64,000 nt of DNA from Apteryx mantelli (taxonomy: Eukaryota > Chordata > Aves > Apterygiformes > Apterygidae), in contig NC_089980.1 of assembly GCF_036417845.1 (NCBI RefSeq), forward strand, positions 109,827,169 to 109,891,168. Reading direction: 5' to 3'. Positions 1 through 64,000 of the stretch are shown here, piece after piece. A program made the position numbers and the translations under genes. Below the pieces are notes generated by a model. That model saw nothing but the letters and a program-made list of their open reading frames with translations. It was not told the DNA's origin and made no database searches. How positions within the stretch are numbered: the first letter of the stretch is position 1; every line of letters starts with the position of its first letter.

Positions 1-3000
1 TAACGCACCTGGCATGACTACTCTAGAGCTGCTTTCCAATGAAGCAGAAAGAGCTCCTGCATTATCCAATCTTTTTCATATTTACATATTATATATAAAC
101 ATATATTTAATATATTTTTATATCTGGCTAAGGAAAATCCAGAAAGACAGCAGAAGTGCTATGAAAAGTGTGATTTGTTAATACTGAAAAGCTTTTTACT
201 GGATTCTTGACTGTTAAATTCCATAGGAGATAGAGCTAATTTAAAAGTAATTCAATGAAATGTTGGTCACTGACCCACAAACCCTGTTCTTTGATGCAAT
301 ATCCTATAAATTCCTTTTGTAAGAAGATTCTAAGGAAAAAGATTCCTAACTTACCTATGTTCCTATTAAGTTTAGGATCTGCTAACTATCTGCTGACTTA
401 CCTACTTTGCAAGGCCATATAAATACTACAAAACGCCCCTAAAGGAACTCTCATTCTCCTTCACCACAGAACTGTAGATGTAAACACTCCAGATCATTTT
501 GAGGCTATTAATATATTTAAGAAACTACAGCCATCTCAAAACACCAAAATTCCTGCCATCTAACTATAGAACTTTGAAACCCAAGAGGAGGAAGAAGAAA
601 AACACAGTGGTCTTATGTTCTGACCTTGCTTACCCCAAATAAATCAAGACTAAATTCTACTGAAGTAAACAGATTTTCTTGATGCAAAATGAGTCTGAGA
701 AGTGTTAAAGCTCCAGAGGTTTCAGAAGAAGATCATATCCAGCTTCCCTAGCCTACGTTGCTGTTCACTAGATGTGAAGAAACCAGTTTTAAATCTAGTT
801 TGTGAAAAAAATGTTTCTCTCATTTTTTATTTTAACTGAGCTGCAAGTACTTTTTTATTATTGTTCCTCACTAATAAATAATACAGATCTATTTAGTATT
901 TTCAATTACAAAGGCACAGGTTCCTTCAAGTTTCATCACTACCTGAATGTTTCCAGATCTATGTTCCAGCAAAATGAAGACATACAAGAAAGTTGGTCAC
1001 ATTATGGGATAATTCCTTCTGATGGTCTTACCACAATACTGAAATATTCATAAACACAACAGGAAGACAAGAAAGAAGTGATGGGAATTTAAGACAAAGA
1101 TGATTGCTCATGAGAACCTACAGCCAAACCCCAGATCGCAGGAAATACAGCACAAGTGCCCATTTCACAATTACAATGGTCCACAAGAGGATGCTCTACA
1201 TAAGACATGTTCTGCACCACTGCAAGAAAATACTAATAAAGCTTTGGGGATATCAAAAACTGGACTAAAAAAAAATTCAAAATACAAGGCTTCCCACAGA
1301 GCTGAAATCAGATCAAAGCAAAAAAACAAGTGCTTCTTCATGCTTAAAGAATATTTTGGTGTACTAATGAATGAAAGCCTCTTGACTAAAAATTGAACGA
1401 AACCAAAAATACACTGTCTTGAAGCCACAAATACTATTTACTAAAATTTAATTTATTACTAAAATTTAATTTTATTAAATATATAAAATTTGATTTGTCT
1501 TCCATTTTGGAAATTCAGGCATTTAAGACTAATTTTTTTAAATCAGTAAGGCAGATTACAACCTTTAGCAACGAAAACTGAAAGATTTTGATTAACATTT
1601 TAAAAAAGTAGAGTGAACTCATAGAAAAGCAAAAATTAATTCCATGGACTAAAATATACAAGGTGCTACATATCTTAAAGTTGACAGTGCACACAAGTTT
1701 TCAGCTTAGATCAGGAACAGCAAGCGGGCAATACGGATGGCGAACGATACCACTAGTGCAGCAGACAGGCATCTAATTTGCATCTTTATATTCGGGCCTA
1801 TGAATACGAGAAACAGGCCAGGGTTTGGAGTTTCCCCCTCCCCCCTTATAACAAAGGCTTTATCTAATTTGGATGGTTTAAAATCTGTATTAGGGAGCTC
1901 TATGACATCTGTTCATTATCTGAAAGAAGGAAGTTTCAGGCTCCAAGTGATTTTTTTTTTTCTTGGTTGTTTAACCTTGCTAACATACATAATTCAAGGC
2001 AATGAAGCAGAATGGAAGAGGTAGTCTTCCAAGAATAAACTGATTACTTCGAGCCCAGCTTTACAGGTATTTACATGTGTACTTTCAGTGGTATTTTTTC
2101 TATTTGTTCTATATTTATATTTTTCCCAATTAAAAACAGTAAAAAGGCTATAACCAATTCTGTTCAGAAACAGATCATACAGATTACTTCACTAACCATA
2201 AACACCAAGATGGACAGCTGTCATTCAAGCCATCTGAAGCAAACTACTGAAGATGGTATATCCATTTGGCTTCACTCCAGTCTTTTCAATAAGGTTTCAA
2301 TTACACCGTATTTAACCATGCACAGTAAATCCTTGGATTCAGAAACTGAGACTACAAAGACAGAATCTGGAAATATCCATGAAGCCTGTACTATAAACAG
2401 AATTCAAGTGTTTACAGTGGTCTTGCTTAAACCTAGTTATACAAAATGATATAAAAATACTGGTGCTTCCTCCCTAAAATTTTCGTTATTTTTACTAAAA
2501 TTACTTCACACTAGTAGACTGTAACTTCCAAGACTTGGAGAGAAGATACTGATTTTGATACTAATAATCTGAATAATCCTTTTTACCATAAGGCCACTTT
2601 TACATATTTATCTTTTTCACTCATCTGCACACAAAATGCAATTGTGATTCATAACATCGATTATATTTGGATAAGGAGAAAGTAACAGGGCAATGCTCAG
2701 AGACTAAAAAGGGGAGTCAAGGAAGACTGAAGCCTGGCTTGAAGGATCAAGGATGTCGTCTTGCACAGCTGTCAGTTGTGACTGAAGAGGTTCTGATATC
2801 TTGGACTATTAAAACACCAAAGTTTCTGACTGCAGATTGCTTCAAGTTTGGAGTGCAGAAGTTTTAACCATGTTGTAAGGCTGGATTGGAAGATGTAAAG
2901 CTGAAAGAGAAAGAAAAACATGTTTTAAAACAATAAATCATGCCACAATCAATAAAAGATTAGAATTGCTTTTACTAGTTTTAATATAAAAACAAAATTA

Positions 3001-6000
3001 TGATTGAGAACAATCTCAGAAGAGCTGACAGGTGACAGTAGACAGTACTATTGTTCATTGGGACTTCTACGTGGAGAAGGTAACAGTTTCATGCCTTTTA
3101 AAGGATCCTTGACAGTCCTCACATACCAGCATGAAGAGATACTTCATAAAATCAGAAAGGAAGGGATTACATATAAGAAGAGAGATAGAAAGAATAATTA
3201 ATGCACACCTTCTATAATCTTTTTTTAGGATTAGTACATTTTCTTTAGTATATTATTTGAGGTAAATTAAAATTCATCTGTGAGATGGAAAGTTCAGGCT
3301 TGGACAATTTATTTTCAAAATATACAGGCTATGTTTTAATTTACATACATTCAATTTATAGAAGCAAATGTCCAGAGAAACCAATTACTGAGAAATAAGA
3401 TTTTAAAAATAATACAGGCAGAAGCCAGGTTATTCATAAAATAATTGTCTGCTGTAAAGCTGTATTTATGAGTAAAACAAAAGACAAAAAAAAGTAGCTG
3501 TCAGAATGTAACTCAGTGTGGGCCAGTAATCAGCATTTTAAGACTTATTAATAAATGCAACAAGTGCATTGCCATAGATAATCATTTACTTCGGAAATAA
3601 TTTCCTCACTTTAGCCCACTGCACTTGCCTTAAATAACACAGAGATAACACTGCAACATGACTGGAAACTTGGATTAAAAAAAAAAAAAAAAGGTTCAAT
3701 TCTTCAGTTTTTGAAGTTTTTTTTAACTTTTACTCTTTACTGTTTGAAAGGAGACCCTCATCCTGATACTCTCCTAATGGAAATTAAACCACTGTTCATG
3801 CATTTTGAAAAAGTTCTTGGATTTAAATAACTAAAGTATCTCCCATTTCTGCATGATGCAGAAATACTTAAGTACTTTTTTCACCTTAATGGCACTGTTC
3901 ACTGATCTTCTAAAATCTTTTATAAATTTATATTAACATTAATATTGTGTCTCAGCTCCATTGCCACTATAGTCCAGTCAACATGAAGCAGAGACACTGC
4001 AAAGAGACAACTGCTTTTCCTTTCAGTTAACGAAGATGTCACTAGTAGAAGAAGGAACAATGAGTGACAGACTTAACCTTTACCAACCCACTTTATTCGC
4101 ACAGAGACCGAGGAAGATGTTCTCAACAACTTTAGTTCCACAGCAGTGAAGGCTTCATTCAAAGCTCAGTGAAATCAGCAGTTGCCAAAAAACCTGCACT
4201 ACCTTGTTGTCAGAGCACCTGCATCAGCAGTTCTTGTTTATTTTTGGTACAAATCTAACACAGTTGACTAATGATTTTTCAGTTTTTGATTTTCTACCAG
4301 TAAGAACAACTCATCTTCAAAAAAATATTATCAGACCTCTTTATATGGAACTTGCAGCATAGCAAAGACACTGCAAAATCTTGTTTTCTAAGTATTGTAT
4401 TTCAGTAACCCATCTTTTAAGCAATATACACTTTTTTTCTTAAAGGCATATTTTTCCCTGTTACAAGAACTTCTGCAAAAAGGAAGCGAGCAGGGACACA
4501 GGCAACCCAGTTCTTCCTACAGGATCAGAACCATGGTTTCTAAATATAATTGCATTTATATAAATATTTTATAAACCTATGTATTTTAGACAACTTGTGC
4601 TATCCTTTGTCCTTTATCCTTAGCGGTACCAGTATTATTAATACTCCTACCAATACTGCGCAGAATAATATAAACCATAGAAAAAAACAGTAACAGATTG
4701 GTACAGCTATAAATACAAGACATGTTGGAATCCTTCCATTCTTTAATCATATAATACTGTTTTATTTATACTATCATATAGTATTTCTCAAAATAATTTT
4801 TCTACAGCTATAGCTGCACACAGATGATAGCTTTTAATGTTACTGTTTCCTTTCATTCTGGAAAGCCTTTTAACAGAGTCAGAAAACCTAAAGGCATCGT
4901 CCATGGCTATAAATGGAGAATATCTTACATAATCTACATGCTTAATATACTCATACTATTCAACAAACATACTAGAACTAGGGCATGATAATTACTTTAA
5001 TTACTGTTTCTTATAAAGAATGTTGTCACATCAATGATTCATTTGCTATTTATGCATCCACCCTTAAAAACATATGTGCACACAACCTAGGGCAGCTTAT
5101 GAGTTCAAAGCCTTAATCTATTTCCTCATCCCTTCTTTTTATTGACTGTACACAATATACGGTCTCCTTCATATCACCTGACTTCAAAATAGTTTAAAGT
5201 ACTAGCATTATTTTCGGAAAACAAATGTCCTATTAAACTTTACTATAGCAGAAAACATTTTCAGATTTTCTTCTAATTTCATAAATCAGCCAAACTGAAA
5301 AGTAATGTTCTATATTACAGCTGTCCAGAAGCTTTTCAGTGAATATCTGTATGCAAGAGATCATGAATACTTTACCTCAGCTGATTCAATATCCGTGCTT
5401 CCTAATTGCTTTTTACTATGTTACCAACTTTTCCTCTTAGAGCAGAATTGAAATGTGGGGAAAAAGAAAGCCCTAAGTAAAACTCTGATCCTGCACTACT
5501 TAATTTTCTGTGAGCTTTGAGGTATAGCAGTCTGACCACATAAAATGCAAGATCAAATCCCAAGCAATATCAAAAAATGAATATTAAAAAAATCTTTCTA
5601 TAATTGTAGAAAAAAAAAGTCACCAAAAACAATTAAAAGTACAGACTTCCATGATGATATAATGCCTGAGAATACCTCAAATAACATACTATGAGTTGTT
5701 AGTCAGAATTTTGGTATGTTTTCTTCCATTAAGAAAAGAGATAGAGGGAACACTAGGGAGAGAATCTGCAAAACCTCAGTTAGGTTTTGTCTATCTGTAC
5801 AAGACACAAATGAGTTCAGCCCACTAGCCTGCAGAAAACTTTAACATCCACAGTGAAAACTGGAGCAATTTATAACACAAGCTCTTGTATCAGAAGGATG
5901 TGCACCATACATACAAGAAGAAATTCTGTGTTAAAAAATTTCTTCCCATCTGCTGAGCTACAATCTTTATCTAACTCTATGCCAGGAATTCAAATATTTT

Positions 6001-9000
6001 TACTCTTCAATTAGTTTAAAAGATCTTCTATTTGTTTTCAGAAAAAGTAACTATTATGTTTGTGACAAAGCTTACTAAATACTATTTTCAACACCATTTA
6101 AACTCATTTTGAATTTGGGAAAAAACCTTCAGTCTATAACATTTTCATACATTATATGCATACAAACATATATACACGCACACACACACACTTTTCACCA
6201 ATACATAAATATAGATGAAAGTCTGCACGTATGATGTACGTATTATTAACTGATGGGAAAACATCTTCCAGCAACATGGGACTACAACTGCAAAGTCAAA
6301 CAAGTTGAAAACAATACTGCAATGAGTAACAACAATAATTCAAACTTTTCACTGAGTGAAGATTAACAATATTTCATATGCGCTGAAAATGACTAAGTGC
6401 AGAAAGGTACATTACAATTATCTGAATTCCCCAGAAATATCAGTTTTAGTTTTCATATAAAAGAACATTGATTTCTTAGTTACTTTGCACAGGTATTACT
6501 CTGGGAACAAACAGAATACACTAAGCAAACAGACTGAAACAATTAGTACTAAAGCCAAACACTGACCATCCATTCTGTGAATAACGCAGATATTATTAAA
6601 TACAATACAGCTATGTTGGCTCCACTCTGAAAGCATCAAGACAAGTGGAAAACAGAGCATTAATAGTTACTGTTCAAAGCTCTGGTGCCCAAGAACAACC
6701 ATCAGATCTATAAGCACAAAGCAGGCAGGCCTCTTCTAAAGCAATACATATGTTATTATGACTTACAAACTTTTCTGATCATGTAAGTCACATTTTTGCA
6801 AGAAAACACTCTTCCTTCCCAAACAATTCCATTGTATCTGCAGTGCACGACAGAGCATACTTCCACTTTGCATGTGGTCGGGAAATCACAGCACATCTTC
6901 CTAAAGATACCAGCTCATCCATTCTTCCAATTAAGTCATTCCATTTTTTCAAGTAAGTGCTAATTCTGAAGTTAAACAACATAAACCAATACACAACCAT
7001 TTTCTACTTCTAGTAGACATAGCAAGATTACGCTGGGGCTATGAGGGGCCTACGTAAGCATCCCTTTGGGGGACATTATGCACAAACAAGGCTGATGAAA
7101 GCATCTCCACACATCATCTTTGACTCAAATCGATTTGCCAAGCTTAGTACTATATTAACAACAGGTTAGTGGTTTTGTATGTATCACAGGGAATATAAAA
7201 AGGTTCAAGTAACAATTATTTTTGCAACCTGAATTCTAAATGTGTATCATTAACATGACATACTGCAAAGCTCTTATGCACACTATTCCCCACCTCAGGG
7301 CTGCAACTTCAGTTCAACTTCTTTGAGCAATTTGTTCCACAGTTTTGATGAAAATTTCCAAAGTTTAAATAACCACAAGGTGGGTTATGAACACAAAAAT
7401 TGTTTCAGATCTTAGCCTTGCCTTTGACATTTGTTGACCTTACTGTCATTTTACAATATTTTTCTCTTATCCTCCTTTCTCCTCTTTTACTACAAAATGA
7501 ACAGACCAAAAAAAGGGAACAGGATGCCCAGCTATTTGATTACAAAGGGGAAATGAAAATTGCTTGAAAAGTATAAAATGCACAAAATGAATGAAAAAAA
7601 TTTTTTTTAATCACTATAGTCAAACAATGTTGATAGTTTTGATGCATTTCTAAGTGTTGAAAATGTGAAATTTGTGCTTTTGAATACCCTACTGAAAACA
7701 TGGTTTTTTGATGCAAGAACAAACAAAAAGTACAAAAATGTCAAGATACTTCAGTTATTATGGGTTTTGCTTCCATTTGTATCTGAGTGACAATGAGTGA
7801 ATCTGAAAGTTTAAGAACTTTATTTGTACAAACTACAAAATAAAAGTAACTTGAACAAATTAAAAAAAATTAAATAGTTTTATAATAAAAAGTGCTGGAC
7901 TGACAGTCTTAAATCTTCTTATTTAAGCATGGGGCTTGATAATGCAAGCACACTCCACTAGTGTGCATCAATCGCATTCTACATAGAAAAACTCTGTATT
8001 TACATAATAGATATTTTTCCATAAACTACTGGATGTGTCAACAGTTTTGTGATACAGATATATATCAAAAAAATCATAACAAGAATAGTGTCACAAAGGT
8101 GATGGTACCAGTAATCACCATCTGTGGCAGCTCATGGACCCTCTCAATCTGACCTCAACTGGTGACCATACATTATACTATTCTTTAGTAGCACTAAATG
8201 CTGGTAATGCAAAATGCAGTTATTCCTGTACCAATGCAAAGTACTTATAGCTACCATTACTTTTATTTTACAAACTAAAAGATACAGAACTAGTTCTGCC
8301 TTACTGCTATATATTCCCAGTACTGGTTTGATCGGTTAATTTGATGAGCCAATTGAGCATTAAAAATCAAGACTTTCTGAACTTTAATATGACATTCAGA
8401 ATAAGAAGAAATATTGAACATTGAAAATATTAGCAAAAATACAAAGAAAACAGGAAGATTTCAATTCCAAACCAAATTTTTAAGGGACAGCAAGTAGTTT
8501 ACACCAAAATTATGCATATTTTGCTTTAAAAAATGTTTTTATATCATTTTAAAATGAAGCAGCCTTTCTGAATTTAAACATTTCACTGAAATACAGATAA
8601 CCCAGGTGCCTCTACTATTGTAGTATTACCTGAAACTACACAAAGATTGAGGAAATGCAAACTTCATTAATTTAAACACCAATAGAGAGGCATAAATGGT
8701 AAAGCAACTGCCCTAACAATAAAAGGAAAATACATTTTTTCAAAACACATGGAACTAAGTCAGAGTGCCCCTTCAAACAGAAAACCCTTATCAACCAGGT
8801 GGAATAAACTTAAGTGTTCATTCTTTTAAAAGGCCACTTGATGCAGGTTAACAACTCACTGATTACTAGAGCTGCAAAATAAGTAAGTTTTATATATTTG
8901 TTTAACAAACATGATATAAAAAGTCATATTAAGTCATAAGAGCGCTTCATGAGTATAAATGAATGCTATAAAAACCTTGGGCACTTAAGTTACTCGTTCC

Positions 9001-9998
9001 TTATTTCACTCTGATATATGGAGTGCTAAAGCACACTCACTGAAAATCAGTAATAACAGTTTCCCCCATGTAAGCAGATAAGGACTAATCAGAAACTTCT
9101 CTAGTTTGAAATGGCAGCTTTCATGCTCCTTCTAGTTAAATAAAAGTCTGGAAGGTAAAATGGCAACTACAGAAATATTTCATAAATATAAAATTCAGAA
9201 AATAAAAAGTAATAACAGAAGAACTCTTATTTTGGGGTTGATAGTACATTAGTGGAATACAATTACCTTTTTCACTCCATTTACAATGCAGAAAAAGAAC
9301 TTTTGTCAAAACAGAGGAACATCAAGTTCTGATGCAACCTCACTGTTACAGTTAAAGGCTATTTCAGATACGCATATATGCAAGTTTCATGATTTATTTA
9401 TGACATTTTGAAGTTTTATTTCCCTTTCTTTTTTTTCTCCTGACTACTTCATTACTCCCATTATATGAAAGCCTCATAGCACCTATAATATTGATTGTAA
9501 AAATTCTTAGCCTTTAGGTATTATAATCACAGTTGTAACAACAGATAAAAACCATATGAAGACAATTGATTCTTCCGGTTGATGGTGATCCTTTAACTTA
9601 AGATGTTTCTGGAAAGAAGGAAATAACAATATGGAACACAGACATCTTAGTTTGATTTCTTTTCTGAGAAAAAAAAGTTGAATTTTAAAGTATAGGTGTC
9701 TTAACGGTATAGCAGAATTGCACATCTGACAAAAATATATTCATATAATAATACATTTCTAGTAAAAACTTTTGGCAAAACTAGTTTCTCATGTTCTACT
9801 TAAAAGATCTAAATAAATAAATAAATAAATGCCCATGGGTCAAAAGGAAAACAATTCACAGTGTAATAGATTTCCATGAGAAAGGTTATGCCTTTTTGTT
9901 TGACTGGGCACAATCAGCAACAAATATTTAGTAAGAGAAAAAAAATTATCTTCCGAGACCAATAGTAACTAATTCTACACACACAAAGCCACACACAC
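1..9998 (-). other. PHF3: PHF3 intron 4 (5' part), noncoding
   Basis: This stretch begins directly after the PHF3 exon-4 donor (GT at 9998-9997 on the minus strand) and runs off the left edge. I looked on the minus strand for the exon that should follow (remainder of the PHD zinc finger) and for the TFIIS-like and SPOC domains, and saw none. The open frames here (for example 802-1053, 1100-1396, 2075-2449, 6788-7000) are short and low-complexity, and resemble no family I know. Minor contents are an A-run near 3678, a (CA)n tract near 6178-6192 and an (AAAT)n tract near 9810-9831. It is AT-rich. I infer a long intron; a short exon or a conserved regulatory element could be missed by eye. Confidence 0.75.
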
Positions 9999-11820
9999 CT
10001 GTTGCCATGTGGCTTTTTGCAAAAGCCACACTGTTTGCTGGGCACCCAAACATATTTGCTTTCACTAGCAGATGCATGCTCCACACCTTCCCGCTTTACA
10101 GTTGAAATGTTATCCGGAATGAACAAAGGAGGTTCATCAAGTGAGAGACTTTTGCTACTTCTTCTCTGGCGTGGTTGAAGATTCTTATCAATTTTTTTCA
10201 ATTTGTTTTTGTCTTTGTCATCCTCCTTCAAAGGTTCTAGAACAGAGGGATCTTTTGTCTCTGCCTCTTCCTTTGTGGAACTACTTGTTTTCAGTACAGT
10301 TGAGAGTTGATGTTTCTGGGCTTGCTTCTGGCCAAGATTTGAAACATGCCCTGATAACGCATGCACAGAGTGGTGGGTATCTTTAGAACAGCTTTGGTGA
10401 GTAGGAGATTTCTCACTTGCTCTTTGAATTGATGGTTTCTGTACTTGCCCAGAAGCCTGGACTCGGGGCATTTTCTTCAGTGCTGTGTTGGTCTGCTTTT
10501 TTACTGTGATGCCTGAAACACAGCTCTTTGTTTTCAAACCCAAATCAGATTGTTTTTTCCTAATTTTAACTGGGTTATTTAGATGTTGATGACTCTCTTG
10601 CTCATCTGCATTCCGCTTCACACCTGCTGAAGATGAACTGTGAAGACCTGAAACAGCAAAACCAGCTCTTGTTTTTGAATGCATTATTTCTTGTTGCACT
10701 GCAACTGATTTCTGTCGAGTACCTGCAGTCAGATTTTGCTTATTCTGTATTACGGATTTACTGTGTCGGGGCCTCACATTTTTTTCACATTTTGGTGAAA
10801 CACTAATTGGTTTATCATCATCCTGAAACTTTGAGGCCTCAGGGCCTTCTACTTTAGTAGTGCTGATCTGCTGCTGTACGTTTTGGCTTGTATTGTCAAG
10901 AATAGTGCTATCTAAAATGCTATTTCCTGGGTCAGCAGAAGTAGAATCTTCACTTTTCAATTCTTTATTATCAAACTCTGTACTGTCCAATAGTTCCTCA
11001 GACAGAGTTACAGTTTTCTCCATCCCCTTGACATCATCTACAGGCTCTGTTATACATTCTTTTAAGGACAATACGTTTTCATCAGGAACTTCATTCTGGG
11101 AACCTAACCTACATTCAACCCCCTCTTCCACAGAGCTGGCCAAACCTGAAAAGGTCTGACAAATTTCGCTTGGATTCACACTAACACTTGTAATAGGTGG
11201 ATCATTAGCTTTTCCAGTCATCTTACTTTGATCATGTTCTTCTGCTCTCTTCTCCAATTCCTCCGTTTTATTTACAGTCTTTTCTTCTGAAGAAGTTTCA
11301 GAACCCTTTGAATCAACCCTATCATTTGCTCCATTTTTAACTGCAGTAATTTCAATATCTGCAGATGCTGAACAAATTGACTCAGCATTCCCCAAATCAG
11401 TCTTCGTAGCAACCTCAGGTATTTCCTTTGTTTCTCCACGAGAAGGAGAACAAGCTCCTGCTAAATTAGAACAATTTAACTCTTGGGAGATTTCCTCAGC
11501 TTTTCCCTGCTCAAGGGTTTCCAATTTTACTTCATTCACCTCTTCAGGACCAGGAAGCCATTTTGCATTACTTTGGGAAGCTGTTACTGCTGTTGTTCCT
11601 TCTGTCTGTCCAGATCGTCTTGTACTACGCCTAACTTCTTTGGGTTGTTCTAGTTTCAGGGGTGTAGCAACATCTGTTTCTTTAGCTGGACTTCTCTCTT
11701 GTTGTTTCTGTCCTGTTTTCGGAGTAGATCCACATTTCACAGATGATTTCTTGGTACTAACAAGAGGTGCAACATTTGAACGCTTTGCTAGTGTGCTCTG
11801 CCGCAAACTCCGTACTGGTT
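9999..11820 (-). CDS. PHF3: PHF3 exon 4: giant exon, disordered region into the PHD finger
   Basis: This single exon of 1822 nt encodes residues about 136-742. It follows a CCCTTAATAG acceptor (AG at 11822-11821) and ends at AACAG|GTGTGT (GT at 9998-9997). After a basic start (VRSLRQSTLAKRSN) comes a long low-complexity segment rich in Ser, Glu, Lys and Thr. Near the C-terminal end is a conserved block (LQPRQRRSSKSLSLDEPPLF), followed by the first zinc-ligand pair of the C4HC3 PHD finger in QCGFCKKPHGN (Cys about 733 and 736). The open frame reads past the donor for some 30 codons of intron; that tail is not protein. Human PHF3 also has a large exon here, but the middle of the protein is poorly conserved between birds and mammals. 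Confidence 0.96.
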
Positions 11821-14800
11821 CTATTAAGGGAAAAAGAAAATCTCTTAGCTATACTGTGTCTTTTCTTTGCAAACACAAGACTAATCTAGCATAGAAATAA
11901 TTTAGATTGATTTAGCTTACTGACCACAAAGAGAATTTAGCCCATAATGGTTTACTAAACTTAAAAAAAACCTGTTTATTTTAAAAAGTTAAAAATAACT
12001 GGCATTTCAATTTTACAATGCCACAGTTCGGATGTAAAATTTCAATATTCTAATGGTTATGAAAGCTCTGGATAACATTAAAAAAAAAAAACAGAAATGG
12101 CTCTGATGTTAAAAAGATGATCAAATCCCACTCTACTTAACCATTTTCTTTTCTACCTTCAGTAAAAACTGCATAAATAAGTTATATTGTGATTAAAAAC
12201 ATAGCAGTTAAATTTACAAAGCTTTTGGAGATCACAGGATATGAATCTGAGATTCAACCAACTTCCCAGTGGATGACATTTTTTACATTTTCTAAGCAAC
12301 AATCTATTTCAGCATCTTGTTTAAAAAGTATACTCTCTGGCTTTGTAACATGGAGTCTTATTTAAACTCTGACTCCCATATTAAATAATTTTATGTTTTT
12401 AAGTTAACCTACTCTATGAAAGTAGATCTGTAACTCCATCAGTTTGACAAGTGAAAAAGAAAAAAACCCTAACCATATACAATTAGCTACCACGCAGAAT
12501 TTAAGTACTTGATTAAAATACTTAAGCATGTTCAGATATGTGGATGAAAGACTTAAAAGTGCAATTAATAACCTAATTCAAAACAAAAAGAAAATAAATT
12601 AATATGAATAAATAGAATTAAATTTTTAATTAGAAATAAAGAGCCATTCCAATATCTAATCTAATATCCAATCTAATACTCCAGTACTGTTTGAAAATAC
12701 AAAATGGCTCTATGAGTTTACATCTAATTTCTTCATATAGATTAAATCTTTGTTGGCGAAGAACACCAATGCTAATCTGATGCAGGTAAAAAAATCTCAA
12801 AAATGAGTTTGAGGACCCCAGACCATAAGGAAGACATCAAATATTTATTATAAAGAAAATCAAACTGAATAGCACCCTATGAATGCTGAATTCTAGCTAC
12901 AATTCAAGCAAATGGGAAGTGTCTGTATTATAATTCACGCAACCATATAGTAAAGCTTTAAAGTTTATAAATGTTAGGAATGGCTTATAAAAATTCAACT
13001 GACATCAAATATGCAAAAGCATTCATCATCTGTTGAATGATCACCTTGTGCCATTAAACGTGGAGATTTTCTTGGTGATGTGACTGATGTTTCTTCTGAA
13101 CGGCTCCTCAAATTCCTGCTAGGTAAAATTAGCTCATCTTCATCGATGGTGTCGTTACCACTCTCTTTAACTCCTTCTTCATCCATAATATCATCAAGAC
13201 TAATAACTGGAAAAAAACAAAAACAGAAAGGAGCCTAAAACTTAAAATGATCAAAAATGTTATAGCTGTAAGATTGAGCAAGGCAGGGGAAAAGACAAGG
13301 GATATAAATAAAACAGGGCCATCTAAAAACAAACAAAAGGAAAAAATGAAGAAAGGCAAGACAGAAAATTCCCATGTGAGGCAGTTTCAGTGCAGAAGAA
13401 GCTATCACCCAAAGTTTAAAATTTTTGTAGATAGTCCTTATAGCTTTTTGGTGGACTCACATTTTTATTGTTTTTTGCCACAGGAAGGTCCCCAGTCTTA
13501 GAGGATCAGCTGTCCCTCACTGTCCCTTCCCACCTAAGAAAAAGTGAAGAAAGGTGAACAGCAGAAAGAGCTGATCCAGAAGTGCAAAGAGTTTAAATCA
13601 CAGTTTTCTCGTAGGACACAATTAAAGCTGTAAGTCCCACCCACATCACATATCTGCGCCTGCAACCCCTTTTCAGAAGGGCAGAGTGCAGCATGCACTA
13701 GTCTCCAGCCAGTGCCTGAGAACATTGTCTTCGCCAAACTCCTAACCTCCACTAACCTGAGAAGGGTCCCAGAGGTTGCTCCTGAAAATAGGTTTCCTAA
13801 GAGGCCACTGTACCACTGTACCAGCCATTCCCCTCACTTTCTCTAAGTTTGGTTCTGCAATGGCAGCCTCTCCTATCCCAAGATCCTATGTGTGATTAAT
13901 GAATCCCGGTCCCTGTAGGATGCGAAATCTGTGAGATCAAGCTAAACCCCCAAGTGATTTTGTAAAACATGTAGGAGGGTTTGACAAATACAGCACAGAC
14001 TCCAAACAACCAAACAAAGCCTGTTTTTCACTATTCAGGCACCTACCTAGAAGCATTTTTAAGACAGGTTAACTTACATGACAGAAAAAAGATCTCTAAA
14101 AATTTCTAACAATTGCTTATTTAAAACAGATTTAAATGAATATATTTATCTTAGAAATCAAAACAATCAAGAAGTTAATAGAAATTAAAAATTGTTAGAA
14201 TTTTTAGATTGTCTTGGAAAATCTATTAATTCCTGCTCCTTTTCAAATGATGTTACCACAGCTTTAAAAAAAGGAAGTGTTTTTGTGAAAACAATGCAAT
14301 AATGAGCATAATTTTAAAATAACAAAAAATAAAAGTTGTAAAACTGCTAAGGCCAAACGGTGATCCACAATCAAGTCTAGCAAGACTCTCATTCAGCCCA
14401 CAAGCTTCTGTCATGAAGAACAAAAAACCCTGTTAATTTTAAAGTTAAGTATTAGAAAGGTTTTAAGCAGCCTCTTGAAGAAGGCTGACCTTGGCACCAG
14501 GTAAACAGCATTCTGGACCATGATAATTAGACAGCCAGCAGCAGCTGAATGCTAGGAGTTTCTTGAGCTGACAGTTTATTGTTATTGATTTATATTTAAA
14601 CCATAATTTTTAGTGACTGCATTGTATACCTCAGTTTACAAGAAAAATGTATTTTTGGAAGTTACTGGCAGCTTTCTTTTCAATCCAGAGAGGCATCTTT
14701 ATGCATGTGCGTGTATACATATACGTATCCCACACGAGCTGCAGAGGACTGATAATACTAGTCTCGCCCCACTCATGTGAGTGCTCCTTAATCACTTGAT

Positions 14801-17800
14801 TGCCAGAAGCTAAAAAGACATACTGGGAAAGAGACCGCACTGTAACTGCCCTGTTAGACCTTATTATCCTCTAAATATCTGATATTGGGAGCCACTGTCC
14901 AAGACAGGAAACTATACAAGATGGACCCTTATCCTAACCCAGACTGTCCATTCTTATATTCTCAAAGATTATGTTACTCCAATAGTTCTGCACTTTGTTA
15001 TTAGCATTCTTATTATAGCAGTGTTCTTACAAAATGTGGAATTGGTATTAGGGACTAGGCTGTGACAAAAGAGACTCTTGACAGATCCTCTTCCGTCTCT
15101 TCAGTGCAGAACTAAACTAACTATGGAAGGTAACGCAATGAATAAAGACTACTCAGACAACTTTTGAAACAATTTTGGAGCAGGTTTTAGGGCTGCCATT
15201 ACAGCTCCAGGTTTTACAATGTTCTTGAGCAAGTTATTTAATTTACACACCTTTCTTTATTAAGATAAGGGACAAATACAGTCTGTTATTGACAGCTATT
15301 AGTTTGAAGTATTAGAATGAAAGTATTTTCATACTTACAAGACTCTGTGCTGTAGCTTTAATTTTACAGAGAAATTTGAAGCACAGAATCTTGTTACTTT
15401 CAAACCATCTGAGCTCTAATTCAGCTCTTACAACACTATGAGGCTGGATGAGGAGCGTTCAACACAGAACCCTGCTGGGAAAAGAAAAAGTGACAGGGAG
15501 CAGTAACAGACACAGAGAAGGAGACTAGAAAATTACATTATGAAAGGAAAGTGGAGGCAGAGAGACAGGTTTGGAAAGAGGAACCTGACAAACAGAAAGA
15601 GACAGAATCAAAAGGACAGAAAGGGGTATAGGTGACCTCAGTAATATATATCTGAAGAAATTAAGACAGAGATAAATGACAGAAAATCAGCTAGGAGGAA
15701 GGAAAAAAAAAAAACAAGAAAAACTCAAATTGGAACAGAAAAGTTGTACACTACTGTACAATTTAACAAGCTCCGAATAAGGAAAATATGAGTCATATTC
15801 AATATATGTACACTGAAAAATGCACCATTGCTACCAACTTAATGTTTTAAGTCTCTCAGTTATCCACAATATTCCAAAAGCATAAAAAATACCAAACTAC
15901 CGGTGGTGTGCTACCGCCACATGTAGTGAAAATAGTTTACTTGCAAATTTAAAGGAAAAGTTTCTGTGTATTAAAACAGTAGTGAGACAGCTTTTTAATT
16001 CCTCATCCATGTTAAATTGAGGAAAACAAGATGTCTGAATTGCTAGGGGAAGAGGAAGGAGGGAAGGAGAATTACTCCTAAAATAACATCCAAAACTCAC
16101 ATGTCTTTATTTTCCTCATTTTTATTAACATAACTCTTCCCTTGATTATCTACAGCCAAAATTTAGACACACTGGTCAAAGTAAGTCTAAATTGCAGAAA
16201 GTTTTTTTCCCTGCAGATGCTGTAACCGGTTTCCTTTTGCTTACCTACACACAGAGAACAGAATTTCACTATTCCTGCTTTGTGTAGTTGTAAATGCTAC
16301 CTGCACCTGTATCATGATAACAGCAGAACTGAACAAGTTCAAGGCTGATTCCATATTTGAATTCTAAAAGCATCACAGATGTTATGCAAATGGTTGTACA
16401 TTTTAAAATTGCTACCATGTTATATGCTGCTGATGACCTAAGAACCAGCATTAAGTTTTAGTGGAAAAAAAACAGAAACAACCTAAAGCAGTAACTAATG
16501 CGCATATCCAGGTAAACCTTAAGCAGCACTAATAATAAACCAATAAAGCAATGAAATATATGTGTTTATAGTGGAAGAAATAACACTAAATCTCAGACTC
16601 TACAAATGAAGATGGCCTATTTATCTTTTTCCTATTGACATCCGAGATGCATATGTTCAAGAAGCAGAATTAAAAATATACTTTGATAGACAAAAATACA
16701 ACCTTCAAGAGAGATGAAATCATTAATGATATTTACATAAGAAATACATAATGATATTTATGTAATTTACATAAGAAAACACCAAATTCCAATTATTTTA
16801 GGATTTTTTTCCTGTAAGCATGTAATCTGTTTAATTGAAAAGAATTTGTCTATCACTACCTTGTACTAACCCTGCAAGGCAAGAAAAGAATCACAGTAGC
16901 TAGCCTTTGAAATATTAAATTAAACATTTACTCCTGGTTCTCTGTTAATCCCCAAGTTGTAAAGAGGGCTTTTTCCCATCTTTAAGAATAAAAATATATG
17001 AAAGAATTAGGATTAACAAATGTAACAAGACAGCTTGAATCTTGACAGAGGATTGAATCCCCATTAAAAAAAAAAAAAAAAAAAGGAGTTACATCACAGG
17101 GCTATGGATTCAAAATTCTCTGGCTATGGCAGCCTGTTACTTTGGATGTAGAGAGTAGTAAAAAAAAATTCCAACAACAAAATAAAAATACAGTAAACCA
17201 GGCAGATACTTTTATTAAGAGAGCCTTTAAATGACTTCTGTGATTTGCGAACACTTTAACTGCCTTGCAAACCTTTTTACAGATCCAGCATCTCTCCATC
17301 TGTGAAACTGATCCAAAGGAATAAACAACTCATATTTCAGAAGGACCTAAAGTGGGGAAAACTGGTAGTTTGTTACCTACAAACCAAAAAGCATGCAAAA
17401 TAAACATTTTCCAGGTTCTCAATATAATAGCAATATAGCAGACTTAAATTTTATACAGAAAAGTTACTACCTTAGTCACAAGACAGTGTGCAACTGTTCA
17501 CATGGAGAGCTTGGAGGAAGGAAGGCAGGGAGAGGTAAGAATACTGAGAGAAACTTGTAGACCCTATTTTGGGTAGCAATCTGAAGGTTAGATTCACAAT
17601 TACTTCATGTGCAGGAGAAAAATAAACGTACATTTGCTTTCAGTGAAAAGAGACTGAATTTGCTAACACAGCCAGCCAGAATGCTGGCTAAAGAAAAGTA
17701 TTTGCAGTCTGAACAACTCTTTTGGCTCCAAAGATTTAGTAGGTGATCACAATTTTAGCAGAGGTAATAGTGCTTTCAACAGTACTAATGAAACCACAGA

Positions 17801-20800
17801 ATAAAATTACAAAGAGAGCAGTCTGCACTTGGGGGAAACACTTTCACTTTCCAAGCAGCAGTCTAGAGGGACAGGAAAAAAGGGGTAATTAAAAAGATGT
17901 CCTCGACACCCTCGCATGCTCTCTTATAGGGCCAGTCTTCCTCAACATTTGTTAGAGATACCTGATGTGATAAATGTACCCATAAGCTTAATCACTTGAA
18001 GGTGTGATTTTATTATGAAATACCAAATGTCTCCAAAAAATATACAGTGCAAATGCCATTCCCTCCATTATATGCATAATAAAGCAAACAGCTCTAGGGA
18101 ATGATATTCTGAAAAACTACAGCATCCACGATAACTGAGAAATACCAATTTAGCATGATCACTGTGATTACTTAGTTTGATCTTGGCTTATATATCAATT
18201 ATGCCAGATGCGACAGGGGAAGCGTCTGTGGCTGTTTACCACAAATAAGATAAATTGCCACTGTTCCATGACTAAACTCCATGTGATTTACAGTGAAGGA
18301 AATCATGTGATCTTAGCTATAAGGGTATCCAATCTGACCTGCTATGCTAACAAGCTTTTAAAATTAGTGGATAAGCTTTTAACAAGAAATAAGAACAACA
18401 AAAAACACCTCATCATCATGGTACCATACAAAGTTTTTTTTTTTTTTTAATGTTGCTCTCAAAAGTTACACCATATCCTAAGCTTTGCATTTTCAACTTA
18501 TGATCACAGAATTACTCAGAAGGAGAAGGAAAAAAAAAAACAAAAAGAAAAAAAAGAAAAGGAAAGAAAACATGAAAGATTGCCCAGCAACTGTTCTACA
18601 CAATCTACCCTCCTGTCCTGATTATTCAGCTTGTGGGAGAAACACCACCCTCCTGTACTGATGACCAGATAAGGCACAAAGAAACAATCAAGACCTAAAA
18701 CATAATATGGGACGCTTTTGATAGTTTCTGAAACTTTGGCTTCACTTTAAACTAATCCTTCAAAGCCTCATTTTGTCAAATTCTGTCCTCTAACTGGCCA
18801 AGAGAGTGGTTTTACCAACTTCCGCTACAGGCACTAGGCCTTTACTGCCAGACAGTAAACAGCTTTCACTATGGCTAAATCCCTACAAATTGCAGTGAGT
18901 AACAAGACCTGTGAAGAGCTGGTACCTCCATTCACTGAAATAAGAGAAGACTTCCTAACTGTGCTACCTACAGCAGCAGGAATCTGCTTGGTCTAACCCC
19001 ACAAACCAACTACGTTTTCAGTTTCAGTCACTCATTGCAAACACATCGTAAAAGGATCTCAGCATATCATCCATTAATTTGTTCCACATCCTTTCCAGCT
19101 TGTGGAAGAGTCAAGAATAGTTATTTCCACCTTTGCCCACAGCCATTTTCAGAAGGTCCTGTCCAAATGAGCAGTGTTCTCCAAACTGTTCAGTCAAAGC
19201 TGAACAAGACAACCCCATTCCGTTACTCAGTGGCAATTAGGAAGCAAGCTCACAGAGTAGACAAAGACCGGCAACGTCATCTAACCGAAAAAAACATTTA
19301 GATCCAGCACAGAACAGGTTCAGGAAGAGACGTGAACATGAAACTGCTTTACTAGCACTGATAAATCTCCTATCAGGAGACAGGCAACAGCATTCTCATG
19401 CTCTTTGCTATCTGTCATACCTCAGCAGCGCTGACCACAAGATCTCACCATCTTCCCTGACAGAAGTACACAGAGACTTACTTGCAAAATGGTTTGCGTG
19501 CTTGCTGGGCAGATGCCTCTGACAAGCAGCGACTGGAAATTAAACTTGAATTCACATAAAAATCTATGTGGTTCTGTTCAACTTTAATATAGATGAGTAC
19601 TTGAACTATTTAAAGGACATGCAACCAATTGTTAGCAGCATCGATCACATACAGTCAGACCATCACTATAAAAAAGGGCTTAGTATTAACAAAAGTTTAG
19701 TTCATGGTTAATGATGTGCAAGATAAACCCTACAGCTGAGTAAGACAGATGCAGCATTGATGAGCAGTAGCTTTGGATGAAGCCTGGAAACAACATCCAG
19801 CAAGAACTGATGTCAATCCAGCAGTAAAAAATAAATAAATAAATAAATAAATAAAGCTGAAAACAGACCCATACCTGAAAGTCAACTTAAGAGCAAGAAA
19901 AGGGAAATGTTTTTCAGACAAACACAGCTGGTAGCCAAAAAGATCTGATCTCTGAAGGAGAGCAGAGAAAATGCTGTCACAATCGTGAAAAAAATTAATA
20001 TGTGGGTAAGCGGGCCTGATATCAGCCTTTCTCAAACCTGCCAACTCAGAAATGTACTCATGCTCACGAAGAAAATTTCATATTTAGAGACATGGTATAA
20101 CACCTTTCAGTTGCAGGCGTATGAAGTCAACATACTTGTTTTGGGCACAGGTTTGCGAATACTCTTGAACTTTTTGCTCAAACCAGGCTTTCACAGCAGT
20201 ATTAATGAGCCATACCTTCCGTTCCTCCATTTTATCTATGAGACCCTATTCCATTTTAGCCAAACCATCTCATTCTAACTATTTATACCTTTATCTCTTC
20301 AGTTAGCTCGCAGCAGTGGAATATGCTACAGCATGAAAACTTCACCACTTTATAAATGTAAATGTGGACAGAACAGAGTATATTTTAGTTATTCATGGTC
20401 CAGCAAGCATGCTAAATCTATCCTTTGCTGTTTAAACTGGCCTTCTGAATTAATTTTCATGAGCTTTTTGCTCCTTTTATTAAACTGTTCCATGGAATAG
20501 ACATGGGTTATGCAAAATACTGTTTGAAGGTCTAAAATAAGGTTATGGTAGATAAATTTCTACCTTTGGAAAAACTGAACTCTTCTTCAGGAATCAGCTC
20601 AAGACTGCCAACAGAATTAAAGACTGTAAGAAACAACATTTCTTAGGTCTTGCTCTGCTTAACATGAATAGGTAACAGTAAGTGTACTTAAAACCAGTAA
20701 AATCTTACCAAAAATACATTTCAATATGTACACCTTTTGTTCTAGGGAAGGGATAAGAGAATAGCCAACAGACAACCATCCTGTTACCATACCACTCAAC

Positions 20801-23364
20801 GCACTATAGGACAAACTCATATTAAGATTCTACACAGGAAGAATTAAAAGAGAGAGAGAGAGAGAGAACTGGATGGATCAGAAAATAGCAAAATATCTTT
20901 CTGTATGGCACAGTCTTGTAGCTCTAAGGATATAAGCAAGGCAAGCTTTGTGGGAAGAGCTATTATTTTCTCTTCTTCAGACAAACCATTGTTGGGATAG
21001 AGATAAGCTTTCATGCATACAATCTGGAAAAAAACAAAAACAAAAAAACCCCCAGCCTTTGTATCAGTAGTTCTAACAAGGGATACTATCCTCTTGTATG
21101 ACTGCACTCTTACCAGTAGACAACATAAGTTGTATTAGATGACCAACAAGCCTTTCAGACAAATCAAAAGAATGATGAACTGCACAAACACTCAGGGAAG
21201 ACAGACAAGCAAAGAAACATAGCTTCAAACTGATAATTGTTATTCCCAGCTAAAAAAAAACAAACCAACCAAACAAAAAAACCCCACACACCACACTGTG
21301 GTCATACCTATAAAGAACAAGCAACAGCAAGAGCATTCTCTGATCTTCTGAATCCCCACTACATGAATTTCAAATCGCATGTTTTCATTTACTTACTAAA
21401 AAATGTGATTCTACAAATTAAAAAAAAGTAAATACAAGAACTGAGCATAAATCAAATCAGTTTTGATTCCCTGAGTCTGCAGGCAGCCTGAAACAGTAAG
21501 TCTCAAATTTTATTTTAACAGACAGCAAGCTTAAAACTTGCATATGATTATTTAAATATCAATAGTATTAATTATTCCACTGATGATCACTTTTAGGAGA
21601 AATATCCAGCTAGCGTGCCAAAAAGTCCCAAAATCTCTCCATGTAACTACCAAAATATCCAGCTGTATCCTACCAGCTAATACACAAATTTTAAATGCAG
21701 TATAGGCTTACTGAAGGATGCACAGCTGTTGATAGCATGAAACTAGAATCTGCATCACTGTTTTACTGGGAGGAGATAAAAGATTTGGAGAGGAAGAATT
21801 TGGTTTGGTTGTGGAATTCTTTTATTTCTTTACACACATTAAGATTCAGATAGTTTTGTTCAGTAGGTTAAAGGGAAATAAGTATAAGGATATGGAATAC
21901 GGCAAGAACAATAGAAAACTTTAAAGATGACCTCAAATCATGTTGTACTGAAGTAGCAAAAAAATCAAATATTTTGTTTTGGCTTTGTAGTTCACTTTTA
22001 TCACTACCTCAGTCAACAGCATCTTTGATTTACCATTCTCCTTGTAAGACCACTCAATTTAGTGAAGGTGCAAATTTAGTCTGTTGGCAGAAATAAAATA
22101 CATCCTGTATGAGGAAATGGTCAAGATTTTCAGAAACAGTTCATGAAAGTTTCTAGAACGCTTTTAGATGTGGATACAGTTAAAGTTATTTACAGTACTC
22201 TACAATACTGTTTTTTTCAGTAACCAACCTAAAAATTTATTTTTTACTTCCGGTCAAATAAGAAAAGCTATTCACACAGAATCGCTGAGGTTGGAAGGGA
22301 CCTCTGGAGATCATCTAGTCCAACCCCCCTGCTCAAGCAGGGTCACCTAGAGCACATTGCACAGGATTGCATCCAGGTGCGTTTTGAATATCTCCAGAGA
22401 AGGAGACTCCATTAAGCATAGAAGAATATATTTTCATCTCTAACACTAAATTCAGTGCAATTATTCCAGCTAAATATTAACATAAGTGATTTTTAGAAAC
22501 TAGACCACTGATTTTTCTTTTTTTGATCTTTCAAACTGCTTCAAAACTCCTAATACTATTCTCATTTACCACTTTATTCTGAATTAATTCCAATTCAAGT
22601 GTTTCCAAACATTAGTGAAGAACTGTATTATCTATCCAGTGTTTTGTTTGAAACCAAACAAAGCAAAACACCCAGCATCTGGTACTGGTACCCAGCTCAG
22701 TACTAGAACTCCTAGTACTAACAGAGTAACCATAAAGTTAGAGCAATAATTTGTACAACTCAAACACTCCTATTGCTAACCCTGAATTATTAAAATTTTG
22801 AAAGCAACTGGTGACTTCCCTGATTGGGCACAGTACTTAGGCTAAACAAGTCACGGCTTTACTTGGGGAAAATTTACATGTACTCAAAACAAAGCCTGAA
22901 TTACTTCTGATCCAGATTAGGAGGAGCCTTTTGTCATTGCTACATGACCAAGTTAAAGAACGAACTGCATGGGTTTTAAGGCCTGACATGTAAGCAGCGC
23001 AACAAAAGGGGCAGGAAGGAGAGAGAAATCCCAAAGTATTATTTCTACATTATCAAAAAGGGATGGCACTAGAGTATTACTGAATTTTAAATTGTAATTT
23101 TAAAAAATTGTAAGATTTACCTGTTGAACAAGGCATCTGGAAATTGGGATCATTGCTATCCAAAACAGGCAAACAGAACTGGGCACTTGCAGATCCTAGC
23201 ATAGGATCCTTATCGCTGAGCATGTTCTTCAGCGAATCCTCTAAGAGATTTTGACTTGTACTAAAATCCTCACAGACTTCATTCTCCAGGTTGGATCCTA
23301 GAAATAGGGCATCATCTAAGTGTTCAGTAGGAATTAAATGGTTAAATGTATCAACTATATCCAT
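9999..23364 (-). CDS. PHF3: PHF3, PHD finger protein 3 (5' coding part, three exons, gene continues beyond the window)
   Basis: PHF3 is a large nuclear protein that, from published work, binds the phosphorylated RNA polymerase II C-terminal domain through its SPOC domain and modulates TFIIS-dependent elongation. Here the coding sequence is the join of 23364..23121, 13206..13045 and 11820..9999 on the minus strand: 742 complete codons plus two bases. It starts MDIVDTFNHLIPTEHLDDAL, which matches the vertebrate PHF3 N terminus as I remember it. All three introns begin with GT and end with AG, and the phases (1, 1, 2) close without a shift. The encoded part is mostly disordered, Ser/Lys/Glu-rich sequence and ends inside the PHD finger. 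The TFIIS-like and SPOC domains are not in the window. No internal stop or frameshift was seen. Identification is very secure. Confidence 0.97.
11821..13044 (-). other. PHF3: PHF3 intron 3
   Basis: A 1.2-kb AT-rich intron with GT...AG ends on the minus strand. It contains short A-runs (near 12083) and no recognisable repeat, RNA gene or coding frame. Confidence 0.9.
13045..13206 (-). CDS. PHF3: PHF3 exon 3
   Basis: This 162-nt coding exon lies between a TTTTTTCCAG acceptor (AG at 13208-13207) and a CACAAG|GTGATC donor (GT at 13044-13043). It encodes residues about 82-135. The segment is acidic (LDDIMDEEGVKESGNDTIDE) and is followed by a basic Ser/Pro segment (SPRKSPRLMAQ) that resembles a nuclear-localisation or phosphorylation region. 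It starts two bases into a Val codon and ends one base into a Glu codon, which matches the phases of both neighbouring exons. Confidence 0.96.
16725..16778. repeat. Imperfect local duplication in PHF3 intron 2
   Basis: The block AATGATATTTACATAAGAAA (16725-16744) recurs from 16750 to 16778, interrupted by a short TATGTAATT insertion that is partly the inverse complement of TTACATAA. It looks like replication slippage in AT-rich DNA. Confidence 0.6.
19828..19855. repeat. (AAAT)n microsatellite
   Basis: About six perfect tetranucleotide units in PHF3 intron 2. A shorter tract of the same unit lies at about 9810-9831. Confidence 0.9.
20849..20867. repeat. (AG)n microsatellite
   Basis: About nine perfect AG units in PHF3 intron 2. 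Confidence 0.9.
22273..22411 (-). mobile_element. CR1 LINE, short 3'-end fragment
   Basis: This carries the last ~135 bases of a CR1 element on the minus strand, truncated on its 5' side. The text CACAGAATCGCTGAGGTTGG and the following CR1 3' UTR are nearly identical to the same segment of the 3.1-kb copy at 41281; I count only a handful of differences, near 22306, 22327 and 22377-22381. Only one CACAGAAT tail unit is kept. The copy sits in PHF3 intron 2 in the same orientation as the gene. Its similarity to the larger copy implies the same recent subfamily. Confidence 0.93.
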
Positions 23365-23389
23365 GAAGACTCCTGTGTGTCTTTCAGCC
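23121..23389 (-). CDS. PHF3: PHF3 exon 2: start codon and first 81 codons
   Basis: The exon begins after a TCTTTCTATAG acceptor (AG at 23391-23390) and ends at CAACAG|GTAAAT (GT at 23120-23119). The first 25 bases are 5' UTR and the coding part is 23364..23121. I chose the ATG at 23364 because the protein from there is the conserved PHF3 N terminus; the open frame extends further upstream only through intron sequence. The start context has G at +4 but a pyrimidine at -3. The peptide contains acidic, hydrophobic N-terminal blocks (for example NLENEVCEDF, DKDPMLGSAS) and ends PNFQMPCST. The exon leaves one base of a split Val codon. Confidence 0.97.
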
Positions 23390-26300
23390 CTATAGAAAGA
23401 CAAGAAAAATACCATAAGAATATAAGCTACAAATTGTAAAACACCTAAGAAACCAGCAAATTGTTTTGGTTGTTGCGCTTTATAAAGAATGTTTAAGGTA
23501 TTTTAGAATTGTAACAAAAAAATTCTGCTTATGGCTTAGAATGCCTCACTGCAGATCTAAAACCTTTTTTTTTTTCTAATTGATTAAAAGAACTCACGCG
23601 ATAGAAGAGTTTATATTTATAACCTATCAGCATCAGAGTGCTGCCATTTCTACAGATTGTATATAACAAGGGTTAACTGAAACATCTCCTTTCTAAAATT
23701 TGTTTAGACCTTAACCAAGCAGGGTGGGGGAGGGGAAAGGAGGGAGTATGCACAGGGAATCAAGAATAACTAAACCTGGGAAGTAGTACTGTGAGGGCAC
23801 ATCTTTCTTCATCTTTAAATATAAAAATCCTGCACTAACCTCAATGGAGCCGAGAAAGCTCAGGAGCTGGGCCCCAAATTAGGAGAGACTATATTTCCAT
23901 TCATGCAGAAACTATCAAGTACTTTATAACAAGTGACTATTTTTAAGCAGAAAAGTCTTATCCCATATTATATTTCACCTATTATTATATTCAGTAAACG
24001 TACAGAAATTTTATATGAAAACTTGACCTCATCAAGTGCATGGGAATTCTGTCAGCTGATTTCACGAGGGGCAGAATTTCACCATCCTTTTTTAACTCTA
24101 ATTTTAAGGAAGTTTAGGTAAGACTTGAGGAACTCTAATAAAAGATCACAGCTCTATTTTACAACAAGGCATTCCCTATTTCCAGAAAACTTCTTTGTGA
24201 TATAGCAGAAATGCAACTAATTCAGCAGAGATTCAGCTAATAACAATGTAGAGCCACTATGCAACAGAATGGAAAAGTAGCAAGCAAAATGCTTCTTCAA
24301 ATCTTTAGCTTAACCATATACTTAGAGAATTGACACATAATTATAATAAACAGGAAAACAGTGGCTAGGAAAACTGAGTAGTGCCTGGCATCATTTGGCA
24401 TACAGGAAAGACTGGAAGACCAGTTTTGACACAGAAAAGTTGTTCAGGCTTTTGGAAATAGGAAAAGGATGTACATTCTCTCCCTCTCCTTCCTTCCCCA
24501 TCCTCCCCCCCACAACAGTAGACAGGATTTTTTTTATTTTTTTGAAAAAAATTAATTAAAGGAAAAGAAGAGAAGTGAGATTTAGAGTTTGTAATGCCTG
24601 AATTACTTTCTACATCTCTATTCCAGCAACCCGCTACTAAAAATCATCTACTTATACTTACTAGAATAATAAATTTGCTTCCTTATACAACTGGATATTT
24701 CTGTTTTAACGATCAACAGGGAAAATCTTAGGCATACACACATTTAAGAACTTTGCTACAAATTCAACCATATTTTTGCAATTTATGACTATTTTTATTT
24801 CACAAATTTACAAAAAGTACAGGTGAGCATGAAAAAGATTTTTCTCACTAAAACTATGACAGTCTTCCTTCTTCCATAGGGAAGTGGGGAAGAAACATGG
24901 GACAGCTATGTCACTAGCTCTTTGCAGAGCACGGTGTCTTTACAGTACCTCCACAGCGAGCACAACAAAACAACAGCATAGGATATCCCATGAACCAACA
25001 GCTAGCAAGATGGAAAAGCAGACCAAGTCGGGTGCCTCTATGTAGGGAGGTAACAGTCTTGCAGCAACAAACGTGTTAGAATCTGACAACTGCCTACACC
25101 AAAAAATGCACTACTTCTATTAAGCGATGCAGTGCCTTTACATATATACCATGCCAACTAGCACCTACATCAGTCCATACTCTTTTCCCAGTTCTCAGAA
25201 TAATTTCCAAATTAGGCAACCAATAAGGTAGTAAGCCAGAACTGGGGAAGCACTACACTGCACTGTATAAGCTATTCTATTAACCTTATGCAATGCAGTT
25301 ACAACAATTAGATATTACACAGGATAAGCTACAAGAGCTGCAGTAGCTCAAAGAAAGCAAGCAATTACAAATGCCTCAATCTGGGACTTTAAAACACCTT
25401 CCTGTAACGAGAGTTCTTTTCACCCTGGTATCACACCAGCACAAGAGTAACAGGCACAGGATAAAATGGTGGCGAACTTGACCACAAACAAGTGCCAATG
25501 GCACTGCAGATACAATATTCATGAACTACTATAAGCAATCTTTCGTACATCAACACTAAATATCAAAGAGTGGCAACAGCTTTGAACACCTTTACAACAA
25601 TGCCCATCTCAAGTTTTCTTTTTTTTTTCCCCTGCGTAGGATGGAAACATTTATATAATTCTTATTCAAACAATTCTGTTACCAAAGTGGTGCTAATACC
25701 TTTATTAAGAGCAGTTTTTAGTAACAATGTTTGAGCATATGGGAGCCCTTACTATCAAAATAGTTGAGAACATTAATATACCTCTGCCTTCAGCAGTAAG
25801 ATGAAAATAAAAGTTTATCTACAGTTTTGCAAGACCACCATGCAGCCATCCAGATTACTAAAAGCATTTCAAAATAATTAACTGCCACAGCAACTATACA
25901 TGCAAAGGCCACAGCCACCTTCAACAACACCTAACTAGTTACCAGAAAAAATTCAAGAGAAATTTTATGGAAAGTTTCACTTCTGGAGCACAATTCTATG
26001 GTCAAACACAATTTCTATCCAAATTTTGCATCAAAAGATCACTGTAAGCATATAAACAAAGTGTTTTTGCATGCAAAATACTACAGCCACAAAATCAAAA
26101 ATTAAAGAATGTATGTTCTACAACTGTAATTGTCAAAATAGCTAGAGAGGTACACTGGTAGAGCACACAGAACAAGAACTTTGCTGTACCTGGTTCAAGA
26201 AATTGAAGTTTAACTTGTTGTGTAACTTGTACAGCATCACATTTAGAAAAACTTTTAGCATTACTGGATTAAGTATTGCATGAGAACTAGAATCTGTGGG

Positions 26301-29300
26301 GACTGACAATGCAAGATAGACATATTTCTTCCTAGGCAGCTGATCTTTAGAAACAGTTGCTGCATTAAAAAAAAAAAAAAAAAATCTGTCCTCATACCAT
26401 GCCTAAAGAGCATGAATTCTGAAGGGTTTATTTTGCATTTGAAATACCGAATAAATCTGAAAAATACCCTGAGATATAGGTTACAGTTCGGTTTTGTATG
26501 GTCCCTTGTTTCTAAGATAGTTCTAGAAGTTCCTCAAGAGAATTTAGAAATCTATTGTTTCCCTAGAAAATAGCTGTGAGTTCCATTTGGACCCCTAAGG
26601 CCAATGGCTTGGCACCACTTAGTTAAAGCAAAATTGCACATACCAAGAGTATTTCCATTATGCAAAAGATCAAAAGTGTTTTCCCGTTTGATATTAACCA
26701 GTAAGAGCAGACTCTGAGAAGTCTCACTAGGTATGGAGAGCCAGCAAGAAGAGTAGGATCGTTTATGAATGAGGCAGAGGAGCAAATAAAAGACAAAGTC
26801 TCAGCCACGGAGACTTCACTCAGATTGAACCCAGAGCGGTATGAAATCTCCCCTAGCCAATGGCTCCTGGTGCACCAGCGAATGTACTGAGACTCCACTA
26901 CAGCACACAACCCACCAAGATGTACAAATGTAAGAGCAGGGGTGCAAAGAGATCTGACCGTAAGAAAAGCTAAAGCTGTGTCATGCAACTCCTCTTTAAT
27001 TCCTTAAATAAAGTATATTTCTCTCACACTATGAGGCTCATTTGCTTGAATCACCCCCCCCCCACCACAACAATAGGTACTTGTGGAAGTAACCCATCAA
27101 CGAAAATGTTCATTATTAAATAAGCCATCATTAAAAACCATCCTGTTAAAGAGAAAAAGCATATCAGTTTAGCTTGACTCCCAGAATTTCTTCCACTGTT
27201 ATATTTACCATAAAAATCTCTTCATACTTTCTATCTCATTTTCTTATTCAGCTTGAGTCTTCCAGCTTATAAAATTCATTTCTTTGGTTGCTGAATTAGT
27301 TTAATTAAGTTAGGTGTGTCAAAATATTGCCTCAATCCCCCCAAATACTGGTATAATTTAAGTATGCTCTAATATTCGATGTGGCTGATTTTTATTTGTC
27401 TCCTATTTACTACTTTTTCATTGTATCACTAGCAGCTCAAAATGGCTTTCCAAAATTAAAAGATAAAGAATCAGAATGATAACTTGCTAAGGAAAGAAAT
27501 TCAGATATCAAACAAGCATATCCTTTTAAACTAGTCTTACAGAGGAAGGGAGACTAATACTAAGACGAAAGACATTGCACACCTTTAACGTTTGTCCCAC
27601 TGCTCTGTTTGTTTGTGAAAAGAGGCAAAAATTACTTCAGTTCCTGTCACATTATTTTTAAATCAGAACAGAGTAAAACAGTTTAGCGGAAATACACAAC
27701 CGAATCAGCTTGCCTCCACCATCATATTACAAATCCACCTCAAGCAGAGGCAAGCATGAATTGTACATACCACTAGAAACCCTGATGACTTAACTGATGC
27801 ACAGGCGAAGCTCTTGGAAGGACAATGGTCTTTCACTGTGGTCTAAATTAAGTCTTCCTTAAACACCAGGTATGTGCAAGTACTTATTTTCCAATTACAT
27901 ATTTGGATTCTCATTAGGTATATTTGTATTACTCCCTTTTCCTTAAAGTATGTTTTTTATTTAGTTTTAATAGTACTCTTACACCATTTATTTTAGTATG
28001 CAAAAGTTGATTTCATACCTTTAGCTAATGTTCACCATAATTACCTTCTCCTCTCCCCCTGCCCAGTGGGGGCTATCAATATATTAGCTTTTATTTTAAA
28101 CATACAGTAACTTCCATACCATTTTATATTTTCAAATTAATGGTGATCAATTAAAAAAAAATATTTTCCATTAAAGTCCTCAGAAATTAGACCTTAGAAA
28201 AATTTAATGCTTCTACAGAGCAATTTAAGAAAAATTTGGCCAAGATTGGGAACAATAGGAGAAAAAAAAATAAATCAGAAAGAACCTAACCAAGAAGGGG
28301 AGAAAAGATCATACTGCTTATTCAAGATACTCAAAATCCTAGGCATACCAGCATCCTAGATGTTGAAAATCCTATTTATGTTATTGACCTACCTGAATCA
28401 GTAAGTCTTCGAAAGCTGCTAAAGACAGCACAGTGGCATTACAACTCCTTCCATTTCATTTATGTACCTTCCTGAACATTTTCTATTGCTTTTTCATACT
28501 ACATCCAATTCACTGAATTTGTCTGGTGCTTTTAAAAGCTCTTTTAAGTGGTAACTGACTGAACCAATGGCGGAACCATTGCTACGTTCAAAATACAACA
28601 CCCGGTCTGTTGTCCTGCAAACAATTTCCTTTAGCTCATCCACACCAAATGATTAAGGGCAAGACAAGTTATAACAGTAATAACATACTCCATAAAAAAA
28701 AATCCATATTATATTTATTTTTAAGTAGTAATAAACAGTGGTCAGAAAAGTATACAGAAGGAACAGTGCTATTTGAACAAGTAGCATCTTAGATATCAAA
28801 ACAACCAAAAAAACCTGGCTCAGCATTGTCACACAAGTGTAACAGAAAAAGTAGCAAATAATAAGTAACACTAACTGACAAAAGAAATGTTCTAGTTACT
28901 AACAATGGAGGGAAATTATACTTTAAATGACATGACATTAGCTAACTACAGCTGTAGCTAAAAGAAAAAAAAAAACTTTTTAATCTTTTGATGAATACTG
29001 TACCTAAAAAAGCATTTAATATATCAAATGGCTGCCTTCATTCACCAGGACTGGGATGTCGGACCACCCCATGTCTTCACTGGTATCTTGACACTGACAA
29101 CCCACCTACCAATTAACACTGCTTCAAAGTGCTGACAGTGAGCACAGGTAAGTCTTATTATCATTCTCCTCTTTCCTTGCATATAAAACCTTACATTTTG
29201 ATGTCATAAAACACATAATTTAAAATTAATGCTAAATTGCCATGTGTTCGTGTTTTTAAGTGTAAGAAGCTCTACTTACACTTACAATGTTTATGGATAT

Positions 29301-32300
29301 TACAGCATCAAAAGCCGCAACTGAGATCCAATTCCTCTGTACTATCACAGATTCTAGCCAACAGAGTTTACAGTGTAAACAGATCATGGTACAAAAAAAG
29401 AAAAAATGTGATTCTCAATACCAGACAGCGTATCAGTGGCACAGTTGCTAACAAAACTGAGATTTCTCAACTCTCACACCAATGTGCTTTCTACTCTTCT
29501 TCACATTGTCTCAAATCCATAATCTGGAGCTGTCTTTGAGGAATAAATTTGCTGACAAAACATTCTTGACAGGACAAGCAATTTGATTTATGGGCATCTG
29601 AACTGTAATATAACCAAAGAAGGTGTTCAGAATTGTGAAAGAAAATTTCAGTGTCCTGTCTCAAAAAGAGATACAAACCGTGAAAGTAACATGGCTTGCT
29701 GAGCTTTGGCCTTTAAGTATAACTGAATTTGATCCCTTTCTAGTTCACGAACCTTTCTTCAAACACGGCACTAAAGACCTATGTAACAGCAGCATGTACT
29801 CAAAAGATTTATCTGAAACATCAATTTTGCTTTAAATAAGGTCCAGCTACACTGGCAAAGTTACATGCCAAGAACATCAACCAGCAAGTATCTATATGCC
29901 ACCTGTTCAATTAATCCCTTATTTAAAATTACATATCTAAGTTTTAGTGACACTAATAACAAAGCTTTGTCACAAAAAAAAAAAAAAAACAGAAATGTAA
30001 ATCTATTTAATCCATTCTTAATCAACTCTACTGGACTACTTCTATCGTCTTCCCCTTACCCTACAGTCTTCAAAGACCAATCTACCTAAATCTTACCTTT
30101 ATCACTCTGCTATTGAAATCTCAATAGTCTGACACATCAAACAATTACCACATCCAGAAATCTTTCTATGATCTGCTGAAGATGCATGCTGCTTCCCCTC
30201 ACTGACATGCAGAAAATCCCTTACCAGTTTCTACCAGAGTGCTCAGAAGACAGGCAGACAGCTCAAGGTATTTTCTTTAATACACAACACTACCCAAAAG
30301 AATTCCATTCACCAACAAGAACGGTACCTCATTTCAGTAAGCGGGAAGAAAAAGGAAATTTTAAACAAAGGGCTAAAATAAAAGACAAAGAAATGCATAC
30401 AGAAGACAGAAAGAAGTATTTTCTTAATCATACAAAATCAAATTAGCAAACCATACAACATCAAATTAGTAGCTCTTCTCTTTTGAGGAGAGTAACCCCC
30501 TACTACTACCTATCCTCAATAAAATATATTTCCTGACCTCATTTTGCAGCTAGAAGAGACACAAAATGTTGCACTAGAAGTCCTGTCATGAAAGTGACTT
30601 TACATTGTATATCCTTCAAATTTGTTTTGTAAAACAGACTGTTTTCCTTTGCTGGACTGTTCCATCAATGAATACTGTTGGATCTCACAAAAACTAGGAG
30701 CAATCAAAGATTTTACTTTTTTTTTTTTTTTTAATCTTTCCATTACTACATATACCTCTAGATTTTGCACTTAAGCTCACTAACAGGAGACATTCCCTTG
30801 AAAAAAAAAAGAAAAAAAAAGAAAAAAAAGGGAAGGAAAGATTATTTTTTCCATTTGTATCCCTACTGCTATGCTCTACAACTCTTTCCTCCCTCAAATT
30901 CCTCAAGAATTGCTTTAAGTATTTTCAGTTTGAACGTACTATAAACATTAAGTCATGTAATAGGTCCCACTAATTATTTGTCAGTCCTTCCAGATGGAAT
31001 AATTTCATTTTTAAGACTCTCTGAATTTGCCAGTGTATCTCTGATAAGGATTCATGTGGAAACACATTAGAATGAGATTTTTCAGAAGTACTTAGATGCT
31101 TAATGGTAAAGCTTAGTGAGGTCTGCAAGAGCAATATACCATCTATACGGCTATAACAGCACCACTTTGATGGATGTCGCAAGTTGTCTGCATTTTTCAT
31201 TTTCTTGCTGTTATATAATGCATGCTCATACCCAGCTCATGGGACATTATCGTCGTTAATTCATAATATTATCTTTCAAAATATTCCCTTTCCCATAAAA
31301 AAGTTTCTGACATAAGATGCAAGATAATGAAAGTTCATTATATCCTATAAATAATTTATCTCCCCTTTGCATTTTTAAGGCTTGGATTTAACAATATTTA
31401 TAAGCTGAACAGGCAAAATTAATTTTAAGAAATTACAGGCTTCCATTAAAAGAACAGCTAAAATATTTTTGCACAGCATACATTGGTGAGCTCTTTGTTA
31501 GTCTACTCTTTATGTACAACATGACTAGTACCTCCATGAGGTAGAGCCAAGCCTTCTAAAAAGGGGTATTGGTAAAAACATGGTAGATAATAATTCTAGA
31601 CTTTTCAGAGCTTTTGCTTTCTTAAAATCACCTTAACTGAATAACTAACTAAACCCTGTGATAACTCTATTGAATAAGATCTAGCCAACATGGTCTGGAG
31701 TTAGGTACCCTTTCAGCTGCTTGAAATTCACGAGGGTTTGCAAATAAACCATGCATATAAAACAAGGAGACTTCAGGGTCTCTTCAACTGAGTGACTCAA
31801 TTACAGGCAATGACTGCTGGAAAAAAAAAAAAAGCGTTCAGAACTTCCTACTTAGATAATCTTTAAAGTTAACTGTACAGAAATTAAAAGTAGAAGCTTC
31901 TCAATAAAACAGAGAGCTAAGTAATAGTTTTATTAGGATTTATACACTAAACGTAAAGATCACTCAAAGTTAAATTATTCCATGAAAAAACAAACAAACA
32001 AAAAAAATCCACAAGACTTCAAGATCTTCCTTATACAATGTTTCCCAAGCCTTAACCAATGAATTTATTAAGTGAAATAAACTGTGAGTTAGTGGTGTTA
32101 AAGAAAAGCCGTATGTTTACCATCCTTTACTCAGCCCTACAATAATTCCACAGATCAGTGGTGTTTGTACTAACTTTTAAAAAGCAGATGTATAAAATTT
32201 ACATAATGGTCACATAAAAGGCTGTTCACGACTAGAACTTGTATGCTAGACTTGTCATCCCGTGTTCCTGTCTTCCCTTCCCCAGTCTTATGCTTCATTC

Positions 32301-33297
32301 TGCAGCTATTTCTAGCAACACGTGTGGAGTGTTCTTCTTCCAGTCCCTCACTCCATGACTATAATAGGTCTCCACTGCGCAAACCATATAAAGCACACCT
32401 GTTTTCACAGGAGAGATGGCTCTTCTAAAACCTCACAGGTATTGACCGCTTACATTGTAGTAGCGAGCGAGCGTGCGTGTGGACACATTGCCTCAGAAAG
32501 AGCAATGCAGCCAAGAACAGAATCTGGAAATAGCGCTGGGCCACAGAATCCCACGAGTACCACAGATGACCATATTCCCTCCCATACTTCCTGCTGTAGG
32601 TACTATACACAAGAGTTAAACAGAGAAATTGTTGATGATGCTAAGTTTGAGGGACGAGAGGAGGAGCCCGAGCAGGTCAGACCAATAGCAGGAAGCACAG
32701 CAGGGTCTAAATGGAATTTTCTCCGTCAGGTTTGTATGGGGCAAGGAGGCAGCAGGGCATGGGGCAGAGCCGGGAGCGGACGAGCACCGCGAGGAGGGCG
32801 GGCTCCAGCGAGACTTCGCACGGGGCGGTGACGGCGGTGCTGGAAAGCAGGGCAGCTCCAGCAAGCAGGGTGCCGGGGGCAGGGCGCACGCCAGGCGGCG
32901 GCGGGGCGAGGGGCGGCGGCGGGCACCGCGCCCGGGCCCCGGCCGGCGGCGGCAGGAGCCTGCGCAAGGTCAGCGCCGGCGCCGCCGGGTCTCGGCCGGC
33001 AGCGCCGCCCGGGCCCCGCACCACGGGCCGCCCCTGCGGGGAGGCCGCCGCCCTCGCGCCCGGCCCGGCCGGCCGGCCGGCGGCGCCGCGGCCCCTCTGC
33101 GCGGCGGAAGCAGGCCGCGTCCCGCCCGGGCCCGGCGGCCGCGCTGGGCCCCGCCGCCAGGCCAGGCCGGCCAGGCCCGGCCCCGCCGCCGCGGCAGGCC
33201 CAACCGCCCGCCGCGCCCCCGGCGGAGGCAGGCGAGGCCCCGCAGCGCGCCGGGCCCCCGCCACCCGCCGCGCCCGCACCCGGCGGCGGTAACTCAC
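23390..33297 (-). other. PHF3: PHF3 intron 1
   Basis: A 9.9-kb AT-rich intron between the noncoding first exon and the start-codon exon. It contains A/T runs (26367-26384, 29973-29988, 30717-30734, 30799-30830), a C-run (27053-27063) and a tRNA-like patch near 26143-26205. The largest open frame (26623-26988 on the minus strand, 121 codons) overlaps another frame and resembles no known family. No exon was recognised. Confidence 0.82.
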
Positions 33298-34160
33298 CCT
33301 GCTCCGCCGCCCAGCGCTGCCCAGGGCCGAGGAGGAAGGACGCGGCGGCCGCGCCGAAGGCGGAGAGGGCGGCGCGCGCGGCCTGCCGGAGCGGGGGGTG
33401 CGCGCGGGCTCCCCCCTCCCCCGGCCCCAGCTGGTCCCGCCCGCCTCGGTTCGCCTCGACCCGGCCTGGCTCGGCTGCGGTGCCAACCGCCGCGTGCCCG
33501 CTCCCCCAGGCGCGCCCCCGCGGCGTGAGGCGTGAGGCGAGCGGCGCCGCGCCGGGCCCGGCCGCTCACGTGACGGCGCTGTTTACTGGGAGGCGGGCGC
33601 GCCAGTGCGCAGGCGCCTGGGAGGGGGCGGCCGGGCGGGCCGCCGCGCCGCCCGGTGAGGGGCGCCCGCCGCCTCGGCGGAGCCGCTCCCGCGGAAAGCT
33701 CCGTGCGCTGCTCCGAGGGGCCTTCCGGACCTGCGGGGCTGAGCGTGGCCCGGCGGGCGGCGGCTTCTCCCCCGCGCGGCGCAGGCGCTGCCTGGCCGCT
33801 GCCAAGTGCCCGCAACCCGCAGGAGCGAGGGCGGGCGGCAGGTCTGCGTGCAATGGTTTAAAAATCTACGACTCGCTCTCAAAAGCGCTCGCCTTTGGCA
33901 CATCGGGTGCGGTTCTATCGCGTTGCATTAAAAAGGACAAAGACACAGTCAGGAATAGGTGCCTGCTCTGCCCCCTGCTCTGCTCTGCCGAGGGGAGGAA
34001 CGACCCGTGCAGGCCCGGGCTGTGGGTCGCCCGCGGGGTGATGCGGAGGCACCCGAGAAGCGAAGGGGCGCGAGGCGAGGGGGCAGAGCCCGCGCGGGTT
34101 CTGTTGCCGGAATCGGCGTCCTAGTGACCCTGGAAGCACGTGTAAATCGAGGACGGGGCG
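32740..34160. promoter_or_regulatory. PHF3: CpG island, PHF3 promoter
   Basis: Base composition changes abruptly from AT-rich to very GC- and CpG-rich here and returns to AT-rich after about 34.2 kb. A perfect CACGTG E-box with USF/CLEAR-like flanks (TCACGTGACG) lies at about 33566-33575. NRF1-like GCGCAGGCGC sequences occur near 33607-33616 and 33779, and GC boxes (GGGAGGCGGG) near 33588. There is no obvious TATA box, as usual for a housekeeping promoter. The long open frames on both strands here follow from the lack of AT-rich stop codons and are not genes. Confidence 0.88.
33298..33480 (-). other. PHF3: PHF3 noncoding exon 1 (donor precise, start approximate)
   Basis: On the minus strand the island contains a consensus donor, GAGCAGG|GTGAGTT, with GT at 33297-33296. 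Joined to the acceptor at 23389 it gives a short leader before the PHF3 ATG. The transcription start cannot be read from sequence. I place it provisionally between this donor and the E-box/NRF1-like cluster at 33.56-33.62 kb. Other donors in the island are possible. Confidence 0.5.
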
Positions 34161-37124
34161 CGCGCTACGCCGGGGAGCCGACCGAAGGTGACGCTCGGCT
34201 ACACTGGCGTAACGTGGCATTCACTGTTTCTCCATGCACACCCATAGGGACCTATGGTATGTAGTCACACAAATTCACATCAAAGGACCTTCTATGATGT
34301 CATTTTATCTGACCATCAGGTCCTGAAGTGACTTAGTCTTTGCAGAATGCTGCCTAAGAAAAACACCCTGGACAGAGATCACCCTTTTATAGTTTGCATT
34401 ACAACATTAGTTAAATGCAACATCTTTTTTTTTTTTTTTTTTTCTCTTCTTTTAGCCTGATATTAAAATTCAATACTGGGTCTTTATTGCATATACTAAA
34501 TTTCAAACTGAATACACCCTGAAAAGGAAAACAGATTTTTAACGTCATTTCTAAAGATCAAAATTATAATTATCCTCTGAATATATTTATACTGCCTTTA
34601 TATAGTATTCTATAACCAAATGCAAACATTTTACAATGTCAGGACAAAGAGAATAACAGAAAGGTGAGGAAGTTAAAATGGGTATTTTTTCCTTTGCCTC
34701 CTTTTTCAGTTCTGTTTTAGACTTAAGGTTTTCTTTGGTGCCAGAAAGGCTGAAATAGATTAAATATTTCTGTTGCTACCATCACATTAAGAGGGGTGGT
34801 GGCTTTAAAGCTACAGTATTGTAACATTGTGCATTTTCAACCCTACACAGATACTTTAGTTGCAACACGACAGTAACACCTCTGTTGCAGAGCACACGCT
34901 TTTTAACCCGCTCAAACTTTTCTTACTGTTTTGATAAAAAATATCCTCTCAATCTTTCATAAATCACCTTTATGCAAATCACCTTCTCTCTCCCCCCCCC
35001 CCCCATTTTGTCCCTCTGCTTCTCCAGCTCAGAAATTCCCTCTCTTTCCCTAGGTAAAATTATTGTCTTCTTATAGTCGCACAGAACTGAGCTACTGGGT
35101 TAATGGTACTAATTTCTCCAAAGGCTTTTCAGTCACAGTCTTTCAACAAGGCACTAAACCCCTGATATATACTTGAGATTACACAAAGAAATGAAATCAT
35201 GGTCTGAAGTGAAATTCAGTTTAGTGCATTTGCATCCCACTGCATCGCACACATTTTCCAGCATTCAGCCCTTTTGATCTCATTACTTTTGACACAAGCG
35301 CCAGACAAAGCATTACTAATAATCTCATTATTGTTCATTGCCCTATTCAGTCCTTTCTTTACACTTTCAAAAGTCACATAACTCATTTGACCCATCTCAG
35401 TGTAACAGATTTCATATACTTCTTTTCTGCTATGACCCACATTGTGCCAGTCTCTTTAGAGTCACAATGGCCTGTCATATCTAGTGACCTTTCCTATCTA
35501 TAGTGTCTACTCTGTGGTTGTATTTAATATCAAAAACAAAAACAAACCAAACCCCCAAACAAATACATCACCACCACCACCAAGGACAGTTTATCAGTCA
35601 CTGCAGATAATTTTGTGTATAATGACAGATCAGCTACACACAATTCCAGCTGCACCATCTGCTATCTTTCCTAGCAATATTTTTATCATGTCATCCCTTC
35701 TCACATGAGATGCTTGGTAATGTTCCAAATCTTGCGAGTTTTTCCATTGGAAAGCTACTTGTTTATTTTCAAGGAAAAAATGCAGAGCCCTACTGCCCTA
35801 AACACGAGAAAAATCAACAGCAGAAGGCAGTTTCTTTGCTTACCGTTCCAAGTGCTTTTTCAGCCACTACTCTTTCCAAGAGTTTCCTGACTGATTTCTC
35901 TTACAGCCTTCTTCTGCCCTTCCATTCTTTTTTCTAAACAATACCTTTGAAAATGTGCTATACATAGTCAAATTTCCTACTGGTCTTAAACATAGCTTGC
36001 TTTTGAGTGTTAATTACTGTTTCTGCAACTGTCAAAATGTAGAAAGGAGCTGGATTCCTCAATAGGTGTAACTGAATAGAGAAGTTAGCAGATATCATAG
36101 CAGACTAACAAGTATTCTCCCATGCTCCAGGATAATATTTTCCTCTCAATCAAAAACAGATATGTTATAGCAATAGGCCAGGAACTATTTGGGCAAGCTC
36201 TCCCAAGAACATCTTTTTTGGCTGGTATGTCTATTTTAATTATCTCAAGATACTTGATTTAAATCATTTTAAAACCCAGTTAATCTGTGTTGGACTTGCT
36301 TTGTAAAATGCTTAGCTTTTTAGAATATCATGCAGTGCAGACCTCTAAAAGAAACTATAGTATACTACAGCAGCAGTTGCTTTTATCTACTAAACTTTCA
36401 ACACTATTTTTTTTCTGCTAAGTATCTGTTTTCTGCAAAGTCATAAATATTACATCATCACCTTTTAATAATTAGACAACTGCATTTCATACCCCATTTG
36501 CCATGATTTTTCCCAGACTACCTCTTCAGTATACCCAGAATTTGCCAATATCAACATCAATACTTCAAAAAGCTCCAGAGTTAACTAATTTGAAGCCTGT
36601 CAGGTGTAAGCTATCAGGAACCAGTATTCTTAGCAAAACTGTTGGTTCTTGACATCTTTCCTAAGTATAGTTGTACTAAGAATTATTTTTACCATTTCAA
36701 TTCATTTTCAAATGCAGAGCAGTAATAGCCAATAAACAGAGAAACATCAAAGAGAAGACTGTTGTTAAAAGACAGTCTTTCTACACCCCATTGCTATCAC
36801 TATCAGCTAATTCTTAAATCTTATGAAGTCTTCTAAAATATTCCAGTCCTGTACTGAAAACATTCCTCTTTTTATGAAAGAATATGTCTGATTTTGATAC
36901 TGCTTTTTTTCTCTTTGCTACCCACCTTTTCTTGCTTTATGTAGTATAGGAACTGTTAATCTATTCTCCTTTACCCTCCTTTTTTCCACCAAGTTTAAGA
37001 TAAGATCATTATCCTCCCCCACATCAAGACTTATTAGCAGGTGCCAGTCGTCATATTAACAGCAGAGTCTGGGCACAATAGAGAAATAGAGAAAGATGAA
37101 GTTTAGGAGCAGTTAAGCGAATTG

Positions 37125-37818
37125 GACATATTGTCCATGCAACCAAATAGGATGCATGCAAGAGTACTGTTGGTGCTGGCTGATGTTGTTGTGAGGCTGT
37201 TCTTTCATCTTTGAAACATCATGGTGATTGGGGAGGTTCCTGATGACTGGACAAAGGAAAACATCATGGCCACCTTCAAGAAAAGCAAGAAAGAGAATCC
37301 AGGGAGGTACAGACTAGTCAGCCTCATCTCCTTCCCCAGGAAAGTTATGGAACAAATACTCCTAGAAGCCATTTCCAAGCACATGAAAAAGAAGGTTACT
37401 GAGCTTGGACTTAATGATTTCAAGCTGTACCCGACCAATCTGACAGCCTATGATGAGCTGACTACTTCAGCAGATGATGGGGAAGGCAGCAGATGTTATT
37501 TTGTTGCAAGGTCCTAGAGCTGTAACGCAAAGCTGCTGTAACAGTACAGGTTGGGTGTCAACTGCCTAAAAAACAGCTTTACAGAAAAGGACCCAGAGGT
37601 TTTGGTGGACAAATTGAACATGAAACACCAGTATGCCCTGGAGCACCAGGTGTCTGAAGAGGCTGAGGAATCCCATCAGCCATCCTTGGAGATATTCAAA
37701 GCTTGACTGAACAGGATCCTGAGTAACCTGATCTAACTTGGAAGTTGGCCCTGCTTTGAGCATGGGATTGGACTAGAAGACCTCCTTATGTCTTGCCCAA
37801 CCTAAAATGTTCTGTCTC
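37125..37818 (+). mobile_element. CR1 LINE, old degraded fragment with internal deletions
   Basis: On the plus strand a stretch still reads as CR1 reverse transcriptase: GEVPDDWTKENIMATFKKSK, then RYRLVSLISFPRKVMEQILL, parallel to the same motifs in the copy at 41281-44382. After about 37450 the catalytic part is missing. Sequence resumes with a later segment (DPEVLVDKL-like, near 37590) and then the CR1 3' end (GACTAGAAGACCTCC, about 37771). The 3' end reads CTAAAATGTTCTGTC, unlike the perfect tail of the young copy. Frameshifts and deletions show it is inactive and older. Confidence 0.88.
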
Positions 37819-38641
37819 TAAATGGGATCATTTTGAACCACTCTACTCCTTCAAACCAAAAGATAATGTATGTCACTCCTCTAATTCCCTTTCTGGATTT
37901 AGCTCAGAACCTTCTAGTTTCCCCCTTTTTCCACTTCTAGCATGAAGGGCTTGATATTTAACAGGACTTACTGAGATCTAAGTTTAAAATAACAGAAGTA
38001 CTTTAGAGGCATGGGAAGACAACTGGAACAGGAGTGTAAACATCAAGTACAACTGAATGGTACTTTTTAATTTTTTTCCAGTGAAGAAAATTGCCTACCA
38101 ATGAAGAAAGTCCAGAAGGGAATTTTGAAGACAAATAGATAGGTGACATAGAAATGATCAAGAATTTCTGGGCAGGGACAATAGGATCAAAATAAGGAAG
38201 TCAAGGGCTTGGGAGGTCAAGAATCTCAAGGTATGAAACAAGCCTTACACACCAAATGGCTAACTGAGATCAGATGTCTGAAAAAGCCTGGGAATGGGAG
38301 AAGTAAAAAGAGTCAATCAAGGTCAAGAATCAGGTTCAGGATCAAGCACAGGTGCGGGGAAGCTTGCATACCCTCCCTGAGGAGGATAGGCTCCTTAACT
38401 GCACAGTGAGACTGAATGTTATAAAATTACCTGATTGGTGTCTAAAAGAAGCCACCAAGTGGCTGCCTAGAAACAAAGCCTGACCATTAGCTAGATTAAT
38501 CCTGACTGGAGAGAACAATATAGAAGGACTAGGGATAGGATAAAGACATGGGGCAGAGATGCTCCATGTGGGGCAGAGGCAGCATGTGAGAATATTAGGT
38601 CTGTGTCATAACTACCATCAGGCAATGCCTGAGAGCATTGA

Positions 38642-38693
38642 GACTGCATAGCTCCTGGCTACGCAGTCCTAGAGAGGACCTGTCCTCTCTAGG
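38642..38693. repeat. Two abutting hairpins (inverted repeats)
   Basis: GACTGCATAGC (38642-38652) pairs with GCTACGCAGTC (38658-38668), one mismatch across an 11-bp stem and a 5-nt loop. Immediately next to it, sharing one base, CCTAGAGAGGAC (38668-38679) pairs perfectly with GTCCTCTCTAGG (38682-38693) with a 2-nt spacer. The function is unknown. Confidence 0.75.
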
Positions 38694-39490
38694 GTCCTAC
38701 AAGGAACTCCCTGTTAGATCAGTGGCAAGCCTGCCATGCAAAATAGTGGACAGGAGAGTAGGGAAACCCATCCTGGAGGGAAGGAGGGAGAGAGATGATG
38801 CAAAAAATCCCTTGTATATCAGGCTCCAAGGGAGGACTGTACTTACAGCGTAAGGGAACCCTTTCAGAGTTTTCCAGTTCTGCCATGCCCCTATGGCCTT
38901 TATCTGCTTTTGTTAGAATGAACTGAAAGCTGATGTACTGTTGAATTTAAAAGTTAAGGGTGTGTCCAGTGTTTGCATTTCCTACCTTGCAACACCCAGA
39001 TTTACTGGAAAACTGAAGAATGGAAACTAAGTAGTCTGTAGCCTCCTATTAGCATCGGCCAATGAAGCTTGTATCATGTGACAATGCTGAAGTGATACCA
39101 TCCTCCTACTCAGACCAGTATCCCACCTGTGGCTCTACGGATTGAGAAGAAAAGTTTGTCTTCAATTATTTCTCCTTCAAAGCCTCAATGGAACTTGACC
39201 TCTACCACCTTCTGAACAAGTACCCGTGAAACTCACTGACAAAATAATCTTCCTTCATGTGCACATTTACATGAAGGGTAAGGATCTGTTACTGCTGTTG
39301 CTCCACCACTCAGGTGAAATCAAGATTCCAGCCCTGCTGATATATATATCAAGCTGTGACGAATTATCTGGGTTTTCAGTCTTCTGTCACAAAAATCTAG
39401 AAAGTTACATCTAAAAACCTATGATAAAAATATTAAGGAGCAGATGGTCTTCAAAAGAAATTACCATTATTTACTTTAATACTAAAATGT

Positions 39491-39539
39491 TACCATTTAC
39501 ATTCAATTGTTAATTGAATGTAATGAATTGCTAATGGTA
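39491..39539. repeat. AT-rich hairpin / inverted repeat
   Basis: The inner stem is perfect: TTACATTCAATT (39497-39508) against AATTGAATGTAA (39512-39523) with a 3-nt loop. Outer arms TACCATT (39491-39497) and AATGGTA (39533-39539) also pair, leaving a one-sided bulge. Confidence 0.75.
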
Positions 39540-41280
39540 GTGCAATAATGTGGTTCCAGTGTGGAATTTGTTTAAGCTTTCTGACTTTTATTTCTAATTA
39601 CATCACCATGATCTGCTACTCTAGAAAAGAAAAATGAGAGGGTAAAAAACTTACTTTTATTCTAGCAATCTTTTTCCCCAACAAAATACAGTTTTCATAT
39701 ACTTATTTAGGCTTTGTTATGCTGACACAGGTTACATGTAGTGTTGACAGAGTAAAGGTCATCTACCGTTTGTGTATTTCTATGTTGAGCATTGCCATGT
39801 ATTGAAGCACTCTGGTATCTGGTTATCTTCAGGTACACTTTGAATGAGCTCTCATTTGAATCAGAAATAGAAGCAGGCAACTCAATCTGCTGGTGCTGTC
39901 CTTATCTTTTCTTGTCAGACACTCTTTAACCACTATTACCTCACAAAGATGTTTTCCACTGATAAGTAACTTGTGCTGTTATTGAGATAATTAATTATCA
40001 ATGCATTGAGGACAGAATACATTAGAATAGTATCTATCAAAACTAATAGCATTCATGCAGGTAATGGCACCAAGAGGAAAATAATGTCAGGCTTGCTTGC
40101 TTTGGTTTCCTGCATAAATCCATATCAATAAAAATCAAATCAAGTTACAATTATTGACATATGTTTATTACACATTGAAAGAAAGGTTTTATGTTAAAAG
40201 AACTTCTTACCTGACATTTTTAAATACTTCACTTGAGACAAGTTAGGTGAGATTTCATCTACCTGGAGATATCAACATTGTAGACTGAATTTGCTGTCCC
40301 GTGCTCCCTTTACTGACTATGGAAAGAATTAGAGAGCTTTTCATCTAACCTATTTTAGGTATCTATTTTACCATATGACGAATTGCATAACTGAAGTGCA
40401 AACTTCCTTCCTCCGGCTATAAAGGAAGCCTTTACTGACTTGTGAAAGTCCATATTTGTTTAGATGAGTCAGTCCCTCCCAGTTACTCAAATAAAAATAA
40501 TATCAATCTGGTTTTAAGATTTGATTTAAATTTGCAAATTATTATTATTCTTTTTATTACAGTGATAATAATCCTAGTAGAAATTACACAAATGTACAAA
40601 AACATGTTGTCCCAAATATTGCTGTAGGATTTCCTATATAACACCCCCTCCATAATTACAGAAAATGCTTACTTAATGATACAGTAAAACCCCCAACAAC
40701 TCTAAAACATTGTCTTGGATACTACCTCTCAGTAGCTACTTAAATTATGTTATGTGCAGTTAAAAAAACTTGGAAAAACAGTATTAATGCTGCATGGTCA
40801 AGCATTCACAAGTTTAGAAATGACACAGGTAAGGTTGAAACCTTAGTCTGGCCCTCTCAAATATAAATACCTAATTACACATTTATTTCACATTTCACTT
40901 GCAAGGATAAACAATGCTTATATGCATGAGCAGCTCTTTAGTATTTTTATTAGGGTTAAAGAAGATCTAAATCTAACTTTGAATTTGTACTTAATGCAGA
41001 ATTACACATTTTCCTACTGGTTCTTCTACAGTAAACACTATGGATCTAGTTACTTCAGAAGCACTACTTATCTCCACAAATACACTTGTTAGGTGAGGAC
41101 TGGAATTAATGGAGTTTTATGCATGGAGAACTGAGGATAAAGGAGATTAACAATCAGTAGTATTAACTAATTTTGAGCAATGAGCTTGAAATGCTTTTGG
41201 AAAATTGAGAAATATGTATTACATAATGCCATATACATTTAAGCAGCTTTTATGACTTCAGCTGAAATGTATTACTCTGA

Positions 41281-44200
41281 TCACAGAATCACAGAATCAC
41301 AGAATCGCTGAGGTTGGAAGGGACCTCTGCAGATCATCTAGTCCAACCACCCTGCTCAAGCAGGGTCACCTAGAGCACATTGCACAGGATTGCATCCAGG
41401 CACATTTTGAATATCTCCAGAGAAGGAGACTCCACCACCTCTCGGGGCAACCTGTTCCAGGGCTCTGTCACCCTCACAGTGAAAAAGTTTTTCCTCATGT
41501 TCAGATGGAACTGTCTGTGTTTCAGTTTGTGCCCGTTGCCTCGCGTCCTGTCACTGGGCACCACTGGAAAGAGTCTGGCCCCATCCTCTCGACACCCTCC
41601 CTTCAGATACTTGTATACATTGATAAGATCTCCTCTCAGCCTTCTCTTCTCCAGGCTAAACAGGCCCAGCTCTCTCAGCCTTTCCTCATAGGAGAGATGC
41701 TCCAGTCCCCTAATCATCTTTGTAGCCCTTCGCTGGACTTGCTCCAGTAGTGCCACATCCCTCTTGTACTGGGGAGCCCAGAACTGGACGCAGTACTCCA
41801 GATGTGGCCTCACCAGGGCTGAGTAGAGGTGGAGGATCACCTCCCTCCACCTGCTGGCAACACTCTTCCTGATGCACCCCAGGATACCATTGGCCTTCTT
41901 GGCCACAAGGGCACATTGCTGCCTCATGCTTAACTTGGTGTCCACCAGCACTCCCAGGTCCTTCTCGGCAGAGCTGCTTTCCAGCAGGTCAACCCCCAAC
42001 CTGTACTGGTGACTGGGGTTATTCCTCCCCAGGTGCAGGACCCTGCACTTGCCTTTGTTGAACTTCAGGAGGTTCCTCTCCGCCCACCTCTCCAGCCTGT
42101 CCAAGTCTCTCTGAATGGCAGCACAGCCCTCTGGTGTATCAGCCACTCCTCCCAGTTTTGTATCATCAGCAGACTTGCTGAGGGTGCACTCTGCCCCTTC
42201 ATGCAGGTCACTGATGAAGAAGTTGAACAAGACTGGACCCAGTACTGACCCCTGGGGGGCACCGCTAGCTACAGGCCTCCAACTAGACTCTGCGCCGCTG
42301 ATCACAACCCTCTGAGCTCTGCCATTCAGCCAGTTCTCAAGCCACCTCACTGTCCACTCATCTAACCCACACTTCCTGAGCTTGTCTATGAGGATGCTAT
42401 GGGAGACAGTGTCAAAAGCCTTGCTGAAGTCAAGGTAGACAACATCCACTGCTCTCCCCTCATCTACCCAGCCAGTCATTCCATCGAGGAAGGCTATCAG
42501 ATTGGTTAGGCATGATTTCCCCTTGGTGAAGCCATGCTGACTGCTCCTCATCACCTTCTTGTCCTCCACATGCGTGGAGATGGCTTCCAGGATGAGCTGC
42601 TCCATCACCTTTCCAGGGATGCAGGTGAGGCTGACTGGCCTGTAGTTCCCTGGGTCCTCCTTCTTGCCCTTTTTGAAGACTGGGGTGACATTGGCTTCCT
42701 TCCAGTCCTCGGGCACCTCTCCTGTTCTCCATGACCTTTCAAAGATGATGGAGAGTGGCTTAGCAATAATGTCCGCCAGCTCCCTCAGCACTCGTGGGTG
42801 CATCCCATCAGGGCCCATGGATTTGTGGGTGTCAAGTTTGCTTAAATGATCTCTAACCCACTCCTCCTCCACCAAGGGAAAGTCTTCCTCTCTCCAGACT
42901 TTCTCTCTTGCCTCCAGGGTCTGGGGTTCCTGAGGGCTGGCCTGAGCAGTAAAGACTGAAGCAAAGGCGGCATTCAGTAACTCTGCCTTCTCTGCATCCT
43001 TCGTCACCAGGGCACCCACCCCATTCAGCAAAGGGCCCACATTTTCCCTAGTCTTCCTCTTGCTACTGATGCATTTGAAGAAGCCCTTCTTGCTGTCCTT
43101 GACATCTCTAGCCAGATTTAATTCCAAACGGGCCTTAGCCTTCCTCGTTGCATCCCTGCATACTCTGACAACGTTCCTATATTCCTCCCAAGTGGCCTGT
43201 CCCCCTTTCCACTTTCTGTATACTTCCTTCTTCTGGTTGAGTTTTGCCAGGAGCTCCTTGCTCATCCATGCAGGTCTCCTGCCTCCTTTGCTTGACTTCC
43301 TACTCACAGGGATGCACCGCTCTTGAGCCTGGAGGAAGTGATGTTTGAATATTAACCAGCTCTCTTGAACACTCCTTCCTTCTAGGGCCCTCACCCATGG
43401 GATTCCTCCAAGTAGGTCCCTGAAGAGGCCAAAGTTTGCTCTCCTGAAGTCCAGGGTTGCGATCCTACTTGGTGCCCTGCTGCCTCCTCGCAGGATCCTG
43501 AACTCCACCATCTCATGGTCACTGCAGCCAAGGCAGCCCCCAACCTTCACATCTTCCACCAGTCCTTCTTTGTTTGTTAGTACGAGGTCCAGCAGCACAC
43601 CTCTCCTTGTTGGCTTCTCCACCACCTGTGTCAAGAAGTTGTCACCAATGCTCTGCAGGAACCTCCAGGACTGTTTGTGCCTAGCTGTGTTGTCTTTCCA
43701 GCAGATATCGGGGTGGTTGAAGTCCCCCATGAGAACCAGGGCCTGGGATCGTGAGGCTACTTCCAGCTGTCTGTAGAAGGCCTCATCGACTTCCTCCTCC
43801 TGATCAGGTGGCCTGTAGTAAACACCCACAACAGTGTCACCCATGCTAGCCTGCCCTTTGATCCTTACCCATAAGCTCTCGACTCGCTCTTCATCCACCC
43901 CTAGGCACAGCTCAATACATTCCAGTTGCTCTCTCACATAAAGAGCAACTCCACTGCCTCGCTTTCCTGGCCTGTCTTTCCTAAAAAGCCATCCATGACA
44001 GCACTCCAGTCATGCGAGCTATCCCACCGTGTCTCTGGAATGGCAATGAGATCATGGCCCTGCGACCGCACACATATCTCTAGTTCTTCCTGTTTGTTCC
44101 CCATGCTGTGTGCATTGGTGTACAGGCATTTCAGGGAGGTGATCGAGCATGCAGGTTTCCCAGGAGGGATACAAGAGGGTCCTCCATAGCCACATCCCAG

Positions 44201-44382
44201 GCACACTTCCTTGGCTGCATTCACCTGTTGGAGGCATCCTGACTTGAGCAGTCTTTTGCCAACTACCCTGTCACTATAACTCTCCCCTTCCCCCATCTTT
44301 CCTAGTTTAAAGCCCTCCTTACCAGGTTGGCCAAGCTGTTGGCAAAGACCCGCGTGCCCCGCCTCAGAAGTGCACTTCTGAG
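41281..44382 (-). mobile_element. CR1 LINE, 3.1-kb 5'-truncated young copy
   Basis: The element lies on the minus strand. Its 3' end is at 41282-41305, where three perfect CACAGAAT units (ATTCTGTG in element orientation) form the diagnostic CR1 tail. It retains most of ORF2 and the short 3' UTR but lacks ORF1 and the 5' UTR. The 5' boundary is placed at about 44382, at a 20-bp palindrome; further upstream no CR1-like sequence is seen. CR1 elements do not usually make target-site duplications, and none was found. The near-intact reading frame and the close match to the 22273 fragment indicate a young insertion. It lies between PHF3 and PTP4A1, downstream of the PTP4A1 3' end. Confidence 0.96.
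41370..44296 (-). pseudogene. CR1 ORF2 (endonuclease-reverse transcriptase), one frameshift
   Basis: ORF2 of CR1 encodes an AP-like endonuclease followed by a reverse transcriptase that copy the element into the genome. The frame 43937..41370 is open for 855 codons. Visible motifs are [10 protein letters not shown] and SDHEMVEF of the endonuclease, then reverse transcriptase motifs [28 protein letters not shown] (catalytic Asp), [15 protein letters not shown] and SADDTKLGG. The N-terminal endonuclease part ([28 protein letters not shown]) is in a different frame, 44296..43934. The two are separated by a one-base shift at a homopolymer near 43983-43987. In the last catalytic motif Ser (42171-42173) replaces the usual Phe before ADD. 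The copy is therefore probably inactive, though very recently so. Confidence 0.93.
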
Positions 44383-47300
44383 AAACAGATTCAACAGAAT
44401 CATATTTAACATTAACTGTACACCTGAATTTGGATACCCACTTACAGAATGTCTGGTTTGACTACCTTTCCCCAGCATCGTTTAGGAAGTACATGACAAT
44501 AATACAAAGAACTCATCAATTTTCTGCTGCCATTTTCTCCCTGTGTTTCCTATAGATATAGTTTAATTTATGCTGAGGAATTCTGTAAACAACAGTATCA
44601 TTTACAAACCATACTTACCCAAGCCATTTAGTCCACAGTAGGAAACAGGGTCTAGTAGAAACAGGGTCTATGAAAGTGCTATCATGTAATTAAACACTGT
44701 AACAACATGTCCACAGGAACAGATAATAATGCAGTTATATACACATTCTAAGCATCTAAAATCAGATACAAGAGTAGCGAGCCTGCCTTCCATATGAGGC
44801 TTTACCGTTAAGATGCAATACTTCCACTTGAGCCTTTTTTCACTTCTATTTGTAAATTCATACAAATTACATAGAACTTTATCTAACTCCCATTACATAC
44901 TTCCTTCTGCTATCTTATCTTCATTTTGAGTTTGGTCAGCATTTTAGTCCCTAATAATCTGACCGAGTAGTTAAACAAAAGGAGAAAAAACATTTTTCCA
45001 TTCCCTAGGGATTCATGGTTAAATGTGTTAACAGTTCAGAAGTTCATTTGATCTTTGCTTTAAACAGACACACACTCATTACATGAAGTTTTTCCTCTTG
45101 AGAAGTATCTCAGTTTATCAAATTTGACTGAAGTCAAGCCAAATCTTGTCTCTAGACAAGTTCCAAGGACCAAATCACTATCACTGATGTATCATACCAC
45201 TTAAACACCTAAACACAGCCCTCCCTACTTGTAAAACTCTTGTTGAGACACAGCAAACTATTTGTATGTATAAAATTGCACAAAAGATTTCAAGTAAGTA
45301 AAATCCCCACAGGCATTTTATTGTTTTGTTTTGTTTTGTTTTTAATTGATTCCACCTAGTTCAATAAATGACCAAATTTTGTTAACTTGATTTGAAATCA
45401 AGTTTGAATCTTTTTTACAAAATTTACATCAGCCTGGACTGCTGGGTTGCAGTGCTTTTGGAGGGTTTGTCTTTGCAATTGCTCCCAAAGTCCAGTCTGT
45501 CTTGACAATAGAAGCATGCATGACTCTGGTCTTCATTGCAAAACAAAAAGCCTTTGGCCCCAGCCAAATGAACATACCATCATGTACATATAGGAGGAAT
45601 ATTGAGCCAAATGACCTGGTTGCAGAACACAGCCTTGCCAATTTTTACAAGTTGCTACCCCTACATAGCCAGTTACGTAAAAACTTTTCAAAGATCACTG
45701 AAGTAATGTATTTACTTAAGTATGATTTTAAATATAGAAGGCAAGGGCTGTGTGTGCACACGTGTGTTATTTTTGCCCTAGCAAATACTAGTCTCTAAGG
45801 GGCTGTCTGAGAAGGCACTTGAGAGGGCTGATGCTACCCTGAAGGCAAGACACTAGAACAGATGAATAGCAATGAAATGACATCCGTAAAAAGTGAATAT
45901 TCTTCTACTCAGTGAATGCAAGTTTTAACGTTATCTTTTTTTCCCAGAAAGCATAATAAGCTCAGTTTTATTGCATGAGGTTTTCTTCAGTTGAGTCTGA
46001 CAAAATACAACAGAAGGACAAAAGAACAGATTAGCTTTTATATGAATCAGAAGATATGCTCTAGTATCACATCTCCCTGTGAAACTTGATCCCCACAAGC
46101 ATCTGATTCCCAGTTTCAGAGCAGCTATGTCCCCCCCTAAACCTTTTTTTATATTTGTCAATTTTACTTTTACATTAAGGAGCTGAACCTTCACTGCTTA
46201 ATTCAGGCATCCTCATCAAAGTATACTTCAATCACTTTTGTAGCATGAAAAAGCCCCCTAACTTAAAAGGCTGTTGATTAGAATGGTAAAGATACAACCA
46301 CAGTTGAACAGATGTGAAACATTTCCAAATAATCAGAAATCTGAGAAGAACAGGGAAGCAAAAGTAGCAGACGTCAAGAATTTCTCACCCTGCAAGTTTA
46401 CTAAATTAAGTGACAGTCTTGAAGATACAACAAACATCAAGAGAGTATTTCTCTAAATATCCTTAAACTGAGTTTAACCTCTACTTACCAGCTATATGAG
46501 AGCAGGTAAGTTATTTATATGCCACTCTGTAGAACTCATGACTAAACTAAATGATATGCAGTTTCAGAGCATGTTGAAATTCTATGTGATGAAGACGCCT
46601 AATGAGACAAATACCCTTCTGAAAATGATCCTTCACTGAAGCTTCTTTTGTATGTAGCATCCTACCTGGCCTTTTAAAAATGCAAGATACGTTTAATCAG
46701 AACTTTTAATTTTAGGCTTTTAATCCTACGTTTAATCCTACCTATGCCTAGGGTAACGATCATTAATTAGAAGAGCAACTCAGCTGGTTACCAAATAAAA
46801 TCTTTCAGTTCCCATCAAGAAGTTCTGTCATCACTCTTTGAAAACTCAAGTTTGCACAGGTTTCAGGTCAAGTTATTTTTGGGATAGAATCTATTTGGGC
46901 ACAGCTTCAGTCTTGACAATGAAGCACTGTGTCACACTATTCTTTATAAAATTCTAATGCTATTTATACAACTTATTCTCCAAGTTTTACCGATGTGCAT
47001 AATCTTCCGTATAGATGTAAAGGCAGCTTCAAGAGCACAAAGTTAGTAAACTTAGTACTGGGGAAGTTAATCTCCATAAAGAAATACTGTATTTTCTACT
47101 ATTTATTTTCGTCCACATTTATCTATTAGTAAAACAAATAGCAAACATTACAGCAAGGGGGATACTCAGGCCCAGATTAAAAGGAAAAAAAAAAAAAAAA
47201 AAGGAAAAAGCTTGGATAGATCCTGAATTTAGGCACGTTAAGATGGCCGACAAAGTACACAAAAGAAGTGAAAGCCATGAAAAGTGTTTCAGCAAACTTT

Positions 47301-48617
47301 GTAAGTGCATTTTCATTATTTATTTAGATGTTTAAGCTCTCGCACTAGATTTTACAAGCTGGTGAACACTGGCAAAATTATTTCTCCCACAGAACTATAA
47401 CCACACATTCCCAAGACAGTATAAATATATGGTTGAACTAACATTAATACACATCACCATTTTATCAATTACATAATAAAACAAATTATCAAGTATCCAA
47501 ATATTAAGTTACGCAGCTTGAAAGGCATACAAAATATTACAGAGGTCTGCCCAAGTCATAGCAGAAACTCAAGGAGGAAAAACAAAAGAAAAAAAAAAAA
47601 CACTTTCAACAAAGCAATAGTTGGTAAACAACTTTCAATAGGTACAGTAAAAGAAACTACAAGATTTTTCAGAAATTTTCTGATTAAGAATTTTTAGCTA
47701 CAATAACAAAGCATTTCTACATTTTAAAAAAATATTTACTAAAGTAAAGGGCATATTCTATACTTCCTGCACAAGACAAAGGCAACATTTTACTAGAAAT
47801 ATTAAATAGCCCCTCCCAACCTTTTCAGGCCCTCTGTTAAGTTGCACATGAAGTGCCAACATTAATTTTACTGTAAGGCTTTTTGTCTGGAGACATTAAA
47901 GACTTGTGTGCTTCTGTACAATGTAAAAAGATTTTCTACATGAGTAACCAGAGAGTAATGATTTGTAAAATGGAGAGGTTCAGATAACAGAAAGGTACAG
48001 ACACTGGGAAAAAAAAAAAAATGTTGCTGTAATTCATAGTATTTAAGAAAAAACAAAAACCAAAGACTGTGCAAATCCTGGTAATTCTAGTGTGATTGTG
48101 GGAGACAAAACATACAATGAGCAGACAAGACTATCTTAGAGGCCATATTCTTCAATATTGAAGTAACTGTAGAAAAAATAGTAAGGTCCAGATAAGCTGG
48201 TAGTTCTTAAATCATCAGAACTATGCTTGTTTACAAGGAAAAAACACATAGATGATATGCTGGGTATTTTGGCACCTAATCTCTCTACAGATTGACGTAT
48301 TTTAGTACCCCAATTTTTAGTAGTTGAAACTAGATGGAAAGACTCAATGGCATGATTAAGGATATTTGAACTGGTAAGTTACAAACAAGGAGACAGTTTA
48401 GAAACAGGGTACAAGAAAAACATTTACTGGTTCTCCAAACAGATGGATATTTATCTTAACATACAAGTTGCATTTCTACGAAGCTTTTAGCCTATTGAAT
48501 ACTCCTAAGGAAGCTTCCTTTACTACTTAAAAATCAGACCCATGTCTTTGGCATGCAGTCTGCTTAATTCTAGTTTCCATCCTTTAATCCCAAAGAAGCA
48601 GTATAGGCTGTTGGGCT
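44383..48617 (-). other. PTP4A1: PTP4A1 3' UTR and downstream flank
   Basis: No coding frame or interspersed repeat is recognised between the CR1 copy and the PTP4A1 stop codon. The proximal part must be 3' UTR. Candidate AATAAA signals on the minus strand lie at 47107-47102, near 45970 and at 45322-45317. The last is followed downstream by a G/T-rich stretch and preceded by a (CAAAA)n tract. I cannot tell which is used, so the transcript end is open. Also present are an A-run (47186-47203), a small duplication near 44642-44669 and short open frames without similarity. Confidence 0.55.
45317..45322 (-). terminator. PTP4A1: Candidate PTP4A1 distal polyadenylation signal
   Basis: AATAAA on the minus strand, preceded by (CAAAA)n and followed by TGCCTGTGGGG, a plausible downstream element. 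The distance from the stop codon (3.3 kb) is within the range of long vertebrate 3' UTRs. Several other AATAAA copies compete, so this is a guess. Confidence 0.25.
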
Positions 48618-48735
48618 TTACTGTATGCAACAATTATTTCGGTGACCATTGGAGTCTTTAAAACGCAGGCGCATCTTGGGGCGGTATTTCTCCAAGTACA
48701 GAAGTTGCTTGCTGTTAAAGGCTCCACGTCGCTTC
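48618..48735 (-). CDS. PTP4A1: PTP4A1 last coding exon (exon 6)
   Basis: Follows a CCTTCATTCAG acceptor (AG at 48737-48736). It finishes a split Gln codon, then encodes [19 protein letters not shown], the polybasic stretch and the CCIQ prenylation box, and ends with TAA at 48620-48618. Confidence 0.97.
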
Positions 48736-51700
48736 CTGAATGAAGGGAAAATATTTTTAATGGAATATTCATCTACTACATAGTGAAATAATGAACACCT
48801 CATGGATTTTTTTTTTTTTTTTTTTTTTAAATCAAGGCTGTAGCTAAAACAAGGGTAATAAATATAATGCAAATTTTACGTGCCAGAGAAGAAGGTAGTA
48901 GCTTACTTTCACAAACACCTCACTGGACTACATGCTCAAAAGAGTACATGGCATTTTAAATTGTTTTATCATCTCATATACACAAGCCAAGAACTTACAT
49001 TTGATATTTAGAAGGAACTTCAAAAGGAAACTATAGAGCAGATTTGAGAAAGTCTTTTCCTTAAAATAGATTGAGTTACTCAATCCCTTAAAATAATCAT
49101 TAAGAATAGTATACTATTAAGAAAATACATAAATACTACAACTCAAAAAATAAATTTAACAGAAATTGAGCTTTTTCAGTTTTGCTCAGACCATAAGCCT
49201 GTGAAAGATGGGTAAATTTTTGCTGAGTTTTTGGAATATGTAACAGGCTGGTGTATACATAGTGAGAAGTAGGAAGCCTGATATGTGCAAACAGAATTTA
49301 ATTCCTTAAAGGCTTGGCAATTATGCAAAAAAAGTATTTTAATATGGTTTGTGTGAAGTGCAACTTCTTTAAAATATAGTTGAAACCTACAAGTTTCAGG
49401 CATTAAGGCTAAAATTTTTAGTCTAATCCTACTTGCAAACATTTACCAGAAAATCCAAGGAAAGATTTTCCAGGTAGACTACCAGAACAGGCCAGGAGAA
49501 ACAGTCTAGCATAGTTTGATCTACTAAAGAGGAAAAGATTCACAAGTATGAATGAGTGAATTAGTTTAGCTAGCTAAAGTTTCAAAGTTAGCTAAGTTTC
49601 AAAGGTGTTTGTCTCTTATATGTGCATGTGATTAAGAAAGAAGACCCTGCAAATCTAACTGAAAGCTTGATTTTTAAAGAACTTGCTCAAATAATTACTG
49701 CGTTTTCACAGAAACAGGGAGTACCTGTCCCACAGGCCAAGTCCTAAAACACTGACTGTATGCACTATGTGTGCTAAAAGCTTAGATAAACAAGATGTAC
49801 TAAATCTCCTATAAAACGATAACAAACAAGCATGGCATTCAGAACTCCTACTAGTGGCCAAGTAGATGTGAATGTGTTACATTTTGGGAATAACTTGATG
49901 TTAGCGTCACACTTACTGCCTTATGAACTGCACTGCATCTTCATACTTCATTCCACATTCTATCAGTGCAAGAGCAACTAGGACTGGAGCCCTGGTGAAA
50001 AAGAAAATACCTTCAGTTTAGCACTTGCCAGTGCAGTCTCAGAAACAAACAAAACCCACCACCAACAAAAACCCTTCCCAGTTGTCTTTTCTGTCCTTTT
50101 GTCTGGTCTTCTTCCTCAGGGAAGAGACATCAGATAAAGAGATACAAGGCTTTTCTACATGAATTAAGCCATTATGCTAGCGTTTTTATGGCTACTCCCC
50201 TCCCTTAAAAGTATTTAATAAAACTAAGGTTGACCAGAGCTAATGTTCAGCAGATTCTAGGTATATGCAAACACAACAGAAATAAAATTCCCTTTTCTTC
50301 CTTCCAGAAGGACCTGGAAGTCCTGGTGGACAAGCTGACCACAAGCAATGTGCCCTTGTGGCAAAGGCAGCCAATGGTCTGCTGGGCTGCAACAGGAAGA
50401 TCAAGAGAGGTGATCCCTCCCCTCTACTCAGCCCTGGTGAGGCCATGTTTGGAGTGCTCTGTCCAGTTCTCAGGCTCCCCAATACAAGAGAGACATGGAG
50501 CTACTGGAGCGAGTCCAGTGGAGGGCTACTTAGATGATAAAGGGACTAGAGCATCTGTCATATGAGGAGAGGCTGAGAGAGCCGGGACTGTTCAGCCTGG
50601 AGAAGATAAGATTGAGAGGGGATCTTATTAATGTGCATAAGTATCTGATGGGAGGGTGCAAAGAAGATGGGGCCAGACTCTCTTCAGTGGTGCCCAGCGA
50701 CAGGCCGAGAGGCAATGGGCACCAACTGAAACACAGGAAGGTCCGTCTGAACATAAGGGAAACTTTTTTACTCTGAGGGTGACAGAGCACTGGCACAGGT
50801 TGCCCAGAGAGGTTGTGGAGTCTCCATCCTTGGAGATATCTGCATGTGGGTTTCTATTCAGACAAGGCCCGCATTAGAAATAAAAAGCCCGAAGAAGAAA
50901 TCAGAAGAGAGTTTAGGTCCAATAAAAACTAGTATGTCCTCAAAACCACTGTCGCAAATCTTTAAAACAGATGCAGTTTCCTCTCCAAAGGGGGTTAAGG
51001 TATATCTTTGCTTGTCATAGTATTCTTCAGCTGACAGAACACTGATATTTAGCTTGGAACTGACCGAACTCAAATCAGTTAATATGATTTGTGACAAAAA
51101 CAAAGCAAAAACCCACTGCATTCCAGCAAAAAGCTTGTGCATCTAGTAATGAGTTTAATAAAATGGTTCAGGGATGAAGACAAAACTTACATGAAAAAAA
51201 GCTAAGTACTTTGTTCTTTTCAACTACTTGAGTGCCAAGTTTTGAGAAAAACAGACAGATACCACTGCATTCTGCTGTTCAATTCTGTTCTAAGCAGCAG
51301 AAAGAAGAGGACTTGTTTTGGTGGCATTCACCATTACAGTCAACTCTTATGTGTGAAGCCATTATGTAAATGGTGGATAAGCCAAGCTTACAGATAGCAG
51401 CAGACCAGACACCTCCATTTTATTTTATGTTGGAAATGATGAAACCTATGACTGAAACATGGTGACTACTCTTTGGACAGCTTCCAGGTATTCTAGAACT
51501 GGAGCAGAAAAAGCATTATGCCCTCACAACTTCTGGAAGGGTATTCAGGATAGCAGCAGTAGACAGGGATAGCAGCATTAAGAGAATAATGTTGAGTAAT
51601 CCATATAAATTTCAAGGTTCAATGATGGAACTGAGAAACAGAAATAGAGCTTTAGGACTCTGGAGAATTTCTTCTCATTCTCCAAATAGCCAGTGGGTGA

Positions 51701-54401
51701 AAGTTGCTCTTAATGGGCCAACACACCTCACTTGCTCTTGGATAATAGCAACAATCCCTTTGTTACAAAGGAGCTGGCAACATTGCTGAAATAGGGAGGG
51801 AAGAGAAAAGTAAAGGTAAGAGTCACTTAAAAAAAAAAGACTGTAATGACTAAAATCAATGGAATTGCCACCAAAATGCTTGGTAGAGTAATATACTTGC
51901 ATACTTCATTCAGTAGTTTTTATTTGACAGCTGTGACAAATTCTATTTAGCAACAGATTATACTATTCCTGTCAGCTGATCAACTTATAAATGGGAGGTC
52001 ATTCCAATACTAGACTTGTGACTGTTGTACATTTGCCTCAAATAAACTTTCATACTAAATCTTAACAAGTCTGACCAGGGATGGTGATTTGACAGACCTT
52101 AAAGCTTCACCCACCTTCCAAGACCAGCAACACAGTGTACAGCAATACAACAACCAGGCTCTTCACGAAATTTAACTTTAAGGAGGTTTAGCCAATCATC
52201 AACAATCTGGTTGGATGGTGGAGCACCGTCATCAAAGGGCCAATCCTAGAATAAAACACTTATATAGGTATGTAAATGTCATAAGAAAAAAATAAAAAAA
52301 AAAGAGAGAACCCTTACTTTTGTGTGCATACCAAAAAAAGTAGGAAGTAGAGTGGAAAACGCTCAAACTTTCTAAAAGTCTACATTTAGCAGTATTTGAA
52401 ATATAATACTTTCATCCACTTTTCATTGAACAGATGCTCTTGCTCAATTTCTGACAGAAAAAAGTAGGTCTGTACAACTTTTGTTTTTAGCAGCTGCTGA
52501 AATATGGAATTAAGAAAGTGAAGTTCTTAAGGTAGTATCTAAGGGAGTATTTTTTACTCTGCTTCTACACTGCTTACCAAAACCTGAATGCCTTCTTTTT
52601 CCACCGGAGCAGTGTCGTAAGTGGCTTCACACACTCTTACCACTGTGGTAACGCCATACTTCTTAAGTTCCTAAGAAGTGAAAAGAACTGTTTTACAGTA
52701 AATCGACTACATGTACCATTCAATTTTCTCAATAGGTTAGCTTATTAACTGATTCCAAAAGTTTCAGTAGAGATACACAAATGTTTTTCACCTTGTGAAG
52801 AATACAAAAGATGAAATACTTGCACACTACTATGTGTGCTAATACCAGATACCTTTAAGCTCTTCTGCAAACACATCTGAAGATTTATTTATTTATTTTT
52901 TTAATTTTGGCAATACGAAGCTATCCCCAGACTTGAGGAGAAATCTCTGTTTTGGACCAGACTTCAACAGATACATTTAAGTACTGATGAAGTAAGTAGT
53001 CTATTTGCAATAGCTTCTTTTCTTTTTTTCTGAGGAACCAGTGTCCTACAAAGCTATATACCTCACTAAAAGCATTCTGAGTGCGGTTTAGGTTTTCCCC
53101 TTCTCTCTCTCTCCTCACAACCACAGATTTGTTACTAACACTTCTTACTGGTTAGAATTAGGAGTACAGGACAATCAAGGATTCCAACTTCTGTGTCTTC
53201 ATAACCAGAGGACAATCTTAGCTTTCCATTTTGCTATTAAGCTTCATTAATGAAAAAGAGGGGCAATCACTCTAATCTCCCTGAAACGACCTATCATTCA
53301 CGCTTTAACTATTAAGGTAATGACTGAACTGTAACCTAAGCATACTTTATCCAGCTGTGAGTATATAATCAAGTGAAGGTTAACTCCCCATGCTTCTTGT
53401 AAATTAGCCTACACTGAATGCATATATAATATAGAGGTATAATAGTAGTATCACCTAAAATCCAGCTACCGAGAGACTGCACTGCAAACTCAAAACCTAG
53501 CAGACCCCTGTCTTTCACAGGAAACTAGTATTGACACGCATGCACACATCTCCAACTGTACTCTTGTTACCTCAAACACACTAGATGCAAGGTTTAGATA
53601 GGAAATTCAGATACAGAAATATATGCCAAGCAACGTGGCTTCAGTCAGGAAATGTGATTTCAGCATATACTGAAATACTTGAAGTAGCTTTAGCAAAGCT
53701 AGCTCTAAATGCAGAGTCAAATTTCAGTCAAGTAGATATGTTGACACCTGTAACAGATTCTCTTAAGCTATAGTAGAACCATGTTTTGCTAATATCAGAA
53801 GGATATAGACAGTGAATGAATGCTGCAATCCTATTTTTATTGCTAAGGTTGTGATCTACAATGCACACAATTATTCCTTTTTAATCACTACTCCAACAGT
53901 GGCAAGGAAATGTTATATTGCTTTAGATGAATCTAAACTTAAGTTCCTACCACTTAGTATTAGATCTTAATACTGTTCTACACATTGTTATAGAACTCTG
54001 CCAAATTCTTCCTTCTTTCAGTCCTAAAATTGTTTACTGGTAACAATGTTATTATTTCTGTATTTCACTTTGAAACATATGTGTTGATGAAGGCCAAAGT
54101 CTATCTAAATAGATTTGTTTATAGCTCTGTAAAGCATGGCATGACTATTTGAAAAAAAGTCAACATATAAGCAGAGTCGCAGTAGCTCTTCATACAGGTT
54201 CCAGAGTTGCATCAACTAGTAAAGAAGGAAATTGTTAATAAAACACATAGTTCAGGAATAGAAAGTATGCCAGTAAGAATCCTGTCCTGACCTTACCTCT
54301 ATAAATTTGTTTAAGGTTGCATTGGTTGGATTGTGTGTGATTAGGAATCTCATGTTCTTGTAGGTGATTTCCACAGGAGCTGGGCGGTTCATTCGGGCCA
54401 T
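48618..54401 (-). CDS. PTP4A1: PTP4A1, protein tyrosine phosphatase type IVA 1 (PRL-1), complete
   Basis: The coding sequence is the join of 54401..54297, 52670..52578, 52245..52115, 49991..49917 and 48735..48618 on the minus strand: 522 nt, 173 residues plus TAA, the standard PRL-1 length. It has the general-acid loop WPFDDG (Asp72), the phosphatase P-loop [10 protein letters not shown] (Cys104, Arg110; CX5R), a polybasic tail (KMRLRFK) and the C-terminal prenylation box CCIQ (Cys170). From family knowledge, PRL-1 is a farnesylated phosphatase at the plasma membrane and endosomes that binds CNNM magnesium transporters. The few differences from mammalian PRL-1 as I remember it are Ile12, Val45 and Cys at 'IECGMKY'. 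PTP4A2 and PTP4A3 differ more, so the assignment is secure. A candidate regulatory uORF lies in its leader. Confidence 0.98.
48736..49916 (-). other. PTP4A1: PTP4A1 intron 5
   Basis: 1.2-kb GT-AG intron. It contains a T-run of about 20 at 48808-48828 and nothing else recognised. Confidence 0.92.
49917..49991 (-). CDS. PTP4A1: PTP4A1 exon 5
   Basis: 75-nt exon between acceptor TTTTTCACCAG (AG at 49993-49992) and donor AGGCA|GTAAGT (GT at 49916-49915). It completes Arg110 of the P-loop and encodes [20 protein letters not shown] and QFIR, ending two bases into Gln. Confidence 0.97.
49992..52114 (-). other. PTP4A1: PTP4A1 intron 4
   Basis: 2.1-kb GT-AG intron that holds a CR1 fragment in antisense orientation to the gene (50307-50841). 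The remaining sequence shows no feature I recognise. Confidence 0.92.
50307..50841 (+). mobile_element. CR1 LINE fragment, C-terminal ORF2 part
   Basis: On the plus strand this matches the reverse-transcriptase C-terminal region of CR1: [21 protein letters not shown], then in another frame [20 protein letters not shown] and [16 protein letters not shown]. Both ends are truncated and it stops before the 3' UTR tail, at about [13 protein letters not shown]. Several frameshifts and a small deletion near 50335 make it a dead copy. It sits antisense inside PTP4A1 intron 4. A CR1 copy that lacks its own 3' end is unusual and implies a later deletion. Confidence 0.94.
52115..52245 (-). CDS. PTP4A1: PTP4A1 exon 4: catalytic loop exon
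   Basis: 131-nt exon between TTTATTCTAG (AG at 52247-52246) and TGGAAG|GTGGGT (GT at 52114-52113). It encodes residues 67-109 plus two bases of Arg110: the WPFDDG loop (Asp72) and the catalytic Cys104 in HCVAGLG. Confidence 0.98.
52246..52577 (-). other. PTP4A1: PTP4A1 intron 3
   Basis: 332-nt GT-AG intron with GTAAGC donor. No other feature. Confidence 0.95.
52578..52670 (-). CDS. PTP4A1: PTP4A1 exon 3
   Basis: 93-nt exon of exactly 31 codons between CACTTCTTAG (AG at 52672-52671) and GTTTTG|GTAAGC. It encodes residues 36-66, [20 protein letters not shown] followed by [11 protein letters not shown]. Confidence 0.98.
52671..54296 (-). other. PTP4A1: PTP4A1 intron 2
   Basis: 1.6-kb GT-AG intron. 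Nothing else recognised. Confidence 0.93.
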
Positions 54402-54846
54402 ATTAATTTAGTTAAACATGCAACAAGATTATGAAAGGATTCAAAAAAATTTTAATATAGAAGTGATGTAGAGAAACTGAAGTCTACTTCACTATACTCC
54501 ACTTGAAATTCTCAGTGCTTGGAAGTATGAAGTTGGGAGCAATGGGAAATGAAATGAACCTCCTAACAAGAAGCAGCAATTCTTCAATCCAGTAATACTG
54601 AGGCAAAAGAAAGGCAGTGCACTGAGGTCTACCCCATCCAGGTCTGAATTCTTTTGTTAAATGCTCTGCCAATTTCAATTCAATACTTCTTATCCTGGTC
54701 AACCACTCTTAGGGGGGCTTCTTGGTGGAGTAGTAATGAATTTCTACAGTTCACTTGTCTGCATAGAGGTCGTGCTGTGCCTGGCAGTAGTCTCCACTGC
54801 CCTTCAGAAACTCCATAAATGTGTGACCAAGAACACCACAGAACTG
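54297..54846 (-). CDS. PTP4A1: PTP4A1 exon 2: 445-nt leader segment plus first 35 codons
   Basis: The coding part is 54401..54297, exactly 35 codons from [16 protein letters not shown] to NKFIE, ending at ATAGAG|GTAAGG. The start ATG has A at -3 and G at +4, a strong context, and upstream frames are not PRL-like. The upstream exon edge is predicted at 54846, after a strong pyrimidine tract and TTTACAG (AG at 54848-54847). The next three bases are again CAG, so 54843 is an alternative edge. The region from 54846 to 54402 would be 5' UTR and holds a uORF. Confidence 0.93.
54751..54846 (-). other. PTP4A1: PTP4A1 leader uORF, exon 2 part
   Basis: From the predicted exon edge the frame reads [10 protein letters not shown], then an internal ATG at 54816 starting [20 protein letters not shown], and ends Lys-TGA at 54753-54751, 350 bases before the main ATG. 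Even alone, the 54816 ATG gives a 21-codon uORF; its context is T at -3 and G at +4, so leaky scanning is expected. The frame is also open upstream into exon 1. PRL-1 and PRL-2 expression is reported to be repressed by a uORF that responds to magnesium. That this is the same element is my inference. Confidence 0.65.
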
Positions 54847-57800
54847 CTGTAAAGAGAAGGAAAAAAAAGCACAGTGAGCATAGGTGAAGTAAGGTTATTT
54901 TGAAGACTCTGAGCATTATAAAAAGAACAAATGAAAGCACAGAGACTAAGTAGTATCATATGGTCTATTTTTTTAATCTAAGAATTACTGTCACATACAA
55001 ATCTTGCTATCTTTCTTGACAAGAATTACTTGCAAGTAAATATGCTTACTTAATACAGAGTTTCCATATATGGGTAGTTTTAATACCAATAATTTAAAAT
55101 GTATTGAAATACCAACTCAAATGTGCTAACACATAGCAAGAAAAGATCAAGCTTTTAGAACTGGTATTTATATAAAGCACAGCTTTTGTAGGATACCCAC
55201 AAAAGTGTTTTCCATTCTGAATTGAAAGACACATCACAACAGCTACTGAAATTACTGTAACTTTAAGTAGTCCCAAACAAGCAAGGATAAGATTCCAAGC
55301 ATATTAAGGCTGAGCATTAGACAATTTCTAGTCTTTAAACAAAACTACCAATCTTTATGTAAATGTTAAATCCACTGCTTTAGCCTTTAAGGCAAGCTAC
55401 TTAGTTTTCATGAAAGCATCACTAATTCACACACACAAGAGCCAGTAAAAAGGCACCTAAATCCACCAGTTTCAAATAGGAGGCCTTGAAAGCAAGCATA
55501 CAAGATGTTTCCAGGAACCCCAGCTTGTAATAAGCTAATACATTGTAAGCAAATGCAAAATCTTTAAGTGACCTAACAAAATAATGTGAGCTTTTAAATA
55601 TGTTTAGAGACTTTCAAGGCACACAGATTTCTAACTTGCACAGATTTCACATACAAAAAGCTGCAGATACATATCCACTTGTCTTTTTTTTTTTTACTTC
55701 TACCTTCAACTGCCTTTTCCCACCATTGCTTTTTAACTGGGCCAAAGTAGTAGTAATATTCTAGTTAAAGATATACAGACAAGTTTATTGAATAGGTTAT
55801 TCTTTCCAAGTGGATCTGTTATTTTGCTATGGTTAAGTTTATACATAAACTTATTGCAAGACATATAGCCAGGCAATAGATAGCTGATGAACTTCTTTGA
55901 ATTGTTTATTCATTTACAGATGCTGCTAAGTAAACAATCCAGAAATGCATGCTTTTTTTATTTTGTGGAATCTTATGGCACAGAAGTTAATTTTGTGCCT
56001 GGCCACAGTATCAGTGCTGCTGACAATATCTAGAAGGCCTTATCTGTCTAGAAGACAGACCAGAAAGGGGGGGGGAGGGGAAAGAAGAGAAAAAGAGAGA
56101 AGGTTGTTTCTGAAAAAGACAGACACAAGCTGAACCAGGTACCCACTGAACATACTTAATCACACAACAGTAACATCCTACAACTTTTTGGCAGAAGAAT
56201 GACTGATATCATCCAGTCAACTCCAAGCAAAGAAAGAAATCTATCTATTCCCATGCCCAAAGAAGATACTGCCCAAGATACTTTGGGAACAGATTACCTG
56301 AAACATGCTGTGCTACAGAACTGCTACTACAAACTTATTCTTTTTTTTTTTTTTTTTTTTTGTGGGTGGGGAGACAGTAACATCATTTTTTAGCTTCATA
56401 CACCCATTTCTAGCAAACGGAAGCTGTACTGACATTGCAGCCTCAATGTTCAGATTCTTTTTTAAAAATCACAAACCAACTCCATGTATGCATCCATCTA
56501 TGTAATCATGGCAAATGTGCATGAGAAAATAAGAAGAGACAACATCTCAGTGCTCTGCACAAAATTTTTCTTTCAAAGAACCATGAAAGAACCAGGCTGT
56601 GCAGAATAGCTTCCCAACCACAAGAAAAAAAAATTCAAAAGATCTGGTTCTAAAGAGTACTGTACAATATCCCTGATAGTAGCCAATGTCTTTTCCAAAG
56701 GGCAGGAAGAACCAAAGTTACATGTGAGTCAGTCATGGCTGCTAATTTCTATCTAGGATTTGCAGTCAGACCAAGACCTCACTGCAGATACTAAACTGTA
56801 TACAGGACTACTGTGAACCTACCTAGTAACAACCATCAATATTAAGCAGAAGTTACAACATACTAACAGCCTAATTATTTAGTTTTCCAGGAGATATCTT
56901 AGCAGATCAGATACCCTGGAAGTACTTTTGCAGATGTTTACATGGAGCTCCTTCCAGACATGCGAGGAAGCCCAGTTTGAAAGTGAGAGATATGAACAAA
57001 GGGTAGCACGAAAGGTGTAGTAACAACAACAAAGTTAGCGTCTGAACATGGAAGAGTGATTAGTAGAAGTCATAGATAGTATCCACCTTTTTCAAAACTG
57101 CAGAAGAGGAATAACAAATACAATACAGGAATTCTTAAAGTGAACTGCATTTTAAAGAACTGCAGCAACATTTTGTGTTTTAGACAGTCTTGCTCCATTC
57201 ATAAGGCCAGAGAAGAGGAAGTTCTAGTAACAGGGAAAATAAAAGTCATTAAGGATTTGTACTGCAGCAGATGGACAGAGCTGTAGCATACAATGTTACA
57301 AAAAAACTTTATAAAAAGCAGACCAAACACCTCCAGACATCATTTTCAGACCACTTGTTGGTACAAGTTTTAAGGACGCACCTTAATTGTAAGCATAGAT
57401 TACACCACCACCCACCACCAACTAGCATGAAGAATAAGTTAGCAGAAAAGTGGCAAAGTTAATAGGACAGCTTTACATGCACTTTGCTGCCACTGTAGCG
57501 ATATTACCACTGTAACATCATTATTTTTGTCAAAAATGGAGGATTAAGTTTGTTTTTTTGCAAGTACCTGGCAACTTCAGCTGTTACTTGTGATTATCTG
57601 GAGATCTCGCTGCCCCTCATTAAATTATGAACATGAAAAAAAGGAGGAAGAACGATACTCTGAGGAGTCACCAAAGGATAGCAGAGTAACAGAAACCAAC
57701 AGATTCTGAGAATCATCATATGACATACCAACCACACCACAGCAAAGAGGGGTAGAAGCAGATAAGATTAAAAGAAAACAAAAAAAAACCCCACAACCAA

Positions 57801-60800
57801 AAATCTAGAATCAGACCTAAGGAGTCTGCCTAAAATAGAGAGCGAGAAGAAGAACTGAACAGTGCTTATTTACAGTTACTTTCAATTTGTTTAAGCAGCA
57901 GAACAACAAAAAGGTACAGGACAGCTTTAAGCAGATAGAGTCCTCGTGCAGCTTTTCTCATGGACCAATAGACCTCATGTTTATTTCCTAAAACTGAGAA
58001 GAATCATAGCTGGCCCTTTTCTCTAGGAGAGGATAGAGAAGTGGAGGCTGTCAGAGACAGAAATAAAAAAGGATGAAATTGAGCTAAAGAAGATTATGAG
58101 ATTGAACTGGGTCACTAGGGTAAAGAAAAGGCTTTTGAGTCTACAAGATGGATAACTTTAAGGGGAAATGACTGCAGAATAATTGGGAACAGTTAACATG
58201 AACCCATACTGGGTCAGATAGGAAGTAAAAAAAAGTCAGGATTCATGCAGTCTTGTATGTAGACTGCCATTTCTGCCCTTAATATGCACCTATTGGTACT
58301 CAATACAACACCAGATAAATGCATCATGGGGTAAAGAGAAGAGCAGACAAAAGAGCATTAGTTAAGTACTTAACTCCTACTTTTAAAGAATGCTATTAAA
58401 TCCCATCTAGAAACTGGGTTCACAATTCAAATTATTATACAAAATTGATGCAAGTACATTACATAATGTCAGGTTTGAGTTCTATGTGCAATTAACCCCT
58501 ATAAATGAATCCATTTCTTTAATACTAGCTTAGCAGTTAGCAATTAGACACATCAGCACCTTACTAATTCACACAACTAAAGACCTAACCAAGCATGCAT
58601 TTCAGTCTCTCTGTTTGCCTTGGCAACAGCTGCTGCCACATTATAAAGGAGCAAAGCTCACATTTTCCTTTGATGAGAATGCCTCTCTTCTCATCATTGT
58701 TAGCCAGAAAGAATATGTAAACCAATTCCTTAGCACAGTAACAAGTTGTACTGTCCTAGAACTGTTTTGCCAACCTAGTTTAGTTCTGGAAAAATTAAAT
58801 TTGAATCCAAGAGTTTTCACAACTCATCTGTACTAACTGTGATGCTGACAGACTTTTAGGTCTCCTGAAAGGAGACAATTATTTAAAAAGTTTTACCCCC
58901 CCCACCCCCCAAGATAAAAAGACAATCCAAAGAGTTTTGTCTCAGGAGATGTTGTTTCAGGATTCTTTTTCCAGGAATCAAATGGGAATTAAAGACAATA
59001 GGTATATCAGCATGCTATTCGGATTATAATATTACACCATGGTACAAGGTTTCATCATTCTTCAGCAGAAAGACCTGGAAGAGAGGACATCAGCTACAGA
59101 AATACCGTTGTAGTAATTAAGACCAGCTTTGTGCTTAGGGAGAACTCAGATGACTTAAGTGACTTTCAAGAGGCTTAGAAGTGCAATTTTGAGATTACTG
59201 AATTGTTTCAGATAGTTAACTATTTGGTAGGTGAGCTATCAAAAAAGTCAAGACTCAATAGTACATGAAAGCATAAGTCTGATTAAGCGGATTATCACAC
59301 GCAACCCAAATGCATATTACTGTATATATATGTTTCTCTAACGGATTATCACCAACTAATGGTCTGTATCATCAATTTGGGCAGTCCGGCAAGCTCTTTT
59401 CCATTTCAAAGAGAGTCTTCTTTAAAGAAAGCTAACACTGAGGGGTTTTGGAGACACAAGCAGCAGCTTCCATTAGTAAAAGAAAGTTATCCAACATTTA
59501 AGCTGTCAGATCCATCAAATTCAACTTGGAAAACAAAATTAAAGTTAATATGCCAAGAAAATCTATTAAGAAAAAGCATCCAATATTGGACAAATTCATG
59601 TTAATTATGATCACTCCATTTACCATCATGTATGCTAGGAGAAGTTAGAGAATACTTTATTTGAGCAAGAGGAAGACATCTTAAAGCTTTTTTTTTTTTG
59701 CCCCTCCCCCCCCTTTTTTTAATTCATGCCCTTCTCTGGGACAGGAATCTAAAGTATTTGTCTTCACTGACAAGTAGATTCAAATCTACGTTATTTCTGT
59801 GCTTGAAGCAGTCACTTATGTCTGGCAAAAGACCACTTACAGAAGAGATGCATTAGATTGTTGCCAATATGCATAAAGCAAACAAGTATTTTTTCCATGC
59901 TGCTGCTGTTTTATTCCTAACTTGGTAGCACCTTAAAAAGCGTGCAAATGAAAGTGTTCGTTTACACAGTTACATGACATTTCACTCCACCTTAGGAAGA
60001 AGGCCTATACGTGGTCCAGTTGCTCAATCCATCTGATCATAGACCCAAAATATCTACACCCAGAATCAACTATTTGGGCTCACCCTTAGTTACTGAAACC
60101 ACAGAAATCAAAAAGCAGAAAACTATACTCATTTGTGAGCATTGCCAAATTGTAATGAAGTTAAGAGTTCTTTGTTCTAACTTGATTTCTCTCACTATCC
60201 AAGCGACTTTCACTATGCAAAACCTAACAGTAACTGCTAAGACAGGCAAGGGGGGTGGGTAAGGAGTACAAACTGTTGAGCCCTACTGCATAGGGGCACA
60301 CCTTCATTAGATACTGTTGTAAAGATTAATCTCCTACATATAAGGCACAAGAATGCCTGTATGATGATAGTGATGGTGATAAAACTATGTTTTAGGCTAG
60401 AGAAAGTGACCCATGGTGTAAACAAAACAAAAAAAAGGAAAAAAAATCACAAACAAGAGATTCCAAAGTCTACAATAAATTTGTTATAAAGTAGTCTGTG
60501 AAGGAAGGATGTTTTTGTAGCTAACGGATGCAGTTCAGGGGAAGAAGGGGAACACATTATCACAAAACTTCCTGTATAATAACTGAATGCAACTTCCACA
60601 GATGATGAAACTAAGACTCTGTGACCATCTTTCTAGTTCTCTTCCTCGCACCATGAAAAAACATGTGCACACAAACAAAATGCTTAACAGACACTGGAGA
60701 AATAAGACATGACAGAAACTATTTCCCCCACCTCATCTGAGGCATCCGTCTTTCAAAGCTTCTGAAAGCAAGGAGTCTCAAAATGACTTAACGTTGCTGT

Positions 60801-63205
60801 TAAATTCAATAGCAAGCTATATAATTCCTGTACATTTTAAGCAAGACATAAAAAAAATGATATATATATGCAGACAGTCATTGTCGTATTTTATTAACTC
60901 TAAAGATACTGACTGATAAACAATACATTGTGTTTGTGAAGAAAGATGTAAGGGGTTCTGGATCTACTTTTAACACTTATTTGAAACTGAGTTTTAATAT
61001 ATGTATTTTAAATATAAGGTGACAACCTGCTACTAGTTTAGAATTCAGCAATATCCTGAGCTCCCAGATCAAGGCACTTTTCAGGGTAAGTGGTCACTTT
61101 CAGTCAGCCTACACACTAGGAAAGATCCAGAATTCTTACGTGGCACATATTCAGTCAAAACATGAAGGTTTCTACAATATAAAGGGGAGAATTTAACCTT
61201 AGTAGATGAGATCTATTTATTTACTGCCTTACTGACAAATTTAGCTTCACTAAGACAACAACAACCTTCTCTCTAGGCCTTTGCTACATCAGCTACTCAT
61301 TTTTCTTTTTCACTCTCATGTTTCCTCCCATCCGCATGTGATTTCTGTATTGTTTCCTCGATATTTTTTCTCCAAAACAATTCTGTTCTTGTTCCTTTAA
61401 GTCTTCATTTCAAAACCCTTTTCTGTTCCATCAATGGAACAACAAGGGCTGACATTTAAGTGTCATCCCCAGGTTTTTAGGTTTGACAGTCTAATGAGAT
61501 TAAGAGGAGACAAGGCTTATACTTCTGAGTCACCGTTTTGGACTCTCTGCAGATGCAGGTAGACATATTGGAAAGTTGTCTCCAGCAGCAGTAAGAAACA
61601 CGAGAATCACACAACGCCTATGCCACAAAGATGGCATACTTGTTAGCTTGTGATATTTGCAATATATTTAGCTGGCTACCTGACAGCTACTGAGGCCTGT
61701 GTGCAAATGTCACCAATCATGCTTTCCACTACAACCATATGATAGTTACTTGATTTTGGTAACTTTTTGTCTTTCCTCTATCACCAACAAACATCATATT
61801 TCTTGTGTGCTTAAACTACACACTCTGGGCTGGTATTAGAGAAGTTAGCCAATAGAGACAGAGGGCAAAAATAAAACAAAACACTTTTCCCTTTTCAGAA
61901 GGGAAAGGTGCTCTTGAAAGGACAGAAGACAAGGCCTTAAAAGCAGTTTCAGCCGGACTAAGATACCTGGTTGTATTCATCAGCTTCTAAGGGTCAAAGG
62001 CAGACTCTTACAAAAAATATCCACTTCAACGTCTATTTAAAGGACTCCCCTGCAGACTTTCCTCCCCCCCCCCAAAAAAAGAACTGTCTATAAATCCCGT
62101 CTGAAGACCGGCTGCGTGCGCCAGCACGGCCATACCACCCCCTTCCTGCATAATGTTCACCCCGAAAGGCTTCACGTACTAAGTTACGGTTGCTTTTGGC
62201 CCGCTGTGAGGATACACCACAGACAAAGAAAGCCGTTTCGCCGCTTTGGCCCTGGCTTTGGCGGTGGTTTCCCACGTGCCCCGGGAGAGCAAGGGGGCAA
62301 AGGGAGGGAGGCCGAGGCGAGCCCACCGCGCCGCGCCGGCCATGCCCTCCCCCCGCCGCGCCGGCCATGCCGCCAGCCGTGCCCTCCCCCCGCCGCGCCG
62401 GCCATGCCGCCGGCCGTGCCCTCCCCCCGCCGCGCCGATTCAGTGTGCGGCCGCGGGCTTCCGCGGCGCCACCTGCCCGGCGGGCAAGCCGCGGCTTGCC
62501 CCGCGCCACGTACCGCCCCGCCCGGGGCGCGGGGCCAGCGGCCGGGCCAGGCCGGCGCCGCGGCTGCGGCGATCACGGGTTTGAGCCACGCTTCGATCGG
62601 GCTCCCGACACGGAGCCATCTTGTCGCTCGGAGCCGCCGCCCGGGCCCGGCCTCCCCCCGGCAGGGGGCTCCCGGCGCCCGCCGCCTCCGCCCCGCACCC
62701 CGCGGCCGCTGCCCCGGCCCAGGCGGCGGTTGCGCCAGCGTGGCCGAGGGCCGCCGCCACACAGGCACCGAGGGGGCGGAGGGGGCCCGGCCCGGCGGGC
62801 GGGGCCGGCGGCGGCCACGCTCACAAAGCGGCTTTGTGCGCGGCCCGGGCCGCCGGGCCCGGGCGGGAGCAGCGGAGAGGTCACCCCGGCCCCGGCCGGC
62901 TGGTGCGCGGAGGGGAGCGGAGCGGGCACGCGGGGGCAGGCGAGGGGAGCCGGGGCGGCAGAGCCGCGCCGCAGCCAGGCTGGCCCCGCTCCCGGGCGGC
63001 CGCCGGGGAGGAGCCGCAGCCCGGCGCAGCGAGAAGCCGCCCGGAGCCGGCGTGGCCCGGGCGACAGAACAAAGAGACAACATGGAGGAGGCGGCGGGGG
63101 GGGGGCGCGGGAGCGCGAGGGTCGCCAGCGCGGCGCACGCCGGGCGGGGGCCGGGGAGGGGCGGCGGGGCCCGCGACGCGGCCGGGCGGCGGCGGCGGCA
63201 CTCAC
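54847..63205 (-). other. PTP4A1: PTP4A1 intron 1
   Basis: 8.4-kb intron between the promoter-proximal exon and the start-codon exon. Contents: a T-run (56341-56361), a G-run (56068-56080), C-runs near 58898-58911 and 59701-59713, and the intronic end of the GC island from about 62.23 kb with a 37-bp minisatellite. Open frames (for example 59359-59604, 60011-60262) are without similarity. No RNA gene was recognised. Confidence 0.8.
62338..62436. repeat. GC-rich 37-bp minisatellite in the CpG island
   Basis: Two nearly identical 37-bp units (62363-62399 and 62400-62436, one difference) follow a 25-bp partial unit (62338-62362). Each starts GGCCATGCC and ends CCCCCCGCCGCGCC. The copy number is probably polymorphic. 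Confidence 0.85.
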
Positions 63206-63440
63206 AGGAATATGGTTACTCATTGAAGACTGTAGCCTGATCATACAGCCGGGGTGCGGGCGCCACCGCCGGGGGCAGGAGGAGCAGAACCAGGAGGACG
63301 TGGAGGCGCTGGAGGCCGCGGAGCTGCCGGAGGGGGTACAGCGGCGGCGCGAGGATGGACCATACAGCTGCAGCGGCAGCGGACGGGCGGCTCTGCGGGA
63401 TGGCGCGGCGCTAACGCGGACGAGGCTGCACACGGAGGGA
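63206..63440 (-). other. PTP4A1: PTP4A1 noncoding exon 1 with uORF start (donor precise, 5' end approximate)
   Basis: An AT-richer stretch of about 40 bases (63206-63250) inside the CpG island ends at a good donor, CATATTCCT|GTGAGT (GT at 63205-63204, minus strand). An ATG at 63244 opens a frame, MIRLQSSMSNHIP, of exactly 13 codons to the exon edge; a second in-frame ATG is at 63223. Both starts have a pyrimidine at -3, so they are weak. The frame continues without a stop into exon 2 at 54846. The 5' end is a guess from the CCAAT box at 63518. Other donors, such as GCAG|GTGGCG (62473/62472), could define alternative first exons. Confidence 0.5.
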
Positions 63441-64000
63441 GCCTCGGCGCCGCCTCCTGCACAAGCGCCACCGCACCCGCCCCCCGCTCACGCACCGCCG
63501 TGACGAGCGTCGCGCCCCGCCAATCGGAGGCGCCGCGAGGGCGTCCGGGGCGGGGCCGGTGCCGCTTCGGGGCGTGGCCGCGGCCGGCTGGGCGGGGGCG
63601 GGAGGGTGTCAAGAGGCGGAGGCAGCCGGCGAGAACCGGTTAGTGAATGAAGCGAGCGGCGGCGGGGCCGGGGGCTGCGCGAGGGGGGCGCGCGGAGAGG
63701 CGGGGCGCGGCGCTGAGGGGGAGGGCGGCGGGGACGGCGTGGGCCGAGGGAATGCGGCATCGCCTCGCCGGGCTGGGCCGCGGCGCAGCTCCGCCTCCAG
63801 CCGGCCGCGACCGGCGGCCTCGCCGGGAGGCGCCGCGGGCCCTGGCGCGGCCCCGGCTCCCCCGGGGCAGCTCGTTCTAGACTCTTCCCCGCGCCCCAGC
63901 GCTCGGCGGCCGGTCTGCGGCCTGCTGCCGTTAGGGCCCGGGGAAGGCGGCGCGGGCAGCGCAGGGAGCCGCGGAGCGGAGGGAGAAGCTGTGCAGGAAG

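Follow-up and report, generated by a model that had tools for sequence, protein, structure and literature searches.

An upstream reading frame shared by PTP4A1 and PTP4A2 in Apteryx mantelli and its predicted division by the first PTP4A1 intron

The leader of PTP4A1 in Apteryx mantelli carries an upstream open reading frame (uORF) whose exon-2 part, judged from sequence, is clearly constrained across PTP4A1 and its paralogue PTP4A2. This frame is very probably orthologous to the conserved-peptide uORF already known from these two genes, a translational brake on the phosphatase. The regulatory element as such is already known; its division by an intron was not found in print. In our sequence the division by the first PTP4A1 intron is predicted from splice motifs and from an in-phase ATG upstream of PTP4A2. 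The PTP4A phosphatases, which are elevated in cancers, bind the CNNM regulators of magnesium transport.

The upstream frame in the PTP4A1 leader

Positions refer to the window, that is, the whole stretch of 64,000 nucleotides that was analysed. The uORF begins on the minus strand at ATG 63244, from which 13 codons run to a GTGAGT donor; a further 31 codons, from 54846 onwards, lead to TGA 54751, which lies 349 nt 5′ of the PTP4A1 start. Joining 63206 to 54846 gave a 44-codon spliced translation closing with TGA, which agrees with the coordinates and the reading of the original prediction. The host gene is PTP4A1, as the best PDB matches of the first 34 coding residues were PTP4A1 chains; the assignments of PTP4A2 and PTP4A3 also follow best PDB matches. 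Further along the minus strand, at 52658, 52137 and 48716, there are what we take to be family motifs. The uORF lies 5′ of the main frame and separate from it, its exon-2 part being certain by position and its exon-1 part predicted. Which of the exon-1 ATGs an mRNA contains depends on the transcription start site. The features of the leader, all on the minus strand, are as follows.

63241..63363, minus: uORF of 40 codons, its TGA overlapping ATG 63244 as ATGA
63206..63244, minus: first 13 codons of the uORF (MIRLQSSMSNHIP) in the predicted exon 1, with ATG 63244 and ATG 63223 in frame; the exon is a prediction from the splice motif alone
63200..63205, minus: predicted 5′ splice site GTGAGT, the sole GTGAGT/GTAAGT among 3 GT[AG]AG sites in 63480-62000
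54847..54880, minus: predicted 3′ splice site and pyrimidine tract, ending in CTTTACAG; CTCTTTAG at the equivalent place of PTP4A2
54751..54846, minus: exon-2 part of the uORF, 31 codons and TGA, identical to PTP4A2 in 67/96 bases and 15/31 residues
54751..54816, minus: shortest in-frame version of the uORF, 21 codons from ATG 54816, an ATG position common to PTP4A2
54744..54764, minus: short uORF MQTSEL in exon 2, in another frame, overlapping the end of the main uORF
54629..54637, minus: short uORF MG in exon 2
54408..54419, minus: short uORF MFN in exon 2; no ATG at the aligned place in the human leader primer, in the accessible part of PMC12221301
54300..54401, minus: first part of the PTP4A1 coding sequence, from ATG 54401

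The 40-codon frame and the short frames MQTSEL, MG and MFN were missed by the original prediction. The ATGA overlap of the 40-codon frame with the uORF could allow a termination-coupled restart.

The main ATG 54401 has A at -3 and G at +4, the strong context that had been claimed for it. The in-frame upstream ATGs had all been described as weak; this holds for 63244 and 63223 (T at -3, A at +4) but not for 54816 (T at -3, G at +4), whose context is intermediate because of the G at +4.

At the predicted donor (63205) the exon side, TTCCT, is off consensus. The acceptor is a tandem CAGCAG (54850-54844, minus strand), so that 54846 or 54843 may serve, both in frame and one glutamine codon apart; PTP4A2 has a single acceptor at the equivalent place and no such tandem. 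A 174-base spliced query matched the genome as two separate exons only, with no retrocopy among the best candidates scored.

Comparison with PTP4A2 and PTP4A3

How much of this frame is shared by the other members of the family? The exon-2 peptide matched the genome twice at E<=10, at PTP4A1 itself and at C27:6325323-6325412 (50% identical, E 0.09), and the reciprocal search from the latter, the PTP4A2 stretch, gave the same pair (E 0.06). By E-value alone these protein matches are weak. The PTP4A2 frame starts 561 bases 5′ of the PTP4A2 ATG, directly at the acceptor CTCTTTAG, and matches PTP4A1 in its length of 31 codons, in the codon at which an internal ATG stands and in its closing TGA. 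From acceptor to stop the two genes are identical in 67 of 96 bases and in 15 of 31 residues, and the local alignment score is 65, whereas the best of 1000 shuffles reached 30. Identity amounts to 22 of 33 bases from the acceptor through ATG 54816, and to 10 of the 30 bases that follow the stop codon. No likeness was found between the two genes from the stop to the main ATG (304 of 1000 shuffles as good) or in the intron from -300 to -30 (933 of 1000). The context of ATG 54816, ACATTT-ATG-G, is common to PTP4A2, and 21 codons follow from it in both genes.

Both frames end in D-Y/F-C-Q-A-Q-H-x-x-x-A-D-K-stop. In the last 13 codons nine residues are identical (two of them through a synonymous change, in both cases in an alanine codon), one is Y/F, three differ, and both frames close with an identical stop. 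Across all of the exon-2 frame, bases are conserved at 22, 20 and 22 of 31 codons in positions 1, 2 and 3, and the codons with a single change include 2 synonymous and 7 nonsynonymous ones, so the pair has no coding signature at this scale; the case for a peptide consists of the C-terminal core together with the published human reporters. In frame the BLOSUM score is 77, while the other two frames score 48 and 56. Simulating 29 random changes 20000 times introduced a stop in 12997 runs and left, in 531, an open frame whose residue similarity equalled or exceeded that observed. Peptide conservation between the two leaders is thus present in the C-terminal core and weak elsewhere.

For PTP4A3, neither peptide search of the genome found a copy of the uORF, and the end-of-frame motifs were absent from the three forward frames of 19.8 kb upstream. 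A degenerate core pattern had 0 matches in the viral_contigs and genome_contigs collections, as expected, since these hold no vertebrates.

Is the intron shared as well? In the CpG island about 10 kb upstream of PTP4A2, ATG 6315361 lies 9 bases 5′ of a candidate GTGAGG donor (6315370), through which its phase continues into the PTP4A2 exon-2 frame. The interval 6315100-6316200 holds four GT[AG]AG sites, one before this ATG and three after it (6315370, 6315409 and 6315529). The ATG is the single one in 6315180-6315369 and is in phase, with no intervening stop, with all three later sites, and thus the result is independent of the choice among them. For a single ATG and a single donor, agreement in phase is expected by chance in a third of cases. 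With start and donor both candidates, this backs a shared intron phase as suggestive evidence and not as proof.

The peptides of exon 1 are another matter: in the PTP4A2 candidate 3 codons precede the first putative donor, against 13 in PTP4A1, and the peptides are not similar. The exon-1 part of PTP4A1 had been taken for a low-GC patch under selection. The low GC was found again (38.5% against 81% for the island 64000-62300, the second-lowest level among 39-mers there), while selection on the patch finds no support in the short and dissimilar PTP4A2 candidate.

Also in the PTP4A2 leader are a further uORF of 39 codons (C27:6325492), located 3′ of the conserved one and 5′ of the main start, and three uORFs of lesser length. 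A GC-rich 71-base unit is tandemly repeated about 8 times with 97% matches (C27, near 6310362-6310937) in the interval that separates the two CpG islands 5′ of PTP4A2.

The published uORF and the rival explanations

Much of the function of a PTP4A1 uORF is described in the accessible parts of earlier papers. In a scan of animal genomes the PTP4A1 conserved-peptide uORF (CPuORF) was a positive control for sequence-dependent repression, and frameshifting the human CPuORF gave higher reporter expression (PMC7530721, which cites Hardy et al. 2019 PNAS). The peptide (uPEP) of Ptp4a1 is reported as conserved from human to fish, chicken included (PMC3914846). According to a review, again in its accessible text, magnesium depletion leads to more PRL-1/2 translation, likely via a uORF, and the response is lost when the uORF coding sequence is rearranged (PMC11855589). 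Excerpts on stress state that PTP4A1 mRNA resists eIF2 stress, that its leader cuts reporter expression about sevenfold, and that all eIF2-stress-resistant mRNAs except HOXB2 have uORFs translated under normal conditions (PMC4383229); another paper names PTP4A1 as one of the mRNAs with uORFs that increase during the stress response (PMC8651795). The original prediction was right in proposing a regulatory PTP4A1 uORF, which had already been published (PMC7530721, PMC3914846, PMC11855589), and its mention of a reported magnesium-sensitive uORF in PRL-1/PRL-2 agrees with the review (PMC11855589).

The published human uORF is presumably the present frame. The two agree in gene, in leader position and in a conservation range that includes chicken (PMC7530721, PMC3914846, Hardy et al. 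2019 PNAS, as far as their accessible text goes), and a human primer sequence falls inside our frame. However, the accessible CPuORF accounts describe neither the intron division nor the nested starts predicted here. The magnesium-sensitive uORFs of TRPM7 (PMC4227784, PMC11855589, accessible parts) are alike in being a uORF control on a magnesium-handling gene, induced by magnesium depletion; they differ in the gene and in the mechanism given by the review, which is competition between uORF and main frame and not a nascent peptide (PMC11855589). No description of an intron-divided PTP4A1 uORF was found in the literature searched, a coverage that lacks most subscription papers. A phrase search for intron-divided uORFs in general had no match, which says little as wording varies; the printed uORF peptide strings had none in the literature searched either, and PTP4A1 was absent among the matches listed for microproteins. 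The papers listed for printed primers of the leader dealt, to judge by their titles, with other subjects. The accessible parts of PMC12386583 and PMC1431701 contain relevant words and nothing on the PTP4A1 uORF, and the text of PMC1402274 lacks the gene name PTP4A1.

In the explanation that we prefer, initiation at an upstream AUG would yield a short peptide whose C-terminal stretch, DYCQAQH...ADK, would slow or stall ribosomes at the end of the frame, presumably through the nascent peptide, so that less phosphatase is translated. Low magnesium would relieve this brake, and the PTP4A1 mRNA would resist eIF2 stress. Exon 1 may supply the first AUGs through the 63205/54847 intron. The frame and the exon-2 constraint across PTP4A1 and PTP4A2 were obtained here; repression dependent on the uORF sequence, the magnesium response and the stress resistance come from the accessible parts of the human-cell papers.

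How easily could such a frame arise by chance? In 5000 Markov resamples of the 265 bases 5′ of the donor and the 444 bases 3′ of the acceptor, an ATG frame of any length crossed the junction in 3518, one of at least 44 codons crossed it in 2245, and at least 31 exon-2 codons were found in 699. Exon 1 is poor in stops because it is GC-rich. With 2245 such frames in 5000 resamples, openness alone is therefore no evidence, and the paralogue comparison is. An open frame without any role, which these counts would allow, is contradicted for its exon-2 part by the PTP4A2 conservation and by the reporter data in the accessible part of PMC7530721, and we consider it highly improbable. The exon-2 stretch might otherwise be kept as an RNA or splicing element, such as an exonic enhancer for the acceptor, and not for its peptide. 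Third codon positions conserved as much as the first two would fit this reading; yet the conservation does not extend past the stop codon, with identity at 10 of the 30 bases beyond it, both changes in the core alanine codons are synonymous, and human frameshift reporters respond (PMC7530721, accessible part). The BLOSUM score of 77 against 48 and 56 adds a modest argument to these, since 531 of 20000 simulations remained open with at least as good a score. We regard such an element as an unlikely explanation.

More serious is a narrower version of the preferred explanation, not exclusive of it, by which the working uORF is the single-exon 21-codon frame from ATG 54816, and the ATGs of exon 1 either extend it in frame by accident or lie outside the main transcript. 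The start with its ACATTT-ATG-G context and the 21 codons are common to PTP4A2, the exon-1 parts are unlike (13 codons here, 3 in the candidate of PTP4A2), and junction-crossing frames are frequent by chance (3518 of 5000). Against these points, conservation begins already at the acceptor (22 of 33 bases through the ATG), both genes are open back to the splice site over an equal number of codons, and the single ATG of the PTP4A2 interval shares its phase with all three GT[AG]AG sites that follow it. This version may well apply, although on balance we do not favour it.

Leader isoforms and control of the phosphatase

About one-third of Ptp4a1 transcripts are reported to start inside the leader (accessible part of PMC9456764; mouse, judged by the gene spelling). 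For the human leader ENST00000626021 a forward primer was used (PMC12221301, accessible part), which aligns to 54794-54776, within the uORF and downstream of ATG 54816. Of its 19 bases 18 match, and the mismatch (GAC to GAT) leaves the residue encoded in this frame unchanged. If this primer marks the 5′ end of the mRNA, as we infer, the mRNA would have no in-frame start and would escape the brake.

It is possible, though rather doubtful, that the uORF intron, with its phase kept between PTP4A1 and PTP4A2, itself belongs to the control, the choice of promoter setting the magnesium answer of the phosphatase. In that case mRNAs from the distal promoter, with the exon-1 AUGs, would carry the full brake, transcripts starting within exon 2 would carry only ATG 54816, and transcripts like the human leader cloned with the primer at 54794 (PMC12221301, accessible part) would have no in-frame start and escape the magnesium brake. 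Leader isoforms of this last kind are the point that we judge most worth testing. As two of this genome's three paralogues have it, the brake on PTP4A translation would be old, and if the intron and the internal starts choose which mRNAs bear it, the results of reporter and CRISPR experiments would vary with the leader isoform used.
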